This document shows, in pieces, positions 1-64,000 of a stretch of 64,000 nt of DNA. The DNA is from Paenarthrobacter ureafaciens (lineage in GTDB: Bacteria; Actinomycetota; Actinomycetes; Actinomycetales; Micrococcaceae): the NCBI RefSeq assembly GCF_004028095.1, contig NZ_SBHM01000007.1, positions 124,001 to 188,000 on the forward strand. The letters are read 5' to 3'. Under the pieces are notes generated by a model that was not told where the DNA came from, ran no database searches, and saw nothing but the letters and a program-made list of their open reading frames with translations. Position numbers and translations under genes: made by a program. Numbering within the stretch: the first letter of the stretch is position 1; each line of letters begins with the position of its first letter.

Positions 1-57
1 GACTCACTTCCGGCGAGTGCCTCGTTCCTCAGCCCTCACCGTACGTTCATTCCTCGA

Positions 58-486
58 CTATTCGACGGTGATGCCCATGGAGCGGGCAGTGCCGGCGATG
101 ATCTTGGCAGCAGCCGCGATGTCGTTGGCGTTGAGGTCTTCCATCTTGGTGGAAGCAATTTCCTCGACCTGTGCCTGGGTCAGCTTGGCAACCTTGACGG
201 TGTGCGGGGTAGCCGAACCCTTGGCGACGCCTGCAGCCTTCTTGATGAGCTCTGCAGCCGGCGGGGTCTTGGTGATGAAGGTGAAGGAGCGGTCTTCGTA
301 GACCGTGATTTCCACCGGAATGACGTTTCCGCGCTGGGATTCCGTAGCAGCGTTGTACGCCTTGCAGAATTCCATGATGTTGACACCGTGCTGGCCAAGC
401 GCAGGACCGATCGGCGGAGCCGGGTTAGCGGCACCTGCCTGGATCTGCAACTTGATGAGGCCGGTGACCTTCTTCTTGGGAGCCAA
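58..486 (-). CDS. rplK: 50S ribosomal protein L11
   Basis: L11 of the large ribosomal subunit, part of the GTPase-associated centre. The 142-residue product is the normal family length and opens with the typical [18 protein letters not shown], followed by the proline-rich [20 protein letters not shown] segment. The start codon is TTG, preceded on the minus strand by AAGGA seven bases upstream, so the start is well supported although not ATG. It lies downstream of nusG in the conserved secE-nusG-rplK order; rplA would be expected just beyond the left edge. Identity is secure. Confidence 0.98.
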
Positions 487-561
487 TGTAGGGTCCTTCT
501 CTCAATAGCTTCCTGGGGCACAGGAGCGCGTCCCAGGTTGGTGGCCGCCATGGCAAGGCGA

Positions 562-595
562 CCGGCCGCTACCAAGCCGCTAAGCAGGCGGCCGG
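562..595 (-). other. Inverted repeat between nusG and rplK
   Basis: CCGGCCGC at 562-569 is the exact reverse complement of GCGGCCGG at 588-595, with an 18-base spacer. It sits in the 129-base gap between the nusG stop and the rplK start and has no T-run, so it is more likely a processing or attenuation hairpin than a terminator. It may be chance in GC-rich DNA. Confidence 0.3.
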
Positions 596-615
596 GAGCG
601 AAATCTGTGTATCAG

Positions 616-1443
616 CTAGATCTTGGTGACCTGGTTGAATGCAAGCGTAACCGGGGTTTCGCGCTCGAAGATGGAGACCAGCACCACGAGGGTCTGGGAC
701 TCGGGCTTGATCTCGGAGATCGTTGCCGGAAGGGTTTCGAACGGGCCCTCCTTGACGATGACGGACTCGCCGACTTCGAAGTCCACGGCCACCGGAGCCT
801 GCTGCTGCTTGTTGACCGGCTTGCCCTTCTCAGCCTGTTCTTCTTCGAAGACCGGGGCAAGCATGGAGAAGACCTCGTCAAGGCGGAGCGGAACCGGGTT
901 GTGGGCGTTACCCACAAAGCCCGTGACACCGGGGGTGTGGCGGACGGCGCCCCAGGAAGCGTCGGTCAGGTCCATGCGGACCAGCACGTATCCGGGAATG
1001 CGTACGCGGTTGATGACCTTGCGCTGCGCGTTCTTGATCTCGACGACTTCTTCCATCGGAACCTGGATCTCGAAGATGTAATCTTCCATGTCCAGGGTCT
1101 GGATGCGGGTCTCGAGGTTGGCCTTCACGCGGTTCTCGTAGCCTGCGTAGGAGTGGATGACGTACCAGTCACCTTCCTGGCGGCGCAGCTTGGCCTTGAA
1201 TTCCTCGGCCGGATCAGCCGGGGCGGCGGCAGCGGCAGATTCCAAGGAGACGCCCTCTTCCGAATCGTCTTCTTCGTCTACCTCGGAAGTGGACTCGTCG
1301 TCCACGTCAGCGTCTTCGGATTCGTCGACGTCGGCAGTTTCGGGCGCAGCGGAATCAACCTCGGACTCGTCTGCGGTTACGGCCGCATTCTCTGCGGTCC
1401 CGTCCAGCTCAGTCTCGTTTACCTCGAGCTCCTGCTCAGACAC
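616..1443 (-). CDS. nusG: Transcription termination/antitermination protein NusG
   Basis: NusG binds RNA polymerase and affects elongation, pausing and transcription-translation coupling. The NGN domain starts near [20 protein letters not shown], and the C-terminal KOW domain is seen in [19 protein letters not shown]. The first 90 or so residues are a very acidic, low-complexity extension typical of actinobacterial NusG. I place the start at GTG 1443 (VSEQELEV) because GGAG stands about six bases upstream; an in-frame ATG at 1473 would add ten residues but lacks a good ribosome site. It lies between secE and rplK, as in most bacteria. Confidence 0.96.
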
Positions 1444-1552
1444 TTGGTCTCCTGCTTCCTCATTGCCTAACATGCCTATTTAAATGGCTCAATTCCGCAA
1501 ACCCCGCAAAATCCCTGAAACCAGGGTTTACGCAGTTTGCGGACAGATCCGC

Positions 1553-1819
1553 TTAGCGGTCCGTGGCGCCTGATCCTCCGAAGACCCAGCTGACTCCGGT
1601 ACCAAAAGCAAGGTCCAGGAGGGTCACGATGAGCATCATGATGGCGACGAACACCAGCACCACGAGCGTGTAGTTGATCAGTTCTTTGCGGGTTGGAGCA
1701 ACGACCTTCTTCAGTTCGCCGATAACCTGGCGGACGAAGAGTGCAATTCGGGCAAAAAAGCCGGAATCGGCTTTCTTGGCGGGGCGGCCCTTTGAGCTGC
1801 TTGCAGCTGTTTCGGTCAC
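1553..1819 (-). CDS. secE: Preprotein translocase subunit SecE
   Basis: Small essential subunit of the SecYEG translocon. It has the usual single-span actinobacterial form: a short charged N-terminus, the amphipathic FFARIALFVRQVIGELKKVV segment with the downstream PTRKELINYT motif, then one membrane helix (LVVLVFVAIMMLIVTLLDLA). I choose GTG 1819 because GAGGA lies just upstream; an upstream GTG at 1834 has no ribosome site. It is the first gene of the minus-strand secE-nusG-rplK series and is preceded by tRNA-Trp. Confidence 0.94.
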   Translation of the reverse strand: MTETAASSSKGRPAKKADSGFFARIALFVRQVIGELKKVVAPTRKELINYTLVVLVFVAIMMLIVTLLDLAFGTGVSWVFGGSGATDR

Positions 1820-1915
1820 CTGATCCTCACTCACCTTGCAAAGTCGTTAGACCCGGCCCTGATCAGAGCCATGGTTGCTGCGCGTGCTCCGGCGTTTCCG
1901 CCGGAACAGCCTGCG

Positions 1916-1988
1916 CAGGGCAGACAGGACTCGAACCTGCAACCTGCGGTTTTGGAGACCGCTGCGCTACCAATTGCGCCACTACCCT
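1916..1988 (-). tRNA. tRNA-Trp (CCA)
   Basis: A 73-base cloverleaf: 7-bp acceptor AGGGTAG/CTGCCCT with discriminator G, D-arm, anticodon loop reading CTCCAAA (anticodon CCA) and T-arm with GGTTCGAGTCC. No 3' CCA is encoded. Its place just upstream of secE is the usual one in actinobacteria. Confidence 0.97.
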
Positions 1989-2240
1989 ATGGATTGAATC
2001 CATGTTTCAGGCCGCACTTCAGCCTGTGGTGCTTTTCAACACCGGTGAACCAGTCTACGCAAGAAATCCGCGATAGTCGAACCGGCTCGATTCGGGGCTC
2101 CAGGGCCGTCCGGGCTTGTGACCAGCAACATCAGTCACAAACTCCAGCAGTCCCCCGGGAGCTCCGCAGAACAGCATAAGGTAGTTTACGTCGAATCCCA
2201 TCATCCAGCCCACGTGCTGCCTGCGAAGAATGGTACTTAG

Positions 2241-3470
2241 ATGTCTGCCGGAACACCTGCCGCCCGCATTTCACAACGAATCTCCGCCATTGCCGAGTCC
2301 GCCACCCTTGCCGTTGATGCCAAGGCCAAGGCGTTGAAGGCCGCGGGCCGCCCCGTCATCGGTTTCGGAGCCGGAGAACCCGATTTTCCCACCCCGGACT
2401 ACATCGTGAAGGCCGCCATTGAAGCTGCCGGCCAGCCGAAGTACCACCGGTACTCCCCCGCTTCCGGACTGCCCGAGCTCAAGAAAGCCATCGCGGACAA
2501 GACGCTGCGCGATTCCGGCTACAAAGTCGACCCGTCCCAGGTCCTTGTGACCAACGGCGGCAAGCAGGCTGTCTACAACACGTTTGCCACGCTGGTTGAT
2601 CCGGGCGACGAGGTCATCATCCCCTCCCCGTTCTGGACCACCTACCCGGAGGCCATCAGGCTCGCCGGCGGCGTCCCGGTAGAGGTCTTCGCAGGACCGG
2701 AGCAGGGCTACCTGGTGACTATTGAGCAGCTTGAGGCCGCCGTCACGGACAAGACCAAGATCCTCCTGTTCGTTTCCCCGTCCAACCCCACGGGCGCCGT
2801 CTACAGCCCGGAGCAGGTAGCAGAGATCGGCAAGTGGGCCGCCTCCAAAGGCCTCTGGGTTGTCACGGACGAGATCTACGAACACCTCACCTACGACGGC
2901 GTGGAATTCACCTCCATCGCTACTGCGGCTCCTGAACTGGGCGACCGCGTAGTCATCCTGAACGGTGTTGCCAAGACCTACGCCATGACCGGATGGCGCG
3001 TGGGCTGGATGATCGGCCCCGCCGACGTCATCAAGGCCGCGACCAACCTGCAGTCCCATGCCACGTCCAACGTCAGCAACATCATGCAGGTGGCCGCAGC
3101 CGCGGCACTTACCGGCCCCTTGACCGCCGTCGACGAGATGAAGGTTGCCTTCGACCGCCGCCGCAAGGCGATTGTGGCCGGCCTGAACGCGATTGAGGGC
3201 GTTGAATGCCCGACGCCGACCGGCGCGTTCTACGTCTACGCAGACGTCCGCGGGCTGCTGGGTAAGGAATTTGACACGGCCAACGGCCCCGTGCGTCCCT
3301 CGACGTCCGCGGAACTGGCCGCGCTGATCCTCGACGAGGTTGAGGTCGCAGTGGTTCCCGGTGAGGCCTTCGGCCCCTCGGGTTACGTCCGGTTGTCCTA
3401 CGCGCTCGGTGACGACGACCTCGCCGAAGGCGTCCGCCGGCTCCAGGAGTTCCTCGGCAAGGCCAAGTAA
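2241..3470 (+). CDS. aspC: PLP-dependent aminotransferase (aspartate aminotransferase type)
   Basis: Class I/II fold-type I aminotransferase of 409 residues, the normal length. Visible landmarks are [15 protein letters not shown] at the N-terminus, the NGGKQAVYN cofactor-phosphate region, [10 protein letters not shown], the VTDEIYEHL aspartate, and the Schiff-base lysine in [17 protein letters not shown]. The AspC name follows from class Ib features and from its conserved neighbourhood next to secE-nusG in actinobacteria; other amino-acid substrates are possible. It reads divergently from tRNA-Trp and ends at a strong hairpin. Confidence 0.9.
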
Positions 3471-3481
3471 CCCCGCCCCTG

Positions 3482-3527
3482 AACTGAAACGCTCTTCCAC
3501 CGCTGATGGTGGAAGAGCGTTTCAGTT
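3482..3527. terminator. Convergent hairpin terminator
   Basis: A 20-bp uninterrupted stem (3482-3501 with 3508-3527) with a 6-base loop GCTGAT, rich in A at the left foot and T at the right foot. It separates the convergent aminotransferase and LuxR-type regulator genes and can serve both strands. Confidence 0.9.
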
Positions 3528-3594
3528 TAAGGCGTGGGATGTGGAAGATGGTTGGGGAAACACGGGTGGGATGTGGGAGAGCGTTGGGGAGGGG

Positions 3595-4266
3595 TTAGAG
3601 GAGGCGGCGTTCGGCAGCCCACTTGGTGAGCTCGTGGCGGTTTGACAGCTGGAGCTTGCGGAGGACCGCGGAGACATGGGTTTCCACCGTCTTGATGGAG
3701 ATGAAGAGCTCCTTGGCCACCTCTTTGTAGCTGTATCCCCGGGCGATGAGCCGCATGACTTCGAGCTCGCGGGCGGAGAGCTTGTCCAGTTCGTCGTCGG
3801 CAATGTCGGCCGGCGCAGTTCCAAAGGCATCAAGGACAAACCCGGCCAGCCGCGGCGAGAAGACGGCGTCGCCATCGGCAACCCTGATGACGGCGTCGGA
3901 GATCTCGGCACCGGAGATGGTTTTGGTAACGTACCCGCGGGCGCCCGCGCGGATCACGGCCACCACGTCCTCGGCGGCGTCGGAAACGCTCAGGGCCAGG
4001 AAGCTCGTCGTCTTGAGGAGCGCAGCCGAACCCGCAATGACCTCCCTGCCTCCACCGCCCAAGCCCCCTGGCAGGTGGACGTCCAGCAGCACCACTTCGG
4101 GGCGGGTTTCGGCAATCACGGCGATGGCTTGTTCAACCGTGCCGGCCTCCCCCACAACGTCCATGCGCTCGTCCAGGTCAGCTTTGAGACCTGAGCGGAA
4201 AATGGTGTGGTCGTCCACGATCACCACGCGCACGCTCCGCGCGCCGGGCTGGGCAGGGCTGTTCAT
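3595..4266 (-). CDS. LuxR/NarL-family response regulator
   Basis: A receiver domain occupies residues 11-135, with acidic pocket residues in VVIVDDH and the phospho-acceptor Asp62 in VVLLDVHLPGG. A GerE-type helix-turn-helix is at about 160-223 (LSARELEVMRLIARGYSYKEVAKELFIS). It is the partner of the overlapping upstream PspC-histidine kinase: its ATG overlaps the kinase stop by four bases, so the two are co-translated. Targets are unknown; the divergent PspC genes at 5822 are the natural candidates. The 223-residue length is normal for the family. Confidence 0.93.
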   Translation of the reverse strand: MNSPAQPGARSVRVVIVDDHTIFRSGLKADLDERMDVVGEAGTVEQAIAVIAETRPEVVLLDVHLPGGLGGGGREVIAGSAALLKTTSFLALSVSDAAEDVVAVIRAGARGYVTKTISGAEISDAVIRVADGDAVFSPRLAGFVLDAFGTAPADIADDELDKLSARELEVMRLIARGYSYKEVAKELFISIKTVETHVSAVLRKLQLSNRHELTKWAAERRLL

Positions 4267-5696
4267 TGCCGGACCTCTCCGTTCCTTGGTTCGTTGTTCT
4301 CCGCCTCCATGGCGGGCAGCGCCAACCGGACTTCCGTTCCGTTGCCGCTGCTGATGATGGCCGCTGTGCCGCCGTGCCTCCTCATGCGCCCGATGATGGA
4401 CTCCTTGACGCCCATGCGGTCCTCGGGCACGGCGTCGGGATCGAATCCCGGCCCCCGGTCCTTAATGAAGACCTCGGTGTTTCCGGCAGTGCATTCAAGG
4501 TAGACAGACACTGTGCCTCCGCCGTGGCGGGACGCGTTCAACATGGCCTCACGGGCAGCTTGGACCAGTGCCTCGTGCCGCTCGGTCATCTCCGTATCGC
4601 CTACGGTCACCACTTCCACGGGATTGCCCAGAGCGTCTTCCACCTCCGCCGCAACGGCCTTGACCCGCTCTGCGAGGAGCCCGGCTTCCTTGGTGGAATC
4701 GCTGAACAGCCAACTACGCAGTTCACGTTCCTGTGCCCGGGCCAGCCGGACAACGTCCTGCTCCGAACCCGCCCGGCGCTGGATGAGCGCCAAGGTTTGC
4801 AGGACGGAATCGTGGAGGTGCGCGGCGATTTCGGCACGTTCAGTTTCGCGGACACGCCCGGCGCGTTCGGCTTCGAGGTCTTTCCAGAACTTCAAACCCC
4901 ACGGCAGCAGGACCAACACGACTCCCCCAAGGACCGCCACGGAGGCAAGCAGGGCAAGCCACGTCTGCTCCCACGAGCCCGAGCCGGACACCATCACCAG
5001 GACCCCTGCCACCACCAGCGCGAGCCCGGCCGCAAGGCGAACCCATCCGCCTGCCTGATCGGCTTTCGTCTTGTCCACCAATCCGGCCCGGCGGGTCTCA
5101 TCCAGCTGCATCCACGCGATGGAGGCGCCGCCAAGGATTGCTGCGGCCGGGATCAGGGTTCCCAGCGGCACGTCGACACCCAGTTGTTGGGCAATCAGGA
5201 TGGCGGCCACCAGCAGCAGCCCTACCCCAAGAAGAATTTCCTTGCCGTACTGGATCTTCCGGAACGTGAACCACGGCGCCACGGGACTTGCACCGACGCT
5301 CCCCCACTCCCCGGACGGCGGAGTTGCTCGATCGGCACCGGAGGGGGCATCACCGGAGGCTCCGGCGACGTTGCCGGGGGCGCCTGTCCCACGCCCGGTG
5401 AGGGACCCGGCGTCGTAGTTTGTGGCGGGACCGGCGGACGGGCGGCTCACCGCGGGAGCGATGGGCGACGCCGGCCGCTTGGCGTTGCGCCGGGCGTTCT
5501 CATCCGCCGTGGGAACCATGATCCACAGCCACGCGTAGAAGGCCATGCCCGCACCGCCGGCGAAGCTGGCGAGGACCATGGCCAGCCGGACATACTTCAC
5601 CGGCCAGCCCAAGTGTCCGGCGAGTCCGCTGCAGACTCCCGCGATCATGCGGTCGCTGCTGCGGACCAGCGCGGGGCGTTCCAAAGCGGTATCCAT
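4263..5696 (-). CDS. PspC-domain sensor histidine kinase
   Basis: Membrane sensor kinase of 477 residues. An N-terminal PspC domain (about 10-65, RSSDRMIAGVCSGLAGHLG) is followed by a Gly/Pro-rich linker, four or so membrane segments (about 153-265), the HisKA_3 dimerisation box AAHLHDSVLQTLALI with phospho-acceptor His295, and a C-terminal HATPase (REAMLNASRHG N-box, DRGPGFDP G-box). The PspC domain probably senses the envelope directly, since there is no other input domain. It is co-transcribed with the response regulator and divergent from further PspC genes, which suggests an envelope-stress circuit. Confidence 0.92.
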   Translation of the reverse strand: MDTALERPALVRSSDRMIAGVCSGLAGHLGWPVKYVRLAMVLASFAGGAGMAFYAWLWIMVPTADENARRNAKRPASPIAPAVSRPSAGPATNYDAGSLTGRGTGAPGNVAGASGDAPSGADRATPPSGEWGSVGASPVAPWFTFRKIQYGKEILLGVGLLLVAAILIAQQLGVDVPLGTLIPAAAILGGASIAWMQLDETRRAGLVDKTKADQAGGWVRLAAGLALVVAGVLVMVSGSGSWEQTWLALLASVAVLGGVVLVLLPWGLKFWKDLEAERAGRVRETERAEIAAHLHDSVLQTLALIQRRAGSEQDVVRLARAQERELRSWLFSDSTKEAGLLAERVKAVAAEVEDALGNPVEVVTVGDTEMTERHEALVQAAREAMLNASRHGGGTVSVYLECTAGNTEVFIKDRGPGFDPDAVPEDRMGVKESIIGRMRRHGGTAAIISSGNGTEVRLALPAMEAENNEPRNGEVRQ

Positions 5697-5821
5697 GTAT
5701 CAATCCAAACACGGATCGGGGCTCTCAGGGCCCGTAACGGCGGCGCTTCGGGGGTCCCTCAGGGATCATTCAGGGTATCCCCCAATAGAGGACGGAACGG
5801 GCCAGGCGGCAGGATCGAAGT

Positions 5822-7339
5822 ATGAACGCGAACAGCATGAATCCCGAGGATTCCGGAACCCCTGCCGATGCCGGGCGTCCGGGCAACAACGCCCCCGGCG
5901 GTGCCGCCGGATCCGGCCCGGCCGAGGAGCCTTCCGCACGCCCGTACCCCACGGGCAACGCCGGTCCCGGTAGCTGGACTTCCCAGCAGAACTTCTTTGA
6001 CTGGATCCGCAACCAAGGCATCCGCCGCGGCCCGGACCGCTGGATCGGCGGCGTCGCAAGCGGAGTGGCGCACCGGTTCGGCATCGATCCCTTGATTGTC
6101 CGGGGCATCTTCATTGTCCTGGCGCTCTTCGCCGGAGTGGGCGTCCTGCTCTACGGCCTTGCGTGGGCGCTGCTGCCGGAACCTGATGGCCGTATCCACG
6201 TGCAGGAAGCGGCTGCCGGCCGATGGTCCGGCGGCATGACCGGCGCACTGGCAACCTCGATCATCGGCCTGCCGAGCCTGGGACGCGGCTTTTGGGGCTG
6301 GGGTTGGGACGGACTTCCGGGTCTTTTCTGGACGCTGTTCTGGGTGGGCGGCATCGCGTACCTCATCTATTACCTGGTCCAGCGCAACAACAGCCAGAAA
6401 GGCGAATCTCCCATGAACCGGCAAAACTTCGGCGCACCCGCGGCCCCGGCGGCCGGCACCGCAACCCCGGCGTCGACGGGTGGGCCCGCAGGCAGCACCT
6501 ACGGTGCTTCTTCTTCCCAGGCGCCCGCCGGAGCCAACACGGGTGTACCGGTGTACGGACCGGGCAGCTCATCGACGCCGGTGGGCCCCTACAGTCCGTC
6601 GGGCCCCCGTCTTCCCCGCGGCTCCGGCGCCTACGGGCAGCCACCCTATGGTCAGCCGCCCTATGGCTCGGGGCAGGTACAGCCGCCCAAGCCCCCTCGG
6701 CAGAAGGCCAAGGGACCAGGTGCCGCAATCGTGGCAGTCAGTGCCGGAACGGCCCTCCTGGCCGGCGGAACCTTGAAGGCCCTGGACGTCGCCAACGTCA
6801 TCAACCTGGGTAACGCAGCGGACTCCGTGGTGTGGGCCGTGGGTGCGGCCATCCTCGGCCTGGGCATTTTGGTGGCTGGCTTGCGCGGACGGACGTCAGG
6901 TTTTCTGGGATTCCTGGCCGTCGTGGCCTTGGTGGTCGGCGGTATTTTCAACGTCATCCCGCGCAATGGAGACCGCCTTGGCTTCCAAGAGGTCAATTGG
7001 GCTCCGGTCAGCATTGACCAGGCCCGGCAGGGGCTGAACATCACTGCCGCGAACGGCACCGTGGACCTGAGTGACATGAACCTGACGCCGCCGCTCACCA
7101 CGGAAGTCACTGTCCCGGTGGATGCAACCGCCAGCAACATCACCGTCATCATTCCGGACAACGTTCCGGTGGAAGTCCGGGCGGATATGACGTTCGGGAA
7201 CCTCAACGAGCGCGGCGCCGACCGCGGCGGGCGGTTCGAGGACGACCGCTCGACGTACAACACGGACAAACCCGGAGCGAACCTCGTGGTGGAGATCGAT
7301 GGCACGTTCAGCAACGTGACCATCAAGGAAGGAAACTGA
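5822..7339 (+). CDS. PspC-domain membrane protein with C-terminal beta-domain
   Basis: A 505-residue protein. A disordered Gly/Pro/Ala N-terminus leads into a PspC domain (about 65-125, GPDRWIGGVASGVAHRFGIDPLIV), further membrane spans, a long linker with PPYGQPPYGSGQ repeats, three helices (about 300-380) and a C-terminal beta-rich region (VPVEVRADMTFGNLNERG) resembling LiaF/DUF4097-like envelope-stress proteins. A CAGGAT box six bases before the ATG suggests leaderless expression. It is the first gene of a three-gene unit divergent from the PspC kinase. The exact function is unknown; a role in sensing or buffering membrane stress is inferred. Confidence 0.85.
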   Translation: MNANSMNPEDSGTPADAGRPGNNAPGGAAGSGPAEEPSARPYPTGNAGPGSWTSQQNFFDWIRNQGIRRGPDRWIGGVASGVAHRFGIDPLIVRGIFIVLALFAGVGVLLYGLAWALLPEPDGRIHVQEAAAGRWSGGMTGALATSIIGLPSLGRGFWGWGWDGLPGLFWTLFWVGGIAYLIYYLVQRNNSQKGESPMNRQNFGAPAAPAAGTATPASTGGPAGSTYGASSSQAPAGANTGVPVYGPGSSSTPVGPYSPSGPRLPRGSGAYGQPPYGQPPYGSGQVQPPKPPRQKAKGPGAAIVAVSAGTALLAGGTLKALDVANVINLGNAADSVVWAVGAAILGLGILVAGLRGRTSGFLGFLAVVALVVGGIFNVIPRNGDRLGFQEVNWAPVSIDQARQGLNITAANGTVDLSDMNLTPPLTTEVTVPVDATASNITVIIPDNVPVEVRADMTFGNLNERGADRGGRFEDDRSTYNTDKPGANLVVEIDGTFSNVTIKEGN

Positions 7340-7340
7340 C

Positions 7341-7730
7341 ATGAGCACCAACCAACCAGGTGACGCCCGCCCCGCCGGGCCGCTCCCCAAAGAGGCTCTC
7401 CCCCAGGAAACACGTCCCACCGAGCCGATCGCGCGGCCCCGGTTGGAGGAGATTCCGCTGACGCCGCATTTGGAGCCCACCTACCGGATTGAACAGAACG
7501 ACGACGAACCCAAGCAAGCGCGCATCGGCACCGTGGTGTGGGGGTTGATTGTGATCGCCCTGGCCGCCCTGCTCCTGGTTTCCACCATGGGCTGGATCGT
7601 CCTGGACGGAACCTACGTGTTGATCGGCCTGATGATCGGGGCCGGCGCCGCGCTGGTAGTCGGCGGCCTCGTGGCTGCCGGACGGGGGTCGAAGCAAGTG
7701 ACAAAGCAGCACCAACAAGGAAGGCTGTAA
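7341..7730 (+). CDS. Small two-span membrane protein of the PspC locus
   Basis: A 129-residue protein I cannot assign to a named family. It has a hydrophilic N-terminal half rich in Pro and Glu, two hydrophobic helices (VWGLIVIALAALLLVSTMGW and GTYVLIGLMIGAGAALVVGG) and a short basic tail. It starts one base after the upstream PspC gene stop and ends two bases before the next PspC gene, so it is almost certainly translationally coupled and part of the same membrane assembly. Confidence 0.82.
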   Translation: MSTNQPGDARPAGPLPKEALPQETRPTEPIARPRLEEIPLTPHLEPTYRIEQNDDEPKQARIGTVVWGLIVIALAALLLVSTMGWIVLDGTYVLIGLMIGAGAALVVGGLVAAGRGSKQVTKQHQQGRL

Positions 7731-7732
7731 CC

Positions 7733-7981
7733 ATGGACAAGTTCTTCAGCATCGTCAGGGGCTTCGGCCTGAAGCGCGGCCCGCAGCGTTGGTTGGCCGG
7801 CGTCTGTGGAGGCATCGCAGCGAAGCTCAATGTGGACGTAGCGTACGTCCGGGTGGGATTCCTGTTGTTCTGCCTCTTGCCCGGACCGGCCATCATTTTC
7901 TACATCCTCGCGTGGCTGATCCTTCCGGACCAACAGAACCGGATCGCGCTGGAATCGTTCATCAGCCAGCGTTCCCGGTAG
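7733..7981 (+). CDS. Stand-alone PspC-domain protein
   Basis: Only 82 residues, essentially a bare PspC domain: GLKRGPQRWLAGVCGGIAAK, then a short helix and a hydrophobic span (VGFLLFCLLPGPAIIFYILAWLILPD). The ATG has AAGGA ten or so bases upstream and immediately follows the preceding gene; a longer in-frame reading would run through that gene and is not credible. It is the third PspC domain in 4 kb, beside the kinase and the 505-residue protein. Confidence 0.9.
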   Translation: MDKFFSIVRGFGLKRGPQRWLAGVCGGIAAKLNVDVAYVRVGFLLFCLLPGPAIIFYILAWLILPDQQNRIALESFISQRSR

Positions 7982-7984
7982 TAC

Positions 7985-8002
7985 CCCGGCCAGCCGGCCG
8001 GG
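7985..8002 (+). terminator. Possible GC hairpin after the PspC operon
   Basis: A perfect 7-bp stem CCCGGCC/GGCCGGG with loop AGCC begins four bases after the PspC stop. No T-run follows, so it is a weak terminator candidate. Confidence 0.4.
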
Positions 8003-8139
8003 ACAAAGACGGAAAGCGCACTTAGCGGGCTCCGCAACACCTCATTGAATACGAAGAATCGTCCTGCCGGATGCGGGGCGATTCATCGTGTTTTCGGGAG
8101 TGTTTCCAATACCGCACGCCGTGAGTGGAATGTAACCGT

Positions 8140-8175
8140 TTGTGTCCCACCCCACATCCACGACTACAATCGTGG
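8140..8175 (+). promoter_or_regulatory. Putative pfkA promoter with dyad
   Basis: TTGTGT (8140-8145) and TACAAT (8165-8170) form a weakly spaced -35/-10 pair. The -10 lies inside an inverted repeat CCACGA-N6-TCGTGG (8158-8175), which could be an operator or the first hairpin of the leader. The rest of the 247-base gap shows nothing else recognisable. Confidence 0.4.
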
Positions 8176-8228
8176 GGAGCTCAGCGTGGCGCTCGGCAAG
8201 TATTCCTCCAAGCCATGAGTGAGCAAAC

Positions 8229-9254
8229 ATGAAAATTGGCATTCTTACCAGCGGCGGCGACTGCCCCGGCCTCAACGCAGTGATCCGTGGAGCGGTCCTC
8301 AAAGGCATCGCAATCCACGGCCAGGAGTTCGTGGGCTTCCGGGACGGCTGGCGTGGTGTGGTGGAAGGTGACGTCATTGACATCCCCCGCACCATGGTCC
8401 GCGGTATCGCCAAGCAGGGCGGCACCATCCTGGGCACTTCCCGCACCAACCCCTTCGAGAACGGCGGCGGTCCGGAGGTCATCAAGGCCCACATGGAACG
8501 GCTGGGCATCGATGCCATCATCGCGATCGGCGGCGAGGGCACCCTGGCAGCAGCCAAACGCCTCACTGACGCCGGTTTGAAGATCGTCGGCGTCCCGAAG
8601 ACCGTGGATAACGATCTCGACGCGACGGACTACACCTTTGGTTTCGACACTGCCGTGGAAATCGCCACGGAGGCGATCGACCGCCTGCGCACCACGGGTG
8701 AATCCCACCACCGCTGCATGATTGCGGAAGTGATGGGCCGCCACGTTGGCTGGATTGCCCTCCACTCCGGCATGGCGTCCGGCGCCCACGCCATCCTTAT
8801 CCCCGAACAGAAGGTGAGCATCGAACAGATCGCCGAGTGGGTCCAACTGGCCCATGACCGCGGTCGCGCACCTTTGGTGGTGGTGGCGGAAGGGTTCGTG
8901 CCCGATCACATGGAATCCCCGCACTCCGAACGCGGCTTGGATACCTTTGGCCGTCCCCGGCTGGGAGGCATCGCGGACCAGCTGGCACCCGAGCTCGAGG
9001 CGCGCACGGGCATCGAGACCCGTGCGACCATCCTCGGCCACATCCAGCGCGGCGGCGTTCCCACCGCTTATGACCGCGTCCTCGCCACGCGCCTGGGCAT
9101 GGCAGCGATCGACTCCGTGGTGGACGGCCGCTGGGGAACCATGGTTGCGCTCAAGGGCACGGACATCTCCCATGTTGGTTTTGAGGAAGCCCTCGGCAAG
9201 CTCAAGACCGTGCCGCAGCACCGCTACGACGAAGCGTCAGTGTTGTTTGGTTAG
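8229..9254 (+). CDS. pfkA: 6-phosphofructokinase
   Basis: Glycolytic phosphorylation of fructose 6-phosphate in the cytoplasm. The 341-residue protein has the family landmarks LTSGGDCPGLNAVIRG, GGEGTLAAAK (101-110) and the catalytic PKTVDNDLDATDYTFGFDTA. Position 104 is Gly, as in ATP-dependent enzymes, while position 124 is Lys, which is usual in pyrophosphate enzymes. The Gly104/Lys124 pairing is known from actinobacterial ATP-PFKs, so ATP is the more likely donor. It is apparently monocistronic, with its own upstream promoter region. Confidence 0.95.
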   Translation: MKIGILTSGGDCPGLNAVIRGAVLKGIAIHGQEFVGFRDGWRGVVEGDVIDIPRTMVRGIAKQGGTILGTSRTNPFENGGGPEVIKAHMERLGIDAIIAIGGEGTLAAAKRLTDAGLKIVGVPKTVDNDLDATDYTFGFDTAVEIATEAIDRLRTTGESHHRCMIAEVMGRHVGWIALHSGMASGAHAILIPEQKVSIEQIAEWVQLAHDRGRAPLVVVAEGFVPDHMESPHSERGLDTFGRPRLGGIADQLAPELEARTGIETRATILGHIQRGGVPTAYDRVLATRLGMAAIDSVVDGRWGTMVALKGTDISHVGFEEALGKLKTVPQHRYDEASVLFG

Positions 9255-9271
9255 TCGGCTAGGCTGAACCC

Positions 9272-10021
9272 ATGACCCTTGAGCCCACGTCCGCTGCCAT
9301 TATCCAGCTGGCGTGGGCTCGCCATTTGGGGCTTGGTGACCACTCCTTTGCGGACGCCTCAGCCCGCGTCGCAGCAGCCTCCGCGGATCCCGGCGATCCC
9401 GCGTACAGGATTTCCAAGGCGGACGAATCGGCACGATCCGTGGTTTTCCTGCGCTTGTTCGGCGTATCGGCCCTGGTAGGGCCGCAATGGGCGCTCGACG
9501 CGGCGGCGGACATTCCCGACGTCGACCTCGCCCAGCACGTCACCCTGCTGACCCTGACGCGCTCCCACGGAGGACACGGTTTGGGTTCCTCCGCCCTCTT
9601 TTTCGCCGACGACCTTCCCTTGAAACAACCGGGCGAGGACGTGACCGTTTCCCGGGGCAATCCGGAAGCGATCGGACTGGAACAGCTGTGTCCTCCCGAT
9701 GACGTCAACGAGGTAGGGCTGCAGACCTTGGAACACCGATTCACCATCATGCACCCGGATGCGGAAAGCCCGGTGCCTTTGGCGTGCGGAGCCTATTCCG
9801 AATGGGAAGGGCTCCTTGCCAATATGGGTGTTTTGGTTGCCCCTGAATGGCGGCGCCGGGGCCTCGGTACGCTTGCTGCCTCGATTGCCGCGCACGAGGC
9901 CCTGGCCGCCGGCCTGACGCTCCAGTGGAAGGCGGATGTCAGCAACAGCGGCGCGCTTGCCATGGCACGCAGCATCGGCTTTACCACCGGCGGGCTCCAC
10001 GCGGGCGTCCTGCTCGCGTAG
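9272..10021 (+). CDS. GNAT-family N-acetyltransferase
   Basis: A 249-residue protein whose C-terminal half carries the GNAT fold: VAPEWRRRGLGTLAASIAAHEALAAG is the acetyl-CoA pyrophosphate loop (R/Q-x-x-G-x-G/A type), followed by LQWKADVSNSGALAMARSIGF, a typical beta-5/alpha-5 region. The N-terminal half is less conserved and may bind substrate. TAGGCT at 9260-9265 lies six bases before the ATG with no ribosome site, suggesting a leaderless mRNA. The substrate is unknown. Confidence 0.88.
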   Translation: MTLEPTSAAIIQLAWARHLGLGDHSFADASARVAAASADPGDPAYRISKADESARSVVFLRLFGVSALVGPQWALDAAADIPDVDLAQHVTLLTLTRSHGGHGLGSSALFFADDLPLKQPGEDVTVSRGNPEAIGLEQLCPPDDVNEVGLQTLEHRFTIMHPDAESPVPLACGAYSEWEGLLANMGVLVAPEWRRRGLGTLAASIAAHEALAAGLTLQWKADVSNSGALAMARSIGFTTGGLHAGVLLA

Positions 10022-10033
10022 GGCCCTGCCCGT

Positions 10034-11554
10034 TTACTTGCTGGACCGCTCCGCAGCCTGCCCCTCAGGGACCGGTGCTCCCCCGCCCCAGCCGTCCACC
10101 GATTTCGGCTTGGCATAGAAGGCAGCCAACACTGCTCCCACCAGGACGGCGATTGCCGGCAACAGCGTCGACTGGCTCATCGCCGTCGAGAATCCTGCAT
10201 GCAGGGCCTCCGGAAGTGCCCCGGACATGGATGCCTCATTGACCGGTGCCCCCGCCCCGCTGGACGGCAGCTCTGCAGCAAGGCGCGCCTGGATCAGCGC
10301 CGCGACGGCGGCCGACCCCAGGACCGCACCGATCTGGCGGGTGGTATTGAAGACGCCGGAACCCGCTCCCGCCTGGCGCGGCGGAAGGTTACGGGTGGTG
10401 GCATTGGAGATCGGCCCCCACATGAAGGCGTTCGCTACACCCTGCAAGGCGCTGGGAAGCAGGAAGACCCAGATCGGAGTGTCCGGTGTCAGCAAGGCAG
10501 CGGTCCAGAAAAGTGCGGCGGACAGGCAGACCAAGCCGAACACGGCGAACCAGCGGGGATTGGCACGGTCGATCAGCTTTCCCACGAACGGCGCGAGCCC
10601 ACCCGAAATAACAGCCATCGGGATCATCAGGAGGGCCGACTGCGTTGGCGTCAGCCCACGGACCACCTGGTAGTAGAAGATGGTGGGCAGGGGAAACGCG
10701 GTAACCGTGAAGCCGACGGCCATGATGGTGCTGTTTCCAAGGGAGAAGTTCCGGTCGCGGAACAGGCCCAGGGGCAGCAACGGTTCACCGCCGCGACGTT
10801 CAAGTATCTGTTGCCAGACGACGAACAGCGCCAGCACCACCACACCGGCAATGATCAGGCCCCAGACACTGACGACGCCGTTGATGGTGCCCCAATCGTA
10901 GGTTTGGCCTTCCTGGATGCCAAAGACGAGCAGGAACATGCCGGCCGCGGACAACACCACGCCCGGGATATCGAACTTGTGGGTGTGGGTGGTCAGCGTC
11001 GGGACGAAGCGGGTGACCAGGATGAAGGCAACGACGCCGATGGGCACGTTGACAAAGAAGATCCACTCCCAGCCGAGGCCGTCCACCAGGACGCCGCCGA
11101 GGATCGGTCCCACCAACACGGCCATGCCCGCGGTGGCTCCCCACAGTCCCATGGCCGCGCCGCGGCGGTCAGGCGGGAAGATCCGGGTGATGACGGCCAT
11201 GGTCTGCGGCGTCATCATGGCAGCGCCCAGTCCCTGGACGGCGCGGGCGGCGATGAGCATGCCGATGTCCTGCGAGAATCCGCACCACAGCGATGCCAGG
11301 GTGAAGACAACCAGACCTATCAGGTACAGGTTCTTTGGACCGAAGCGGTCACCCATCCTGCCGGTGATCAGCAACGGCACTGCATAGGCCAGGAGGTAGG
11401 CGCTGGTTACCCAGATGACCGCATTGATGTCAGTATTGAGACCCTCCATGATCCGGGGGTTGGCGACCGACACGATGGTGGTGTCGATCAGGATCATGAA
11501 GAATCCCACCACGAGTGACCACAGGGCCGGCCACGGCTTAGCTACGTTTTCCAA
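10034..11554 (-). CDS. MFS drug exporter, DHA2 (14-helix) type
   Basis: A 506-residue inner-membrane drug:proton antiporter. It shows the DHA2 pattern: first helix LWSLVVGFFMILIDTTIVSVANP, motif A GRMGDRFGPKNLYLIG, and motif C GMAVLVGPILGGVLVDGLGWEWIFFVN. The start is TTG at 11554 (LENVAKPWPALW), with AAAGGA upstream; a longer frame would run into the upstream regulator gene. It overlaps the end of the PadR gene by 17 bases, so the two form an operon and PadR probably represses this exporter. Substrate unknown. Confidence 0.9.
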   Translation of the reverse strand: MENVAKPWPALWSLVVGFFMILIDTTIVSVANPRIMEGLNTDINAVIWVTSAYLLAYAVPLLITGRMGDRFGPKNLYLIGLVVFTLASLWCGFSQDIGMLIAARAVQGLGAAMMTPQTMAVITRIFPPDRRGAAMGLWGATAGMAVLVGPILGGVLVDGLGWEWIFFVNVPIGVVAFILVTRFVPTLTTHTHKFDIPGVVLSAAGMFLLVFGIQEGQTYDWGTINGVVSVWGLIIAGVVVLALFVVWQQILERRGGEPLLPLGLFRDRNFSLGNSTIMAVGFTVTAFPLPTIFYYQVVRGLTPTQSALLMIPMAVISGGLAPFVGKLIDRANPRWFAVFGLVCLSAALFWTAALLTPDTPIWVFLLPSALQGVANAFMWGPISNATTRNLPPRQAGAGSGVFNTTRQIGAVLGSAAVAALIQARLAAELPSSGAGAPVNEASMSGALPEALHAGFSTAMSQSTLLPAIAVLVGAVLAAFYAKPKSVDGWGGGAPVPEGQAAERSSK

Positions 11555-12167
11555 GGGATTCCTTTGGTTTGTTGGAAAGTTCGGACGGGGTTGCTTGGGG
11601 GTCGTCCCAAGGCAGCTCACCACTGCGCAACTCCCGTAGGAGCCCGTGGATCCACGAGATCTCCGTTCGAAGCATTTGTTGTTGATACATGACATCGATC
11701 CAGTACTTGCGATCGAGGCCTTTGGCTGTGACAACCCGCTCAGCATGCAGGAGGAAATCCAGGCCGGCCTGGAGCGCGTCCACCCGCTGGCCAAGAAGTT
11801 CGATGACGGCCTCGGCGGGGAGGTGGTGCGCCTCGGCAATGGCGTGCGGAAAGACCGGGTATTCGTTGACGGGTTTCGCCAGCATCTCCCGGAGGCGCAC
11901 ATCGAGCGCCTCGTGCCCGGCCGCCGAGATCCTGTAAGTAGTCCGCTCAGGGCGGTTCCCCTCGCGGTCGGTCCCGACGGCCTCCACCAAACCGGCCTCC
12001 TCCAAGCGCCGGACAGCGTGATAGAGCGTGCCGGGGCGCACCTTCACCAGCCGGTCCTCATGGCGGGCCATCAACACCTGGTACATCTCATAGGGGTGCA
12101 TGGGCCCCTCGGCGAGCAACGCCAGGGACGCGACGCCCAGCGCTGTCAGTTTCCCGGACTGGACCAT
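11538..12167 (-). CDS. PadR-family transcriptional regulator
   Basis: A 209-residue repressor with an N-terminal winged helix (about 5-85: LGVASLALLAEGPMHPYEMYQVL, then GTLYHAVRRLEEAGLVEAV) and a C-terminal helical dimerisation domain (Vir_C/PadR_C type) rich in Leu and Glu. The ATG at 12167 has a strong AAAGGAGG seven bases upstream, which rules out the longer in-frame extension. It is first in the operon with the MFS exporter and just downstream of a clear inverted repeat, so autoregulation with ligand-triggered induction of the exporter is likely. Confidence 0.92.
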   Translation of the reverse strand: MVQSGKLTALGVASLALLAEGPMHPYEMYQVLMARHEDRLVKVRPGTLYHAVRRLEEAGLVEAVGTDREGNRPERTTYRISAAGHEALDVRLREMLAKPVNEYPVFPHAIAEAHHLPAEAVIELLGQRVDALQAGLDFLLHAERVVTAKGLDRKYWIDVMYQQQMLRTEISWIHGLLRELRSGELPWDDPQATPSELSNKPKESLGKRS

Positions 12168-12198
12168 CGTGACGCCCTCCTTTGAATACGCCTGTGCC

Positions 12199-12232
12199 AA
12201 TACTCCATGGCAATTATTCCACGTGGAGTATT
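12199..12232 (-). promoter_or_regulatory. Probable PadR operator
   Basis: AATACTCCA (12199-12207) and its exact complement TGGAGTATT (12224-12232) are separated by 16 bases, 32 bases upstream of the padR start. Position and symmetry fit the binding site of the adjacent PadR repressor overlapping its own promoter. Confidence 0.65.
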
Positions 12233-12240
12233 GCGCTACC

Positions 12241-12271
12241 AAAAAACCCTGTTGCTTGGGGCAACAGGGTT
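12241..12271 (-). terminator. Rho-independent terminator of the ygfZ-ankyrin unit
   Basis: An 11-bp perfect stem (12245-12255 with 12261-12271), a 5-base loop and a six-T run on the minus strand. It lies 17 bases beyond the ankyrin gene stop and upstream of the PadR promoter. Confidence 0.92.
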
Positions 12272-12287
12272 ATCGGTCGATCAGGCC

Positions 12288-12710
12288 CTAGCCCAGAAGC
12301 TCCAGAATCTCCGTCCGGGCAAACATCTTGGCCGCGCCCCGGGCACTCGGCGTTCCGGAGTCCGGGTCCGCTCCAGCGTCAAGCAGGGCCCGGGCAACGC
12401 CGGTATAGCCCTTGAAGACAGCTCCGGCGAGCGGGGTCTGGCCACGGTCGTTGGCCGAATTGACGTCTGCGCCGTGGTGAACCAGGAGTTGAACCGTCTC
12501 CTCGTGCCCGTGATAGGCCGCAAGCATCAGCAAGGAGTCTCCGGCGGCATTGGTCAGGGTTGCAGGAGCACCAGCATCGAGATAGCCGCGCAGCAACGCG
12601 GAATTTCCTTCCCGGGCTGCGTCGAAAAGCGTGTGTGCCAGTGCCACTGCTTCATCGTCGGCCTCGCTGGAGGGCTGGGCTGCGGCGTCGTGGCCGGTGG
12701 GCTGGGTCAT
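12288..12710 (-). CDS. Ankyrin-repeat protein
   Basis: A 140-residue cytoplasmic protein made mostly of ankyrin repeats (about 33-130): AAREGNSALLRGYLDAGAP, DSLLMLAAYHGHEETVQLLV, GQTPLAGAVFKGYTGVARAL. The acidic N-terminus is not repeat-like. Its start overlaps the ygfZ stop by four bases, so the two are translationally coupled. It is likely a protein-binding accessory; the partner is unknown. Confidence 0.92.
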   Translation of the reverse strand: MTQPTGHDAAAQPSSEADDEAVALAHTLFDAAREGNSALLRGYLDAGAPATLTNAAGDSLLMLAAYHGHEETVQLLVHHGADVNSANDRGQTPLAGAVFKGYTGVARALLDAGADPDSGTPSARGAAKMFARTEILELLG

Positions 12711-13792
12711 CTGTGGGGTCCCTTCAGGAATCCGGTCTGGCGCCCGACTACCTGTCCGGCGTCGGGGGCGACGATCACTTCCTGGGCCGCGACGTACGGC
12801 TCGTCGCCATCCATCACCGTCAACGGTTCGCTTGCCGAAACCGAGCGCTTGATCACTGCCAGCGCTACGGGGCCCATTTCGAAGTGCTGCGCCACCGATG
12901 TCAGCGTACCCACCTTGCGGTCACCGGCAAATACAACACTGCCGACGGCAGGAAGGGTGTGCTGCGAACCGTCCAACTGAAGGAAGACGAGGCGCCGCGG
13001 CGGGTGGCCAAGGTTGTGGACCCGCGCAATGGTTTCCTGGCCCTTGTAGCAGCCCTTGTTCAAGTGGACCGAAGTACGGATCAGGTCCAGTTCGTGGGGA
13101 ATCGTCTTGTCATCCGTCTCCGCCCCGAGGCGTGGACGCCACGCCGCGATGCGCAGCGCATTTGCAGCCATGGCGCCAGCCAAAGGCAGGCCCTCCACGG
13201 CGGACTCGAGTTCGGCGGCCGGGACAAGATATTCGAACCACGGACGTTCCAGGCCGGGATGCGACTCCTCCGGGACCAGGCTGTACGAGTAGCCGCCCGG
13301 GCCCACGTGCGGCCAGGGGTCCTCCCATACCAACCGCCCGGACAGCCGCTCCACCGGCTTGGTGGAGCCGATCACCGCCCATTGCTCCGAAACATCGGCG
13401 ATTTCCACGCGAAGCATGAACTTCATCTTGTTCAGCCACTCCGCCAACGGGGCGGCCTCGGCCGTTTCGACGATCAGCCAGGTGGTGCCGCCGTCGTCGA
13501 TAACCCGCGCATCGAATTCGATGCGCCCTTGGACGCTCAGCAGGAGGAGTTCACTGGCAACCTGCGGTTGCAAATTGGTCAACTGTTGCGAAGACAAAGT
13601 GTTGAGCCAGCTCAGCCGATCGGGTCCGGTCACGGTCACCACACCGCGGTGGGAAAGATCGACGACGGCGGTACCGTTTGCCAGGGCGCGCTGCTCGCGC
13701 AACGGCTCGCCATAATGGGCCGCGACGCCGGCATCCAGTCCGGTATCCTCGACGGCTCCAGGGCGCGACAGCAGAGGGCTCTTGTATGTCAT
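12707..13792 (-). CDS. ygfZ: Folate-binding protein YgfZ (GcvT-like)
   Basis: YgfZ-family proteins use a tetrahydrofolate-binding GcvT fold to help repair or assemble Fe-S enzymes. The signature is clear: LNKGCYKGQETIARVHNLG contains the conserved K-G-C-Y-x-G-Q-E with its essential cysteine. The N-terminal folate-binding region reads ANGTAVVDLSHRGVVTVTGPDRLSWLN. I start at ATG 13792 (MTYKSPLLSRPGA), where family similarity begins; an in-frame GTG at 13843 would add 17 residues without a ribosome site. It is coupled to the ankyrin gene. Confidence 0.92.
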   Translation of the reverse strand: MTYKSPLLSRPGAVEDTGLDAGVAAHYGEPLREQRALANGTAVVDLSHRGVVTVTGPDRLSWLNTLSSQQLTNLQPQVASELLLLSVQGRIEFDARVIDDGGTTWLIVETAEAAPLAEWLNKMKFMLRVEIADVSEQWAVIGSTKPVERLSGRLVWEDPWPHVGPGGYSYSLVPEESHPGLERPWFEYLVPAAELESAVEGLPLAGAMAANALRIAAWRPRLGAETDDKTIPHELDLIRTSVHLNKGCYKGQETIARVHNLGHPPRRLVFLQLDGSQHTLPAVGSVVFAGDRKVGTLTSVAQHFEMGPVALAVIKRSVSASEPLTVMDGDEPYVAAQEVIVAPDAGQVVGRQTGFLKGPHR

Positions 13793-13855
13793 ATGAAGTA
13801 GAAGTCCTTCAGGTTCGGGGGTATTCCCCACGGACGTTGGCACAGGGTATGCCGG

Positions 13856-14578
13856 TCATCGATATTCGGGGTTCTCGAAGTCAAAGCGGGTGCCGGCCTT
13901 CCACTCTTCCGGAAGATTGCCATAGGCAGGAATACCTCCGGCGTCCCTCAACAGTTTGGCCATGTGGAGCAGGTTCCACGTCATGAAGGTGGTGTTCCTG
14001 TTGGTGAAATCACTCTCCGGCCCGCCGGACCCTTCATCCAGATAGCTGGGCCCCGGCCCCACCGGTCCGATCCAGCCCGCGTCAGCTTGCGGCGGGATGG
14101 TAAAGCCGATGTGTTGGAGGCTGTACAGGACGTTCATGGAGCAATGCTTGATGCCGTCCTCGTTGCCGGTAATGAGGCAGCCGCCCACCTTGGGGTAGAA
14201 CGCCCACTGTCCCTTGCCGTTGAGCTGGCCCGAGTGTGCGTAGAGCCGCTCGATCAGCTTCTTGGTCTGGGACGAGTTGTCGCCAAGCCAGATGGGGCCC
14301 GCCACCACGACGATGTCTGCCTCGGCGACCGCCGGATAGATCTCCGGCCATTCGTCGTGCTCCCAACCGTGTTCGCGCATGTCCGGGTGGACACCGCTGG
14401 CGATGTCGTGGTCCACGATGCGGATGAGCTGCGTGGCAACGCCCTGCTTCTCCATGATGTCCCGGCTGATCCGGATCAGGCCGTCGGTATTGCTGACCTG
14501 CGGTGAGGGCTTCAAGGTTCCGTTGAAGAACACGGCTTTGAGGCCCTCATAGCCACCGGGCTTGAGGCTGCTGTTCAC
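13856..14578 (-). CDS. Flavodoxin-fold NAD(P)H-dependent oxidoreductase
   Basis: A 240-residue protein of the NADPH-dependent FMN reductase/flavodoxin-like family. The FMN-phosphate loop reads VFFNGTLKPSPQVSNTDGLI, and the second flavin loop is VVVAGPIWLGDNSSQTKKLIERL. GCLITGNEDGIKHCSMNVLYSL matches the third conserved region. It starts at GTG with AGGAG six bases upstream. The electron acceptor is not predictable from sequence. It stands in the minus-strand run with YgfZ and the nitrobindin-like gene. Confidence 0.88.
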   Translation of the reverse strand: MNSSLKPGGYEGLKAVFFNGTLKPSPQVSNTDGLIRISRDIMEKQGVATQLIRIVDHDIASGVHPDMREHGWEHDEWPEIYPAVAEADIVVVAGPIWLGDNSSQTKKLIERLYAHSGQLNGKGQWAFYPKVGGCLITGNEDGIKHCSMNVLYSLQHIGFTIPPQADAGWIGPVGPGPSYLDEGSGGPESDFTNRNTTFMTWNLLHMAKLLRDAGGIPAYGNLPEEWKAGTRFDFENPEYR

Positions 14579-14633
14579 TAACTGCTCCTTTTGCTTGTGC
14601 TGATGGAACGTTCAGTGAAGGCTCGCGCCGGGG

Positions 14634-15233
14634 TCAGGACACCTTATGGAGGAATGCCGAGGCGTGGGCTTCAAGGGCTTTTCCGTTGGCAGCTACATCC
14701 CAGCGCCAGAGGAGGTTGCCGTCAACGAGGCCGAAGATGCGGGTTGCCGCCGTGTATTCCTTGGAGTGGCCGCCGCGCATCACCATGTCCGTGGTGAGCT
14801 GGATCTGCGGCCCTTTGATTTGGCCGTAGTACAACTCGGTAATTCCACCTGGGTGCGAAATGGAGACGGCGAGATCGAACCCGCCGTCCTTGTTGCGGCG
14901 TTCTTCAACATCGTCAGCGGTCTTGAGCACGGGCACGATGTCCGCGGGAATCAGCCCGGGACCGCCGTCGCCTTCCTGGAGTTTGCGCTCCAAAGCCCAG
15001 AAGCCGGTCTCCACGGTCAGCGGGCGCAACTTTGCGCCGGCGTCATCGCTGATCCAGCTCTCAGCCCGGTACTGCAGGTAGGGCAGCCCGTTGTGGGTGA
15101 AGGATACGTGCTGGACGAAATGCTCCGAGTCCTCGTCCCCGGTGCCAAGGCGGCCGCGTCCTTCCCACTCGCCAATGAGCCAGGAAAGGGGAACAAGTTC
15201 AGGGGTCAGGTCGGTCGGGATCTCAATAGGCAC
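14634..15233 (-). CDS. Nitrobindin-like (FABP-family) heme-binding protein
   Basis: A 199-residue predicted ten-strand beta-barrel of the nitrobindin/THAP4 family. The defining GxWxGxG motif is present as LIGEWEGRGRLG near residue 21, and the conserved barrel strands FVQHVSFTHNGLPYLQYRAE and VETGFWAL follow. Family members bind ferric heme through a C-terminal histidine; candidate residues here are in the TDMVMRGGHSKEYTAATRIFG and LEAHASAFLHK segments. Start is GTG. Role is probably in nitric-oxide or peroxynitrite chemistry, inferred from the family only. Confidence 0.85.
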   Translation of the reverse strand: MPIEIPTDLTPELVPLSWLIGEWEGRGRLGTGDEDSEHFVQHVSFTHNGLPYLQYRAESWISDDAGAKLRPLTVETGFWALERKLQEGDGGPGLIPADIVPVLKTADDVEERRNKDGGFDLAVSISHPGGITELYYGQIKGPQIQLTTDMVMRGGHSKEYTAATRIFGLVDGNLLWRWDVAANGKALEAHASAFLHKVS

Positions 15234-15269
15234 AACGACTACCTCAGTTGGACTGCGGGGAGGGACAGG

Positions 15270-15383
15270 CTACTTCTGGCCCTTGAAAAGACGGTAAACG
15301 ACGAAACCAGCGAACCAGGCCATGGCGATGCTGGCAATGCCGAGGAGGACAAGGAAGAAGATTTCAAATGCGAGAACAGACAT
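15270..15383 (-). CDS. 37-residue single-span membrane protein
   Basis: A very short gene. The peptide begins MSVLAFEIFFLVLLGIASIA, continues as one membrane helix through MAWFAGFVVYR and ends with the basic tail LFKGQK. It lies between the nitrobindin-like gene and the next minus-strand membrane gene with small spacings (36 and 16 bases), in codon usage like its neighbours. The hydrophobic helix and basic C-terminus make a chance frame unlikely. No function can be assigned. Confidence 0.7.
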   Translation of the reverse strand: MSVLAFEIFFLVLLGIASIAMAWFAGFVVYRLFKGQK

Positions 15384-15399
15384 GATGCCATCCTAACCG

Positions 15400-16134
15400 T
15401 TAGTAGATGAGTAGTTTGTCTATGAAGTACGCCAGGGTTCCGATCGCCCACACGGGCGCAACGCCCATGCCCAGCGCCGCCGGCAGAGTCAGGCGTCCGC
15501 GCCGCAACGTGACCATTCGCCGGAAGCAGACCAGCACCGAGCCCGTCGCCACGCCCACCAAAGCAGCAGGAAGAACCGCGATATCCGAGAAAACCAGGCC
15601 GGCCAGGGGCGCCATGAGTCCGGCCATGACGATGCCCAGGGGTGCGACGATGCGGTCCGGCCACCTGATGATCCCCACCAGCAACGCCACGGCGGCGGAG
15701 AGCCCGGCCACGAGGACCATCTCTTTGACGCCGTTGAACCTTGCTCCGGCGATCCACCCCGCACCAAGGCAGTTGAGCAAAACACCCGCGCTGCAGCCCA
15801 GGGTGGACTCAAGGCGTTGGGCCTGCCCTGTCCCCCTGACGAGCTGGATGATGAAAACCGCCATGACGCCCAACGCGATGAAAGCCGGTGTGCCGTCAAG
15901 GAAACCCGGGGCGGGAAGGTAGGCCGCGGTGACGGCCGAGCCTGCACCGGCCAGGCCGATGACCGCCGCCAGCGTTTTCTTGGCGGGCACGGCCAGGAAA
16001 TGCGGCCAGCCGAACCCCACAACGGCCGATGCGACGACGCCGACGCCCACCATGGCTTCCCGGGATACGAAGGTGCTGGCCACGATGGCTGCGAGCGCCA
16101 CGAGTCCGAATACCCCGATGCTCCAAGACTTCAC
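15400..16134 (-). CDS. Multi-span membrane protein of unknown function
   Basis: About 244 residues with seven or eight hydrophobic helices and almost no soluble domain; small repeated patterns such as VGVVASAVVGFGWP and VALLVGIIRWPDR suggest a transporter-like or scaffold fold I cannot name. The start is uncertain: GTG 16134 (VKSWSIGVFGL) is preferred because the hydrophobic core begins there, but TTG 16179 is open upstream and has AGGA nearby. The gene reads divergently from glnR. Confidence 0.75.
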   Translation of the reverse strand: MKSWSIGVFGLVALAAIVASTFVSREAMVGVGVVASAVVGFGWPHFLAVPAKKTLAAVIGLAGAGSAVTAAYLPAPGFLDGTPAFIALGVMAVFIIQLVRGTGQAQRLESTLGCSAGVLLNCLGAGWIAGARFNGVKEMVLVAGLSAAVALLVGIIRWPDRIVAPLGIVMAGLMAPLAGLVFSDIAVLPAALVGVATGSVLVCFRRMVTLRRGRLTLPAALGMGVAPVWAIGTLAYFIDKLLIY

Positions 16135-16395
16135 TGTGTGCCCGACCTCAATTCGATGCGTCTTACGACCTCTCGACAATCCTGCCTTATGGCGGCCCTA
16201 TATGTCGTAATTCCCGCTTCCGGCCGTCACGAATCCCTGACTGGAAAGGCGCCGGTGGGTATACTCAGACTTCAACGGCGCACTGATTTGCCCTGACCCC
16301 GTTACAACGGCCAGGGGCGGTCTTGCCGCCGTGACCGGCCGGTGAAACTCCGGTTTCGACGCCCGATGATGCGCGCACAGCCCATTGGAGGAACT

Positions 16396-17094
16396 ATGTC
16401 GCACATCCTGCTCCTGACGAACAGCACCGGATCTTCGGTGGACATCCTGCCTGCCTTGGAGTTGCTGAACCACCGCGTGCACATCCTCCCGGCAGAACCT
16501 ACAGCCTTGTTGGAGACGGACCCCACGGACATCGTGTTCCTCGACGCCCGCAAGGACCTTGTGGGCGCACGTTCCCTGACCCAGTTGCTGAAGGCAACCG
16601 GACTGAGCGCTCCCCTGATGCTGATCCTCACGGAGGGCGGCATGGCTGCCGTGTCCTCGGCATGGTCGGTGGATGACATCGTCCTGGATTCTGCCGGCCC
16701 GGCCGAGGTGGAGGCCCGTATCCGCTTGGCCATGGCGCGCGCTGTACCGGGCGAAGAGGAAACCCAAACGGAGATCCGCGCAGCCGGCGTCGTCATTGAT
16801 GAAGCGAGTTACACGGCCCGCGTAGGCGGCCAGCCACTGAACCTGACCTTCAAGGAATTCGAACTCCTCAAGTACCTGGCGCAGCACCCGGGACGCGTTT
16901 TTACCCGCCAGCAGCTGCTGACCGAGGTCTGGGGTTACGACTACTACGGCGGAACGCGGACCGTGGACGTCCACATCCGTCGTCTCCGGGCGAAATTGGG
17001 AGTGGACCACGAGAACCTCATCAGCACGGTCCGCAACGTGGGCTACCGGTTGACCCTGGTGCGGCTTCCGGATGACGAGCTGTCGGAAGCGTAG
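16396..17094 (+). CDS. glnR: GlnR-type OmpR-family global nitrogen regulator
   Basis: An orphan winged-helix regulator of 232 residues. The atypical receiver resembles actinobacterial GlnR closely: [38 protein letters not shown] and [19 protein letters not shown] with [17 protein letters not shown]. Asp50 and Arg52 match residues that stabilise unphosphorylated GlnR dimers in the literature. The C-terminal OmpR DNA-binding domain is complete ([39 protein letters not shown]). No kinase lies nearby, as expected for GlnR. ATG 16396 follows GGAGG; upstream in-frame codons are not used. Known GlnR targets are glnA, amtB and related nitrogen genes. Confidence 0.82.
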
Positions 17095-17120
17095 GGCTCC
17101 AGGAAACATAAATGCATAGC

Positions 17121-17158
17121 AGAGAGGGCCGGGAATCAGCTGATTCCCGGCCCTCTCT
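17121..17158. terminator. Perfect-palindrome terminator between glnR and tRNA-like element
   Basis: A 38-base perfect palindrome (19 bp per arm) centred at 17139/17140, lying 27 bases after the glnR stop and 12 bases beyond the 3' end of the minus-strand tRNA-like element. It can end transcription from both sides. Confidence 0.88.
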
Positions 17159-17169
17159 GTGTGCTGTTG

Positions 17170-17266
17170 TGGAGGACATACGGGTCGAACGTATCGAAGC
17201 CACCCCACTGGTGGGTCCCCCTCGTATCCGGCTTTCAAAGCCGAACGAGTTACCTAAGCTACCCCC
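17170..17266 (-). ncRNA. tRNA-like element, anticodon loop UGA (Ser-like), non-canonical
   Basis: The minus strand carries a convincing T-arm (5-bp stem ATACG/CGTAT, loop TTCGACC, 17178-17194), a 3' strand GTCCTCC with discriminator A, and an anticodon arm TCGGC-TTTGAAA-GCCGG (17228-17244, anticodon TGA). However, the 5' acceptor GGGGGTA pairs only over five positions, no D-stem forms, and the anticodon stem is prolonged by CTCGT/ACGAG (17245-17249 with 17221-17225). A 5-bp variable-type arm CCACC/GGTGG is present. It could be a decayed or unorthodox tRNA-Ser, or another structured RNA. A terminator hairpin follows. Confidence 0.5.
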
Positions 17267-17320
17267 GATTGGCGGACACTTCAAATCGCACGGTCCCGCC
17301 TTGGCGTATAGCCTTGCATC

Positions 17321-18292
17321 ATGAGTCACGCGCACCCTGAGAACTGGCCTGTACTGTTCGTTGACGGCGCTTTGGATGCCGAGCTGTTTAAGGATTTCAG
17401 CACCTTGGGTGCTGCTGCTGCCGAGTCGGATGGAAATCCGCCGCTCTCCGAACAGACGCTGGTGACACTGCGCGGCTCCGACGGCGGTGTACACCGGGTG
17501 CTGTCCCTGGCGCTCTACGCCCCCGACGAGGACTCGGACCCTGCCACCGCCGAAGACCTGGCCGGGATCGCCGTCGTCATTGAATCGCCGGACGGTACCG
17601 GAGTGCTGGAACTGGCCGTCCACCCTAGCTACCGCAACCGCGGCGTCGCGGGACGGTTGTTGGCTGCCTTGCAGGAGAAGCGTGGATTCGACGGGTTGAC
17701 GGCTTGGTCGCATGGCAACCATGAGGCCGCTGCCGAACTTGCCTCCCGGTTTGGCTACGGTCCGGTCCGCGAACTGCGGAAGATGCGCTTGATGTCATCT
17801 TCGTCTTCGCTGCCCGACGCCGCCCTGCCGCCCGGCGTCACCCTGCGCGCCTTTGTGCCGGGCCAGGACGAGCAAGCCTGGCTGGCCGCCAACCGGGCCG
17901 CCTTCGCCCACCACCCGGAGCAGGGCTCCATGACCCTGGCCGATCTGAAGGCCAGGGAGGAAGAGGCCTGGTTCGATCCCGAAGGCTTCCTCCTGGCGGT
18001 CGACGCCGACGGCACGTTGCTGGGTTACCACTGGACCAAGGTGCACCCGAAGCAAGGTCCCCATCCGGCCATCGGCGAAGTGTACGTGGTGGGGGTGACG
18101 CCGGACGCGCAGGGTTCGGGCTTGGGCAAGGCCCTGACTGTAGCCGGCATCCGGCACCTGCAGGAGAAGGGCCTCCACGCTGTCATGCTGTACGTCGACG
18201 CTGACAATGAGGCCGCTGTGGCCCTCTACCGGAAACTTGGCTTCGTCCGGTGGGACACCGACGTCATGTACGGGCCTTTGCCCGGTAATTAG
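17321..18292 (+). CDS. mshD: Mycothiol synthase
   Basis: Acetylates the cysteine amine of Cys-GlcN-Ins using acetyl-CoA, the last step of mycothiol synthesis. The 323-residue protein has two tandem GNAT domains. The N-terminal one is degenerate (LELAVHPSYRNRGVAGRLLAAL); the C-terminal active one carries VVGVTPDAQGSGLGKALTVAG and the MshD-typical IGEVYVVG and LYVDADNEAAVALYRKLGF. TAGCCT at 17309-17314 lies six bases before the ATG without a ribosome site, pointing to a leaderless message. Its place just upstream of ppk is common in actinobacteria. Confidence 0.95.
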   Translation: MSHAHPENWPVLFVDGALDAELFKDFSTLGAAAAESDGNPPLSEQTLVTLRGSDGGVHRVLSLALYAPDEDSDPATAEDLAGIAVVIESPDGTGVLELAVHPSYRNRGVAGRLLAALQEKRGFDGLTAWSHGNHEAAAELASRFGYGPVRELRKMRLMSSSSSLPDAALPPGVTLRAFVPGQDEQAWLAANRAAFAHHPEQGSMTLADLKAREEEAWFDPEGFLLAVDADGTLLGYHWTKVHPKQGPHPAIGEVYVVGVTPDAQGSGLGKALTVAGIRHLQEKGLHAVMLYVDADNEAAVALYRKLGFVRWDTDVMYGPLPGN

Positions 18293-18396
18293 CCTGTGCG
18301 GTCCGGACACGGGACCGGGCATGGACATCTTGGAATCGGGTCGCCCAATTGCTTGTAATGTGGGAGGAAACCCAGTCCTGAGCTTAGGAGAAACCC

Positions 18397-20646
18397 ATGC
18401 AGCCGGACCCCGTCGGTACCGCCGGACCTACCTCCAAGGGCGCAACGCTGCCCGCGCGCTTCGGCTCATCCGAGGTGCCCGCGTCCCGGGCCACGCAGGA
18501 CCGGATAGACATCCCCGAGTTTGCGCCCAACCTGGAACCGGAGGGTGATATTTCGCCGGACCGGTTCCTGGACCGCGAGCTCAGCTGGCTGGCTTTCAAC
18601 TCCCGCGTTCTGGAGTTGGCTGAGGATCCCGATCTTTACCTCCTGGAGCGCGTCAACTTCCTCTCCATTTTTGCTTCCAACCTTGACGAGTTCTTCATGG
18701 TCCGGGTGGCCGGCCTCAAGCGCCGTATCGCCACCGGCCTGGCCGTCCCCTCCCCTGCCGGGTTGAGCCCGATTGAGGTACTGGAACAGATCGGCGAGGA
18801 AGCCCACAAACTGCAGGAACGGCATGCCCGGGTATTTGCCGAGCAGATCCGTCCGGCTTTGGCCTTCGAGCACATCCACGTCATGCACTGGAACGAACTC
18901 GACGAGGAGGCGCGCCACCGCCTCAGCGCCCTGTTCCAGGAGAAGGTCTTCCCCATCCTCACGCCGCTCGCAGTGGACCCGGCGCACCCGTTCCCCTACA
19001 TCTCCGGCCTGTCCCTGAACCTGGCGGTGATCGTCAGCAACCCGATCAGCGACAAAGAGCTGTTCGCCCGCGTGAAGGTTCCGGACCAGCTGCCGCGGCT
19101 GATCTCCGTGGATGGTCCCCGCGCCGGCGCCATCCCGGGCAGGGTGGCCCGGTTCATCGCCCTCGAAGAACTGATCGCCGTCCACTTGGACACGCTCTTC
19201 CCGGGCATGGAAGTTTTGGAGCACCACACCTTCCGCGTCACCCGCAACGAGGACGTCGAGGTGGAAGAGGACGACGCCGAGAACCTCCTGCAGGCGCTGG
19301 AGAAGGAACTCCTGCGCCGCCGGTTCGGTCCGCCCGTCCGGTTGGAAGTCACCACCGATATCAACCCGAACGTCAGGGCCTTGCTGGTCCGCGAGCTTGG
19401 CGTGGACGAGTCCGAGGTCTACTCGGTACCCGCTCCGCTGGACCTTCGCGGGCTTTCCGTCATCGCTGGCATTGACCGCCCGGATCTGCACTACCCCAAG
19501 CACGTGCCGCACACCTCGCGGTACCTCAACGAATCGGAGACGTCCAAGGCGGCCAACGTCTTTGCTGCCATGAGGCGGCGGGACATCCTGCTCCACCACC
19601 CGTACGACTCCTTCTCCACCTCGGTCCAGGCCTTCCTCGAGCAAGCCGCCGCGGACCCGAAGGTCCAGGCGATCAAGCAGACGCTGTACCGCACCTCCGG
19701 CGATTCCCCGATCGTGGATGCCTTGATCGACGCCGCCGAAGCGGGCAAGCAGGTCCTGGCCCTGGTGGAGATCAAGGCCCGCTTCGACGAACAGGCCAAC
19801 ATCTCCTGGGCCCGCAAGCTGGAGCAGGCCGGCGTCCACGTGGTGTACGGCATCGTGGGCCTGAAGACCCACTGCAAGCTGTCACTGGTGGTGCGGCAGG
19901 AAGTGGACGGCCTCCGCAGGTACTGCCACATCGGTACCGGCAACTACCATCCCAGGACGGCGCGCTACTACGAGGACCTCGGCCTGCTGACCTCAAACGA
20001 ACAAGTGGGCGAGGACCTCTCCAAGCTGTTCAACCAGCTCTCCGGATACGCCCCCAAGTCCACGTTCAAGCGGCTGCTCGTTGCGCCGCGCTCAGTGCGT
20101 TCAGGACTGATTGACCGGATCGAAACAGAAATCCGCAATGCGCGCAACGGTGTGGCCGCACGTGTCCAGATCAAGGTCAACTCGATGGTGGACGAAGCCA
20201 TCATCGATGCCCTGTACCGCGCATCCCAGGCCGGAGTGAAGGTGGACGTCGTGGTGCGCGGCATCTGCTCCCTGCGGCCGGGTGTGCCCGGCCTCAGCGA
20301 AAACATCACGGTGCGCTCCATCCTGGGACGGTTCCTTGAGCACTCCCGGGTGTTCGCCTTCGCCAACGGTGGAGAACCCGTGGTGTACATCGGCTCTGCC
20401 GACATGATGCACCGCAACCTGGACCGCCGGGTTGAGGCACTGGTCCAGTTGGCCAGCCGGGAGGACGTGAACACGGTCCTTGACTTGATGCGCCGCTACA
20501 TGGACGACTCCACCGCCAGTTGGCACTTGGATAATGAAGGTCATTGGACCCGGCATCACCTTGATGAGAAGGGCGAGCCCCTCCTGGATATGCAGTCCTG
20601 GCTCTTGGCCTCCCGCTCCCGCCAGCGGGCAGCAGCACGGCGGTAA
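18397..20646 (+). CDS. ppk: Polyphosphate kinase 1
   Basis: Reversible synthesis of polyphosphate from ATP. All four PPK1 domains are present in 749 residues: N-terminal ([20 protein letters not shown]), head ([15 protein letters not shown]), and two phospholipase-D-like C-terminal domains. The phospho-enzyme histidine is His492 in [15 protein letters not shown], followed by [22 protein letters not shown]; the second motif is [20 protein letters not shown]. It is closely followed by the mutT1-like gene (8-base gap), probably one operon. About 60 N-terminal residues are a poorly conserved extension. Confidence 0.97.
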
Positions 20647-20654
20647 GGAACAAC

Positions 20655-21623
20655 TTGAACAGCGACACACCTGTGGCCGACCAGACCGACCACCCGGGAG
20701 AACCCGTGGCCGTCGTCGCGGCTGGCGCGATCCCGTGGCGCATCAAGAAAGGCGCCTTGGAGGTGCTGCTCATCCACCGGCCGCGGTACGACGATTGGTC
20801 CTGGCCCAAGGGCAAGATCGACGACGGCGAGACGGTTCCCGAGTGTGCGGTCCGGGAGGTCCGGGAAGAGATCGGGCTCGAGGCAACGCTTGGAATCCCC
20901 TTGCCGCCCATTCATTACCACGTCAACGCTGGCCTCAAAGTGGTGCACTACTGGGCCATGCGGGTCAACGGTGAGCAGCTCCGGCCCGACGGCAAAGAGG
21001 TGGACAGCGTCATGTGGTGCGCGCCGGACAGGGCCGCCAAATACCTGAGCAACCCCTCTGACGTGGCACCCTTGGAGTATCTGGAGAAGGCCCATACCAG
21101 GGGCGAACTGGACACATGGCCATTGGTCCTGGTCCGGCACGCCAAAGCCAAACCGAGGTCTTCCTGGACCAAGGCCGAAGGCGACCGCCCCTTGGCAGCC
21201 ACCGGGAAACGGCAAGCAGTGGCTGTGCAACGGCTCCTGCAGGGGTGGAAGCCGCAGCGCGTCGTGACCAGCCCATGGGTGCGATGCGTGGCAACGATTG
21301 CCCCGTATGCCAAAGCGAGCAAAGCCAAGGTGAAGCTCGTGGAGGCGCTGACGGAGCACAACCACGAACGCTCGCCCAAGAAGACGGCTGCCGCCGTGGA
21401 GGCCCTGTTCGACAAGCAAGTGCCCGTGGCCCTGTGCACGCACCGTCCCGCCTTGCCGACCGTACTCAAGCAATTGGGCCGACACATGGGCGATGATCTG
21501 CGCAGCAGGCTCCCCGGCGCGGACCCGTACCTCTCGCCCGGGGAGGTCATCGTCTGCCATGTGGCCCGTGGCAGCGAGCGCAAGGTGGTCTCCGTGGAGC
21601 AATTCAAGCCGTTCGACGACTAG
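20655..21623 (+). CDS. mutT1: Nudix hydrolase fused to histidine phosphatase (MutT1-like)
   Basis: A 322-residue two-domain protein. The N-terminal Nudix domain has a complete box GKIDDGETVPECAVREVREEIGL (x-E-x7-R-E-x2-E-E-x-G). The C-terminal SixA/phosphoglycerate-mutase-like domain opens with LVLVRHAKAKPRSSW, the RHG-type motif with Ala for Gly. This architecture matches mycobacterial MutT1, which hydrolyses 8-oxo-GTP/dGTP and dinucleoside polyphosphates. TTG start with AAGGA upstream, eight bases after ppk. Confidence 0.9.
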   Translation: MNSDTPVADQTDHPGEPVAVVAAGAIPWRIKKGALEVLLIHRPRYDDWSWPKGKIDDGETVPECAVREVREEIGLEATLGIPLPPIHYHVNAGLKVVHYWAMRVNGEQLRPDGKEVDSVMWCAPDRAAKYLSNPSDVAPLEYLEKAHTRGELDTWPLVLVRHAKAKPRSSWTKAEGDRPLAATGKRQAVAVQRLLQGWKPQRVVTSPWVRCVATIAPYAKASKAKVKLVEALTEHNHERSPKKTAAAVEALFDKQVPVALCTHRPALPTVLKQLGRHMGDDLRSRLPGADPYLSPGEVIVCHVARGSERKVVSVEQFKPFDD

Positions 21624-21629
21624 ACCGGG

Positions 21630-21670
21630 TTGACCCCACCAACTTTGTATCAAATACTTGACACAAAGTT
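21630..21670 (+). promoter_or_regulatory. Promoter with GntR-type operator
   Basis: TTGACC (21630-21635) and AATACT (21653-21658) are spaced 17 bases. The -10 sits within an inverted repeat AACTTTGT-N14-ACAAAGTT (21641-21670). This is the expected layout for repression by the GntR/YtrA-type protein encoded at the end of the following gene pair. Confidence 0.65.
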
Positions 21671-21694
21671 AGAAGACTTTGGGGGGTCTCATCT

Positions 21695-23341
21695 GTGTTG
21701 TCCTTTAATCTGCCGCCGCTGGTCTTGCTGGGCCCGTTGATAGGCGCGGTCCTCGTTTACCTCTTTCTCCGTGTTCAGGTGTGGTCCGCACCTGATGCGA
21801 AATCCGTGGAGTCGCACGGCCTCTGGGTGGGCATTATCGGTTGGATGGCCAGCTCGTTGCAGGCCGCCATGAACACGGGGATCCTCAAGGCAAACCCGTC
21901 CGTACCGGGCGCGCCGGTTACGCCTGAGCAGATCTTCCCCGCCCTCGCGTGGCCGGTGGTTGCCGCCCTGGCCGTGCACGCGCTCGGTCAGTGGAGCTAC
22001 CCCGCACCCAAGGCGCCCCGCAGGTATGCCGAACTTACGGTCCGCAGGATCCGCGACTTCCTTCCCCGCAGGCTGGCATGGTGGACGGCAGGGATCTTTG
22101 GCTATGCGGCCGTGGCCATCATCCGGGTTGGCTCACTGCCCGCCTACGACCCTGTGCTTCCAACTTCTGCGCCCCCACAGGGACCGGAGTACAACGGCTA
22201 TGCGGGGCAGGGCCAGGATGGCAGGATCCCGGGATGTGAACTCTCCGCGTGGCTTGGTGGCTCCCTGCTGGTCCTGGCGATCGGGACCTGGTTGTGCCTG
22301 ATGTTGATCGCGCATCGACGCCAACTGGAAGCACTCGACACCAACGACAACCGGGTCCTCCGGTCCATTGCCGCAAACAGGTTGCTCCGGACCGTGGCCA
22401 CCATTGCTGCGGGCCTCGCAGCAATCGCCGGGAACTTCGCGTCCCTCCCCCAACCCGGCACCACGTGGCAGTCGTCGTGGTTCAACCTGCTGGGGCTCGC
22501 CAACATCATTGTTCTTTTGGTCATGTGGTGGTGGAAGGTCCCCGTTCTCTCCTCGCTACAAGCGGATCGAAAGACCACCAGTGCAGCCTCGCTCCGCTCC
22601 GACCCGGGAACACCCGGCGCAGCCCGGATCAGCGTCTCCCTGGGACCCGTGGTGGGAATTGCCGGTATCTTGCCGCTGATAAGCATGGTCATCTGGGCCG
22701 GTTATATTCCGGCAACGGGCGGACGGCCGCTGATCTTGCCGGTTCTCGTGGCCGTCATGGCTACCTCTGTGTTGCTGGTCATCATCGGCGGTGAACTCCT
22801 GACCGCCCGAAACTATGGCAACTCGCAAGCGCCCGGGAATTGGCCGCAACGGGCTCTTTCCCGCGGCTTGCTCGCCTTCGCAGTGGTGGCCGCAGCCCTA
22901 TGGACTGTCGCCGTCATCCTGACAGGCATCGGGCAGGCTTTGGTGAACGGTGCAGCGACGTGGCCCATGGATCTATTGATCGCAGTTGGGGTCAGCGCAG
23001 TCGGCGCAGCTGCCATCCTCACCGCCCGGTTTCGCCGCCGTATCTCCGGGGACATGGCCGAGCACGGACTGGACTCCGCACTGCGGGCCATCGCGATGTA
23101 CCGCATCGTCCGCACACTGGCGGCCTTCTTCCTCGCGGAAGCCGGAGCTGTTCTGCTGACCAACCCGGAAGCATGGGGCACCCTGATTCCCTGGTCCGAC
23201 AACATCGCCCCCGGCCCCAGTATGTTGATCGGCGCACTCCTGGCTGCCACTGCCGTGGTTACCGCCGTTACGCCCGTCCGGAGCCTGTTGGGCAGGATCC
23301 CCAGGAACAACGACGACAAACAAAGCCAGCCCACGTCGTGA
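21695..23341 (+). CDS. Large multi-span membrane protein, unknown, paired with a GntR regulator
   Basis: A 548-residue integral membrane protein with about 12 helices and no soluble domain beyond loops. I do not recognise a characterised family; the first segment (LPPLVLLGPLIGAVLVYLFLRVQ) and the repeated helix-loop pattern RTVATIAAGLAAIAG / RTLAAFFLAEAGAVLL suggest internal duplication. Start is GTG with a GGGGGG ribosome site. Its stop overlaps the GTG of the GntR gene (GTGA), and an operator lies at its promoter, so it is the regulator's probable target. Small GntR/YtrA regulators often control exporters for envelope-active compounds. Confidence 0.8.
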   Translation: MLSFNLPPLVLLGPLIGAVLVYLFLRVQVWSAPDAKSVESHGLWVGIIGWMASSLQAAMNTGILKANPSVPGAPVTPEQIFPALAWPVVAALAVHALGQWSYPAPKAPRRYAELTVRRIRDFLPRRLAWWTAGIFGYAAVAIIRVGSLPAYDPVLPTSAPPQGPEYNGYAGQGQDGRIPGCELSAWLGGSLLVLAIGTWLCLMLIAHRRQLEALDTNDNRVLRSIAANRLLRTVATIAAGLAAIAGNFASLPQPGTTWQSSWFNLLGLANIIVLLVMWWWKVPVLSSLQADRKTTSAASLRSDPGTPGAARISVSLGPVVGIAGILPLISMVIWAGYIPATGGRPLILPVLVAVMATSVLLVIIGGELLTARNYGNSQAPGNWPQRALSRGLLAFAVVAAALWTVAVILTGIGQALVNGAATWPMDLLIAVGVSAVGAAAILTARFRRRISGDMAEHGLDSALRAIAMYRIVRTLAAFFLAEAGAVLLTNPEAWGTLIPWSDNIAPGPSMLIGALLAATAVVTAVTPVRSLLGRIPRNNDDKQSQPTS

Positions 23342-23730
23342 CGGCCGCCATCAGGCTGGATTTGGACGATCCGGTCCCTCCCTATGAACAGATCCGCCGG
23401 CAACTCCGCTCCTCGATAACCGTCGGAGCCCTTGAACCCGGCAGCCGGCTGCCAACAGTCCGCAGCCTGGCCGCGGACCTTGGGATCGCCGCCGGGACGG
23501 TCGCGCGCGCCTACAAGGAACTGGAGCGGTCAGGCCTGATTGAATCACGACGGCGGAACGGAACCATCGTCGTCGGACCCCCTCGGGCCACGCCCGGCCA
23601 GCCGGGTGGAGAACCGGCGGTGATGGCCGCCGTCGACGGCTTGATCCACGTGGCCAGGGAGGCTGGCGTGAGCGATTCAACGCTCGTCGACCTGCTGCGG
23701 GGACGGCTTGCCAGTAAGCTTGATCCGTGA
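23338..23730 (+). CDS. GntR-family (YtrA-type) regulator
   Basis: A 130-residue DNA-binding protein. The winged helix at about 10-75 is canonical Gnt[59 protein letters not shown]. The remaining 45 residues form a short helical tail with no effector domain, which is the YtrA subfamily pattern. It starts with GTG overlapping the upstream stop and its own stop overlaps the thyA start (GTGA), so it is co-expressed with both neighbours. Confidence 0.92.
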
Positions 23731-24530
23731 GCATTCCCACCCCTTATGAAGACCTTCTGCGCGATGTCATGGCCAATGGCACGCACAAATCGGACCGCAC
23801 CGGGACGGGGACGCGGAGCGTGTTCGGGCGCCAGTTGCGCTTCGACCTGGCCACAAGCTTCCCGCTGATCACCACCAAGAGGGTGCACTTCAAGTCCGTG
23901 GCAGTGGAGCTCCTGTGGTTCCTTCGCGGAGACTCCAACGTGAAGTGGATGCAGGACCAGGGCGTCACCATCTGGGATGAGTGGGCAGACGCCGACGGTG
24001 AGCTCGGACCGGTGTACGGCGTCCAGTGGCGCAGTTGGCCTACACCCGACGGCGGGCACATTGACCAGATTTCCGAGGTCATGAAGAGCCTGCACAACAA
24101 CCCGGATTCCCGCAGGCACATCGTGTCGGCATGGAACGTTTCCGAGCTCAAGGACATGGCCCTGCCTCCGTGCCACGCGTTCTTCCAGTTCTACGTTGCT
24201 GACGGCAAGTTGTCCTGCCAGCTGTACCAGCGTTCGGCGGACACCTTCCTGGGAGTGCCCTTCAACATTGCTTCGTACGCGCTGCTCACTCGAATGGTGG
24301 CCCAGCAGCTAGATCTGGAACCCGGCGAGTTCATCTGGACCGGCGGCGACGTCCACGTTTATGACAACCACGTGGACCAGGTGGCCGAGCAGCTCAGCCG
24401 GGAGCCGTACGCCTACCCGCAGCTGAAGATCCTGCGCAAGCCCGACTCCATCTTCGACTACACCCTTGAGGACTTCGAGGTTGTCGACTACCGCCACCAC
24501 CCCACTATCAAGGCACCGATCGCCGTATGA
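23727..24530 (+). CDS. thyA: Thymidylate synthase
   Basis: Converts dUMP to dTMP with methylenetetrahydrofolate. The 267-residue enzyme has the substrate-binding [19 protein letters not shown], the catalytic Cys149 in [14 protein letters not shown], and the dUMP-binding [20 protein letters not shown]. Starts at GTG overlapping the GntR stop, and its stop overlaps the DHFR start, so it forms a folate/thymidylate pair with the next gene. Confidence 0.98.
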
Positions 24531-25126
24531 GCACTCCCTCCGAAGAGACCAACGCGCAACTTCCCGGCCTCATTTTCACCCGGGAAACTGCAGCATCCAT
24601 GACCGGGATCGGCATGATCTGGGCACAGACCAAAGCCGGCGTCATCGGCAAGGACGGCAGTATGCCGTGGCACTTGCCCGAGGACCTCAAGCACTTCAGC
24701 CAACTGACAACGGGGCACCCCGTGATCATGGGCCGGAAGACCTGGGAGTCCTTCCCGGACAAGTACCGGCCGCTGCCCGGGCGCACCAACATCGTGGTGA
24801 CCCGCAACCAGGACTGGGCCTCGACGCCCGGGGCGGAAGGCGCCGTCGTGGCTTCCTCCCTGGACGCAGCCCTGCTTGAGTCCCAGTTCGCGCCGGGTGG
24901 CCAGAAGGTCTGGATCATCGGCGGCGGGGAAATTTTCGAACAATCGATGGGCATCGCCAACCTTGCGGTCATCACCATCATTGACGCCGAACTCGAAGGC
25001 GACACCTTCGCCCCCGAACTTGGCGAGGACTGGACGTTCGACTCCGTAGCCCCTCACGAGGATTGGTACACGGCGAAAAACGGCACCAAATACCGGTTCA
25101 CGTCGTGGCGCCGGACCGAAAGCTAG
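24527..25126 (+). CDS. folA: Dihydrofolate reductase
   Basis: NADPH-dependent reduction of dihydrofolate, recycling the product of ThyA. Landmarks are [51 protein letters not shown] and [10 protein letters not shown]. The 199-residue form includes a 24-residue N-terminal extension; an internal ATG ([10 protein letters not shown], 24599) would give the usual length, but the ATGA overlap with thyA supports 24527. Confidence 0.95.
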
Positions 25127-25136
25127 GAACCGGATC

Positions 25137-25382
25137 ATGCAGGCAATACTCAAGAAACCTGAAACCCTCTTCGTCCTGGGGTACATGCTGTTGCCCCTCC
25201 TTGCGCTGCTGTCAGCGATCGTTGGGCTGACCATGATCCTGGGCGGCAACAAGATCGCCGGAATCATCGTCCTGGTGGTGGTGACCCAGGTCTTCGCCTT
25301 CGGTGCGTTCTTCGCCCTTCGCGCGCGCAAAGCTGCCCTCGCGGAGGGTAACGGCCTGCAGGATTACGACGCCGGACGCTAG
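25137..25382 (+). CDS. Small two-span membrane protein
   Basis: An 81-residue protein with two membrane helices (FVLGYMLLPLLALLSAIVGL and IAGIIVLVVVTQVFAFGAFF) and a basic, then acidic C-terminus. It follows DHFR by ten bases and has AGGAAC upstream, so it likely belongs to the thyA-folA operon. No family assigned. Confidence 0.72.
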   Translation: MQAILKKPETLFVLGYMLLPLLALLSAIVGLTMILGGNKIAGIIVLVVVTQVFAFGAFFALRARKAALAEGNGLQDYDAGR

Positions 25383-25487
25383 CACCGCCGCCGGCCCGCC
25401 CGGCGCCGTCCCTGGGTCCGCCGTCGTACGTTGTGCGGGTGATGTAACCAACAGCGTCAGGCGGCGTCGAAAGTTTAGACTGGTTCA

Positions 25488-26630
25488 ATGACTACAGCAG
25501 CTAATCCGTCCGTAGGACTGGTCGGTTGGCGTGGCATGGTCGGCTCCGTCCTGATGCACCGCATGCAGGAAGAGAACGACTTCGCCAACATCAACCCGGT
25601 ATTTTTCTCCACCTCGAACGCAGGAGGTGCCGCCCCGTCGTTCGCTGATGGGGCCGGCAAGCTCGAGGATGCGTTCGATATTGAGACGCTTGCCAAGCTG
25701 CCGATTATTGTCACCGCACAGGGCGGCGACTACACCAAGCAGGTCCACGGCGAACTCCGCAGACGTGGCTGGGACGGCCTCTGGATCGACGCCGCCTCCA
25801 CCCTCCGCATGAACGACGATTCGATCATCGTGCTGGATCCGATCAACCGCGACGTCATCGATGCCGGGCTCTCCGGCGGCGTGAAGGACTTCATCGGCGG
25901 CAACTGCACGGTTTCCTGCATGCTGATGGGCCTCGGCGGGCTGTTCAAGAACAACCTCGTGGAGTGGGGTACGTCCATGACGTACCAGGCCGCTTCCGGT
26001 GGCGGCGCCCGCCACATGCGCGAGCTCCTGAACCAGTTCGGCACGCTCAACAACGAGGTCAGCAGCGAACTCGAGGACCCCGCTTCCGCCATCCTTGAGA
26101 TCGACCGCAAGGTCCTGGCTACCCAGCGCACCGGCGTTGACGCCACCCAGTTCGGTGTCCCGCTGGCCGGCTCCCTGATTCCATGGATTGATGCCGACCT
26201 CGGCAACGGCCAGTCCAAGGAAGAATGGAAGGCCGGCGTCGAGACCAACAAGATCCTCGGTACCGGCAAGGGCACCGCAGGCAAGGAGCACATCGCCATG
26301 GACGGGCTGTGTGTCCGCATTGGTGCGATGCGTTCGCACTCGCAGGCCCTGACCCTCAAGCTCCGCGAGGACCTGTCCGTCACGGAGATCGAGAACCTCC
26401 TGGCCAAGGACAACGAGTGGGCCAAGGTTGTGCCCAACACCAAGGAAGCCTCCATGGCCGAGCTGACCCCCGTGGCAGCGTCCGGCACGCTGGACATCCC
26501 GGTTGGCCGTATCCGCAAGCTCGAAATGGGCCCGGAATACATCAGCGCCTTCACCGTGGGCGACCAGCTCCTGTGGGGTGCGGCCGAACCGCTGCGCCGC
26601 ATGCTGAACATCGTGACGGGCAAGCTCTAG
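25488..26630 (+). CDS. asd: Aspartate-semialdehyde dehydrogenase (long, enterobacterial type)
   Basis: Reduces aspartyl phosphate to the semialdehyde for lysine, threonine, methionine and diaminopimelate. At 380 residues it belongs to the E. coli type: [35 protein letters not shown], catalytic Cys140 in [11 protein letters not shown], and the substrate motif near [16 protein letters not shown]. Most Gram-positive bacteria have a shorter form. TAGACT at 25476-25481 lies six bases before the ATG, so the mRNA appears leaderless. It ends at a strong hairpin. Confidence 0.96.
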
Positions 26631-26645
26631 GCTTTCCCGTTCCGG

Positions 26646-26687
26646 AACCCGCTTTTCCCTTGCTTCACGGCGAGGGAAGGGCGGGTT
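26646..26687 (+). terminator. Terminator after asd
   Basis: An 18-bp stem with some G-T pairs (26646-26663 with 26670-26687), six-base loop, then TTCCGTTT. Located 16 bases after the asd stop and facing the convergent glycosylase gene. Confidence 0.85.
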
Positions 26688-26719
26688 TTCCGTTTAAGGG
26701 AACCGGCGCGTACCCGGGG

Positions 26720-27853
26720 TCAGCTCTCCATGAACTTCAGGTAGGCACGGGCCTGCGCCAGGAAGGACCGTTCCGCAGACGGTCCAAGTGTTCCCGTGAA
26801 CGGTTCCGGGACCACTCCGGCTGACTTCCCTGTTCCCGTCCTGGCCCACGTCCCCACCACGCCACCCCCGGCAACGATGATCCGTTTGAAGACCCCGTTC
26901 TTGCCGGGCACTACAAGTTCGGCATACTCAGGAGCGAGCACCAGGCTCCGGTCCTGGTAACCGAGCAGGAATTCGTCAAACCCGGGGAGGGCCAGCACCG
27001 AGCGGGCGCCGGGAACGCCGTCGTCGAGCATTGCAGCCGTCTCCTGCGACATCCAGTAGCTTGCATCCCCGAACGGCAGCTCCACCAATTGATTCTGGAC
27101 GGCGCTCAGCGCCGCCCGGGCCTCGCTGAGCGGCACCTGGGTCCACCACGCGAAGTCGCGGACAGTGGCCGGGCCATGGCTGTGGATGTAGCGGAGGAAC
27201 CATTCGGCGATGCCGGGCTCGCGATCCACGGCACGTGAGTCCCTGATCCACTGGTCGAAAGGGACAAACAACTGCTGCACCCCCGCATTGCCTTTGGTTC
27301 CGGCCATGGGCCCCTGGACCAGTGACGCCTCCTGGCACAAACAAGCTATGAGGTGGATGCCCCGTTGGGCTTTGGTGACCTGGCCCGCTTCCTCGAACGC
27401 CGCGAATAGCTGCTCCCGGCTGGCGCCTGCTGCCTCAGTGTCCCTCGACAGGGTGGCAATGGTCTCCAAAGCCACGTCGCGGGCATGACTGATGTCATCC
27501 GGTGTGATGTTCAGTACACGGTGCCTGGTCCGCAGTGACTGCAGGAGCCGCCCGCTGGTGATTCCCAGCATCCACCGCAGGTCCTCCGGCGCCACCAAAT
27601 GCAACGTACCGCGCATCGGCCAGGACCGGACCACGGTCCCGGCGTCCAGCGCCGCCCGGACCTCGGAGGCTCCCGGTCCCGCCACCCTCTGGCCAACCGC
27701 CCACAGCGCATGACCCAGATCCTGGGCTTGCATGGCAGTCATCCACCGGACGGCGTCGGGAACAGAAGCACGCTTCCCGCCCAACAGACCCTGGTTGGCG
27801 AGCCGCAGACGGCCGATCACGGCAGGTGTGGGGCTCCGCTTCCCGATAGGCAT
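26720..27853 (-). CDS. AlkZ-like winged-helix DNA glycosylase
   Basis: A 377-residue member of the HTH_42 superfamily (often annotated winged helix DNA-binding domain-containing protein). Tandem winged helices are seen, with the active-site QxQ motif as Gln42-Ala-Gln44 in WMTAMQAQDLGHALWAVGQR and GTLHLVAPEDLRWML following. QxQ is the catalytic pattern of AlkZ and AlkZ-like enzymes that unhook crosslinks or excise alkylated bases, whereas the YcaQ branch has QxD. Role here, general alkylation repair or self-protection, is inferred. No biosynthetic cluster is adjacent. Confidence 0.85.
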   Translation of the reverse strand: MPIGKRSPTPAVIGRLRLANQGLLGGKRASVPDAVRWMTAMQAQDLGHALWAVGQRVAGPGASEVRAALDAGTVVRSWPMRGTLHLVAPEDLRWMLGITSGRLLQSLRTRHRVLNITPDDISHARDVALETIATLSRDTEAAGASREQLFAAFEEAGQVTKAQRGIHLIACLCQEASLVQGPMAGTKGNAGVQQLFVPFDQWIRDSRAVDREPGIAEWFLRYIHSHGPATVRDFAWWTQVPLSEARAALSAVQNQLVELPFGDASYWMSQETAAMLDDGVPGARSVLALPGFDEFLLGYQDRSLVLAPEYAELVVPGKNGVFKRIIVAGGGVVGTWARTGTGKSAGVVPEPFTGTLGPSAERSFLAQARAYLKFMES

Positions 27854-27935
27854 GCTCCATCCTAAAGCCGCCGACCACAGCGAACATTGCCCTGCCTCCC
27901 AGCCGCCTTCCAGACGCGTTGCCTAGGATTGCTAC

Positions 27936-28415
27936 ATGCTCTTTGGTGATCTGGCTCCGCTGGTGCGGCCGCTCAGCCGCCGGTTGGCTGCCGCCGGCTG
28001 GTGCTGCAGCGGCGTCGGCTTGGTGGCCGGACTGATCGTTGCCGTAGGCACGGGAGTACGGCTTTCACCCTCAATGCAAAGCATCCAGCTCGCCGGAATC
28101 GTGGCAACAGCCCTGGCCGCGCTGCTGCTCGGCGTCGCAGCCCTCCTCCAGCCCGTCTCACCGCGGGACGGCGACGCGCCCGAGCCGTGGTTCTATCCGG
28201 CCGCAGCGGCACAGGTGCGCAGTTTCCTGCTGGGATCCATAGTGATGATGCTCGGATTGGTGGGCTTTGCCACCGCGGGCCTTTTCCTCCCCAGCGGACC
28301 GTCGCCGCAGAGCATCGCATTCAGCCAGATCTTCCTGCTGGGTTCTGTCAGCTGCGGGCTGACGTTCCTGCTGCTGAACAAAGTGCTGCCCATCGCGGAG
28401 CGCCGGACGCGCTAA
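27936..28415 (+). CDS. Four-span membrane protein, unknown
   Basis: A 159-residue protein with four membrane helices in two pairs (about 20-65 and 98-150), separated by a short polar loop PVSPRDGDAPEPWFYPAAAA. TAGGAT at 27924-27929 is six bases before the ATG with no ribosome site, so it is probably leaderless and real. No family recognised. It is convergent with murB and divergent from the glycosylase. Confidence 0.75.
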   Translation: MLFGDLAPLVRPLSRRLAAAGWCCSGVGLVAGLIVAVGTGVRLSPSMQSIQLAGIVATALAALLLGVAALLQPVSPRDGDAPEPWFYPAAAAQVRSFLLGSIVMMLGLVGFATAGLFLPSGPSPQSIAFSQIFLLGSVSCGLTFLLLNKVLPIAERRTR

Positions 28416-28436
28416 CGCGCTGACCAGGGCCGGAAG

Positions 28437-29504
28437 CTACAGCGAAACGCCGATCAGCAGCGGTTCGGGGTGCAGTTCAATCCCAAAGCGATCCACGACG
28501 CCGGAACGCACCTCGCGCGCAATGGCCGCCATGTCCGCAGCCGAGGCGGAGCCACGGTTGGTGATGGCCAAGGTGTGCTTGGTGGACAGCGATGCCCTGC
28601 CCCCGGAAACACTGGACTCCTCCAGCCCGTAGCCCTTGCCGAATCCTGCACGGTCAATCAACCAGGCGGCGGACAGTTTCACCAACCCGTCGGATCCTGC
28701 CGGGTACCTGGGGGCGTCCGCAGGCAACGCCTCGGCCTGTTCCTTGGACACGATCGGATTAGTGAAGAACGAACCCGTTGAGTAGGTGTCGCGATCGTCG
28801 GCGTCCAGCACCATGCCCTTGGACGCACGCAGCCTGAGCACCTCCCGCCGGACATCGTTGGAATACGCCCGTTTGCCCACCTCGACCCCGAGCACGCGGG
28901 CAAGTTCGGCGTAGCGGATGGGGGCGCTCATCCTGCCCAGCGGCAGTTGGAATTCAACCGTGAGGACCACGAACCGCGGCGAACCCTCCACAGTGGTCTG
29001 CTTCAGGATGGAGTCACGGTAGCCGAACGTGAGCTCGGAGTTGGTGAAGGTGCGGACTGCGTTGCTTTCCCGGTCCCACGTTCGTACGGCAGCAATGGTC
29101 TGCGAAACATCAGCACCGTAGGCTCCTACGTTTTGGACCGGGGTGGCTCCCGTTGCGCCGGGAATCCCGGAGAGCGCTTCCAGGCCGGACCAGGCGTGCT
29201 TCACGGCGTGTTCAACCAAGGCATCCCAGTTGTGTCCTGCCTGGACCACCACGGAGACTCCCCCGCAGCTGTCCTCGGCGTTGACTGTGAAGCCCTCGGA
29301 AGAGATTTTGAGGACTGTACCGGGGTAGCCGTCGTCGGAGATCAATAGATTGGATCCGCCGCCGATGATGAGGAGCTTCTCCCCCGCGGCGTCAGCCGAG
29401 CGGACGGCGTCGATGATTTCCGCCTCGGTACGTGCCTCCACAAAGGTGCCGGCGGGGCCGCCCACGGCAGCTGTGGTCAATTCGGAAAGCAGCGTCTGGG
29501 TCAC
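28437..29504 (-). CDS. murB: UDP-N-acetylenolpyruvoylglucosamine reductase
   Basis: FAD enzyme giving UDP-MurNAc for peptidoglycan. The 355-residue protein is the type I form: FAD-binding KLLIIGGGSNLLISDDGYPGTVLKI, AGHNWDALVEHAV, ALSGIPGATGATPVQNVGAYG, catalytic Ser in YSTGSFFTNPIVS and C-terminal Glu in IELHPEPLLIG. GTG start; TAGGCT (complement of 29511-29516) lies six bases upstream, suggesting a leaderless transcript. It follows two MaoC genes in the arrangement seen in other actinobacteria. Confidence 0.97.
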   Translation of the reverse strand: MTQTLLSELTTAAVGGPAGTFVEARTEAEIIDAVRSADAAGEKLLIIGGGSNLLISDDGYPGTVLKISSEGFTVNAEDSCGGVSVVVQAGHNWDALVEHAVKHAWSGLEALSGIPGATGATPVQNVGAYGADVSQTIAAVRTWDRESNAVRTFTNSELTFGYRDSILKQTTVEGSPRFVVLTVEFQLPLGRMSAPIRYAELARVLGVEVGKRAYSNDVRREVLRLRASKGMVLDADDRDTYSTGSFFTNPIVSKEQAEALPADAPRYPAGSDGLVKLSAAWLIDRAGFGKGYGLEESSVSGGRASLSTKHTLAITNRGSASAADMAAIAREVRSGVVDRFGIELHPEPLLIGVSL

Positions 29505-29576
29505 CCATCAAGCCTATCGGGGTTTGGGCCGGGGCTCCGCCGCAAGCACGCGGCAGAGACCCGGTCCCTGCAATAC

Positions 29577-30014
29577 CTAGGAGAGCTTGACCACTGCCTG
29601 CGACTTCATGAGGACCTTCTGGCCGGCGGCCACCACGGTGAGGTCAATGCGGGCGGTACCCGCCTCGGCGTCGAGCGCACCCACCGCGCCGGTCACCTCG
29701 ATGACCGCTCCGGGCTCATCCGTTCCCGTGGTGTCGGTCACCAGCACCGGCTTGGTGAAGCGGGTCTGGTAGTCAGCGACGGCGGCCGGATCGCCTGCCC
29801 AGTCGCTGACCAGCTGTACCGCTGCACCCATGGTGAACATGCCGTGGGCGATGACGCCGGGAAGTTCCACTGACGTGGCGAATGCCTCGTTCCAATGGAT
29901 GGGGTTGAAGTCTCCGGAAGCACCTGCGTATTTGACCAGGTCCTGGCGGGTGACTTCGATGGTGCGGTTGCCAATTTCCTGGCCGACTGCCAGGTCTGCG
30001 AAAACGGGGCTCAT
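29577..30014 (-). CDS. MaoC-family hydratase (HadB-like)
   Basis: A 145-residue hot-dog-fold (R)-hydratase/dehydratase. The hydratase-2 motif is intact: YAGASGDFNPIHWNEAFATSVELPGVIAHGMFTMG contains the catalytic Asp and His. It forms the catalytic half of a heterodimer with the adjacent N-terminal MaoC protein, resembling mycobacterial HadB paired with HadA/HadC. Starts two bases after the partner stop. Substrate is probably a 3-hydroxyacyl thioester, inferred. Confidence 0.88.
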   Translation of the reverse strand: MSPVFADLAVGQEIGNRTIEVTRQDLVKYAGASGDFNPIHWNEAFATSVELPGVIAHGMFTMGAAVQLVSDWAGDPAAVADYQTRFTKPVLVTDTTGTDEPGAVIEVTGAVGALDAEAGTARIDLTVVAAGQKVLMKSQAVVKLS

Positions 30015-30016
30015 GG

Positions 30017-30478
30017 TTACTGTCCCTCTCCCCGGACCAGGATGGACGAGGTGGTGGTTGCGACCTTTTCACGGCTGTCACCGTCGGCCAGGGCAAAGAT
30101 TTCCGAACGCGTGGTGATCATGGCGCCGCCTCCCATGGCGCGTACGCCGTCGACGTGCAGCTCGGCTACCAGACGGTCCCCGGCGACGATCGGGCGATGG
30201 TGCGTGAAGCGCTGGTCTGCGTGGACAACGCGGGAGAAATCGATCCCGGCTTCGGGATCCTCCACCAGCTGCGCGTCAGCACGCTGGGCAATGATGATGG
30301 CAAACGTGGGAGGCGCCACGAGGTCGCGATGGCCCAGGGCCCGCGCCGTTTCGACGTCGAAGTGCGCCTGGTGGGTGGCCTTTACTGCCTTGGCGAACTC
30401 GCGGATTTTCTCACGGCCGACGTCGTAAACCTCTGCGGCAGGGTAGCTGCGGCCCTGCAGGTCCGGATTGATACTCAT
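30017..30478 (-). CDS. MaoC N-terminal-type dehydratase subunit (HadA-like)
   Basis: A 153-residue hot-dog protein of the FAS1-like dehydratase type, lacking the Asp-His catalytic motif but with the non-catalytic subunit pattern VYDVGREKIREFAKAVKATH, HRDLVAPPTFAIIIAQR and DQRFTHHRPIVAGDRLVAEL. It pairs with the following HadB-like protein. TAGGGT (complement of 30485-30490) lies six bases before the ATG, so the pair is probably expressed as a leaderless mRNA leading into murB. Confidence 0.88.
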   Translation of the reverse strand: MSINPDLQGRSYPAAEVYDVGREKIREFAKAVKATHQAHFDVETARALGHRDLVAPPTFAIIIAQRADAQLVEDPEAGIDFSRVVHADQRFTHHRPIVAGDRLVAELHVDGVRAMGGGAMITTRSEIFALADGDSREKVATTTSSILVRGEGQ

Positions 30479-30538
30479 GGTCCAACCCTATCGGGCGGAC
30501 GCACGGAGACAGGTGTGGGCACCACCCTGTGAAGAAGG

Positions 30539-30763
30539 CTATTTCTTGTAGCTCTTGCGGATCTGCTGGCCGCGGATCACGAGTCCGGTGACATGGAGTA
30601 CCAGGCCCAGGCCGAGGACGCCCAGGGATGCCATGGCGAGTCCTTGGTTGCCCGAGGTGTTTGCGGCGATGGACAGGATGACGCCTGCCGCAATGAGTCC
30701 CATGGCGCTGAAAACCAGCACTTTGTACCCGGTGGAGGCGTTGGCCCAGAATTCGTTCAGCAC
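30539..30763 (-). CDS. Small two-span membrane protein
   Basis: About 74 residues with two hydrophobic segments (KVLVFSAMGLIAAGVILSIA and LAMASLGVLGLGLVLHVTGL) and a basic tail QQIRKSYKK. I prefer GTG 30763 because TAGACT (complement of 30770-30775) is then exactly six bases upstream, the spacing seen for other leaderless genes here; ATG 30766 differs by one residue. It may belong to DUF3188, but I am not certain. Confidence 0.75.
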   Translation of the reverse strand: MLNEFWANASTGYKVLVFSAMGLIAAGVILSIAANTSGNQGLAMASLGVLGLGLVLHVTGLVIRGQQIRKSYKK

Positions 30764-30792
30764 CATCCAAGTCTACCGGGCGCGTTGCAGGG

Positions 30793-30861
30793 CTTCGCCG
30801 AGGGGTTAGTTCTCACGGGTAAAGCTCACGGTGAGTGCCGGGATCTAACCCCTCGGCGAAG
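30793..30861. repeat. Long inverted repeat, 17-bp arms
   Basis: CTTCGCCGAGGGGTTAG (30793-30809) is the exact complement of CTAACCCCTCGGCGAAG (30845-30861), with a 35-base spacer containing a smaller CTCA/TGAG hairpin. It fills the gap between the CitE-like gene and the small membrane gene. There is no T-run, so it may be a REP-like element, a cruciform or an unusual terminator. Confidence 0.8.
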
Positions 30862-30869
30862 GAATACGC

Positions 30870-31733
30870 CTAGAGGGAAGGCTGGACCCCGAAGGCCACC
30901 GCGAGCTTCATGATCTTTTCTGCACGGCCCAGGCGCGGCAGGTCTGAGCCGTCGCGGATGACACGGCCGTTGGCCTCGAAGTCGTTCATGAAATCGGTCG
31001 CCCAGGCGACGTCCGACGGCGTTGGGCTGATGACCTCGTTGATGACCGTGGTCTGGTCAATGGCCAGGCAGAGCTTGCCGGTCATGCCCATGGTCACGGT
31101 GATGCCGGTCTGCTCACGGAGGATGGGGTGGTTGGTGCCGACGGTGGGTCCGTCGATGGGACCCGGAAGGTTGCCGACGCGGCTGGCGACCACGAGCTTG
31201 GCCCGCGGGTAAGCCATGGCTTCCGGAGTTGCTGCCATGCCGGTGTCGCGGCGGAAATCACCGGAACCGAAGGCCAGGCGGAAGGCACCCTGGGCGCGGG
31301 CGATGTGGTTGGCTTCCTCGATGCCGAGGGCGGATTCAACCAGCGGAATGACCGGGGTCTTGCCGTCCATCCGGTGGAAAGACTCGGTCACCTGGTCGGC
31401 GGATTCGGTCTTGGCCAGCATGACACCGAGCAAGCCAGGGGTGCCGCGCAGCCCGGCGAGGTCATCGGCCCAGAAAGGGCTGGTGGCGTCATTGATGCGG
31501 ACCCATGCCTGGCCGCCGGCGGTCAGCCAGTTGACCACGTTCTCCCGGGCGGTGTCCTTCTGCGACGGGTCAACGGCGTCCTCGATGTCGAGGATGATGG
31601 CATCTGCCCGTGAGCCTGCGGATTCGTCGAAAAGTTCCGTCTTCATGGCATTCACGAGGAGCCAGGAACGGGCGATATCGGCAGGGATGTTACGGGTGGG
31701 CCGAACTGATTCGGCGGCGATGCTAGAGGTCAT
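30870..31733 (-). CDS. HpcH/HpaI aldolase / CitE-like lyase
   Basis: A 287-residue cytoplasmic TIM-barrel of the citrate lyase beta-subunit-like family, which cleaves or hydrolyses CoA-linked hydroxyacids. Conserved pieces: RSWLLVNAMKTELFDES, RADAIILDIEDAVDP (metal ligands Glu/Asp), AWVRINDATSPFW, IPLVESALGIEEANHIA and FGSGDFRRDTG. No other citrate lyase subunit is nearby, so it is a stand-alone CitE-like enzyme (for example malyl- or citramalyl-CoA lyase/thioesterase). ATG 31733 has TACGGT six bases upstream; the longer frame is not used. Confidence 0.85.
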   Translation of the reverse strand: MTSSIAAESVRPTRNIPADIARSWLLVNAMKTELFDESAGSRADAIILDIEDAVDPSQKDTARENVVNWLTAGGQAWVRINDATSPFWADDLAGLRGTPGLLGVMLAKTESADQVTESFHRMDGKTPVIPLVESALGIEEANHIARAQGAFRLAFGSGDFRRDTGMAATPEAMAYPRAKLVVASRVGNLPGPIDGPTVGTNHPILREQTGITVTMGMTGKLCLAIDQTTVINEVISPTPSDVAWATDFMNDFEANGRVIRDGSDLPRLGRAEKIMKLAVAFGVQPSL

Positions 31734-31816
31734 GTATCTACCGTATCCGTCCTGCGGCCCGGGCGACGAAGAAATCAGTCCGCTTGTGAGGATCAATACG
31801 AACTAAACCCGTTATG

Positions 31817-31834
31817 ACTGTGGGGTCCCACAGT
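31817..31834. promoter_or_regulatory. Palindromic operator upstream of the sulfonate operon
   Basis: ACTGTGGG-GT-CCCACAGT is an 18-base perfect dyad in the 383-base divergent gap (31734-32116) between the CitE-like gene and the sulfonate uptake genes. The binding protein is not encoded nearby. In the rest of the gap I see no recognisable riboswitch; GGTTTACCGCGGTTACCGC is a small local repeat. Confidence 0.55.
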
Positions 31835-32116
31835 ATGGGCGTTCGACGGCGGTCCGCGCCAGTCATGCCCGGCCCGCCGGTAGTTCTTTGTCACCGGACG
31901 GAACACTCCCGTCAAAGGGATCAACACAGCGAAGTATGTGTCCATTCGTTGCCACCCAAGGCCCGGTATTTCGCCTCGTTGCCTGTTGTTTCCCCGGGTT
32001 TACCGCGGTTACCGCCGCGCTTTCCTACCACCCGCCACATGGGCTTACATCGTTCCCAAGCCGGTGAAGCCTCCGGCCCCCCGAACACCGAACAACAACT
32101 CCCGAAAGTAGCTCCC

Positions 32117-33172
32117 ATGAAACTGCAACTGCCCCTGCTGAGCGTCGCGGCCGCCGTCGTACTAGCCCTGACGGTCTCCGGCTGCGGCGGTTCAGCCGAA
32201 GCCGGTCCGGCCGACCCGTCCGCCCAAGTCAAGGAACTTCGCTACCAAGGTTCGGCGAACAACGTGACCTTCCCGGAACTGGCAGCAGACCTGGGTTACC
32301 TGGGTGACATCAAGCTCAACTGGGTGGGCAACACCACCAGCGGCCCGCAGGACATCCAGTCCGCCGCCACCAACCAGACGGACTTCGGCGGCGCGTTCTC
32401 CGGCGCGGTGGTCAAACTCATCGAAGCGGGCTCCCCCGTCAAGGCCGTCACCAACTACTACGGCTCGGACCAGAAAACCTTCAGCGGGTACTACGTCAAA
32501 GCCGACAGCGACATCAAGGGTCCCAAGGACCTGATCGGGAAGAAGGTGGCCGTCAATACCCTCGGAGCCCACCACGAGGCCGTGATCAATACCTGGCTGA
32601 CGAAGAACGGACTCAGCCAGGACGAGATCAAGCAAGTCCAACTGGTGCCTTTGGCCCCGAATGACACGGAAGAAGCGATCCGCCGCGGGCAGGTGGACGT
32701 TGGAACGCTCGGCGGCGTCCTGCAGGACCGCGCCGTCGAAGCAGGCGGCCTCCGCTCCCTGTTCAGCGATGTGGAACTGTTCGGCACGTTCGCCGGCGGC
32801 CAGATCGTCTTCCGCACCGACTTCATCCAGAAGAATCCGGGCACCACACGCACCTTCACCACCGGAGTTGCCAAGGCCATCAAGTGGGCAGCTGAAACGC
32901 CCCGCGACGAGGTCATAGCCCGGTTCGCCAAGATCATCGAGGGCCGGGGCCGCAACGAGAGTACGGCCAACCTGAAGTTCTGGAAGAGCCCCGGTGTTCC
33001 CGACGCCGGCGTGATCACGGATTCGGACTTCACCAAGTGGGAAGCGTGGCTCAACTCCTCGGGCATCGTGAAGGGCGATCTCACGCCGTCCAAGTACTAC
33101 ACCAACGACTACAACGGGCTCGCCGGTGGCTCCGCGGACACTGCGACTACAAGCACTGCGAAGAAGGGATAG
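32117..33172 (+). CDS. Sulfonate/taurine-type ABC substrate-binding lipoprotein
   Basis: A 351-residue secreted binding protein. The signal peptide MKLQLPLLSVAAAVVLALTVSG ends in a lipobox with Cys at residue 23. The mature part follows the SsuA/TauA pattern (YQGSANNVTFPELAADLGYLG, QDIQSAATNQTDFGGAFSGA, LIGKKVAVNTLGAHHEAVIN, NDTEEAIRRGQVDVGTLGG). Start at ATG 32117; the open frame before it is not signal-like. First gene of an uptake operon ending with a TauD-type dioxygenase, so the ligand is probably an alkanesulfonate or sulfate ester. Confidence 0.88.
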   Translation: MKLQLPLLSVAAAVVLALTVSGCGGSAEAGPADPSAQVKELRYQGSANNVTFPELAADLGYLGDIKLNWVGNTTSGPQDIQSAATNQTDFGGAFSGAVVKLIEAGSPVKAVTNYYGSDQKTFSGYYVKADSDIKGPKDLIGKKVAVNTLGAHHEAVINTWLTKNGLSQDEIKQVQLVPLAPNDTEEAIRRGQVDVGTLGGVLQDRAVEAGGLRSLFSDVELFGTFAGGQIVFRTDFIQKNPGTTRTFTTGVAKAIKWAAETPRDEVIARFAKIIEGRGRNESTANLKFWKSPGVPDAGVITDSDFTKWEAWLNSSGIVKGDLTPSKYYTNDYNGLAGGSADTATTSTAKKG

Positions 33173-33174
33173 CC

Positions 33175-34062
33175 ATGACAGCCAAAATCAGCTTGCGCAA
33201 CGTCAGCAAGGAATTCACCGTCAGGGCAAGCAAGGGTGGCCCGGCCACACGGCTCACGGCCATCGACTCGCTCAACCTCGACGTCCGCGACGGCGAGTTC
33301 CTCACGTTGGTGGGACCCAGCGGTTCGGGCAAGACCACTTTGCTGGACCTGCTTGCGGGCCTCTCCACCCCGACCTCCGGCGAGGTCCTGGTGGACGGCC
33401 AACCCGTGACGGGACCCGGCAAGGACCGCGCAGTGGTGTTCCAGCAATACGCCCTCTTTCCATGGCGGACAGCATCGGCGAACGTTTCCATCGGATTGGA
33501 AGGCCCCGGGCCGGACGGCAGGAAGCTGAACCGGCGCGAACGGGCGGCCAAGGCCAAGGAATACCTGGCCCTGGTGGGCTTGGCCGGCTTCGAAGACCGT
33601 TTTCCGCACGAGCTCTCCGGCGGGATGAAGCAACGCGTGGCGATCGCGCGGAGCCTTGCCTACGAACCGGACGTGCTGCTGATGGACGAACCGTTCGCCG
33701 CGTTGGACGCCCAGACCCGTGAACAGCTGCAGGACGAACTCCTGCGGATCTGGAAGGCAACAGGCAAGACCATCGTGTTCATTACCCATGGAATCGACGA
33801 GGCCGTGTACCTGGGCCAACGCGTCGCCGTGCTCAGTGCCCGTCCGGGCCGGCTCAAGGAAATCGTGGAGATCACTATCCCGGACCGCGACGGGGACCAG
33901 GACGTCAGGTCCAACCCTGCGTTCGTTGAGCACCGGCACCAGGTCTGGACACTGCTCCACGACGAGGTCCGGCGAGCGCAGGATGCCGGGCACCGCAAGA
34001 TCCTGCCCGACGGCAGCGCACCGGACGAACCCGCCACTGCTACTGAAAGGAGTGCGGCCTGA
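33175..34062 (+). CDS. ABC transporter ATPase, SsuB/TauB type
   Basis: A 295-residue ATPase: Walker A GPSGSGKTTLLDLLAG, Q-loop FQQYALFPWRT, signature LSGGMKQRVAIARSL, Walker B VLLMDEPFAALDAQTREQLQ and the switch histidine in VFITHGIDEAVYL. Similar to the nitrate/sulfonate/taurine family. ATG 33175 is two bases after the binding protein stop, and its stop overlaps the permease start by one base, so the three are tightly coupled. Confidence 0.95.
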   Translation: MTAKISLRNVSKEFTVRASKGGPATRLTAIDSLNLDVRDGEFLTLVGPSGSGKTTLLDLLAGLSTPTSGEVLVDGQPVTGPGKDRAVVFQQYALFPWRTASANVSIGLEGPGPDGRKLNRRERAAKAKEYLALVGLAGFEDRFPHELSGGMKQRVAIARSLAYEPDVLLMDEPFAALDAQTREQLQDELLRIWKATGKTIVFITHGIDEAVYLGQRVAVLSARPGRLKEIVEITIPDRDGDQDVRSNPAFVEHRHQVWTLLHDEVRRAQDAGHRKILPDGSAPDEPATATERSAA

Positions 34063-34976
34063 TGACCACCACCCTCACTCAAGAACAACAAACGGCAACG
34101 TCCGCACCCGGGCCGGCTGCCGCCGTCGAGCCTTCCGCTGCGGCCCATCCTGCAGCAGCCCGTACGACGCCGGAACCATCGGCCGGGCGGCGTCTCGCCA
34201 ACGCTGCCGGTTCGGTCGTGTGGAAGTCCACTGCCGTCCTTGCCTTCCTGGCGCTCTGGGAGCTGGGCCCGACGTACCTGGCCAGCCCGTCCACCAAGGT
34301 CTTCCTTCCCCCGCTGCACGAAGTCCTGGCTGCCTGGGCCAGGTTGTTCGAGGCCGGAACCATCCAAGGGCACATCACTGCGAGCCTCACAAGGTCTGTT
34401 GCAGGTTTCGGTGCTGCGTTGGTGGCCGGTGTTGCGCTGGGGCTGTTGATCGCCTGGTACGGGCGGCTGAATTCGGTGCTCAACCCCTTGCTGGAGCTGT
34501 TCCGCAACACCGCTGCCTTGGCGTTGCTCCCGGTGTTCACTCTCCTGCTGGGCATCGGCGAAGAGTCGAAGATCAGCATCGTGGCCTACGCCGCGTTCTT
34601 CCCCGTGCTGCTCAACACGATCGCCGGCGTGAAAACCGTGGATCCACTCCTTATCCGGGCCGCGCGTTCCTTGGGGTTGGGCAGCTTCCGCTTGTTCCAG
34701 AAAGTCATCCTGCCCTCCGCGGTTCCCACCATCTTCACGGGCATCCGCATGGCAGGCACGGCCTCCATCCTGGTCCTGATCGCCGCCGAGATGGTGGGCG
34801 CCAAGGCAGGCCTCGGGTACCTGATCGTCAACGCCCAAAGCAGCTTCCTCATCCCTGACATGTATGCCGGGATCCTCACGGTGTCCCTGCTGGGGCTTGC
34901 CGTGAACTTCCTGCTGGTCGCCTTGGAGCGGCACTTCTCCCGCTGGCGCACCGCCGTGGGTTCAGCGGCTTCCTGA
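34062..34976 (+). CDS. ABC transporter permease, SsuC/TauC type
   Basis: A 304-residue inner-membrane permease with about six helices after an Ala/Pro-rich, disordered N-terminus of 45 residues. The BPD_transp_1 EAA-like loop reads IRAARSLGLGSFRLFQKVILPSAVPTIFTGIRMA. Start ATG overlaps the ATPase stop (TGATG). Completes the SsuABC-type importer with the two preceding genes. Confidence 0.93.
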   Translation: MTTTLTQEQQTATSAPGPAAAVEPSAAAHPAAARTTPEPSAGRRLANAAGSVVWKSTAVLAFLALWELGPTYLASPSTKVFLPPLHEVLAAWARLFEAGTIQGHITASLTRSVAGFGAALVAGVALGLLIAWYGRLNSVLNPLLELFRNTAALALLPVFTLLLGIGEESKISIVAYAAFFPVLLNTIAGVKTVDPLLIRAARSLGLGSFRLFQKVILPSAVPTIFTGIRMAGTASILVLIAAEMVGAKAGLGYLIVNAQSSFLIPDMYAGILTVSLLGLAVNFLLVALERHFSRWRTAVGSAAS

Positions 34977-35027
34977 TTTTTCCATCGTGGCACCCGCCAC
35001 ACACCACATCGAAAGTAAGGAAAACAA

Positions 35028-35951
35028 ATGACCGTCATTACCGAAACCAAACTTGAGTTCCGGAAGCTTGGAGCCCGAATCGGGGCCGAAATCCGGGGCC
35101 TGGACATCTCCGGAGATCTGAGCGCGGACACCGTGGCGCAGATCCGTGCTGCCCTCAACGAACACAAGGCGCTCGTCTTCCGTGAGGCGAACATCCTGAC
35201 GGACGAAGCCCAGGTGAAGTTCGCTTCCCACTTCGGTCCGCTCACCAAGGCACACCCCACCGTGGCGTCCGTGGAGGGTGAAGAGAACGTCCTTCCGGTG
35301 GACAGCGAGAACGGCTCCGCGAACAACTGGCACACCGACGTCACGTTCGTGGTGAACCCGCCCCAGGCCTCCACCCTTCGCAGCATCGACCTGCCGGCCT
35401 ACGGCGGCGAGACCCTGATCGCGTCCTCCGCCGGAGCCTACCGCGACCTCCCGGACGAACTTCGGAACTTCGCGGACACCCTCTGGGCCATCCACACCAA
35501 CGACTACGACTACTCCGTTCCAAAGAACCTGGAGCACACCAACGCCGAGGAACGCCGCAAGGAATTCACGCGGCTGAAGTTCGAGACTGCCCACCCGGTG
35601 GTTCGGGTCCACCCCTTGACCGGCGAGCGCGGATTGTTCATTGGGGGCTTCGCGCAGCGTCTGCGGATCGTGGGTCTGTCCAACACCGAATCGAAGGACA
35701 TCATCCGGCTCCTGCAGGCCTACGTCACCCGTCCGGAGAACGTGTTCCGGGTGAATTGGGAGCCCAACCAAGTGGTGTTGTTCGACAACCGGATCACCCA
35801 GCACTACGCACCGGACAACTACGACGGGCAGCCCCGCAAACTGAACCGCGTGACCATTGCCGGGGACATCCCGGTGGGCACGGACGGCAGGCAGAGCCAG
35901 CCGATCCAAGGCGACTCGAGCACGTACTCCGTGGTGGCCGGGCTGTCCTAG
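35028..35951 (+). CDS. TauD/TfdA-family dioxygenase
   Basis: An Fe(II)/2-oxoglutarate dioxygenase of 307 residues. The metal triad is visible: His102 and Asp104 in NNWHTDVTFV and His259 in NRITQHYAPDNYDGQPRK, with Arg270 as the likely oxoglutarate ligand. By context it releases sulfite or sulfate from an imported organosulfur compound (taurine, alkanesulfonate or alkyl sulfate as in AtsK). The exact substrate cannot be read from the sequence. ATG has AAGGAAAAC upstream. Confidence 0.9.
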   Translation: MTVITETKLEFRKLGARIGAEIRGLDISGDLSADTVAQIRAALNEHKALVFREANILTDEAQVKFASHFGPLTKAHPTVASVEGEENVLPVDSENGSANNWHTDVTFVVNPPQASTLRSIDLPAYGGETLIASSAGAYRDLPDELRNFADTLWAIHTNDYDYSVPKNLEHTNAEERRKEFTRLKFETAHPVVRVHPLTGERGLFIGGFAQRLRIVGLSNTESKDIIRLLQAYVTRPENVFRVNWEPNQVVLFDNRITQHYAPDNYDGQPRKLNRVTIAGDIPVGTDGRQSQPIQGDSSTYSVVAGLS

Positions 35952-35962
35952 GGGCTGCTGTT

Positions 35963-36916
35963 TTAGGGGAGGTTCGAGCCGCGGGCCGTGATCCACAGCC
36001 CGTACCATTCGGCGCGGGTCATGCTGCCGGCTACGGCAACGGCATCCGCACATGCACCGATCCGCGAAAGGTTGGTGGTCCCCACCACCGGCGAAATCCT
36101 TGCCGGATGCTTCATGAGCCACGCAAGCAGCACTGATTCAGGAGTAGTGTTCTTCTCCGCCGCCAGGCGGACCAGCATCTCCGACGCCGCAGCTTCTGCC
36201 GGTGAGTCGGCACCCGCTCCCGTATACCGGCCCTGCGCCAACGAACCATAGGCCTGGAGTTCGATGCCCCTGTCCATGCACAGCTCAAGCGTCCCGTGCG
36301 GAAAACTGTTCTCCCGCCCTTCGGGATGGTTCACCAGCACCGTGCTTTCCAGCCAGTCCCGGCGCAGCAGGCTCATCTCCAGCTGGTTCGCCACGATGGG
36401 CGTCTGCAGCCGGTCCTGCAGGTACGCGATCTGGGCGCCGGACATGTTGGATACACCCACGTGCCGCACCTTGCCTTCGGCCATTAACTGCCCGACGGCG
36501 TCCGCCACCTCGCGCGCGTCCATGAGGGGATCCGGACGGTGCAGGAGCAGCACGTCCACGTAGTCCGTTTGGAGCCGTTGCAGGCTCCCGTTGACCCGTT
36601 CCAGGATGGCTTCGCGACTGAGGTCGTAGTGGCCGTCCCGGCCTCCTTCTGCCAGCCTGATACCGCATTTGGTCTGCAACCGGATCTTCTCCCGCAGACC
36701 GGGGGAACGGACGAGGACTTCCCCAAAAACAGCTTCGGACTTACCCCGGCGGTAGATATCAGCGTGGTCGAACAAGCCGATGCCGATTCCCCGCGCCGAT
36801 TCAATCACCGCGGCGGCCTGGTCGATTTCCGCAGCACCGTAGTGGTTGTTATCCCAGGACCCGCCGAGTCCCATGCAGCCATAGATGAGGCGTCCCCGCC
36901 CGTTCACGTTATCCAT
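35963..36916 (-). CDS. Aldo/keto reductase
   Basis: A 317-residue NADPH-dependent TIM barrel. The catalytic tetrad is complete: Asp50 and Tyr55 (FDHADIYRRGKSE), Lys83 (QTKCGIRL) and His126 (VDVLLLHRPDPL). C-terminal cofactor region is LMKHPARISPVVGTTNLSRI. It resembles the YdhF-like group. It lies just downstream of the GH13 glucosidase on the same strand (22-base gap) and may act on sugar-derived carbonyls, which is inference. Confidence 0.92.
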   Translation of the reverse strand: MDNVNGRGRLIYGCMGLGGSWDNNHYGAAEIDQAAAVIESARGIGIGLFDHADIYRRGKSEAVFGEVLVRSPGLREKIRLQTKCGIRLAEGGRDGHYDLSREAILERVNGSLQRLQTDYVDVLLLHRPDPLMDAREVADAVGQLMAEGKVRHVGVSNMSGAQIAYLQDRLQTPIVANQLEMSLLRRDWLESTVLVNHPEGRENSFPHGTLELCMDRGIELQAYGSLAQGRYTGAGADSPAEAAASEMLVRLAAEKNTTPESVLLAWLMKHPARISPVVGTTNLSRIGACADAVAVAGSMTRAEWYGLWITARGSNLP

Positions 36917-36938
36917 GTAGTTGTGTCAGCGCCGCAGA

Positions 36939-38693
36939 CTAGGCGTCGCGGACTACCCACGCGGTGGTGTCGGCCGGCAGCTTGCCGTCCTCCAACGGGC
37001 CGCTGCTGACGACGACGGTCCCGGCCGGAAGCTCGAAGGCTTCAGTGCCGAAGTTGGTCACCGTCTCCCAACCGCCGGGGCGGCTGAAGTGCAGCACCTC
37101 CGGGTTACCGGTCTCCACCCACTCGAGCTCTTCATCGGTCTGCAGCTGGCGGCGGAGGCCCAAGGCCTTGCGGTAAAGCTCAAGCGTGGAGCCTTCGACG
37201 CCTTCCTGGATGGATACCGCGTAATCCTTGAACCACTCCGGCTGGGGCAGGTGTGCCTTGCCCGCCCCGAAACCGAAGGATGGGCCTTCAGGGGTCCACG
37301 GCAACGGCACACGGCAACCATCCCGGCCGATTTCAACGCCCTTGTTGCGGAAGAATGACGGGTCCTGACGTTCGGAGTCCGGAATTTCCGTCACTTCACG
37401 CAAGCCCAATTCCTCGCCCTGGTACAGGTAGGCAGAGCCCGGCAGCGCCAGGAGCAGGAGCGATGCGGCACGGGCACGGCGCAGGCCGAGTTCAACGTCC
37501 AGTTCTTCCTGCGGCGCACCGGCCAGCAGCCAGCCCTTGCCGTCCTGGCCCTTGGGCTTGCTGCCGGTCACGTCCTGGGCCGCGTTGGTTCCCTGGGCCA
37601 CGGAACCGCCCTTGGGGAGGCCATAGCGGGTGGCGTGGCGGACGACGTCGTGGTTGGAGAACACCCAGGTGGAGGACGCGCCGGACTCCTTGGCGTGGAC
37701 CAGGTTGTCCGTGATGATCTGCTTGAAAGATGCGGCGTCAAAGTCCGACTGCAGCAGGTCAAAGTTGAAGGCCTGGCCCAGGCCCTCGGGGCTGGCATAG
37801 CGGGCACGGCGTGACTCGTGGACCCATGCCTCGGCAACGGCGGTGCGGGGCGGGTTGTATTCGTTGAAGAGTTTGCGCCACTCGGCGTAGACCTCGTGGA
37901 CTTCGTCGCGGTCCCAGAAGGGGTGGGAGCCGTCAATGAAGCCGTCTGTGCCGTGGGCCCGTGCGAGGAGGTCATCCTTCATGGGCATGGGCTCGGACAG
38001 GTCCTTGGCCATGCCGTGGGCGACGTCGATGCGGAAGCCGTCCACGCCTCGGTCGGACCAGAAGCGCAGGGTCTTCAGGAAGTCCTCGCGGATTTCCGGG
38101 TTCTCCCAGTTAAAGTCAGGCTGTTCCTTGGCGAAGATATGCATGTACCACTGGCCGGGAGTGCCGTCGGGTTCGGTGATGCGTTCCCAGATGGGGCCGC
38201 CAAACACGGAATCCCAGTCCGACGGCGGCAGTTCGCCGTTCTCGCCTTTGCCGTCGCGGAAGATGTAGCGGTCGCGGGCAGCAGAACCCTTCGGCGAAGC
38301 AAGGGCTTCCTTGAACCATTCGTGGCGGTCCGAGGAGTGGTTGGGAACGATGTCCACCACAATCTTGATGCCGGCTTCATGCAGCGCAGCCGCCATCTCG
38401 TCAAAGTCCGCCAGCGTGCCCAGCTTGGGGTCGACGTCGCGGTAGTCGTCGACGTCGTAGCCGCCGTCGGCGAGTGCCGACGGGTAGAACGGGCTCAGCC
38501 ACACGGCATCAACGCCGAGTTCCTTCAGGTACGGAACCTTGGCCGTGATGCCCTTGAGGTCACCCAGCCCGTCACCGTTCGCGTCGTAGAAACTCCGCGG
38601 GTAGATCTGATAGACCGCCGCCTGGCGCCACCATTTGGGATCGGCCATGCGTTCGGAGAGGGACAAATTTGCCTTGGTGGCGGAGGTGCTCAC
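36939..38693 (-). CDS. GH13 alpha-glucosidase (oligo-1,6-glucosidase-like)
   Basis: A 584-residue cytoplasmic family 13 enzyme hydrolysing alpha-glucosides. The four conserved regions are present: DIVPNHSSD, GFRIDVAHG with nucleophile Asp223, AVAEAWVHE with acid Glu288, and VFSNHDVVRH with Asp349. The N-terminal WWRQAAVYQIYPRSFYDANGDGLGDL is typical of the oligo-1,6-glucosidase/sucrose isomerase group, so isomaltose, maltose, trehalulose or sucrose-like sugars are candidates. A ROK-type operator stands at 38706-38724 before its start. Confidence 0.93.
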   Translation of the reverse strand: MSTSATKANLSLSERMADPKWWRQAAVYQIYPRSFYDANGDGLGDLKGITAKVPYLKELGVDAVWLSPFYPSALADGGYDVDDYRDVDPKLGTLADFDEMAAALHEAGIKIVVDIVPNHSSDRHEWFKEALASPKGSAARDRYIFRDGKGENGELPPSDWDSVFGGPIWERITEPDGTPGQWYMHIFAKEQPDFNWENPEIREDFLKTLRFWSDRGVDGFRIDVAHGMAKDLSEPMPMKDDLLARAHGTDGFIDGSHPFWDRDEVHEVYAEWRKLFNEYNPPRTAVAEAWVHESRRARYASPEGLGQAFNFDLLQSDFDAASFKQIITDNLVHAKESGASSTWVFSNHDVVRHATRYGLPKGGSVAQGTNAAQDVTGSKPKGQDGKGWLLAGAPQEELDVELGLRRARAASLLLLALPGSAYLYQGEELGLREVTEIPDSERQDPSFFRNKGVEIGRDGCRVPLPWTPEGPSFGFGAGKAHLPQPEWFKDYAVSIQEGVEGSTLELYRKALGLRRQLQTDEELEWVETGNPEVLHFSRPGGWETVTNFGTEAFELPAGTVVVSSGPLEDGKLPADTTAWVVRDA

Positions 38694-38705
38694 GAAACTC
38701 CTTTG

Positions 38706-38724
38706 ATTTAGATTCTAAATTTAG
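38706..38724 (-). promoter_or_regulatory. ROK-regulator operator site A
   Basis: ATTTAGA-T-TCTAAAT (38706-38720) is a perfect 15-base palindrome; CTAAATTTAG (38715-38724) overlaps it. It lies 12 bases before the GH13 start and shares the TAAATTTA half-site with the two sites between the binding-protein and ROK genes. Confidence 0.7.
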
Positions 38725-38775
38725 TTCCTTGACCAGTATCTGACGGCTGGCTCAGGAGGTCAACAGCCCGGCGGG

Positions 38776-39618
38776 TCAGCCCTTCACGGCACCCTGGGTG
38801 ACGCCTGCCATGACCCAACGCTGGGTGAACAAGTACGCGACGATTGCCGGCGCCATGGCCATCAGGTACGAGGCGAAGGAGACGTGGTAGTTGTTGCTGA
38901 ACTGCGTCTGGAACAGGTTCTGCCTTACCGGCAGGGTCTGCAGGGCGGGGTCGGAAATGATCAGCGACGGCATCATGAAGTCGTTCCAGGCGTACAGGAA
39001 GGCGAAGATTCCCACCGTGGCGCTCATGGGGGCAAGCAGCGGGAAGATCACCTTCCAGAACGTCTGCCACGTGGTGGCTCCGTCAATCCTGGCGCTTTCT
39101 TCCAGTTCCATGGGAATGGAACGCAGGAACGCCGTAAAGAGCAGCACGCTGAAGCTCAGCTGGAACATGGTTGCCAGCAGGATAACGCCGAACGGATTGT
39201 CCAGGGCCAGGCGGCCGGTCAACTGGATCTGCGGCAATGCCACCACGGGGAAGGGAATGAACATTGCTGCCAGCAGGTAGTAGAACGAGTACCGGAACAA
39301 CCGGCGATCCCAGTTACGGACAATCGCATAGGAAGCGAAGGCAGCCAGGACGATGGTGGCCACAACCGTCCCGGCGGTGACAAGGAGGGACATTGCCGCC
39401 CCGACAGGGAAGTTGGTCAGGTTCCATGCCTGGACGAAACCCTCCATGCTGAAGGGCGCGGGCAGGGAGAAAGCATTACCGTCCACCGCCTGCCCTTGCG
39501 TCTTGAGGGCCATGGAAATGGTCACGTAGAGCGGAAGCAGGACCGTGACCGAGCAGAGGACAAGAACAGTGGTCGCCGACCAATTAACGCGTTCCGGCCT
39601 GGTAGCTTGCTTGTTCAT
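38776..39618 (-). CDS. Carbohydrate ABC permease, MalG type
   Basis: A 280-residue permease with six membrane helices and the EAA loop MELEESARIDGATTWQTFWKVIFPLLAPM. C-terminus is the typical QRWVMAGVTQGAVKG. ATG 39618 overlaps the MalF-type gene stop by one base (TGATG); a longer open frame upstream is not used. Works with the MalF-type partner and binding protein; no ATPase is encoded in the locus. Confidence 0.93.
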   Translation of the reverse strand: MNKQATRPERVNWSATTVLVLCSVTVLLPLYVTISMALKTQGQAVDGNAFSLPAPFSMEGFVQAWNLTNFPVGAAMSLLVTAGTVVATIVLAAFASYAIVRNWDRRLFRYSFYYLLAAMFIPFPVVALPQIQLTGRLALDNPFGVILLATMFQLSFSVLLFTAFLRSIPMELEESARIDGATTWQTFWKVIFPLLAPMSATVGIFAFLYAWNDFMMPSLIISDPALQTLPVRQNLFQTQFSNNYHVSFASYLMAMAPAIVAYLFTQRWVMAGVTQGAVKG

Positions 39619-40571
39619 CAGAGGGCACTCCGTCCGCGGGTCAGCGAAAGCTGTACAAGAGAAATAACGACAGCCACCAGGAAGAAGATCGTGGCGTTGG
39701 CCATCTGGTAGGCGTAGTCGCCGCCGTTGAAGCCGGTGATGACTGTCATGGCGATGCTCCGGGTTGACGTGCCCGGCCCGCCGTTGGTCAGGCCCACGAT
39801 GATGTCGTAGGCATTGAGGAAGCCCTTGAATCCAAGGATCACGTTGATCACCACGTATCCGGCAACGAGGGGCAGGGTGATCCTCCAGAGCTGTTGCACT
39901 TTCCCGGCACCGTCCAGTTCCGCAGCTTCGTAGACGTCCCCCGGCACTGCCACGAGTCCGGCGATGTAAATAAGCAGTGATCCCGGGACGGCCTGCCACG
40001 CCGTGACCACTACCACCGCAATCCAGGCGAGGTCCGGATTGGCCAGGAGGCTGTTCTCAAGCCACGGAATTCCGGCCGCAGTACCCAGCGACGGAAGGGA
40101 GTTGGAGAAGAGGAAATTGAACACGTACGCGATGATGATGCCCGAAACCACCATCGGGATGACAAAGATGGTCCGCAGCGCCGATTTCATGCGGATCCGC
40201 GAAGTAAGCCCGACAGCCAACAGGAACGCAACCACATTCACGGCGATCACCGTGACGATTGAGAACCCGAAGGTAAACAGGTAGCTCTGCAGGATGGCGG
40301 GGTCGCTGAAGATCGCGATGTAGTTGGTCAGGCCCACGAACTCCCAGTCCCCGATCCCGATCGAATTTGTGAAACTAAAGAAGATTCCAACGATTCCGGG
40401 AACGGTGATGGCGAGCGTGAAGAGAACAAGGCTCGGCAGGAGGAACAGATAGAAAATCGGCTCCACCCGGCGGCCGCGGCGCGGGGCTGGACGGCTCCCG
40501 GTTGACCGGTTCCGGTCCGGGCGGCCCTGCTCCGGCGTTTTTGATGGCACGGTTGTGCTGGTGACGGACAT
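39618..40571 (-). CDS. Carbohydrate ABC permease, MalF type
   Basis: A 317-residue permease of the MalF/UgpA group. A basic, disordered N-terminus (30 residues) leads to six or so helices (FYLFLLPSLVLFTLAITVPG first) and the EAA loop VYEAAELDGAGKVQQLWRITLPLV. Follows the binding-protein gene by 24 bases and is coupled to the MalG-type gene. Confidence 0.93.
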   Translation of the reverse strand: MSVTSTTVPSKTPEQGRPDRNRSTGSRPAPRRGRRVEPIFYLFLLPSLVLFTLAITVPGIVGIFFSFTNSIGIGDWEFVGLTNYIAIFSDPAILQSYLFTFGFSIVTVIAVNVVAFLLAVGLTSRIRMKSALRTIFVIPMVVSGIIIAYVFNFLFSNSLPSLGTAAGIPWLENSLLANPDLAWIAVVVVTAWQAVPGSLLIYIAGLVAVPGDVYEAAELDGAGKVQQLWRITLPLVAGYVVINVILGFKGFLNAYDIIVGLTNGGPGTSTRSIAMTVITGFNGGDYAYQMANATIFFLVAVVISLVQLSLTRGRSAL

Positions 40572-40595
40572 AGTGTGTGGCTCCCTGTGTCTGCG

Positions 40596-41867
40596 CTACT
40601 GGCGGAAGGCCAGGCGTGCCCAATCGGCGTCGAGTGTGCTGAGGGTGGATGCAGGGTCTGCGCCAAACACGAGCGCCTGCGTGTAGTTCATGATCGGAAT
40701 CGTCTTGGGCACCAGCACCGACGGGCCCTGGTAGACCTGCGCGTTCTGGTAGTAGGGCACCATGCCCTCAATGCGGGGGTCAGGGGTACCGGAAGCGTCC
40801 TCCGTGGGCGTGAAACCCAACTGGGATGCGTTGTAGGCCTCGATCACCTCCGGCCGGTACAAGTACTCAAGGAATTCACGCGCAGCTTCCTTATGCTTGG
40901 AGGCCTCGGGGATCCATGCCGCAAGGTCCACGTTGACGCGGACGCGCAGGTCCTTGGGGTCTTCCGTCATGGGCAGCGGGAACGTACCCAGCTGCAGGTC
41001 CGGAGCGGTCTTGGCCACCTCGCTGAACGCCCAGGGGCCCTGGAGGTACATGGCGGCTTTGCCCTGCGAGAAGGCCAGGTTGCCATCGCCGTATGCCCTG
41101 CTGGCCGCATCCTTATTGACGTACTTGCCGGCCAAAGTGAGCATCTTCTCCACCGGGGGTTCGAAGTCCTTCCGGAATGAAGCTTCCGAACCGGGCCCTA
41201 CCTCAGTACCGGCCTCGGCCAGCTTCTCAAAGAAATCGAGGGTGTCCAGCTGGCCACCCACCGAATAGTCGAACCAGCCCTGGGCAATCGTCCAGTCGTC
41301 CTTCCACGTGGCGTAGAACGGAGTCACGCCGGCGGCTTTGAGCTTGTCGCAGACGGCGATCAGCTCCGTCCAGGTCTTGGGGACCTCGAGGTTGTGGGCG
41401 GCGAAGATCTCCTTGTTGTAGATCACGGACGAAGCCATGACCGAATACGGCAAGGCACTGGTCCTGCCCGGGTACACCCCGTACTGGTCCATCAACGGCT
41501 GGAGGTCTCCCCGGATGCGGGAGGCCGCGCCGGTACCGGACAAATCGCTGAGGGCTCCGCGCTGGACGAAGCGCGCGGATTCCATGTTGTAGTTTGCCAG
41601 GGCGATGTCCGGCGGGTTTCCGCGGACGAAGCTGGCGGAGACGACGTCGACGCCGGAAGTATCCAGCACCACCTCGGTGTCGTCCTGAGAAGCGTTGTAG
41701 TCTTCCACGAGTTTGGTCATGAAACCTATGGCTTCACGCTTGCTGAACGTGAACCGGACGGTTTCCTTTTCCTGGGAACCGGCGCAGCCCGAGAGCAGCC
41801 CGGCCAACAAAGCCAGCCCCAAGCCCATGGCCGCGAAGCGTTTTGAGCGTGTCACTTTCACAGACAC
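40596..41867 (-). CDS. Carbohydrate ABC substrate-binding lipoprotein
   Basis: A 423-residue extracellular solute-binding protein family 1 member. Signal peptide RFAAMGLGLALLAGLLSGC ends in a lipobox cysteine near residue 27. The mature protein has the family's two-lobe pattern (FVRGNPPDIALANYNMESA, ALPYSVMASSVIYNKEIFA, SQGKAAMYLQGPWAFSEVAK). GTG 41867 with AAAGGA upstream is the best start. Divergent from the ROK regulator with two operator sites between. The ligand is probably the alpha-glucoside handled by the GH13 enzyme. Confidence 0.9.
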   Translation of the reverse strand: MSVKVTRSKRFAAMGLGLALLAGLLSGCAGSQEKETVRFTFSKREAIGFMTKLVEDYNASQDDTEVVLDTSGVDVVSASFVRGNPPDIALANYNMESARFVQRGALSDLSGTGAASRIRGDLQPLMDQYGVYPGRTSALPYSVMASSVIYNKEIFAAHNLEVPKTWTELIAVCDKLKAAGVTPFYATWKDDWTIAQGWFDYSVGGQLDTLDFFEKLAEAGTEVGPGSEASFRKDFEPPVEKMLTLAGKYVNKDAASRAYGDGNLAFSQGKAAMYLQGPWAFSEVAKTAPDLQLGTFPLPMTEDPKDLRVRVNVDLAAWIPEASKHKEAAREFLEYLYRPEVIEAYNASQLGFTPTEDASGTPDPRIEGMVPYYQNAQVYQGPSVLVPKTIPIMNYTQALVFGADPASTLSTLDADWARLAFRQ

Positions 41868-41936
41868 GTAGTCCTTTCGTCGAACGGCCCCCACTGCTGA
41901 AGTCCGTCAGGGCAATGGCGCGCAGCACTGCCCGGG

Positions 41937-42050
41937 AAATTTAGATAGGAGATAAATTTATGACCCTGCGTAAGTATTCTGTGAGCACCGCCACATCGTC
42001 AAGCCCGGGATCGTAACAGGGCGAAGTCTAAATTTATGTACTAAATTTAG
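41937..42050. promoter_or_regulatory. Two ROK-type operator sites (B and C) in the divergent promoter
   Basis: Site B is AAATTTA-N9-TAAATTT (41937-41959); site C is CTAAATTTA-N5-TAAATTTAG (42028-42050). They share half-sites with site A before the GH13 gene and lie between the binding-protein and ROK genes, so the ROK protein very probably binds them to repress the transporter and itself. The AT-rich motif stands out sharply in this GC-rich DNA. Confidence 0.78.
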
Positions 42051-42099
42051 AGCGGTCGATCCTTCTGCCTCAGGGACGGCCGGGATAGCGGGGAGCAAC

Positions 42100-43317
42100 A
42101 TGCTTGGTGAAACGGCACCATCAACACAACTGGTACGCAGGGTCAACGCCGGTGCCATGCTCAAAGCCATGCGCGGGGCCGGCATCGTCACCGGCACGGA
42201 ACTCATGGCCAGGACTGGCCTTTCACGGGCAACAGTTATCTCGATATGTGACGAGCTTGTCCGCCTTGGCTGGCTGCAGGAGTTGGAGAACCAACGCGGG
42301 GCCGGGGACTACGTCAAGGGACGGCCCGCCAGGCGGTTTGTCTTCGATGACGGCGCCGCGAGCGTGTTGGGAATCGACATCGGCGCCAACAAGATCACCA
42401 CGATCGTCGCCGACATGGCCGGAACCCCGCTGTCCCAGGTGACCATGCCGTTCCGCACCTACAACGTCTCCGCGGCAGAGCGGGCAGACGTCCTGGACAA
42501 GATCGCTGCCGACGCGTTGGAAAAGGCCGGTGTCCCGGCAGAATCGGTCCTGGCAGTCTCCGTCGGCGTAGCGGCCCCCGTGAACAGGGACGGCGAAGTG
42601 CTCACCGTCCAGGAGTTCTGGCAGTCCTTCGATGTCCGCAGGATCGTCTCGGAACGGCACGGCTGGCACGTTCTGCTGGAAAACGATGCCAACCTCGCAG
42701 CCCTCGCCGAGAGGTGGCAGGGCACAGCGCAGGGCGTGGACCACCTTATAGTCATGCTCGCCGGAGATCGCCTGGGTTCCGGCATCCTGGAATCGGGCCG
42801 CCTCCTGCACGGCCAATCGGGCGGCTTTGGCGAATTGGGATTCCTCAACAACGTCGATGGCGTCGGCAGCACCTACGGCATAGCGCATTCAGCGGTATCG
42901 GCAGGCCGGCAAGCGATCGAGCGCCAACAGGACACCATCATGCTGGAGCTCTGCGCCGGAGAACCTGAAGACTTGACGGCCGAGATGGTCTTCGAGGCCG
43001 CAGCACAAGGCGACCAGGCCGCCGTCGACGCCCTGGACAGCGTTGCGCTCCGCATGGCCAAGGTCATCGGAGCCATCAGCACGCTGGCCAACCCGGAATT
43101 GGTGGTGTTGGCTGGAGGAGTAGCAGCCTCCGCAGAAGTACTGCTGCCTACCATCACGAAGGAACTTCCGGAGTTCACCTTCACTCCCCCGCGGCTGGCC
43201 ACCTCCACGCTCGGGGAAGGCATCGTGTCACTGGGAGCCATCCGCCACGCCTTGGACTACGTCGAAGAGCACGCCCTGGATCTCTCCCCCGCATCATTGC
43301 CGAAGAGAGCGTCCTGA
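42100..43317 (+). CDS. ROK-family transcriptional repressor
   Basis: A 405-residue regulator with an N-terminal winged helix (about 15-75: MLKAMRGAGIVTGTELMARTGLSRATVISICDEL) and a C-terminal ROK sugar-kinase-like domain (VLGIDIGANKITTIVADMAG). The domain lacks the CxCGxxGC zinc cluster: the corresponding stretch reads GGFGELGFLNNVDGVGSTYG, so it may not bind zinc. It is divergent from the sugar ABC genes and likely their repressor, released by an imported sugar or its product. ATG preceded by GGGGAG. Confidence 0.92.
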   Translation: MLGETAPSTQLVRRVNAGAMLKAMRGAGIVTGTELMARTGLSRATVISICDELVRLGWLQELENQRGAGDYVKGRPARRFVFDDGAASVLGIDIGANKITTIVADMAGTPLSQVTMPFRTYNVSAAERADVLDKIAADALEKAGVPAESVLAVSVGVAAPVNRDGEVLTVQEFWQSFDVRRIVSERHGWHVLLENDANLAALAERWQGTAQGVDHLIVMLAGDRLGSGILESGRLLHGQSGGFGELGFLNNVDGVGSTYGIAHSAVSAGRQAIERQQDTIMLELCAGEPEDLTAEMVFEAAAQGDQAAVDALDSVALRMAKVIGAISTLANPELVVLAGGVAASAEVLLPTITKELPEFTFTPPRLATSTLGEGIVSLGAIRHALDYVEEHALDLSPASLPKRAS

Positions 43318-43336
43318 CTCCTTCGGCAACTGGCGC

Positions 43337-44908
43337 CTACTCCGGCATGGACATGGTGCGGAGGTCAAGCTGCCGCAACACGCGGTCTGCGATCTCGGGA
43401 TCCGTCCCGGGCTCGTTGCGGGCGTCCACCACTTCCTGCCTCGCGGCATCCAGCGCAATGGTCTGCACCGCAATCGCAAGTTCACGGCCCCGCTCGCGCT
43501 TCTCCGCCGTCGACTCGTTCTTCAGCGTGCCGTCCAGCAGTTCCGCGTGCAGCCTGCGCATTTTGTCCTTCACGAGTGCCACCTTCTCCGGCGGAAGCTC
43601 CTTCATGAGGTCATGATCCTTCAGGGCCGCTACCGCTGCCGACTGGGCACGTTTGGCCAACAGGCGTGCAGCGTCTTTCTCATGTGAGCCGTCCTCCGTG
43701 GCATTGAGCACCCGCATCAGCCACGGGAGGGTGAGTCCGGGCAAGACCAGGGTGGCCAACAGGACCGCGCAGACAATCACCAGGATCTCGTGGCGGGCCG
43801 GGAAGTCGCTGCCGTCGGGCAGGGTCAGCGGAAGTGCCAGGGCAAGGGCCAGGGTGGCCAGGCCGCGCATGCCGCACCACGTCAGGATCAGGACTTCCTT
43901 GGCAGTGGTGGGCTGCAGGACGTTGCGCCGACGGTTGGCGGTCATGGCGAGCAGTCCGAGCCAGAGGTACCGCACCACGAACACGAGCACGCAAATCACC
44001 ACCGCCATTCCGATCATGCCGAAGATGGCTGTTCCCTCATCGCGGATCACGTGCCGGATTTCCAAGCCCACCAGGCCGAAGGCGAGGCCGGTGGCCAGCA
44101 GCTCCACCACGTCCCAGAAAGCACGGCGGGTAATGCGTTCGGCAGCGTCCTGCGGCCTGGAGTGGCGCTGCAGTTCCAGGGCAGTCACGACGACGGCCAC
44201 CACACCGGAGGCGTGCAGCTCCTCGGCGAGGATGTAGGCAGCGAACGGGACCACCAGCGTGACCGCGCTGCGGGCGACCATCGACGTGACGAGCTTGGTG
44301 ATGAACTTGGTCAGCCAGCCCATGGCGATGCCGATCACCACTGCCAGGGCCGCGCCGACCACGAACTGGATGATGACGTTGGGCCCCACCTCGCTGCCGG
44401 CCAAGGTGGCGGCAACCGCTGCCTGGAAAATGACGATGGCTGCGGCGTCGTTGAAGAGGCCCTCGCTCTGGAGCACAGTGATCAGGCGTCGCGGCATGTG
44501 CACGCGCCCCGCCACCGATTCCACGGCTACCGGGTCAGGCGGTGCAACCATGGCGCCGAGGGCGATCGCGGCCGGAATCCCGATGCCGGGGATCATGAGC
44601 CAGGCCGCCCCCGCCACCACGGCGGTGGAGACCACCACCAATGCCACGGCCATCAGCAGCAGGGTCCGCCACCGGACGCGGAATACAGCCCAGGAACTCT
44701 TCTGGGCCGTGGCGAACAGCAACGGCGGCAGGAAGATGGGAAGGATCAGTTCCGGCGAAATCTCGAACTCGGGAAAGCCCGGGATGAAAGTCAGGGCAAC
44801 GGCCAGCAGCAACATCAACACCGGATACGGAAGCCGCAACCGATCGCCAAGGCCTACCGCGATCACCGTTGCAAGCAACAACCCGACAATGAGTGCCAAC
44901 TGATCCAT
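43337..44908 (-). CDS. Na+/H+ antiporter, CPA1 family
   Basis: A 523-residue protein with about 12 membrane helices (1-400) and a cytoplasmic helical tail (420-523) rich in charged residues. Ion-binding signature motifs are VAPPDPVAVESVAG and SEGLFNDAAAIVIFQAAVAA (the ND of CPA1 antiporters). Likely exports Na+ or K+ in exchange for protons. No link to neighbours is evident. Confidence 0.92.
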   Translation of the reverse strand: MDQLALIVGLLLATVIAVGLGDRLRLPYPVLMLLLAVALTFIPGFPEFEISPELILPIFLPPLLFATAQKSSWAVFRVRWRTLLLMAVALVVVSTAVVAGAAWLMIPGIGIPAAIALGAMVAPPDPVAVESVAGRVHMPRRLITVLQSEGLFNDAAAIVIFQAAVAATLAGSEVGPNVIIQFVVGAALAVVIGIAMGWLTKFITKLVTSMVARSAVTLVVPFAAYILAEELHASGVVAVVVTALELQRHSRPQDAAERITRRAFWDVVELLATGLAFGLVGLEIRHVIRDEGTAIFGMIGMAVVICVLVFVVRYLWLGLLAMTANRRRNVLQPTTAKEVLILTWCGMRGLATLALALALPLTLPDGSDFPARHEILVIVCAVLLATLVLPGLTLPWLMRVLNATEDGSHEKDAARLLAKRAQSAAVAALKDHDLMKELPPEKVALVKDKMRRLHAELLDGTLKNESTAEKRERGRELAIAVQTIALDAARQEVVDARNEPGTDPEIADRVLRQLDLRTMSMPE

Positions 44909-45007
44909 AGTCCCGCTTTCCCCAGGTGTTCGTAGAGGCTTCTGCTCCTGCTTCTGTACGGCACGTACAGCGAAAAGGCCCTTACAAACATATCCCGGGG
45001 AACCGCA

Positions 45008-45664
45008 TCACTCCGCAGTGAGGGCGTCCACTACGTCCACGGTCCCGTCCCTGAAGGGAATGGTCCGGCCAATGGTTTCCGGCAACTCCAGGACAGCAGC
45101 AGCTACCAGCGCAACGTTCCCCCGGGAGGTCTGCGTGCCGTCGCCCGGGTTCGCCGGATTCACCTCGATCAGCCCCGTTGGAGCATCCTCGGTCAGCGCT
45201 CCGGGCCCCAGCACCGTCCAGTCCAGCCCGGTGTTCCTGAGGTACTCGTCAGCTGCGGACTTCGCCTCCGCGTAGGCGAAGAACGAATTGTCCTCGGGAA
45301 CGCCATGGTCCTTGCCCGCACCGAAGTAGGACACCATCACGTAGCGCTTGACGCCGGCTTCAGCGGCAGCATCCATGGAGCGGATGGCAGCATCCCGATC
45401 CACGGCGTACGTGCGCGAAGGGTTTCCCCCACCGGCCCCGGCGGACCAGACAACGGCGTCATGGCCCCCGAGCGCCTTGGCGAGTTCCGCCGTCGTCGAG
45501 TTTTCGACGTCCAACACCTCCGCGGAAGCTCCCGTGGCAGTGACATCAGCCACATGCTCGGGATTCCGGATGAAGGACGTGACATCGTGACCTTCCCCAC
45601 TAAGAATTCGGGACAGGTGCAGGGCCACTTTTCCGTGGCCGCCAATGATCGCAATTCGGCTCAT
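45008..45664 (-). CDS. NmrA/SDR-like NAD(P)-binding protein
   Basis: A 218-residue Rossmann-fold protein of the atypical SDR group. Nucleotide-binding motif is IAIIGGHGKVALHLSRIL; a downstream YAEAKSAADEYLR segment keeps the Tyr-x3-Lys order. Similar proteins (YwnB/YhfK-like) are putative NAD(P)H-sensing or reductase proteins. ATG 45664 is six bases after a CAGAAT box, resembling the leaderless arrangement seen elsewhere. Confidence 0.88.
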   Translation of the reverse strand: MSRIAIIGGHGKVALHLSRILSGEGHDVTSFIRNPEHVADVTATGASAEVLDVENSTTAELAKALGGHDAVVWSAGAGGGNPSRTYAVDRDAAIRSMDAAAEAGVKRYVMVSYFGAGKDHGVPEDNSFFAYAEAKSAADEYLRNTGLDWTVLGPGALTEDAPTGLIEVNPANPGDGTQTSRGNVALVAAAVLELPETIGRTIPFRDGTVDVVDALTAE

Positions 45665-45712
45665 GGACCCATTCTGTCCCACAACAGGGCAGGGGCGTGC
45701 GGGGGAAACAAA

Positions 45713-45742
45713 AAGGCCCCGCAGACGAATCTGCGGGGCCTT
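45713..45742. terminator. Terminator of the tRNA-Met gene
   Basis: A 13-bp perfect stem AAGGCCCCGCAGA/TCTGCGGGGCCTT with loop CGAA. T-runs flank both sides (TTTTTGTTT on the minus strand, CTTTTTG on plus). It closes tRNA-Met transcription nine bases beyond the tRNA end. Confidence 0.9.
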
Positions 45743-45750
45743 GCTTTTTG

Positions 45751-45824
45751 TAGCGGTGGGGAGGCTCGATCTCCCGACCTCACGATTATGAGTCGTGCGC
45801 TCTAACCAACTGAGCTACACCGCC
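45751..45824 (-). tRNA. tRNA-Met (CAT), elongator type
   Basis: A 74-base cloverleaf: acceptor GGCGGTG/CACCGCT, D-arm GCTCAGTTGGTTAGAGC, anticodon arm CACGA-CTCATAA-TCGTG (CAT), T-arm GGGAG-ATCGAGC-CTCCC, discriminator A. The overall pattern is closest to elongator Met; an Ile2 (lysidine) identity cannot be wholly excluded from sequence. Confidence 0.93.
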
Positions 45825-45837
45825 ACGGATGAGAAAA

Positions 45838-45874
45838 GCCTGCGTCAAGCCGGTCAAACCGCCTTGACGCAGGC
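45838..45874 (-). terminator. Terminator between tRNA-Thr and tRNA-Met
   Basis: A 12-bp stem GCCTGCGTCAAG/CTTGACGCAGGC (45838-45849 with 45863-45874) with a small inner CGGT/ACCG pair, followed on the minus strand by TTTTCTC. Sits 11 bases after the tRNA-Thr end. Confidence 0.88.
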
Positions 45875-45884
45875 CCTCATCCAG

Positions 45885-45956
45885 AGCCCCCCACCGGAAT
45901 CGATCCGGTGACCTCGTTCTTACCAAGAACGCGCTCTACCACTGAGCTAGGGGGGC
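45885..45956 (-). tRNA. tRNA-Thr (GGT)
   Basis: A 72-base cloverleaf: acceptor GCCCCCC/GGGGGGC with discriminator T, D-arm GCTC/GAGC, anticodon arm CGTTC-TTGGTAA-GAACG (GGT), T-arm ACCGG-ATCGATT-CCGGT. No encoded CCA. Confidence 0.97.
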
Positions 45957-46073
45957 AACGAGTAAATACTCTACCGGAGGTTTTCCGAAGCTCCAAATCG
46001 GCGCAAAGACAGGGAAAAACGGCGTCGACACAATTTGCGGACGCGCGATTTTCCTGCTCTCAATTCACCTTTT

Positions 46074-46547
46074 TCAGGGCAAGCGAAGGACCTGCCCGGG
46101 GTAGATTGCGTCCGGGTTGGGGACGGTATCACTGTTGGTCGCGATCAGTGCTCCGAGGTCCACGCCGAACTGCGCTGCGATCCCCCGCATGGTGTCCCCG
46201 GGCTCCACCACAACCTCTGTGACCTGCGGTGCCACCGGCCCTTGTTGTCCCGCCTCCGCTGCGGCCGTAGCAGCCGTTTCCCGGGCCTCCGGGCGGACTT
46301 CCGGATCCTGCGGTTCCACGCCCGCCTGATGCGCTTGCTCCGCCGCAGCCCGGTTCGCTGCCTCCTGCTGCTCTGTGGCCTGGGCTGCCGCGGCTTCGGC
46401 TGCCTCGCGGTCCGAGGCGGAAACCTCGACGGCGGCACTATCCTCTGCCGCTTGGCGCCCGGCCGATGCCTCCCCGCCGTGATCCTTCCCGCCGTGATCT
46501 TTCCCGCCGAGGCCGAGGTTCTTTTTCACGTTATCCAGGAATCCCAT
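46074..46547 (-). CDS. LysM-domain protein
   Basis: A 157-residue protein with a C-terminal LysM domain (about 108-157: VVVEPGDTMRGIAAQFGVDLGALIATN, then PDAIYPGQVLRLP). The N-terminal 100 residues are Ala/Glu/Gln-rich and predicted helical, with short GGKDHGGKDHGG repeats. No signal peptide is visible, which is odd for a peptidoglycan-binding domain; such YgaU-like proteins can be cytoplasmic. TAAGAT (complement of 46554-46559) is six bases before the ATG. Confidence 0.88.
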   Translation of the reverse strand: MGFLDNVKKNLGLGGKDHGGKDHGGEASAGRQAAEDSAAVEVSASDREAAEAAAAQATEQQEAANRAAAEQAHQAGVEPQDPEVRPEARETAATAAAEAGQQGPVAPQVTEVVVEPGDTMRGIAAQFGVDLGALIATNSDTVPNPDAIYPGQVLRLP

Positions 46548-46618
46548 GGCTCGATCTTAAGCGCGGGGCCTGCCGGCTGTGAACCCGTGTGCGGGCGTTG
46601 GAGGACCACCTTAAACGA

Positions 46619-46648
46619 CCAAGGGCCGGCTCGAAAGCCGACCCTTGG
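46619..46648 (-). terminator. Terminator after the DEAD-box gene
   Basis: A 13-bp stem with one mismatch (CCAAGGG-CGGCT arms, loop CGAA on plus) 16 bases after the helicase stop; TCGTTT follows on the minus strand. Confidence 0.75.
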
Positions 46649-46663
46649 ATCATTCAGTAGTGC

Positions 46664-48748
46664 TTACCACTTGCCCTTGCGGTTGAAATCGCGGTGGCCG
46701 CCTTCGCCGCCGCCGCGGGGCTTGCGGGCGCCGTCACCATGGCCGCCGAAACGGGAGCCGCCGGACTGGCCGCGGTCACGGTCACCGTAGCTACCGGACG
46801 TACGCTCGCTGTAGGAGCGGCCGCCGCGGTCAGCGGAGGAACGCTCGCCGTCGTGCCGGCGGAACTCCTTCTTGAAGCCGCCGTTGCCCTTGAAGTTGCC
46901 GCCACGACCGCCACGGTCTCCGTCACGGTTCGGCTTACGTCCCGTGTCCAGCTCGAGGTGGATCAGTTCGCCGCCGATGCGGGTGCGGGACAGGGCGCGC
47001 AGCTGCTCCGGGCTGAGGTCTGCAGGCAGTTCAACCAGGGAGTGGTCAGAGCGGATGTCGATGCCACCGATCTGCGAGGACGAGATACCGCCCTCGTTGG
47101 CAATGGCGCCCACGATGGAACCGGGCATCACGCGCTGACGGCGTCCAACCGCGATCCGGTAGGTCGCGTTACCCTCGGTGAGGGTGCGGGACGGGCCGCG
47201 GGAGTTGAAGCCGTCCTTGGAACGCTCGCGCTTCTGGAATTCGGGAGCAGCGGGAAGGTCCTTGACCAGGAGCGGCTGGCCGCCCTGTGCCATGACTGCC
47301 AGCGCTGCAGCGATCTCTGCGGCCGGGACCTTGTGCTCTTCTTCGTAGGAGGCAATCAGGTCGCGGAACAGCGAGACGTCCTCGGACTCGAGGGTCTCCG
47401 TGATGCGCTCGGCGAACTTGCCCAGGCGCAGCGAGTTGACGGTCTCGGCCGTGGGCAGGTGCATCTGCTCGACAGGCTGGCGGGTCGCCTTCTCGATGGC
47501 ACGCAGCAGGTACTTCTCGCGCGGCGTCATGAAGAGGATGGCGTCACCGCTGCGTCCTGCGCGACCCGTACGGCCGATGCGGTGGACGTAGGACTCGGTG
47601 TCGTGCGGGATGTCGTAGTTCACCACGTGGCTGATGCGCTCCACGTCGAGGCCACGGGCGGCGACGTCGGTAGCCACCAGGATGTCGATGCGGCCCTCAC
47701 GCAAGGCGTCAACGGTGCGTTCACGCTGCTGCTGGGGAATGTCGCCGTTGATGGCGGCGGCCTGGAAACCGCGGGCCTTCAGTTTGTCGGCGAGGTCCTC
47801 GGTAGCCATCTTGGTCCGCACGAAGGCGATAACGCCGTCGAATTCTTCAACCTCGAGGATGCGGGTCATCGCGTCCAGCTTGTGCGGGCCCATGACCTGC
47901 AGGTAGCGCTGGCGGATGTTGGAACCCGTGGAGGTCTTGGACTTGACCGAGATTTCCGCCGGGTTGTTCAGGTACTGCTTGGACATGCGTCGGATCTGGC
48001 CGGGCATGGTCGCGGAGAACAGGGCCACCTGGCGGGTTTCCGGGGTCTCCTGGAAGATCTGCTCCACGTCATCGGCAAAGCCCATGCGCAGCATCTCGTC
48101 GGCTTCATCCAGCACCAGGTACTGGAGTTCGGAAAGGTCCAAGGAACCCTTGGAGATGTGGTCGATCACGCGGCCCGGCGTGCCCACAACAACCTGGGCA
48201 CCGCGGCGAAGGCCTGCGAGCTGGGGACCGTAGGCCGAACCACCGTAGACGGGCAGCACGGTGAAGTCGTCCATGTGCTTGGCGTAGGAGGTGAAGGCTT
48301 CAGCAACCTGGAGGGCGAGTTCACGCGTCGGGGCCAGGACCAGGGCCTGGGTCTTGCGTGAGGGGCCGTTGAGGTCGTGCAGCTCAGCCAGGCGGGAAAG
48401 GGCGGGAACAGCGAATGCTGCAGTCTTGCCGGTACCGGTCTGGGCCAGTCCGACGACGTCGCGGCCTTCGAGCAGCAGCGGAATGGTGGCAGCCTGGATC
48501 GGCGACGGCTTCTCGTAGCCGACGTCCTGAAGGGCTGCGAGCACGCGACCGTCAAGGCCGAGGTCGGTGAAACGAACGCCCTCTTCCTCGTCTTCTGCTG
48601 CGGGAGCGGACTCTGCGGCGGGAGCGGAAGCGGGGGTCTCGACGGCGGCCGGCTGCGTTTCGGCGGTTTCGGCAGCGTCAGCGGTGGTCACTGCTGCTTC
48701 GGCAGATTCAGTGGCGGCGTCGAGGTTCTCGTTGAGAGTGTCTGGCAT
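46664..48748 (-). CDS. deaD: DEAD-box ATP-dependent RNA helicase (DeaD/CsdA type)
   Basis: A 694-residue helicase. Acidic Ala-rich N-terminus (1-55), Q motif (FTDLGLDGRVLAALQDVGYEKPSPIQ), Walker A AQTGTGKT (102-109), DEAD box (214-217), SAT, and HRIGRTGRAGRSG. After the core comes a DbpA-like RNA-binding domain (TYRIAVGRRQRVMPGSIVGAIANE) and an Arg/Gly-rich tail of about 80 residues (GDRGGRGGNFKGNGGFK). Role in ribosome assembly and cold adaptation is inferred from the family. ATG 48748 is the usual start; ATG 48766 in frame would add six residues. Preceded by a long leader. Confidence 0.93.
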   Translation of the reverse strand: MPDTLNENLDAATESAEAAVTTADAAETAETQPAAVETPASAPAAESAPAAEDEEEGVRFTDLGLDGRVLAALQDVGYEKPSPIQAATIPLLLEGRDVVGLAQTGTGKTAAFAVPALSRLAELHDLNGPSRKTQALVLAPTRELALQVAEAFTSYAKHMDDFTVLPVYGGSAYGPQLAGLRRGAQVVVGTPGRVIDHISKGSLDLSELQYLVLDEADEMLRMGFADDVEQIFQETPETRQVALFSATMPGQIRRMSKQYLNNPAEISVKSKTSTGSNIRQRYLQVMGPHKLDAMTRILEVEEFDGVIAFVRTKMATEDLADKLKARGFQAAAINGDIPQQQRERTVDALREGRIDILVATDVAARGLDVERISHVVNYDIPHDTESYVHRIGRTGRAGRSGDAILFMTPREKYLLRAIEKATRQPVEQMHLPTAETVNSLRLGKFAERITETLESEDVSLFRDLIASYEEEHKVPAAEIAAALAVMAQGGQPLLVKDLPAAPEFQKRERSKDGFNSRGPSRTLTEGNATYRIAVGRRQRVMPGSIVGAIANEGGISSSQIGGIDIRSDHSLVELPADLSPEQLRALSRTRIGGELIHLELDTGRKPNRDGDRGGRGGNFKGNGGFKKEFRRHDGERSSADRGGRSYSERTSGSYGDRDRGQSGGSRFGGHGDGARKPRGGGEGGHRDFNRKGKW

Positions 48749-49153
48749 TAGGGGGAAATTCCTCATCCATAGGGGCAGTCGGCGCGGCCCGGTTGGGCTT
48801 GGCCGCAGTACACGCGAAAGCCAAGCAAGGGTGCCCTGCTCTCGCAGAAGTCCGGCGCTGTCGCAATCCCATGGCAGGACTTCGCGCTGCATCTCTTGGC
48901 TGCTATCCCAGCAGTCTGTACAGCGTTTTCTTTAGCCGGCGCTCCCTATGAAAATGCCCGCACACAGTTTGCGGGCCCCAACACTTACCAGTCCTGCCTC
49001 AAGAATTGGGCAGGAAAAAGGGAATTCCGGAGTGGGGGATATATCCAGTGTAGGGTACGCGGCAGCCACTCCGCGACCCGTGAAGGGCCTGCGGGCGTGA
49101 GAGCTTGCGCACACTCCCCCTCCGGCTTGCCCGAGCAGGCCGCCCGAAGGACC
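48749..49153 (-). other. 405-base gap: long helicase leader
   Basis: No gene is seen between the helicase start and the MOSC stop. The 300 bases next to the helicase hold several short complementary segments (for example GCCCGCAAACTG-like and GGGCAGG-like stems), consistent with a structured 5' leader as known for cold-shock helicases. TACACT and GGATATATCC near 49030-49055 are possible promoter pieces. Confidence 0.45.
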
Positions 49154-49810
49154 CTAGAGACCGTTGCGTCGCAGGACTTTCGCGAACTCCTTGTGGTAAT
49201 CGTCCTGCAACCGGATCTCCCCGTCAGCCTCGGCGTCGAGCAAGGCCTGGACCATCTCCGGGGTGGGCTCGCTGAACCACTGGCCCACGGTTATTCCGTG
49301 CCGGGGTACAAAAGTGCGGTGGATGTAGTCGCCCGCGGACACGCTGCCGGTCTTGGTGACCCTCAGGTAGGTCCCCACCCGGCCGGCCTCGGTGAACCGC
49401 TTCACCCACCCGGGTTCCTTCAGCACGCGTTGGAAGGTGGCACAAGGGACCCGGGGCGAGGTCACTTCCACTTCCAGGTCCAGGCCGATCTTCCACCGTT
49501 CCCCGATGACGGCTCCCGTGGTTTCGATTCCTGCCACGCGCAGGTTTTCGCCGAAGGTCCCCGGGGCAATATCCCGCCCCAGCTCCCCCGACCAGTAGTC
49601 GGCGTCGTCCTGGGAGTACGCGTAGAGGGCCTGGTCCTCTCCCCCATGGTGCTTCCGGCTGGCCTGAACGTCCCCGTGGACACCCAGCTTGTGAACTTTG
49701 ACCGGTCCGTCCACAGGACGTTTGTCGATCGCCGTCACCCCAACGCCGCCTTCGAGGTCCGGCAACAACTGGTGCACGCGGCAAACAGCAAGAACGGAAG
49801 CAGTTTTCAT
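49154..49810 (-). CDS. MOSC-domain protein (YiiM-like)
   Basis: A 218-residue MOSC protein, a fold that binds sulfur carried on a conserved cysteine in molybdenum-cofactor enzymes. Landmarks: LGVHGDVQASRKHHGGEDQALYAY, PGTFGENLRVAGIE, and the conserved Cys in SPRVPCATFQ. YiiM-type proteins with this layout reduce N-hydroxylated compounds. TAGACT (complement of 49818-49823) lies seven bases before the ATG. No other molybdenum gene is close by. Confidence 0.93.
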   Translation of the reverse strand: MKTASVLAVCRVHQLLPDLEGGVGVTAIDKRPVDGPVKVHKLGVHGDVQASRKHHGGEDQALYAYSQDDADYWSGELGRDIAPGTFGENLRVAGIETTGAVIGERWKIGLDLEVEVTSPRVPCATFQRVLKEPGWVKRFTEAGRVGTYLRVTKTGSVSAGDYIHRTFVPRHGITVGQWFSEPTPEMVQALLDAEADGEIRLQDDYHKEFAKVLRRNGL

Positions 49811-49910
49811 GGGGAACAGTCTACGGAAGCCACGCCCCCGGACACCCTGTGCAGCGCCGTCGGGAGCGGGGATGCTTTTTCAATGCGTTGTGTTGCGCCC
49901 TGCCGACGTT

Positions 49911-50003
49911 CCGCCACGACCCACTTTGCGCGGCGAAACCCGGAGACACGCCGGCCCAAGAGGCTTCCGGCGGCCCTTTTCCCCCCAAAGTGGGTCGTGG
50001 CGG
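49911..50003. repeat. 93-base element with 18-bp perfect inverted ends
   Basis: Left arm 49911-49928 (CCGCCACGACCCACTTTG) is the exact complement of the right arm 49986-50003, enclosing 57 bases with an inner GCCGG/CCGGC pair. It lies in the 443-base gap 49811-50253. No flanking duplication is obvious. Candidate REP-like or miniature mobile element. Downstream (50028-50075) short GCGGTGCGC-type direct repeats occur; otherwise the gap holds only the promoter region of the next operon. Confidence 0.8.
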
Positions 50004-50253
50004 CACCGCATGGTGGACCAGGTCAAGGCGGTGCGCAGTAAATAGCGGTGCGCGGTAGGGCGGCGCAGTGAATAACGACGGCGGCTGGCTTGGTTTTGGG
50101 GCGTTCAGCCACCACCGCGGGTGAAGGGACGGGTAGTTCTACCCACACCCGGATGTCAGGAATGCCAGTGACGGACGCAGGGACTAGGCTTGCTTTCAGC
50201 ATTCCGCTCCGGTCCTCGCCGGACACTCCAACGGTCTATCCAGGGGGATACAC

Positions 50254-50982
50254 ATGGACCCGCAAGACAGCCCTGACGGCACCGGCCCCAACGCCGGCGA
50301 CGGGCGCGGTAACGGCGATCCCGGTACCGGCAGGAATCAGCCAAAGCCGCCGCCGTGGCAAGTACCCAAGCCGGAGCTGCATCCCGGTCTGGCGCAGCCC
50401 CCGCAGGGCACCAACGGCCAAGGACAGCCCCGGCAAGGCAAGTCCCCGCAGGGCAACCCCGGTCAGGGTAAGCCCAATCAGGGCAAACCCGGTCAGGGAC
50501 AGGGCCAGAACCAGGACGCCCCGGGTGGTTTCCTGCCCGTCGTCAACCCGTTCGAGAAGGAACGCGAACGGGAAGCACACCGGGAAGCGGCGAGGAAGAA
50601 GCGCTCCCAGCGCCGCACCGTCGTCGTAGGTTTGGGCGTTACCGCGCTCCTTGCCGGCACCATTACGGCAATCGTCGCCAGCAACGAGGCTGAAGCCGAT
50701 TACGCACAGGTTTGCTTCAACGAGGAAACCGGCGAGCGCGTCAACGACGATCAGTGCAACAACAGCAGCTCGGCAGGACGCAGCTCGGGCGTCTATGCCT
50801 GGTACTTCTACTCCCGGGGCGCTTCCGTCCCTGCCGTGGGGCAGAACCGGAGTTCGTACCCGAGCTACACCAAGACAGCCCCGCAGGGAGCCAAAACCTC
50901 CAAGGGATACAGCACCAAGGGCGGCACGGTCAGCCGCGGCGGCTTTGGCAGCAGCTCCAAAAGCGGAAGCTCGGGGGGCTAG
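50254..50982 (+). CDS. DUF1190 (YgiB/YjfM-like) protein
   Basis: A 242-residue protein. A disordered N-terminus with Gly/Gln/Pro repeats (GNPGQGKPNQGKPGQGQGQN) is followed by a charged helix (FEKEREREAHREAARKKRSQ), one membrane span (VVVGLGVTALLAGTITAIVA) and an external domain with Cys-x11-Cys in VCFNEETGERVNDDQCN and a Gly/Ser tail SRGGFGSSSKSGSSGG. The Cys/DDxC pattern, the tail and the next gene match the ygiB-ygiC and yjfM-yjfC pairs of E. coli. First gene of a three-gene operon; function unknown. Confidence 0.8.
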   Translation: MDPQDSPDGTGPNAGDGRGNGDPGTGRNQPKPPPWQVPKPELHPGLAQPPQGTNGQGQPRQGKSPQGNPGQGKPNQGKPGQGQGQNQDAPGGFLPVVNPFEKEREREAHREAARKKRSQRRTVVVGLGVTALLAGTITAIVASNEAEADYAQVCFNEETGERVNDDQCNNSSSAGRSSGVYAWYFYSRGASVPAVGQNRSSYPSYTKTAPQGAKTSKGYSTKGGTVSRGGFGSSSKSGSSGG

Positions 50983-50984
50983 GC

Positions 50985-52193
50985 GTGCGGCGGTTGCCCT
51001 CAACACCCCGGCCCGGCTGGAAGAACAAGATCGAAGAACAGGGCCTGGTTTTCTCCACCACCACCATGCCCGATGGCCGGAAGATCGAATACTGGAACGA
51101 ATCGGCCTACTACGAATTCACCATGGACGAGGTGGAAACCCTCGAGAAGACGGCCGAGGACATGCACGCCATGTGCCTGGAGGCTGCGAAGTACCTGGCC
51201 ACGGGCGCGATGGGAGACATCGGAATCGGGATGCAGGCGTTGGAGCTTGCGGCCGAATCTCTCCAGGCCGGAGACATGGACATCTACGGCCGCTTCGATT
51301 TCATCTATGACGGCCAGGGCGGCCCGGCCAAGATGCTGGAGTACAACGCAGACACTCCTACCGGCCTGATCGAAGCATCAGTGGCGCAGTGGTTCTGGCT
51401 GCAGGACGCCTTCCCGGACAAGGACCAGTGGAACGGCATCCATGAGGCACTCATCCGGCAGTGGCAGAAGCTGCAGTTCCGCACGGGAATGAGCACCCTG
51501 CACGTGGCCCATTCGGAGGCAGAGGAGTCCGGTGAGGACTGGATGACTGCGGCCTACATGCGGGACGTGGCGAGCCAGGGCGGATGGACCACCATCGGCA
51601 TCAACATGTCGGACATTGGCTGGGACCCGAACCTCAACCGCTTCGTGGACCTGGACAACTTCATGATCAGCACCATCTTCAAGTTGTATCCGTGGGAACT
51701 GATGATGAAGGAACCCTTCGGGCATCGCCTGCTGACCCGCGCCCATAACCCGCGATGGATCGAGCCGGCCTGGAAGATGCTGCTCTCCAACAAGGCCCTT
51801 CTGGCGGCCCTGTGGCATCTCTACCCCGGTCACGAGAACCTCCTTCCGGCCTACCTGGGCGGTCCCGGTCCACTCAAGGAGTGGGTGGCAAAGCCCCTGC
51901 ACGGCCGCGAAGGCGACAACATCAAGATCCACGCGCCCGGCATCGACATTGCGCAGGACGGCGGTTACGGACGCGAGGGCTGGTGCTACCAGCAGTACCA
52001 CCAACTCCCTGACTTTGACGGAAACCATCCAGTGCTGGGTCTTTGGGTAGTGGATGGCGAGTCCGTGGGGTGCGGTATCCGTGAATCGGACGGACCCATC
52101 ACGGACTACTTCTGCCGTTTTGTCCCCAACACCATCGACGCACCCGCACCCCAGGGCGCCCCTCCGACTTCCCCTTATGGAGCCGTACTATGA
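50985..52193 (+). CDS. Glutathionylspermidine-synthase-like ATP-grasp ligase (YgiC/YjfC-like)
   Basis: A 402-residue amide ligase of the GspS synthetase domain family, without an amidase domain. Family landmarks: MLEYNADTPTGLIEASVAQWFWLQD, VAHSEAEESGEDWMTAAYMRD, TIFKLYPWELMMKEPFG, EPAWKMLLSNKALLAALWHLYPGHENLLPAY, GREGDNIKI and CYQQYHQLPDF. It probably joins an amine to a peptide or acid with ATP; true glutathionylspermidine is unlikely because the organism makes mycothiol. Start is GTG 50985, two bases after the DUF1190 gene, with GGGGGG upstream; the longer frame is false. Stop overlaps the permease ATG. Confidence 0.92.
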   Translation: MRRLPSTPRPGWKNKIEEQGLVFSTTTMPDGRKIEYWNESAYYEFTMDEVETLEKTAEDMHAMCLEAAKYLATGAMGDIGIGMQALELAAESLQAGDMDIYGRFDFIYDGQGGPAKMLEYNADTPTGLIEASVAQWFWLQDAFPDKDQWNGIHEALIRQWQKLQFRTGMSTLHVAHSEAEESGEDWMTAAYMRDVASQGGWTTIGINMSDIGWDPNLNRFVDLDNFMISTIFKLYPWELMMKEPFGHRLLTRAHNPRWIEPAWKMLLSNKALLAALWHLYPGHENLLPAYLGGPGPLKEWVAKPLHGREGDNIKIHAPGIDIAQDGGYGREGWCYQQYHQLPDFDGNHPVLGLWVVDGESVGCGIRESDGPITDYFCRFVPNTIDAPAPQGAPPTSPYGAVL

Positions 52194-53713
52194 GCACAGA
52201 AACCTCGACGCCGGGTGGCAGCACGGGCGGCAACGGCACCGCCGTCGTCCCGTCCAAAGGCCTGCGGGCAGGAATCCTGGACCTGGGCGACTCCGTCATG
52301 CTGGGCCTGGCCTCCACAGCGCCCGTCTATTCGCTGGCCGCGACCCTGGGCCTGATCGTCGCCGTCAACGGTAACTACACCCCGCTGATCCTGGTCCTGG
52401 GATTCATCCCTGTCCTGTTCATCGCCTATGCCTTCCGCGAGCTGAACAGTGCGTTGCCCGACTGCGGCACCACCTTCATTTGGGCGCGAAAGGCATTTGG
52501 TCCGTGGGCCGGATGGCTGGGCGGCTGGGGCGTTGCCTTGGCCGGCGTCGTTGTCCTGGCCAACCTTGCCCAAGTAGCGGGGTCCTACCTTTGGATGTTG
52601 GTGGGCGACGGTTCCCTGGCCGGCAACAAATGGCTGGTAACCGCCACGGGGGTTCTTTTCATCGCCTTCATGACGTTCGTGAACCACCGCGGCATCCGCC
52701 TCGGCGAGCACGTGCAAAGGACCCTGACCTACATCCAGTACATTTCGCTGGGCATTTTCGCGGTGGCGATCATCGTCCGGGTGGCCGGCGGAGCGCCGGA
52801 AGGCCAGGCATTCACCTTTGAGTGGTTCAACCCGGTGGGCGCGTTCAATGATCCCGGTGCCGTGGTCCACGGCGTCCTGCTGGCCCTGTTCATCTACTGG
52901 GGCTGGGATACGTGCCTGGCTTTGAATGAGGAAACGGAGAATCCGACCAAGACTCCCGGGCGCGGTGCAGTGATCTCGGCCCTGGTCCTGATGGCCATCT
53001 ACGTCTCCGTGGCGCTGCTGGTGATGATGTACGCGACCATCGGCACGGACGGGATCGGGCTGGGCAACGAGGCCAACCAGGATGACGTCTTCCTGGCCAT
53101 GAAGGACGTTGTGCTGGGTCCGTGGGGTTGGCTGATCGTGCTGGCTGTCCTTGCGTCGGTTCTCTCTTCAACGCAGACCACCATCCTTCCCACGGCCCGC
53201 GGAACGCTGTCCATGGGTGTCCACGGCGCCCTCCCCGCCCGGTTCGGCACAGTGCACGAACGCTTCCAGACCCCCGGCTTCTCCACCTTGGTCATGGGAA
53301 TCGCGGCCGCGGCCTACTACGTGGCCATGAGTTTCCTGAGCGAAGACCTGCTGGCCGACTCCATCAGTGCCATCAGCCTCTTCATCGCTTTCTACTACGC
53401 CCTGACCGGGTTCGCGTGCGTGTGGTTCTTCCGTGCCACCCTGCGGGACTCGGCCCGCAACCTCTGGTTCCGCGGGATCTTCCCGTTCCTTGGCGGCGTA
53501 ACGCTGACGGTTGCGTTCTTCGTCTCCGCCGTCCAGATGTGGGATTCGGCCTACGGGGACACGCAGATCTTCGGCATTGGCGGCGCGTTTGTGAGCGGTG
53601 TGCTGCTGTTGGCCCTCGGCGTGGTCCTGGCTGTAGTGTGCCGCTTCGCTCCCTCCACACGCGGCTACTTCACCAAGGAGCACGCCGATATGGGGATTGT
53701 CCGCGGGGAGTAA
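52190..53713 (+). CDS. APC-family amino acid/polyamine permease
   Basis: A 507-residue transporter with 12 predicted helices. The APC signature region is LGDSVMLGLASTAPVYSLAATLG, with FAYAFRELNS-type helix 2 and TFIWARKAFGPWAGWLGGWG. The ATG overlaps the ligase stop by four bases, so it is co-translated with the GspS-like ligase and DUF1190 protein. Coupling to the ligase suggests it carries that enzyme's amine or amino-acid substrate; this is inference. Confidence 0.92.
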   Translation: MSTETSTPGGSTGGNGTAVVPSKGLRAGILDLGDSVMLGLASTAPVYSLAATLGLIVAVNGNYTPLILVLGFIPVLFIAYAFRELNSALPDCGTTFIWARKAFGPWAGWLGGWGVALAGVVVLANLAQVAGSYLWMLVGDGSLAGNKWLVTATGVLFIAFMTFVNHRGIRLGEHVQRTLTYIQYISLGIFAVAIIVRVAGGAPEGQAFTFEWFNPVGAFNDPGAVVHGVLLALFIYWGWDTCLALNEETENPTKTPGRGAVISALVLMAIYVSVALLVMMYATIGTDGIGLGNEANQDDVFLAMKDVVLGPWGWLIVLAVLASVLSSTQTTILPTARGTLSMGVHGALPARFGTVHERFQTPGFSTLVMGIAAAAYYVAMSFLSEDLLADSISAISLFIAFYYALTGFACVWFFRATLRDSARNLWFRGIFPFLGGVTLTVAFFVSAVQMWDSAYGDTQIFGIGGAFVSGVLLLALGVVLAVVCRFAPSTRGYFTKEHADMGIVRGE

Positions 53714-53760
53714 ACCCGGACACCCTCTGTTTCCTGAGTCCGGCGGGCGCTTCAGGCGCT

Positions 53761-54366
53761 CTATGGCAGCGTCACCAGGTCGAAGAAGCCGCGGAGGCTC
53801 CCGGCCACGTCAACCTCGTCCGGAGCCAGCAACCACTGCGTTTGCAGGCCATCCCAGAGGCCTACCAGTGACGTGGCTGCCTGCTGCGGATCGACGCCGG
53901 GCCGCAGCTTCCCTTCGGACTGGAGTTCCGTAAACCGCCTCGCATAGCTTTGCCGAAGCCGGTCAAAACGGTCAGCGAAGTACTCCCGGCCCGGGTGGCC
54001 TTCTGTCAGGGACTCTGCGCACAGCACCGTATAGAGCTCGATGACCCCCGGAATGTCCTCGTTGTACTTGGCGGTCCTGAAGACCACTTCGGCGAGGCCT
54101 TCGGCCATGTCCGCCGGGTTGGCTTTCTCCGTAATCTCGTCGCGGCGGGCCAACACGGCCATGAGCAGGTCGCTCTTCGACGGGAAATAGTGCAGCAAAC
54201 TGGTCTGGCTCATCCCCGCTTGGTCTGCGACGTCCTGCAGCGACCCTCCCCGGTAACCGCGGGAGGCAAAAACCGCGTGGGCAGCATCCAGAATTGCGCG
54301 CCGCCGCGCTTCCGATTTGGCATAGGGGCCGCGTCGTCCCGCACGGTTGCCGTCCTTGGTGGTCAT
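53761..54366 (-). CDS. TetR-family repressor of the beta-galactoside operon
   Basis: A 201-residue regulator. N-terminal TetR helix-turn-helix: RRRAILDAAHAVFASRGYRGGSLQDVADQAGMSQTSLLHYFPSKSDLL (about 17-65). The C-terminal ligand domain is of the TetR_C_6-like type. I start at ATG 54366 with a TACACT box eight bases upstream; a much longer in-frame extension would cross the operator and is rejected. Divergent from the sugar-transport/beta-galactosidase operon with a perfect palindrome between, so it is the likely repressor. Confidence 0.92.
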   Translation of the reverse strand: MTTKDGNRAGRRGPYAKSEARRRAILDAAHAVFASRGYRGGSLQDVADQAGMSQTSLLHYFPSKSDLLMAVLARRDEITEKANPADMAEGLAEVVFRTAKYNEDIPGVIELYTVLCAESLTEGHPGREYFADRFDRLRQSYARRFTELQSEGKLRPGVDPQQAATSLVGLWDGLQTQWLLAPDEVDVAGSLRGFFDLVTLP

Positions 54367-54403
54367 GGCTAGCCAGTGTACAGCGGCAAAGTCATGCCTT
54401 TTG

Positions 54404-54427
54404 AATTTCGAGTACATACTCGAAATT
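54404..54427. promoter_or_regulatory. TetR operator
   Basis: A perfect 24-base palindrome AATTTCGAGTA-CA-TACTCGAAATT, 38 bases upstream of the TetR start and 88 bases before the binding-protein start. Its perfect symmetry in a divergent promoter next to a TetR gene makes it a strong operator call. Confidence 0.85.
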
Positions 54428-54514
54428 TGTGTTAGCGTGGTCACACTCGGCCGTCGGATGAGCTTCCTTGAACGCTCAACGGCCTCAGGAACCGACACAA
54501 AGAGGTGAAGGCAC

Positions 54515-55849
54515 ATGACCCTTCTCACGCGAAGACAACTGCTGGGCACCGGCCTCGGGGCTGCCGCCATGGGGCTGATGGCAGGCTGCGCTACCCCCGG
54601 CACACAGTCCGTCAACTCAGCGGCCACCATCCCGCCCGCGAACGGACCGGTGAAGCTCACCTACTGGGCCTGGCTCAAGGACTTTCAGAAGGTCGCGGAC
54701 ATTTGGAATGCGCAGAACCGCGGGATACAGGTGGAGGTGGTCTGGATTCCCGGCGGAAACTCGGGTGGATACCAAAAGCTGTACTCAGCGCTTGCCGCAG
54801 GCGGCGGCCCCGACTTGGCGCAGGTGGAACTGCGGTCCATTCCTGAGTTCCTCCTGGTGAACGGACTCGTGGATCTGTCCCGCTATGGCGCGCAGGACCA
54901 CGCGCATCTTTACGACAAGACCCTCTGGAACCAGGTCAGCTATGCCGGCGGCGTCTACGGCATTCCCCAGGACTCCGGCCCCATGGCCTTGTTCTACCAG
55001 CCTGCTGTGCTGGAAGCCGCCGGCGGGGCCCTGCCAAGAAGCTGGGACGACTGGGCAGGGATCGGCAAGGAGCTCCGGGCCAAGGATGTCTACATTGACT
55101 GCTTCCCGATCAGCGACGCCTCACCGTTCGCTTCCTGTGCAGCACAGGCCGGGGCCGTCTGGCTGCGGCCGGAAACAGACGGCTGGGTCATCAACATGAC
55201 CGATGAGGCCACCCTCAACACTGCCCGCTTTTTCGACAGGGCCATCGACGACGACATCGTCAACACGGCCTACGGCGCCTTTTCGCCGGCATGGTTTGCC
55301 GCGGCAGCCAAAGGAAACATCGCCTCCACAGTCACCGGAAGCTGGGGAGACGCCCTCATTGAGGGGGTCAGCGGAGCGTCCGGAAAATGGCGGGTGGCCC
55401 CCATGCCCACATGGGGCGGCGACGGATACGGGTCGAGCTACCTCGGGGGTTCCACGGCGGCAGTCCTGGCCAACAGCAAGCACCCCAAGGAAGCCCTTGA
55501 ATTCGCGGTATGGCTCACCACGTCCAAAGAAGGAATCGACGCCGAGATCAAGAACAGCGGCATCGGGTGGTCACCGAACCCGGAGTTCATCGGAACTGAT
55601 CGACAAAAGCCTTCGGCCTTCTTCGGCGGCCAGCGGTACAACGAGGAAGTCTTCGTACCGGCCACCCGGCAGCAGAACACCGAATGGTCCTGGTGGCCGG
55701 TCACCCAGCAGTCCTTCAACATCCTCAGCGACGGATTCCGCGAGAAGGCGTTCGGAACCAGCCTGGTGGATTCAGTAGTTGCCGCCGAACAGCAGATCAT
55801 CACGGTCTTCAAGAACAAAGGCCTCACCATCCGGAAGGAAGCGGCATGA
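54515..55849 (+). CDS. Sugar ABC substrate-binding lipoprotein (Tat-type signal)
   Basis: A 444-residue family 1 solute-binding protein. The N-terminus LLTRRQLLGTGLGAAAMGLMAGC has a twin-arginine motif and lipobox, so it is likely exported folded by Tat and lipid-anchored. The mature domain shows VKLTYWAWLKDFQKVADIWN, LAAGGGPDLAQVELRSIPEF, GVYGIPQDSGPMALFYQPAV. Followed by two permeases and a beta-galactosidase, so a beta-galactoside ligand is likely. AGAGGTGAAGG precedes the ATG. Confidence 0.92.
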   Translation: MTLLTRRQLLGTGLGAAAMGLMAGCATPGTQSVNSAATIPPANGPVKLTYWAWLKDFQKVADIWNAQNRGIQVEVVWIPGGNSGGYQKLYSALAAGGGPDLAQVELRSIPEFLLVNGLVDLSRYGAQDHAHLYDKTLWNQVSYAGGVYGIPQDSGPMALFYQPAVLEAAGGALPRSWDDWAGIGKELRAKDVYIDCFPISDASPFASCAAQAGAVWLRPETDGWVINMTDEATLNTARFFDRAIDDDIVNTAYGAFSPAWFAAAAKGNIASTVTGSWGDALIEGVSGASGKWRVAPMPTWGGDGYGSSYLGGSTAAVLANSKHPKEALEFAVWLTTSKEGIDAEIKNSGIGWSPNPEFIGTDRQKPSAFFGGQRYNEEVFVPATRQQNTEWSWWPVTQQSFNILSDGFREKAFGTSLVDSVVAAEQQIITVFKNKGLTIRKEAA

Positions 55850-56789
55850 CGACCACCCGTACTGCCCCCACAGCCGAACGCAGAGGGACAGACAGGTCCC
55901 GGAACGGTCGGAACGGCGCGGCGGCCAGGGCACCTTGGCTCCTCCTGGCTCCCTTCCTGGCTCTCTTTGCCCTGACTTTCGTACTGCCCATCCTGGCCGC
56001 CATCGGCTCAAGCTTTACCAAGGTCACCCGCAGCGGCCTCTTCGGCGAAGCCGGTGTCACCAGCGGGTTCGCAGGGTTCTCGAACTATGCCCTGGCATTG
56101 GGCGATGGCGCTTTCATAGCCTCAATTGGCCGCATGCTGCTCTTCGGCGTCGTCCAGGTGCCGGTGATGATCGTCCTCTGCACCTTCCTGGCTTTGCTGC
56201 TCGAATCCGCGTCAGCCCGCTGGCCCGGTTTCTTCCGCGCGGCCTACTTCCTGCCCTATGGCGTTCCCGGCGTCATTGCCACCATCCTCTGGTCCTTCCT
56301 CTACGTCCCGGGACTCAGCCCCCTGTTCGATGCCGCAAAGCTCGTTGGCATAACCCCGGATTTCCTCGGTGCCAACAGCGTCCTGTGGTCCATCGCAAAC
56401 ATCGTCACCTGGAGCTACACCGGGTACAACATGCTGATCATCGTGGCCCAATTGAAGGCGATCCCCGGTGAGCTCTACGAGGCGGCAAAAGTGGACGGTG
56501 CTTCCAGTTGGCGGGTCGCGCGGAGCATCCAGCTTCCCCTGATCCGCCCCGCACTGGTCCTGACCACCGTTTTTTCCATCATCGGTACCCTCCAGCTGTT
56601 CGCCGAGGCCCAAATCCTGAAAACAGTCGCGCCGGCAATTGACAGCCAATACACACCCAACTTGAGCGCCTACACCACCGCGTTCGCCTACAACGACTAC
56701 AACGTCGCCGCAGCGCAGTCCGTCATCATCGCAGTCGCGGCCTTTACCTTGTCCTTCGCCTTCCTCGCATTCACGAACAGGAAGTCCTC

Positions 56790-56793
<4 letters not shown>
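55846..56793 (+). CDS. Sugar ABC permease, MalF type
   Basis: A 315-residue permease with a basic N-terminus (RSRNGRNGAAARAPW), six helices starting at LLLAPFLALFALTFVLPILA, and EAA loop LYEAAKVDGASSWRVARSIQLPLI. The ATG overlaps the binding-protein stop by four bases; an open frame further upstream is out of register with that gene and not used. Its stop overlaps the next permease start. Confidence 0.93.
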
Positions 56794-60808
<4,015 letters not shown>

Positions 60809-60816
60809 GCATTGCC

Positions 60817-60856
60817 GGGGCCGCCCTGCGTTCTTTGGAGAACGCAGGGCGGCCCC
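60817..60856. terminator. Convergent terminator between lacZ and MFS gene
   Basis: An 18-bp perfect stem GGGGCCGCCCTGCGTTCT with its complement and loop TTGG. It lies between the lacZ stop and the MFS stop and can serve both strands, though no T-run follows. Confidence 0.8.
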
Positions 60857-60865
60857 GCAGCCCGG

Positions 60866-62203
60866 TCATACAGCCGCGGGTTTTTTCCGCGCAGCATCCT
60901 TCCGGATCGTTGCGCTGATCACCGCCGCCACCGTGCACATCGCGGCAGCTCCCAGCCAGGCGTAGTTGTAATGCCCGGTGGCATCCCGGATGTAGCCGGC
61001 CAGCAGTGCCGCCACTGCTGCGCCCAGTTGGTGCGCGGCGAACACCCAACCGAACACCACGGAACCGTCCGCCCCGAACACCTGCCGGCAGATGGCCGCC
61101 GTCGGGGGCACGGTGGCCACCCAGTCAAGGCCGTAGACCACCACGAAGATGATCATGCTCGGCTCAACCGTTGAGCCCAGCAGGAGCGGCAGCACCAGCA
61201 GCCCGATCCCCCGGAACTGGTAGTAGACGGCCAACAGGACCCGCGGGTTGAAACGGTCTGTCAGCCACCCCGACGCGATGGTTCCCACGATGTCGAAGAT
61301 TCCGACGACGGCCAACAGGCCTGCCGCTGTGGTTTCGGGCATCCCGTGGTCGTGCGCCGACGGAATGAAGTGCGTTCCAATCAAGCCGTTGGTGGTTGCT
61401 CCGCAGATGGCGAAGCCGGCAGCCAACGCCCAGAACGTGCGGACTTTGCTGGCCCGCTTGAGGACCTGGAGCGCACGGACGGCAGCATTCGGCGAGTCCA
61501 CCGGGACCGCAGCGCTCGCCGCGGGGGCGGGGACCGGCGTCGTACTTTCTGCGGACTCTTGCTCAGCCCCGTAAGGCAACACCCCGACGTCGGCGGGTGA
61601 GTTCCGCAGCCACTGCAGTACCAGCGGCACCACCGCCAGCGCACCTGCGGCAATCAGCAGCGAGGCCCCGCGCCACCCGGGGTCCTGCGCAAGCAAGGCA
61701 ATGAAGGGCAGGAAGACCAACTGCCCGGCGGCACTGCCCGCAGTCAGGATGCCGATCACCAGGCCCCGGCTCTTGGCAAACCACGTATTGGCGATGGTGG
61801 CGGCAAAGACGAGCGCCATGGATCCCGTGCCCAGGCCGATCAGCAGGCCCCAGGTGAGGAGGATCTGCCAGGACTGGTTCACGAAGACCGTCAGCGCCGA
61901 GCCCAATCCAATGAGGCACAGCGCTATCGCCGTGACTTTGCGGATTCCGAAGCGTTCCATGAGCGCGGCTGCGAAGGGCGCGGTCAGGCCAAAGAGCACC
62001 AGGTTGATGCTCACGGCCAGGGACAGGACCGTGGTGGACCAGCCGAACTCCTGCTGCAGCGGCACCATCAGCACCCCGGGCGCAGCCCGGAAGCCCGCCG
62101 CCCCCACTAAGGCAAGGAACGCAACCGCGGCGACGATCCACGCGGGGTGCAGGCGGCGGCGCCTGCCGGTAGGAACGGTCTTGGTGGTGTCGGGAGCGGT
62201 CAT
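60866..62203 (-). CDS. MFS transporter (monocarboxylate/oxalate-formate antiporter-like)
   Basis: A 445-residue transporter with 12 helices. Helix 1 reads WIVAAVAFLALVGAAGFRAAPGVLMVPLQ, and EFGWSTTVLSLAVSINLVLFGLTAPFAAALMERFGIRKV matches MFS motif A-like loops of the MCT/OFA group. The central cytoplasmic loop is long and Pro/Ala-rich. Its ATG overlaps the HxlR-family regulator stop by four bases, so the two are one operon. Substrate unknown. Confidence 0.9.
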   Translation of the reverse strand: MTAPDTTKTVPTGRRRRLHPAWIVAAVAFLALVGAAGFRAAPGVLMVPLQQEFGWSTTVLSLAVSINLVLFGLTAPFAAALMERFGIRKVTAIALCLIGLGSALTVFVNQSWQILLTWGLLIGLGTGSMALVFAATIANTWFAKSRGLVIGILTAGSAAGQLVFLPFIALLAQDPGWRGASLLIAAGALAVVPLVLQWLRNSPADVGVLPYGAEQESAESTTPVPAPAASAAVPVDSPNAAVRALQVLKRASKVRTFWALAAGFAICGATTNGLIGTHFIPSAHDHGMPETTAAGLLAVVGIFDIVGTIASGWLTDRFNPRVLLAVYYQFRGIGLLVLPLLLGSTVEPSMIIFVVVYGLDWVATVPPTAAICRQVFGADGSVVFGWVFAAHQLGAAVAALLAGYIRDATGHYNYAWLGAAAMCTVAAVISATIRKDAARKKPAAV

Positions 62204-62733
62204 GCTTGGATCTCTTTCACGTCTTCAGGGGCCGCTTTCGCGTTGTCGGGGGCGACGGCGAGGGATACCGGGCCGTCGCTGCGCTTAAGGCTGTGCCAGC
62301 TGGTGTTGGCCGCTGTGAGGCGGGCGCCGCACTGGGTGCATGTGTCGGCTGAGGAGGTCGGTTCGCCGCAGTCGGTGTGGATGACGCGCATGTGCGAGAC
62401 CTCGTCCGGGGCATCCATATGCTTCTCGGCCCAGATGATGATCGCGTTCAGGACCGGGAGGGTGTCCTCGCCTTTGGGCGTGAGCACGTACTCCTGCCTG
62501 GTCCGGTTGCCGTCCTTGTAGGGGCGCTGGGCAAGGATTCCGGCCTCCACGAACGAGGCCAGCCGCTTGCTGAGGACGTTGTCCGCTACTTCGAGGCGTT
62601 TCTTGATGGCGTCGTACCGGCCGTTTCCGAAGAAGACCTCGCGCAGGACCAGGCTTCCCCAAGGATCGCCGAGCACATCGAGGCCGCGGGCAAGGCTACA
62701 GGACCGGGCTGACCAGTCAGAACGCAATGGCAT
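62200..62733 (-). CDS. HxlR-family regulator
   Basis: A 177-residue regulator. The HxlR winged helix spans about 8-105: ARSCSLARGLDVLGDPWGSLVLREVFFG with the conserved Cys11, then FDAIKKRLEVADNVLSKRL-type recognition helix and KDGNRTRQEYVLTPKGEDTLPVL wing. The C-terminal extension contains CGEPTSSADTCTQCG, a possible zinc-binding four-cysteine knuckle. First gene of the operon with the MFS transporter, with a dyad just upstream. Confidence 0.92.
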   Translation of the reverse strand: MPLRSDWSARSCSLARGLDVLGDPWGSLVLREVFFGNGRYDAIKKRLEVADNVLSKRLASFVEAGILAQRPYKDGNRTRQEYVLTPKGEDTLPVLNAIIIWAEKHMDAPDEVSHMRVIHTDCGEPTSSADTCTQCGARLTAANTSWHSLKRSDGPVSLAVAPDNAKAAPEDVKEIQA

Positions 62734-62744
62734 GAGCAGAAATG

Positions 62745-62769
62745 TAGCTGACTTTTCTAAAGAAAGCTA
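62745..62769 (-). promoter_or_regulatory. Probable HxlR operator
   Basis: An imperfect dyad TAGCT-N2-CTTT-N3-AAAG-N2-AGCTA centred on 62757, 12 bases before the HxlR start and AT-rich in GC-rich surroundings. Suits autoregulation by the HxlR protein. Confidence 0.6.
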
Positions 62770-62771
62770 GG

Positions 62772-64000
62772 CTACTGCTTTCCGACGGCGGGAGCAGCCG
62801 CGTTCTTCAGTCCCGCCCGGGCAGGATGGTAGGCGAAAGCCCAGTAGACCAGCATCGCGATCCCGCAGACCACGCCGAGGCTGGAGACCATCAACTGCCA
62901 CTGCGTTTGCGGATCCTTGCCCCATTCGGCAGCGCCGGCCCAGACCGCCAAGTTCTTGGGCGTCATGTAGAAGGCGATCGTGGAGAAGACCACAATGACC
63001 CAGCCGGCGATCCTCATGCGACCACTCCTTGACGGGACCCTGTGCATGGCGAAGGCCATGCTCGGCAGCGCCACGGCAACCCAAACCCAGTGGTGCGACC
63101 AGGAAACAGGGCTGATCAGGAGCATGAGGATGGCGGTGGTGGAGACGGCAATGAAGTTCTCCTCCACGTCCACTGCCCACTTGATGATCAAGGCAGCGAG
63201 GACGGTCAGTGCCAGGGAGAGCGCCAGCCACACAAGGCTGGTCATGGACGAGTCCGGCATGCCGAAGTGAAGGAGGAGGCCCTTCAAGGAGAGGTTGTCC
63301 ACATAACCCGGTCCCCCGATCCGCCCGGTGTCAGGCAGGATCTTGGTCCAGAAGGCCACTGACGCCTGCGGCAGGATGGCCCACGCGAAGGCGATCGAGC
63401 CGAAGAACCCGGCTGCCATCCAGGCCAGCGCCTTGAAATCCCTCCGCACCAGAAAGTAGAGCCCGAACGCCAGGGGCGTGAGCTTCACACCCGCAGCCAT
63501 GCCGATCAACAAGCCGGCCGGCCACCGGATCAGACCTGCCCTTGCTTTTCCGTGCAAGGCGAAGTCGGTAAGGATGACTCCCATCAGGACGATGTTGATC
63601 TGTCCGAAGACGAACGTGTCCCGCCAAGGACCCAGCAGCAGGATGGCTCCTGTTCCCAGCAACGCAGTGGTCCGGAACCGGTAGTCCGCGAACGCCACCC
63701 GCCATGAAGTGAGGCCGAAGAAGTAGTGCCGGGCCAGCCATGCTGCCACAATCGCCGCCCCCAGCAATGCCGCCAGGATGAAGACGAGGCTGCCACCGAA
63801 GAAGCCCACAGCGGCCAGACCCGTGAATAACAGGGCGGCGAACGGCGGATAGGTGAACGGCAGGCCGTCGCGGACTGCGTAGAGATCGCCGCCCTCAAGA
63901 ACCTTGCCGCCGCCGTAGTAATAGACCTCGAAGTCATTCAGGAACGGCTCGTAATCGGTGTAGAGGAACCATATGGCGACGGCCAGCGTGAAAGCGGCTG
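62772..64000 (-). CDS. GT87-family polyprenol-phosphate mannosyltransferase, 5' end beyond window
   Basis: The reading frame stays open to the right edge, giving at least 409 residues of a multi-span GT-C enzyme. The segment nearest the edge includes NDFEVYYYGGGKVLEGGDLY and LPFTYPPFAALLF, the hallmark of GT87 (PimE-like alpha-1,2-mannosyltransferases), followed by FGQINIVLMGVILTD and VSWSHHWVWVAVALPSM. Likely adds mannose or another sugar from a polyprenol carrier to cell-envelope glycolipids. Partial: the start lies outside. Confidence 0.9.
   Translation of the reverse strand, partial: AAFTLAVAIWFLYTDYEPFLNDFEVYYYGGGKVLEGGDLYAVRDGLPFTYPPFAALLFTGLAAVGFFGGSLVFILAALLGAAIVAAWLARHYFFGLTSWRVAFADYRFRTTALLGTGAILLLGPWRDTFVFGQINIVLMGVILTDFALHGKARAGLIRWPAGLLIGMAAGVKLTPLAFGLYFLVRRDFKALAWMAAGFFGSIAFAWAILPQASVAFWTKILPDTGRIGGPGYVDNLSLKGLLLHFGMPDSSMTSLVWLALSLALTVLAALIIKWAVDVEENFIAVSTTAILMLLISPVSWSHHWVWVAVALPSMAFAMHRVPSRSGRMRIAGWVIVVFSTIAFYMTPKNLAVWAGAAEWGKDPQTQWQLMVSSLGVVCGIAMLVYWAFAYHPARAGLKNAAAPAVGKQ

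Follow-up and report, generated by a model that had tools for sequence, protein, structure and literature searches.

The closest described relatives of the operon analysed here are the E. coli pairs YgiB-YgiC and YjfM-YjfC, and the two enzymes of these pairs, YgiC and YjfC, are both named "peptide--spermidine ligase" in RefSeq, therefore the biochemistry of the pair is no longer unknown, as the initial annotation of this DNA had it. The structural relatives of these enzymes include GspS and trypanothione synthetase, which act on a soluble tripeptide. Envelope operons that combine PspA, CesT, DUF350, DUF1190 and ATP-grasp genes are described in PMC11237479, and PMC12270671 describes how spermidine is conjugated to SUMO, and in vitro to ubiquitin, through the carboxylate of the -GG end.

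Layout of the operon

The window, a stretch of 64,000 nucleotides from the soil bacterium Paenarthrobacter ureafaciens (contig NZ_SBHM01000007.1), contains three genes on its forward strand, to which all operon coordinates refer. The first (50254-50982, 242 aa) encodes a tailed, membrane-anchored partner protein that is the positional counterpart of YgiB and YjfM, the second (50985-52193, 402 aa, with a GTG start) a YgiC/YjfC-type ATP-grasp acid-amine ligase, and the third (52190-53713, 507 aa) an APC family permease that is a probable polyamine importer. Only 2 bases separate the partner from the ligase, and the ligase stop and permease start share an ATGA overlap (52190-52193), so that the tight coupling first noted for these genes is confirmed. 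It is also kept in relatives; of 80 close relatives, 79 could be measured, and among these partner and ligase lie 2 bases apart in 63, while 49 offer a start for the permease at -4, the start nearest to -4 having been chosen. The three genes remain linked in the Arthrobacter-type relatives examined, and two flanking genes that were tested gave matches to MOSC and TetR.

The ligase

Judged by its sequence, the ligase is an intact enzyme of the YgiC/YjfC type. It matches GSP_synth (PF03738) along the entire profile (1-371 of 371, 486 bits, E 1.1e-145) and aligns with E. coli YgiC (4.5e-77) and YjfC (5.2e-67), the same two proteins being the top matches to its predicted fold (pLDDT 89.5; 7uk6, TMq 0.86; 7uk8, TMq 0.84). 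Those ATP-grasp residues that were checked on the alignment are kept, as K303, P304, E309 and G310 of the segment KPLHGREG (51891-51914) are invariant, with K303, which we take to be the ATP lysine, present in 101 of 101 aligned ligases. The same is true of R and D in R103-F-D105 (51291-51299) and of E and N in E119-Y-N121 (51339-51347), two putative catalytic motifs whose roles are assigned by motif analogy with, and not by alignment to, Cp1B, where R139/D141/E163/N165 provide the model for R-x-D and E-x-N (PMC12568646). The names of the E. coli homologues suggest that the putative activity of the ligase is probably the ATP-dependent joining of a peptide to spermidine.

Glutathionylspermidine had been considered an improbable product, and we likewise reject it, because mshD, a gene of mycothiol synthesis, is present in the host (found at 17321-18292 as annotated; TIGR03448, 359 bits against a cut-off of 163) and because the ligase fails the GspSA equivalog test (NF007801, 94.1 bits against a cut-off of 882). 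Furthermore, an amidase domain was not found in the ligase, GSP_synth being the sole Pfam family to reach its cut-off. A single ligase-permease fusion protein (P0130), with partial coverage of the ligase, was also seen and was left out of the analysis.

The partner protein and its tail

The nearest homologues of the partner in Paenarthrobacter carry the name "Tat pathway signal protein". Its translation has a predicted membrane segment, TVVVGLGVTALLAGTITAIVA (50617-50679), with RKKRSQRR just before it, and this part is invariant or nearly so in a 32-row alignment (A3). In 167 of 170 loci, with a single lineage contributing 80, a partner gene precedes the ligase in the same orientation. L109 and L141 were dropped or are doubtful, their contigs respectively starting at the ligase with no room for a partner and stopping at it; L139 and L140 escaped the partner profile, though L140 has an upstream gene with a Gly/Ser-tailed end.

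The initial annotation equated the first two genes with the ygiB-ygiC/yjfM-yjfC pair, which stands as regards the ligase family and the features that the partner has in common with YgiB and YjfM, namely position, membrane anchor and a C-terminal tail (RGG[FY]G, Gly/Ser, final -GG). The formal assignment of the partner to DUF1190 (PF06693) does not stand, as it scores 13.9 bits against a cut-off of 22 (E 0.068), none of 51 related partners from actinobacteria gives a match to that family at E <= 0.01, and profile comparison with YgiB and YjfM gives an alignment restricted to the RGG[FY]G stretch.

The tail starts with RGGFG (50935-50949), the three glycines of which are either invariant or kept in at least 90% of a set of 51 actinobacterial partners, and continues as SSSKSGSSGG (50950-50979), the final -GG of which would provide the putative acceptor carboxylate. 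Such tails accompany ligases of this type in Actinomycetota, Pseudomonadota, Bacillota and Deinococcota; the conservation of the -GG end is non-random and exceeds what composition would give. It was found in 49 of 72 redundancy-reduced tails against 14.2 +/- 3.2 in shuffles, a test that takes no account of shared ancestry and from which L127 (no motif by pattern) and L192 and L198 (a 1-residue tail left by the pattern) were dropped; the penultimate residue is G in 65 of the 72. Outside the actinobacteria the end is present in 15 tails out of 19, with 1.8 +/- 1.3 expected, 11 of the 19 also belonging to the set of 72. These 19 come from 21 loci, the two left out being from Roseomonas, where the partner is cut, and Azospirillum, where there is no tailed neighbour. 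A control set of other Gly/Ser-tailed proteins was too small for use (n=7, two being ligase partners). Other ends do occur, with Ser in 19 of 81 non-Arthrobacter tails and -HA in Sphingomonas.

The permease

The permease belongs to the APC superfamily (PF13520, E 2.8e-30) and reached no curated cut-off in an NCBIfam scan, hence no substrate is named by that route. When a profile of the operon permeases was compared with eight E. coli APC proteins the best were PuuP and PlaP, both putrescine:H+ symporters, at 85 bits each and ~23% identity. A permease paralog in the same genome adjoins genes for agmatine deiminase and N-carbamoylputrescine amidase, and homologues with 49-59% identity lie beside a carboxynorspermidine-synthase-like (carboxyspermidine-dehydrogenase-like) gene in 11 of the 20 inspected loci, an assignment tested on one representative that scored 174 bits against a curated cut-off of 800; L209 falls in the 'CANSDH' group and its neighbour gene was not called, which makes the count 11 and not 12. 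The neighbours of these relatives suggest polyamines, the permease is probably a polyamine importer, and a polyamine is more likely than an amino acid to be the amine of the operon.

No SpeD or SpeE family match was found in the window's own genome. Weak SpeE-family matches occur in 5 of 25 related carriers, three of them exceeding the cut-off, and SpeD occurs in 12 of 296 genomes across the class (6 among the 61 ligase carriers, 6 among the remaining 235), which is at most a mild link between SpeD and the ligase. Given this rarity across the class, the absence of SpeD is not special to permease carriers, and the idea that the permease compensates for SpeD lost in this lineage alone was rejected.

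It had been proposed that a transporter is not normally part of the pair, and that rarity of APC genes beside such ligases would speak against a functional coupling. Across the class an APC gene is indeed rare in this place (5 of 61 carriers, with one at a contig end that could not be judged), but in the window's lineage a permease normally makes up the third gene, adjoining the ligase in 9 of 9 same-genus carriers and in 14 of 27 from other Micrococcaceae genera, where it is absent from that place in 13 (27 of 30 carriers sampled, leaving out G360, G380 and G453). Permeases in pieces, in L057, L077 and L173, were scored as present. Loss of the ATP-grasp ligands had been named as a second ground against the coupling; the residues checked are intact in this ligase, and the two grounds together give a divided answer. 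Roughly half of the remaining actinobacterial carriers have DUF350 in the place of the permease, whereas a search of 25 Micrococcaceae carrier genomes, the window's own included, found it in none; the profile used missed DUF350 in L140, where Pfam detected it. The permease is a Micrococcaceae addition.

Proposed mechanism and alternatives

Three points of the mechanism are inferred, with a polyamine as the amine, the permease as its importer and the partner tail as the acceptor. The permease would take up a di- or triamine such as putrescine, spermidine or similar, and the ligase would use ATP to phosphorylate a C-terminal glycine carboxylate and then form an amide between the activated carboxylate and the amine. 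As acceptor we favour the -GG with which the anchored partner ends, and it would be modified before or during export. Import of a polyamine by the operon and its conjugation to the C-terminus of a peptide in this way is our preferred reading, tentative and at somewhat short of even confidence. The earlier proposal, that an imported amine or amino acid is joined to some acceptor, perhaps the Gly/Ser-tailed protein, gains support from the conserved -GG end and the polyamine-linked relatives of the permease; its amino acid version has become the less likely one.

The chief difficulty for the tail as acceptor is topological, as the anchor predicts a tail outside the cytoplasm, and the ligase needs ATP and has no export signal that could be seen. 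Twin arginines, found near the hydrophobic segment in 44 of 74 partners by a crude pattern, would allow Tat export following modification in the partners that have them. Export by Tat only was rejected, because YgiB and YjfM of E. coli have no twin arginine ahead of the hydrophobic stretch. The predicted topology sits more easily with a ligase that makes free small peptide-polyamine conjugates from amine still supplied by the permease, the partner serving as sensor or membrane recruiter rather than as substrate. The annotation of the E. coli homologues and the soluble tripeptide used by GspS and trypanothione synthetase are also in keeping with this, but the partner's -GG end would then have no explanation, and no other peptide-substrate gene was seen to recur beside the ligase in the loci inspected; we consider it a serious though doubtful possibility. 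An amino acid or some other amine may instead be what is imported and joined by the ligase, as the APC family is broad, the PDB proteins that the permease matches in sequence are amino acid transporters and the operon-permease profile gives GabP 57 bits, yet PuuP and PlaP outscore GabP, and the agmatine/putrescine and carboxynorspermidine-synthase-like surroundings of the permease relatives make this improbable. Most improbable is a -GG tail that acts without covalent modification as a docking or stability element, for recruitment of the ligase or resistance to tail proteases, for whilst Gly/Ser tails are flexible and the RGGFG glycines are conserved more strictly than the final residues, as expected of a binding motif, docking would not call for a -GG exactly at the C-terminus, and this end is retained while the tail varies from 6 to 24 residues.

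If polyamine conjugation to the partner tail is true, it would constitute bacterial protein modification by polyamines at the cell envelope, tied to envelope stress through the DUF350/PspA-type operons. A wider proposal, which we make more guardedly still, is that in several phyla an ATP-grasp system caps the -GG of a dedicated anchored protein with a polyamine, a bacterial parallel to SUMO-spermidine free of E1 and E2; paired YgiC/YjfC-type enzymes would in that case act as polyamine ligases on protein C-termini, and the Micrococcaceae would have gained an importer where others have DUF350. YgiC/YjfC-type ligases are widespread and, if the reading of the -GG tail holds, form an enzyme family that is directly testable, as the conserved tail names a specific candidate acceptor and the permease of this lineage names the likely amine.

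Comparison with known systems

The locus is most like YgiB-YgiC and YjfM-YjfC, with which it shares the family, length, fold and conserved residues of the ligase and an anchored partner directly upstream with an RGG[FY]G tail and -GG end. Overall sequence homology between the window's partner and YgiB or YjfM was not detected, and the E. coli ygiC and yjfC operons differ from the one analysed here in having no permease, the neighbours of yjfC being PspA, DUF2491 and DUF350 genes. The likeness to GspSA and trypanothione synthetase lies in the ATP-grasp synthetase domain (Foldseek E 3e-25 and 1e-20), at ~20% identity, and the window's enzyme differs in its lack of a detectable amidase domain and in its mshD-carrying host. 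The PspA-type envelope operons of PMC11237479 also combine a GspS-like ligase with an anchored partner; unlike these, the window's genome is without DUF350 and a permease adjoins the ligase instead. Finally, the spermidine conjugates of SUMO and ubiquitin (PMC12270671) are made by eukaryotic E1/E2 enzymes on beta-grasp proteins with no ATP-grasp ligase, but a polyamine amide on the -GG carboxylate of a protein is the very chemistry proposed for the operon.

Operon layout and conservation

The window comes from a genome of 4.40 Mb and 99.93% completeness, and the operon in this window consists of three forward-strand genes that encode a Gly/Ser-tailed partner protein (50254-50982, 242 aa), an ATP-grasp ligase (50985-52193, 402 aa, GTG start) and an APC permease (52190-53713, 507 aa). 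The tight coupling described in the initial annotation is present in the window sequence, with a gap of 2 bases between partner and ligase followed by an ATGA overlap between ligase and permease. The closest named relative of the partner is from Paenarthrobacter ureafaciens (98%), and the ligase relatives (best 80 of 97), all Micrococcaceae, are named Arthrobacter, Paenarthrobacter or Pseudarthrobacter almost throughout. Among these best 80 of 97, permease stretches adjoin the ligase in 80/80 (two in pieces) and the partner lies upstream in 79, the sequence of the remaining one starting at the ligase. Of the 79 loci measured, 63 have the 2-base spacing between partner and ligase, and 49 offer a permease start at -4 when the start closest to -4 is chosen at each locus. 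These 80 loci are a single lineage and are evidence of conservation, not of independent events.

At L173, L057 and L077 the ligase-adjacent permease is in pieces, maybe through frameshifts of the gene or of the assembly. On a Pseudarthrobacter plasmid (L234:4001-8132) the partner, ligase and permease genes form a consecutive series with one for a potassium channel; the name given there to the tailed partner, 'tRNA-dihydrouridine synthase', is evidently wrong.

The ligase

The GSP_synth match spans the ligase end to end (486 bits). Among proteins of solved structure, the ligase sequence is closest to E. coli YgiC (4.5e-77) and YjfC (5.2e-67), followed by trypanothione synthetase and GspSA. A structure model built from 34 sequences (mean pLDDT 89.5) gives a similar Foldseek ranking, with YjfC and YgiC at the top and GspSA after them. 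RefSeq names both E. coli proteins 'peptide--spermidine ligase', a name that reportedly stems from Pederick et al. 2023. The proposed ATP-grasp assignment holds on alignment, as R103, D105, E119, N121 and K303 are invariant in 101/101 ligases; for the first four the likeness, one of motif and not of alignment, is to R-x-D and E-x-N residues that a section of PMC12568646 describes as mutated in Cp1B, also an ATP-grasp enzyme. YgiC itself is given as without Gsp activity in a passage of a 2025 paper citing Sui 2012 (PMC12506659).

In three loci of one Micrococcaceae genus (L192, L193, L198) the ligase matches are split into 2-3 stretches within one open frame, which suggests a putative insertion near residue 228. 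Directly 3' of divergent Micrococcaceae ligases at L190 and L191 (8398-8865) is a gamma-glutamyl cyclotransferase-like gene, the PF06094 match being checked in L191 only. A Roseomonas plasmid (L246:2426-4776) has a tandem pair of GspS-like ligase genes followed by DUF350 and DUF1190.

The partner and its -GG tail

The initial annotation had filed the first gene as DUF1190. That assignment is not supported: the score is 13.9 bits where the cut-off is 22, none of 51 diverse partners gives a match at E <= 0.01, and in a profile comparison with YgiB and YjfM only the RGG[FY]G stretch aligns. With a profile seeded from the window partner, and iterated on the very loci then counted, 167 of 170 loci have a same-strand partner upstream of the ligase; the partner columns that hardly vary are those of two cysteines, the three RGGFG glycines and one extra glycine. 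A strongly conserved proline-rich motif, PPWQVPKPELHP, lies near the N-terminus before the membrane segment (window 50350-50385).

A short Gly/Ser tail follows RGGFG. The last residue is G in 62 and S in 19 of 81 distinct non-Arthrobacter tails (penultimate G in 73), and 62 of 65 distinct Arthrobacter-type tails are G-terminal; in E. coli the tails end ...[29 protein letters not shown] (YgiB) and ...SRGGYGRSSSARGHWGG (YjfM). Redundancy reduction left 74 partners, 72 with usable tails. Of these 72, 49 end in -GG and 65 have a penultimate G, versus 14.2 +/- 3.2 (maximum 29 in 5000) and 32.6 +/- 4.1, respectively, when the residues within each tail are shuffled. Outside actinobacteria, where 19 of 21 loci have a readable tailed partner (11 of the 19 also among the 72), -GG occurs in 15/19 versus 1.8 +/- 1.3 (maximum 8 in 20000). 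Shuffling controls for composition, not shared ancestry, and the better argument is the spread of -GG over phyla with little else alike: two Bacillota lipoproteins end ...SGFGSSSKGGFGG and ...SGIGKSSSSKSSGFGG next to ligases that share just about 25% identity with YgiC. Other ends are -CG (Asticcacaulis), -GS (Brevibacillus), -SS (a cyanobacterium) and -HA (Sphingomonas), and the Azospirillum ligase locus has no tailed neighbour. Partners at L120 and L156, from one actinobacterial family, end THLASCGG, with a cysteine just ahead of -GG.

Permease or DUF350 beside the ligase

The expectation that APC genes accompany GspS-like ligases fails across the class and stands within Micrococcaceae. The ligase is present in 61 of 296 genomes of the class sample and a permease adjoins it in 5 of the 61, three of the same genus and two others where it lies upstream, with one carrier at a contig end not judgeable. 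In the family sample (39 carriers in 197 genomes) it is adjacent in 9/9 same-genus carriers, from fetched loci or match coordinates, and in 14 of 27 fetched loci from the 30 other-genus carriers.

Outside the family, DUF350 is a frequent companion: our own profile places it close to the ligase in 28 of 57 loci, 26 without an upstream permease and two with; Pfam confirms DUF350 in 4/4 representatives scanned and also detects it at L140, which our profile missed. Streptomyces-like loci mostly have neither. Of the 35 rows in the Micrococcaceae clade of the ligase tree, 26 have the permease, 9 lack both it and DUF350, and DUF350 occurs in none; four more divergent Micrococcaceae ligases outside this clade have neither gene. 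Furthermore, genome-wide searches of 25 of the 39 Micrococcaceae carriers gave no DUF350, the same search being positive in 4/14 controls. The permease thus came to stand where sister groups have DUF350. This may have happened once or several times: accounting for the permease label on the ligase tree takes 5 changes, and the divergent L184-L187 permeases group, on long branches, not with the main set but with L128 and L169 of another family, which have DUF350 plus an upstream permease.

Permease substrate

By sequence alone the permease is an APC protein and nothing narrower; three lines of evidence point to polyamines as its predicted substrate. Firstly, a paralog of the same subfamily in the same genome (42%; G000:C7:2207344-2208807, locus L221:5944-9611) lies in one gene row with matches to agmatine deiminase (TIGR03380, 292 bits) and to N-carbamoylputrescine amidase (TIGR03381, 178 bits), each of which falls short of its curated cut-off; this gene row recurs in L222. 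Secondly, in 11 of 20 APC-homolog loci, chosen from the permease search matches, the permease is next to a saccharopine-dehydrogenase-family gene. The sole NCBIfam match of the one representative scanned is carboxynorspermidine synthase (174 bits against a cut-off of 800), and its PDB matches are carboxyspermidine dehydrogenase (5e-42) and three 'saccharopine dehydrogenase' entries, two scoring above it and one below. Thirdly, among eight E. coli APC proteins the permease profile scores PuuP and PlaP highest (85 bits each), then GabP 57, AdiC 21, YbaT 13, YjeH 9, CadB 8 and PotE 6.

The Micrococcaceae loci L204-L208, L210-L212 and L214-L216, which pair a permease with the carboxynorspermidine-synthase-like gene and often a TetR-like regulator, may represent an uncharacterised polyamine pathway. 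Searches of the own genome gave no match to the SpeE family, SpeD or the carboxynorspermidine-synthase-like gene, so no familiar spermidine route was found there; the missing SpeD counts for little, given how few genomes of the class have one (12/296). Weak SpeE-family matches occur in 5 of 25 related carriers (best 2.8e-6, three above cut-off).

Proposed chemistry and known systems

Synthetases of the GspS type work on glutathione, whose terminal glycine carboxylate they activate and then couple to spermidine. Given this chemistry and a partner ending in -GG beside nearly all ligase loci examined, the partner is the obvious candidate acceptor: the ligase would join an amine, for which the permease is a candidate source, to the -GG carboxylate. 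C-terminal polyamine capping of the partner is a bold reading that the data allow, and we advance it tentatively, as rather less than probable. Topology is its hard point. Lipobox-like sequences occur in at least 45 of 74 partners, and in at least 44 the hydrophobic segment has a twin arginine close by, according to a crude pattern whose counts are lower bounds since longer named proteins were trimmed to their last 160 residues. Because of the lipobox-like sequences and a basic stretch before the window partner's membrane segment, the tail is predicted outside the cytoplasm, and modification would therefore have to precede export. Tat export after modification could serve in actinobacteria; a Tat route is not obvious for the E. 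coli partners.

A literature search, mostly at title level and with Iyer 2009 and Pederick 2023 outside its coverage, gave no publication recognisably concerned with the -GG tail or with the operon form that has a permease. Sections of PMC11237479 describe ligase, partner and DUF350 as associated in operons for envelope stress, and term DUF1190 a metal-chelating lipoprotein; the present operon is a variant, with permease, of that already described ligase-partner association. The proposed acceptor has a likeness in eukaryotic-type modifiers, as part of PMC12270671 describes spermidine conjugated to the -GG carboxylate of SUMO and, in vitro, of ubiquitin.
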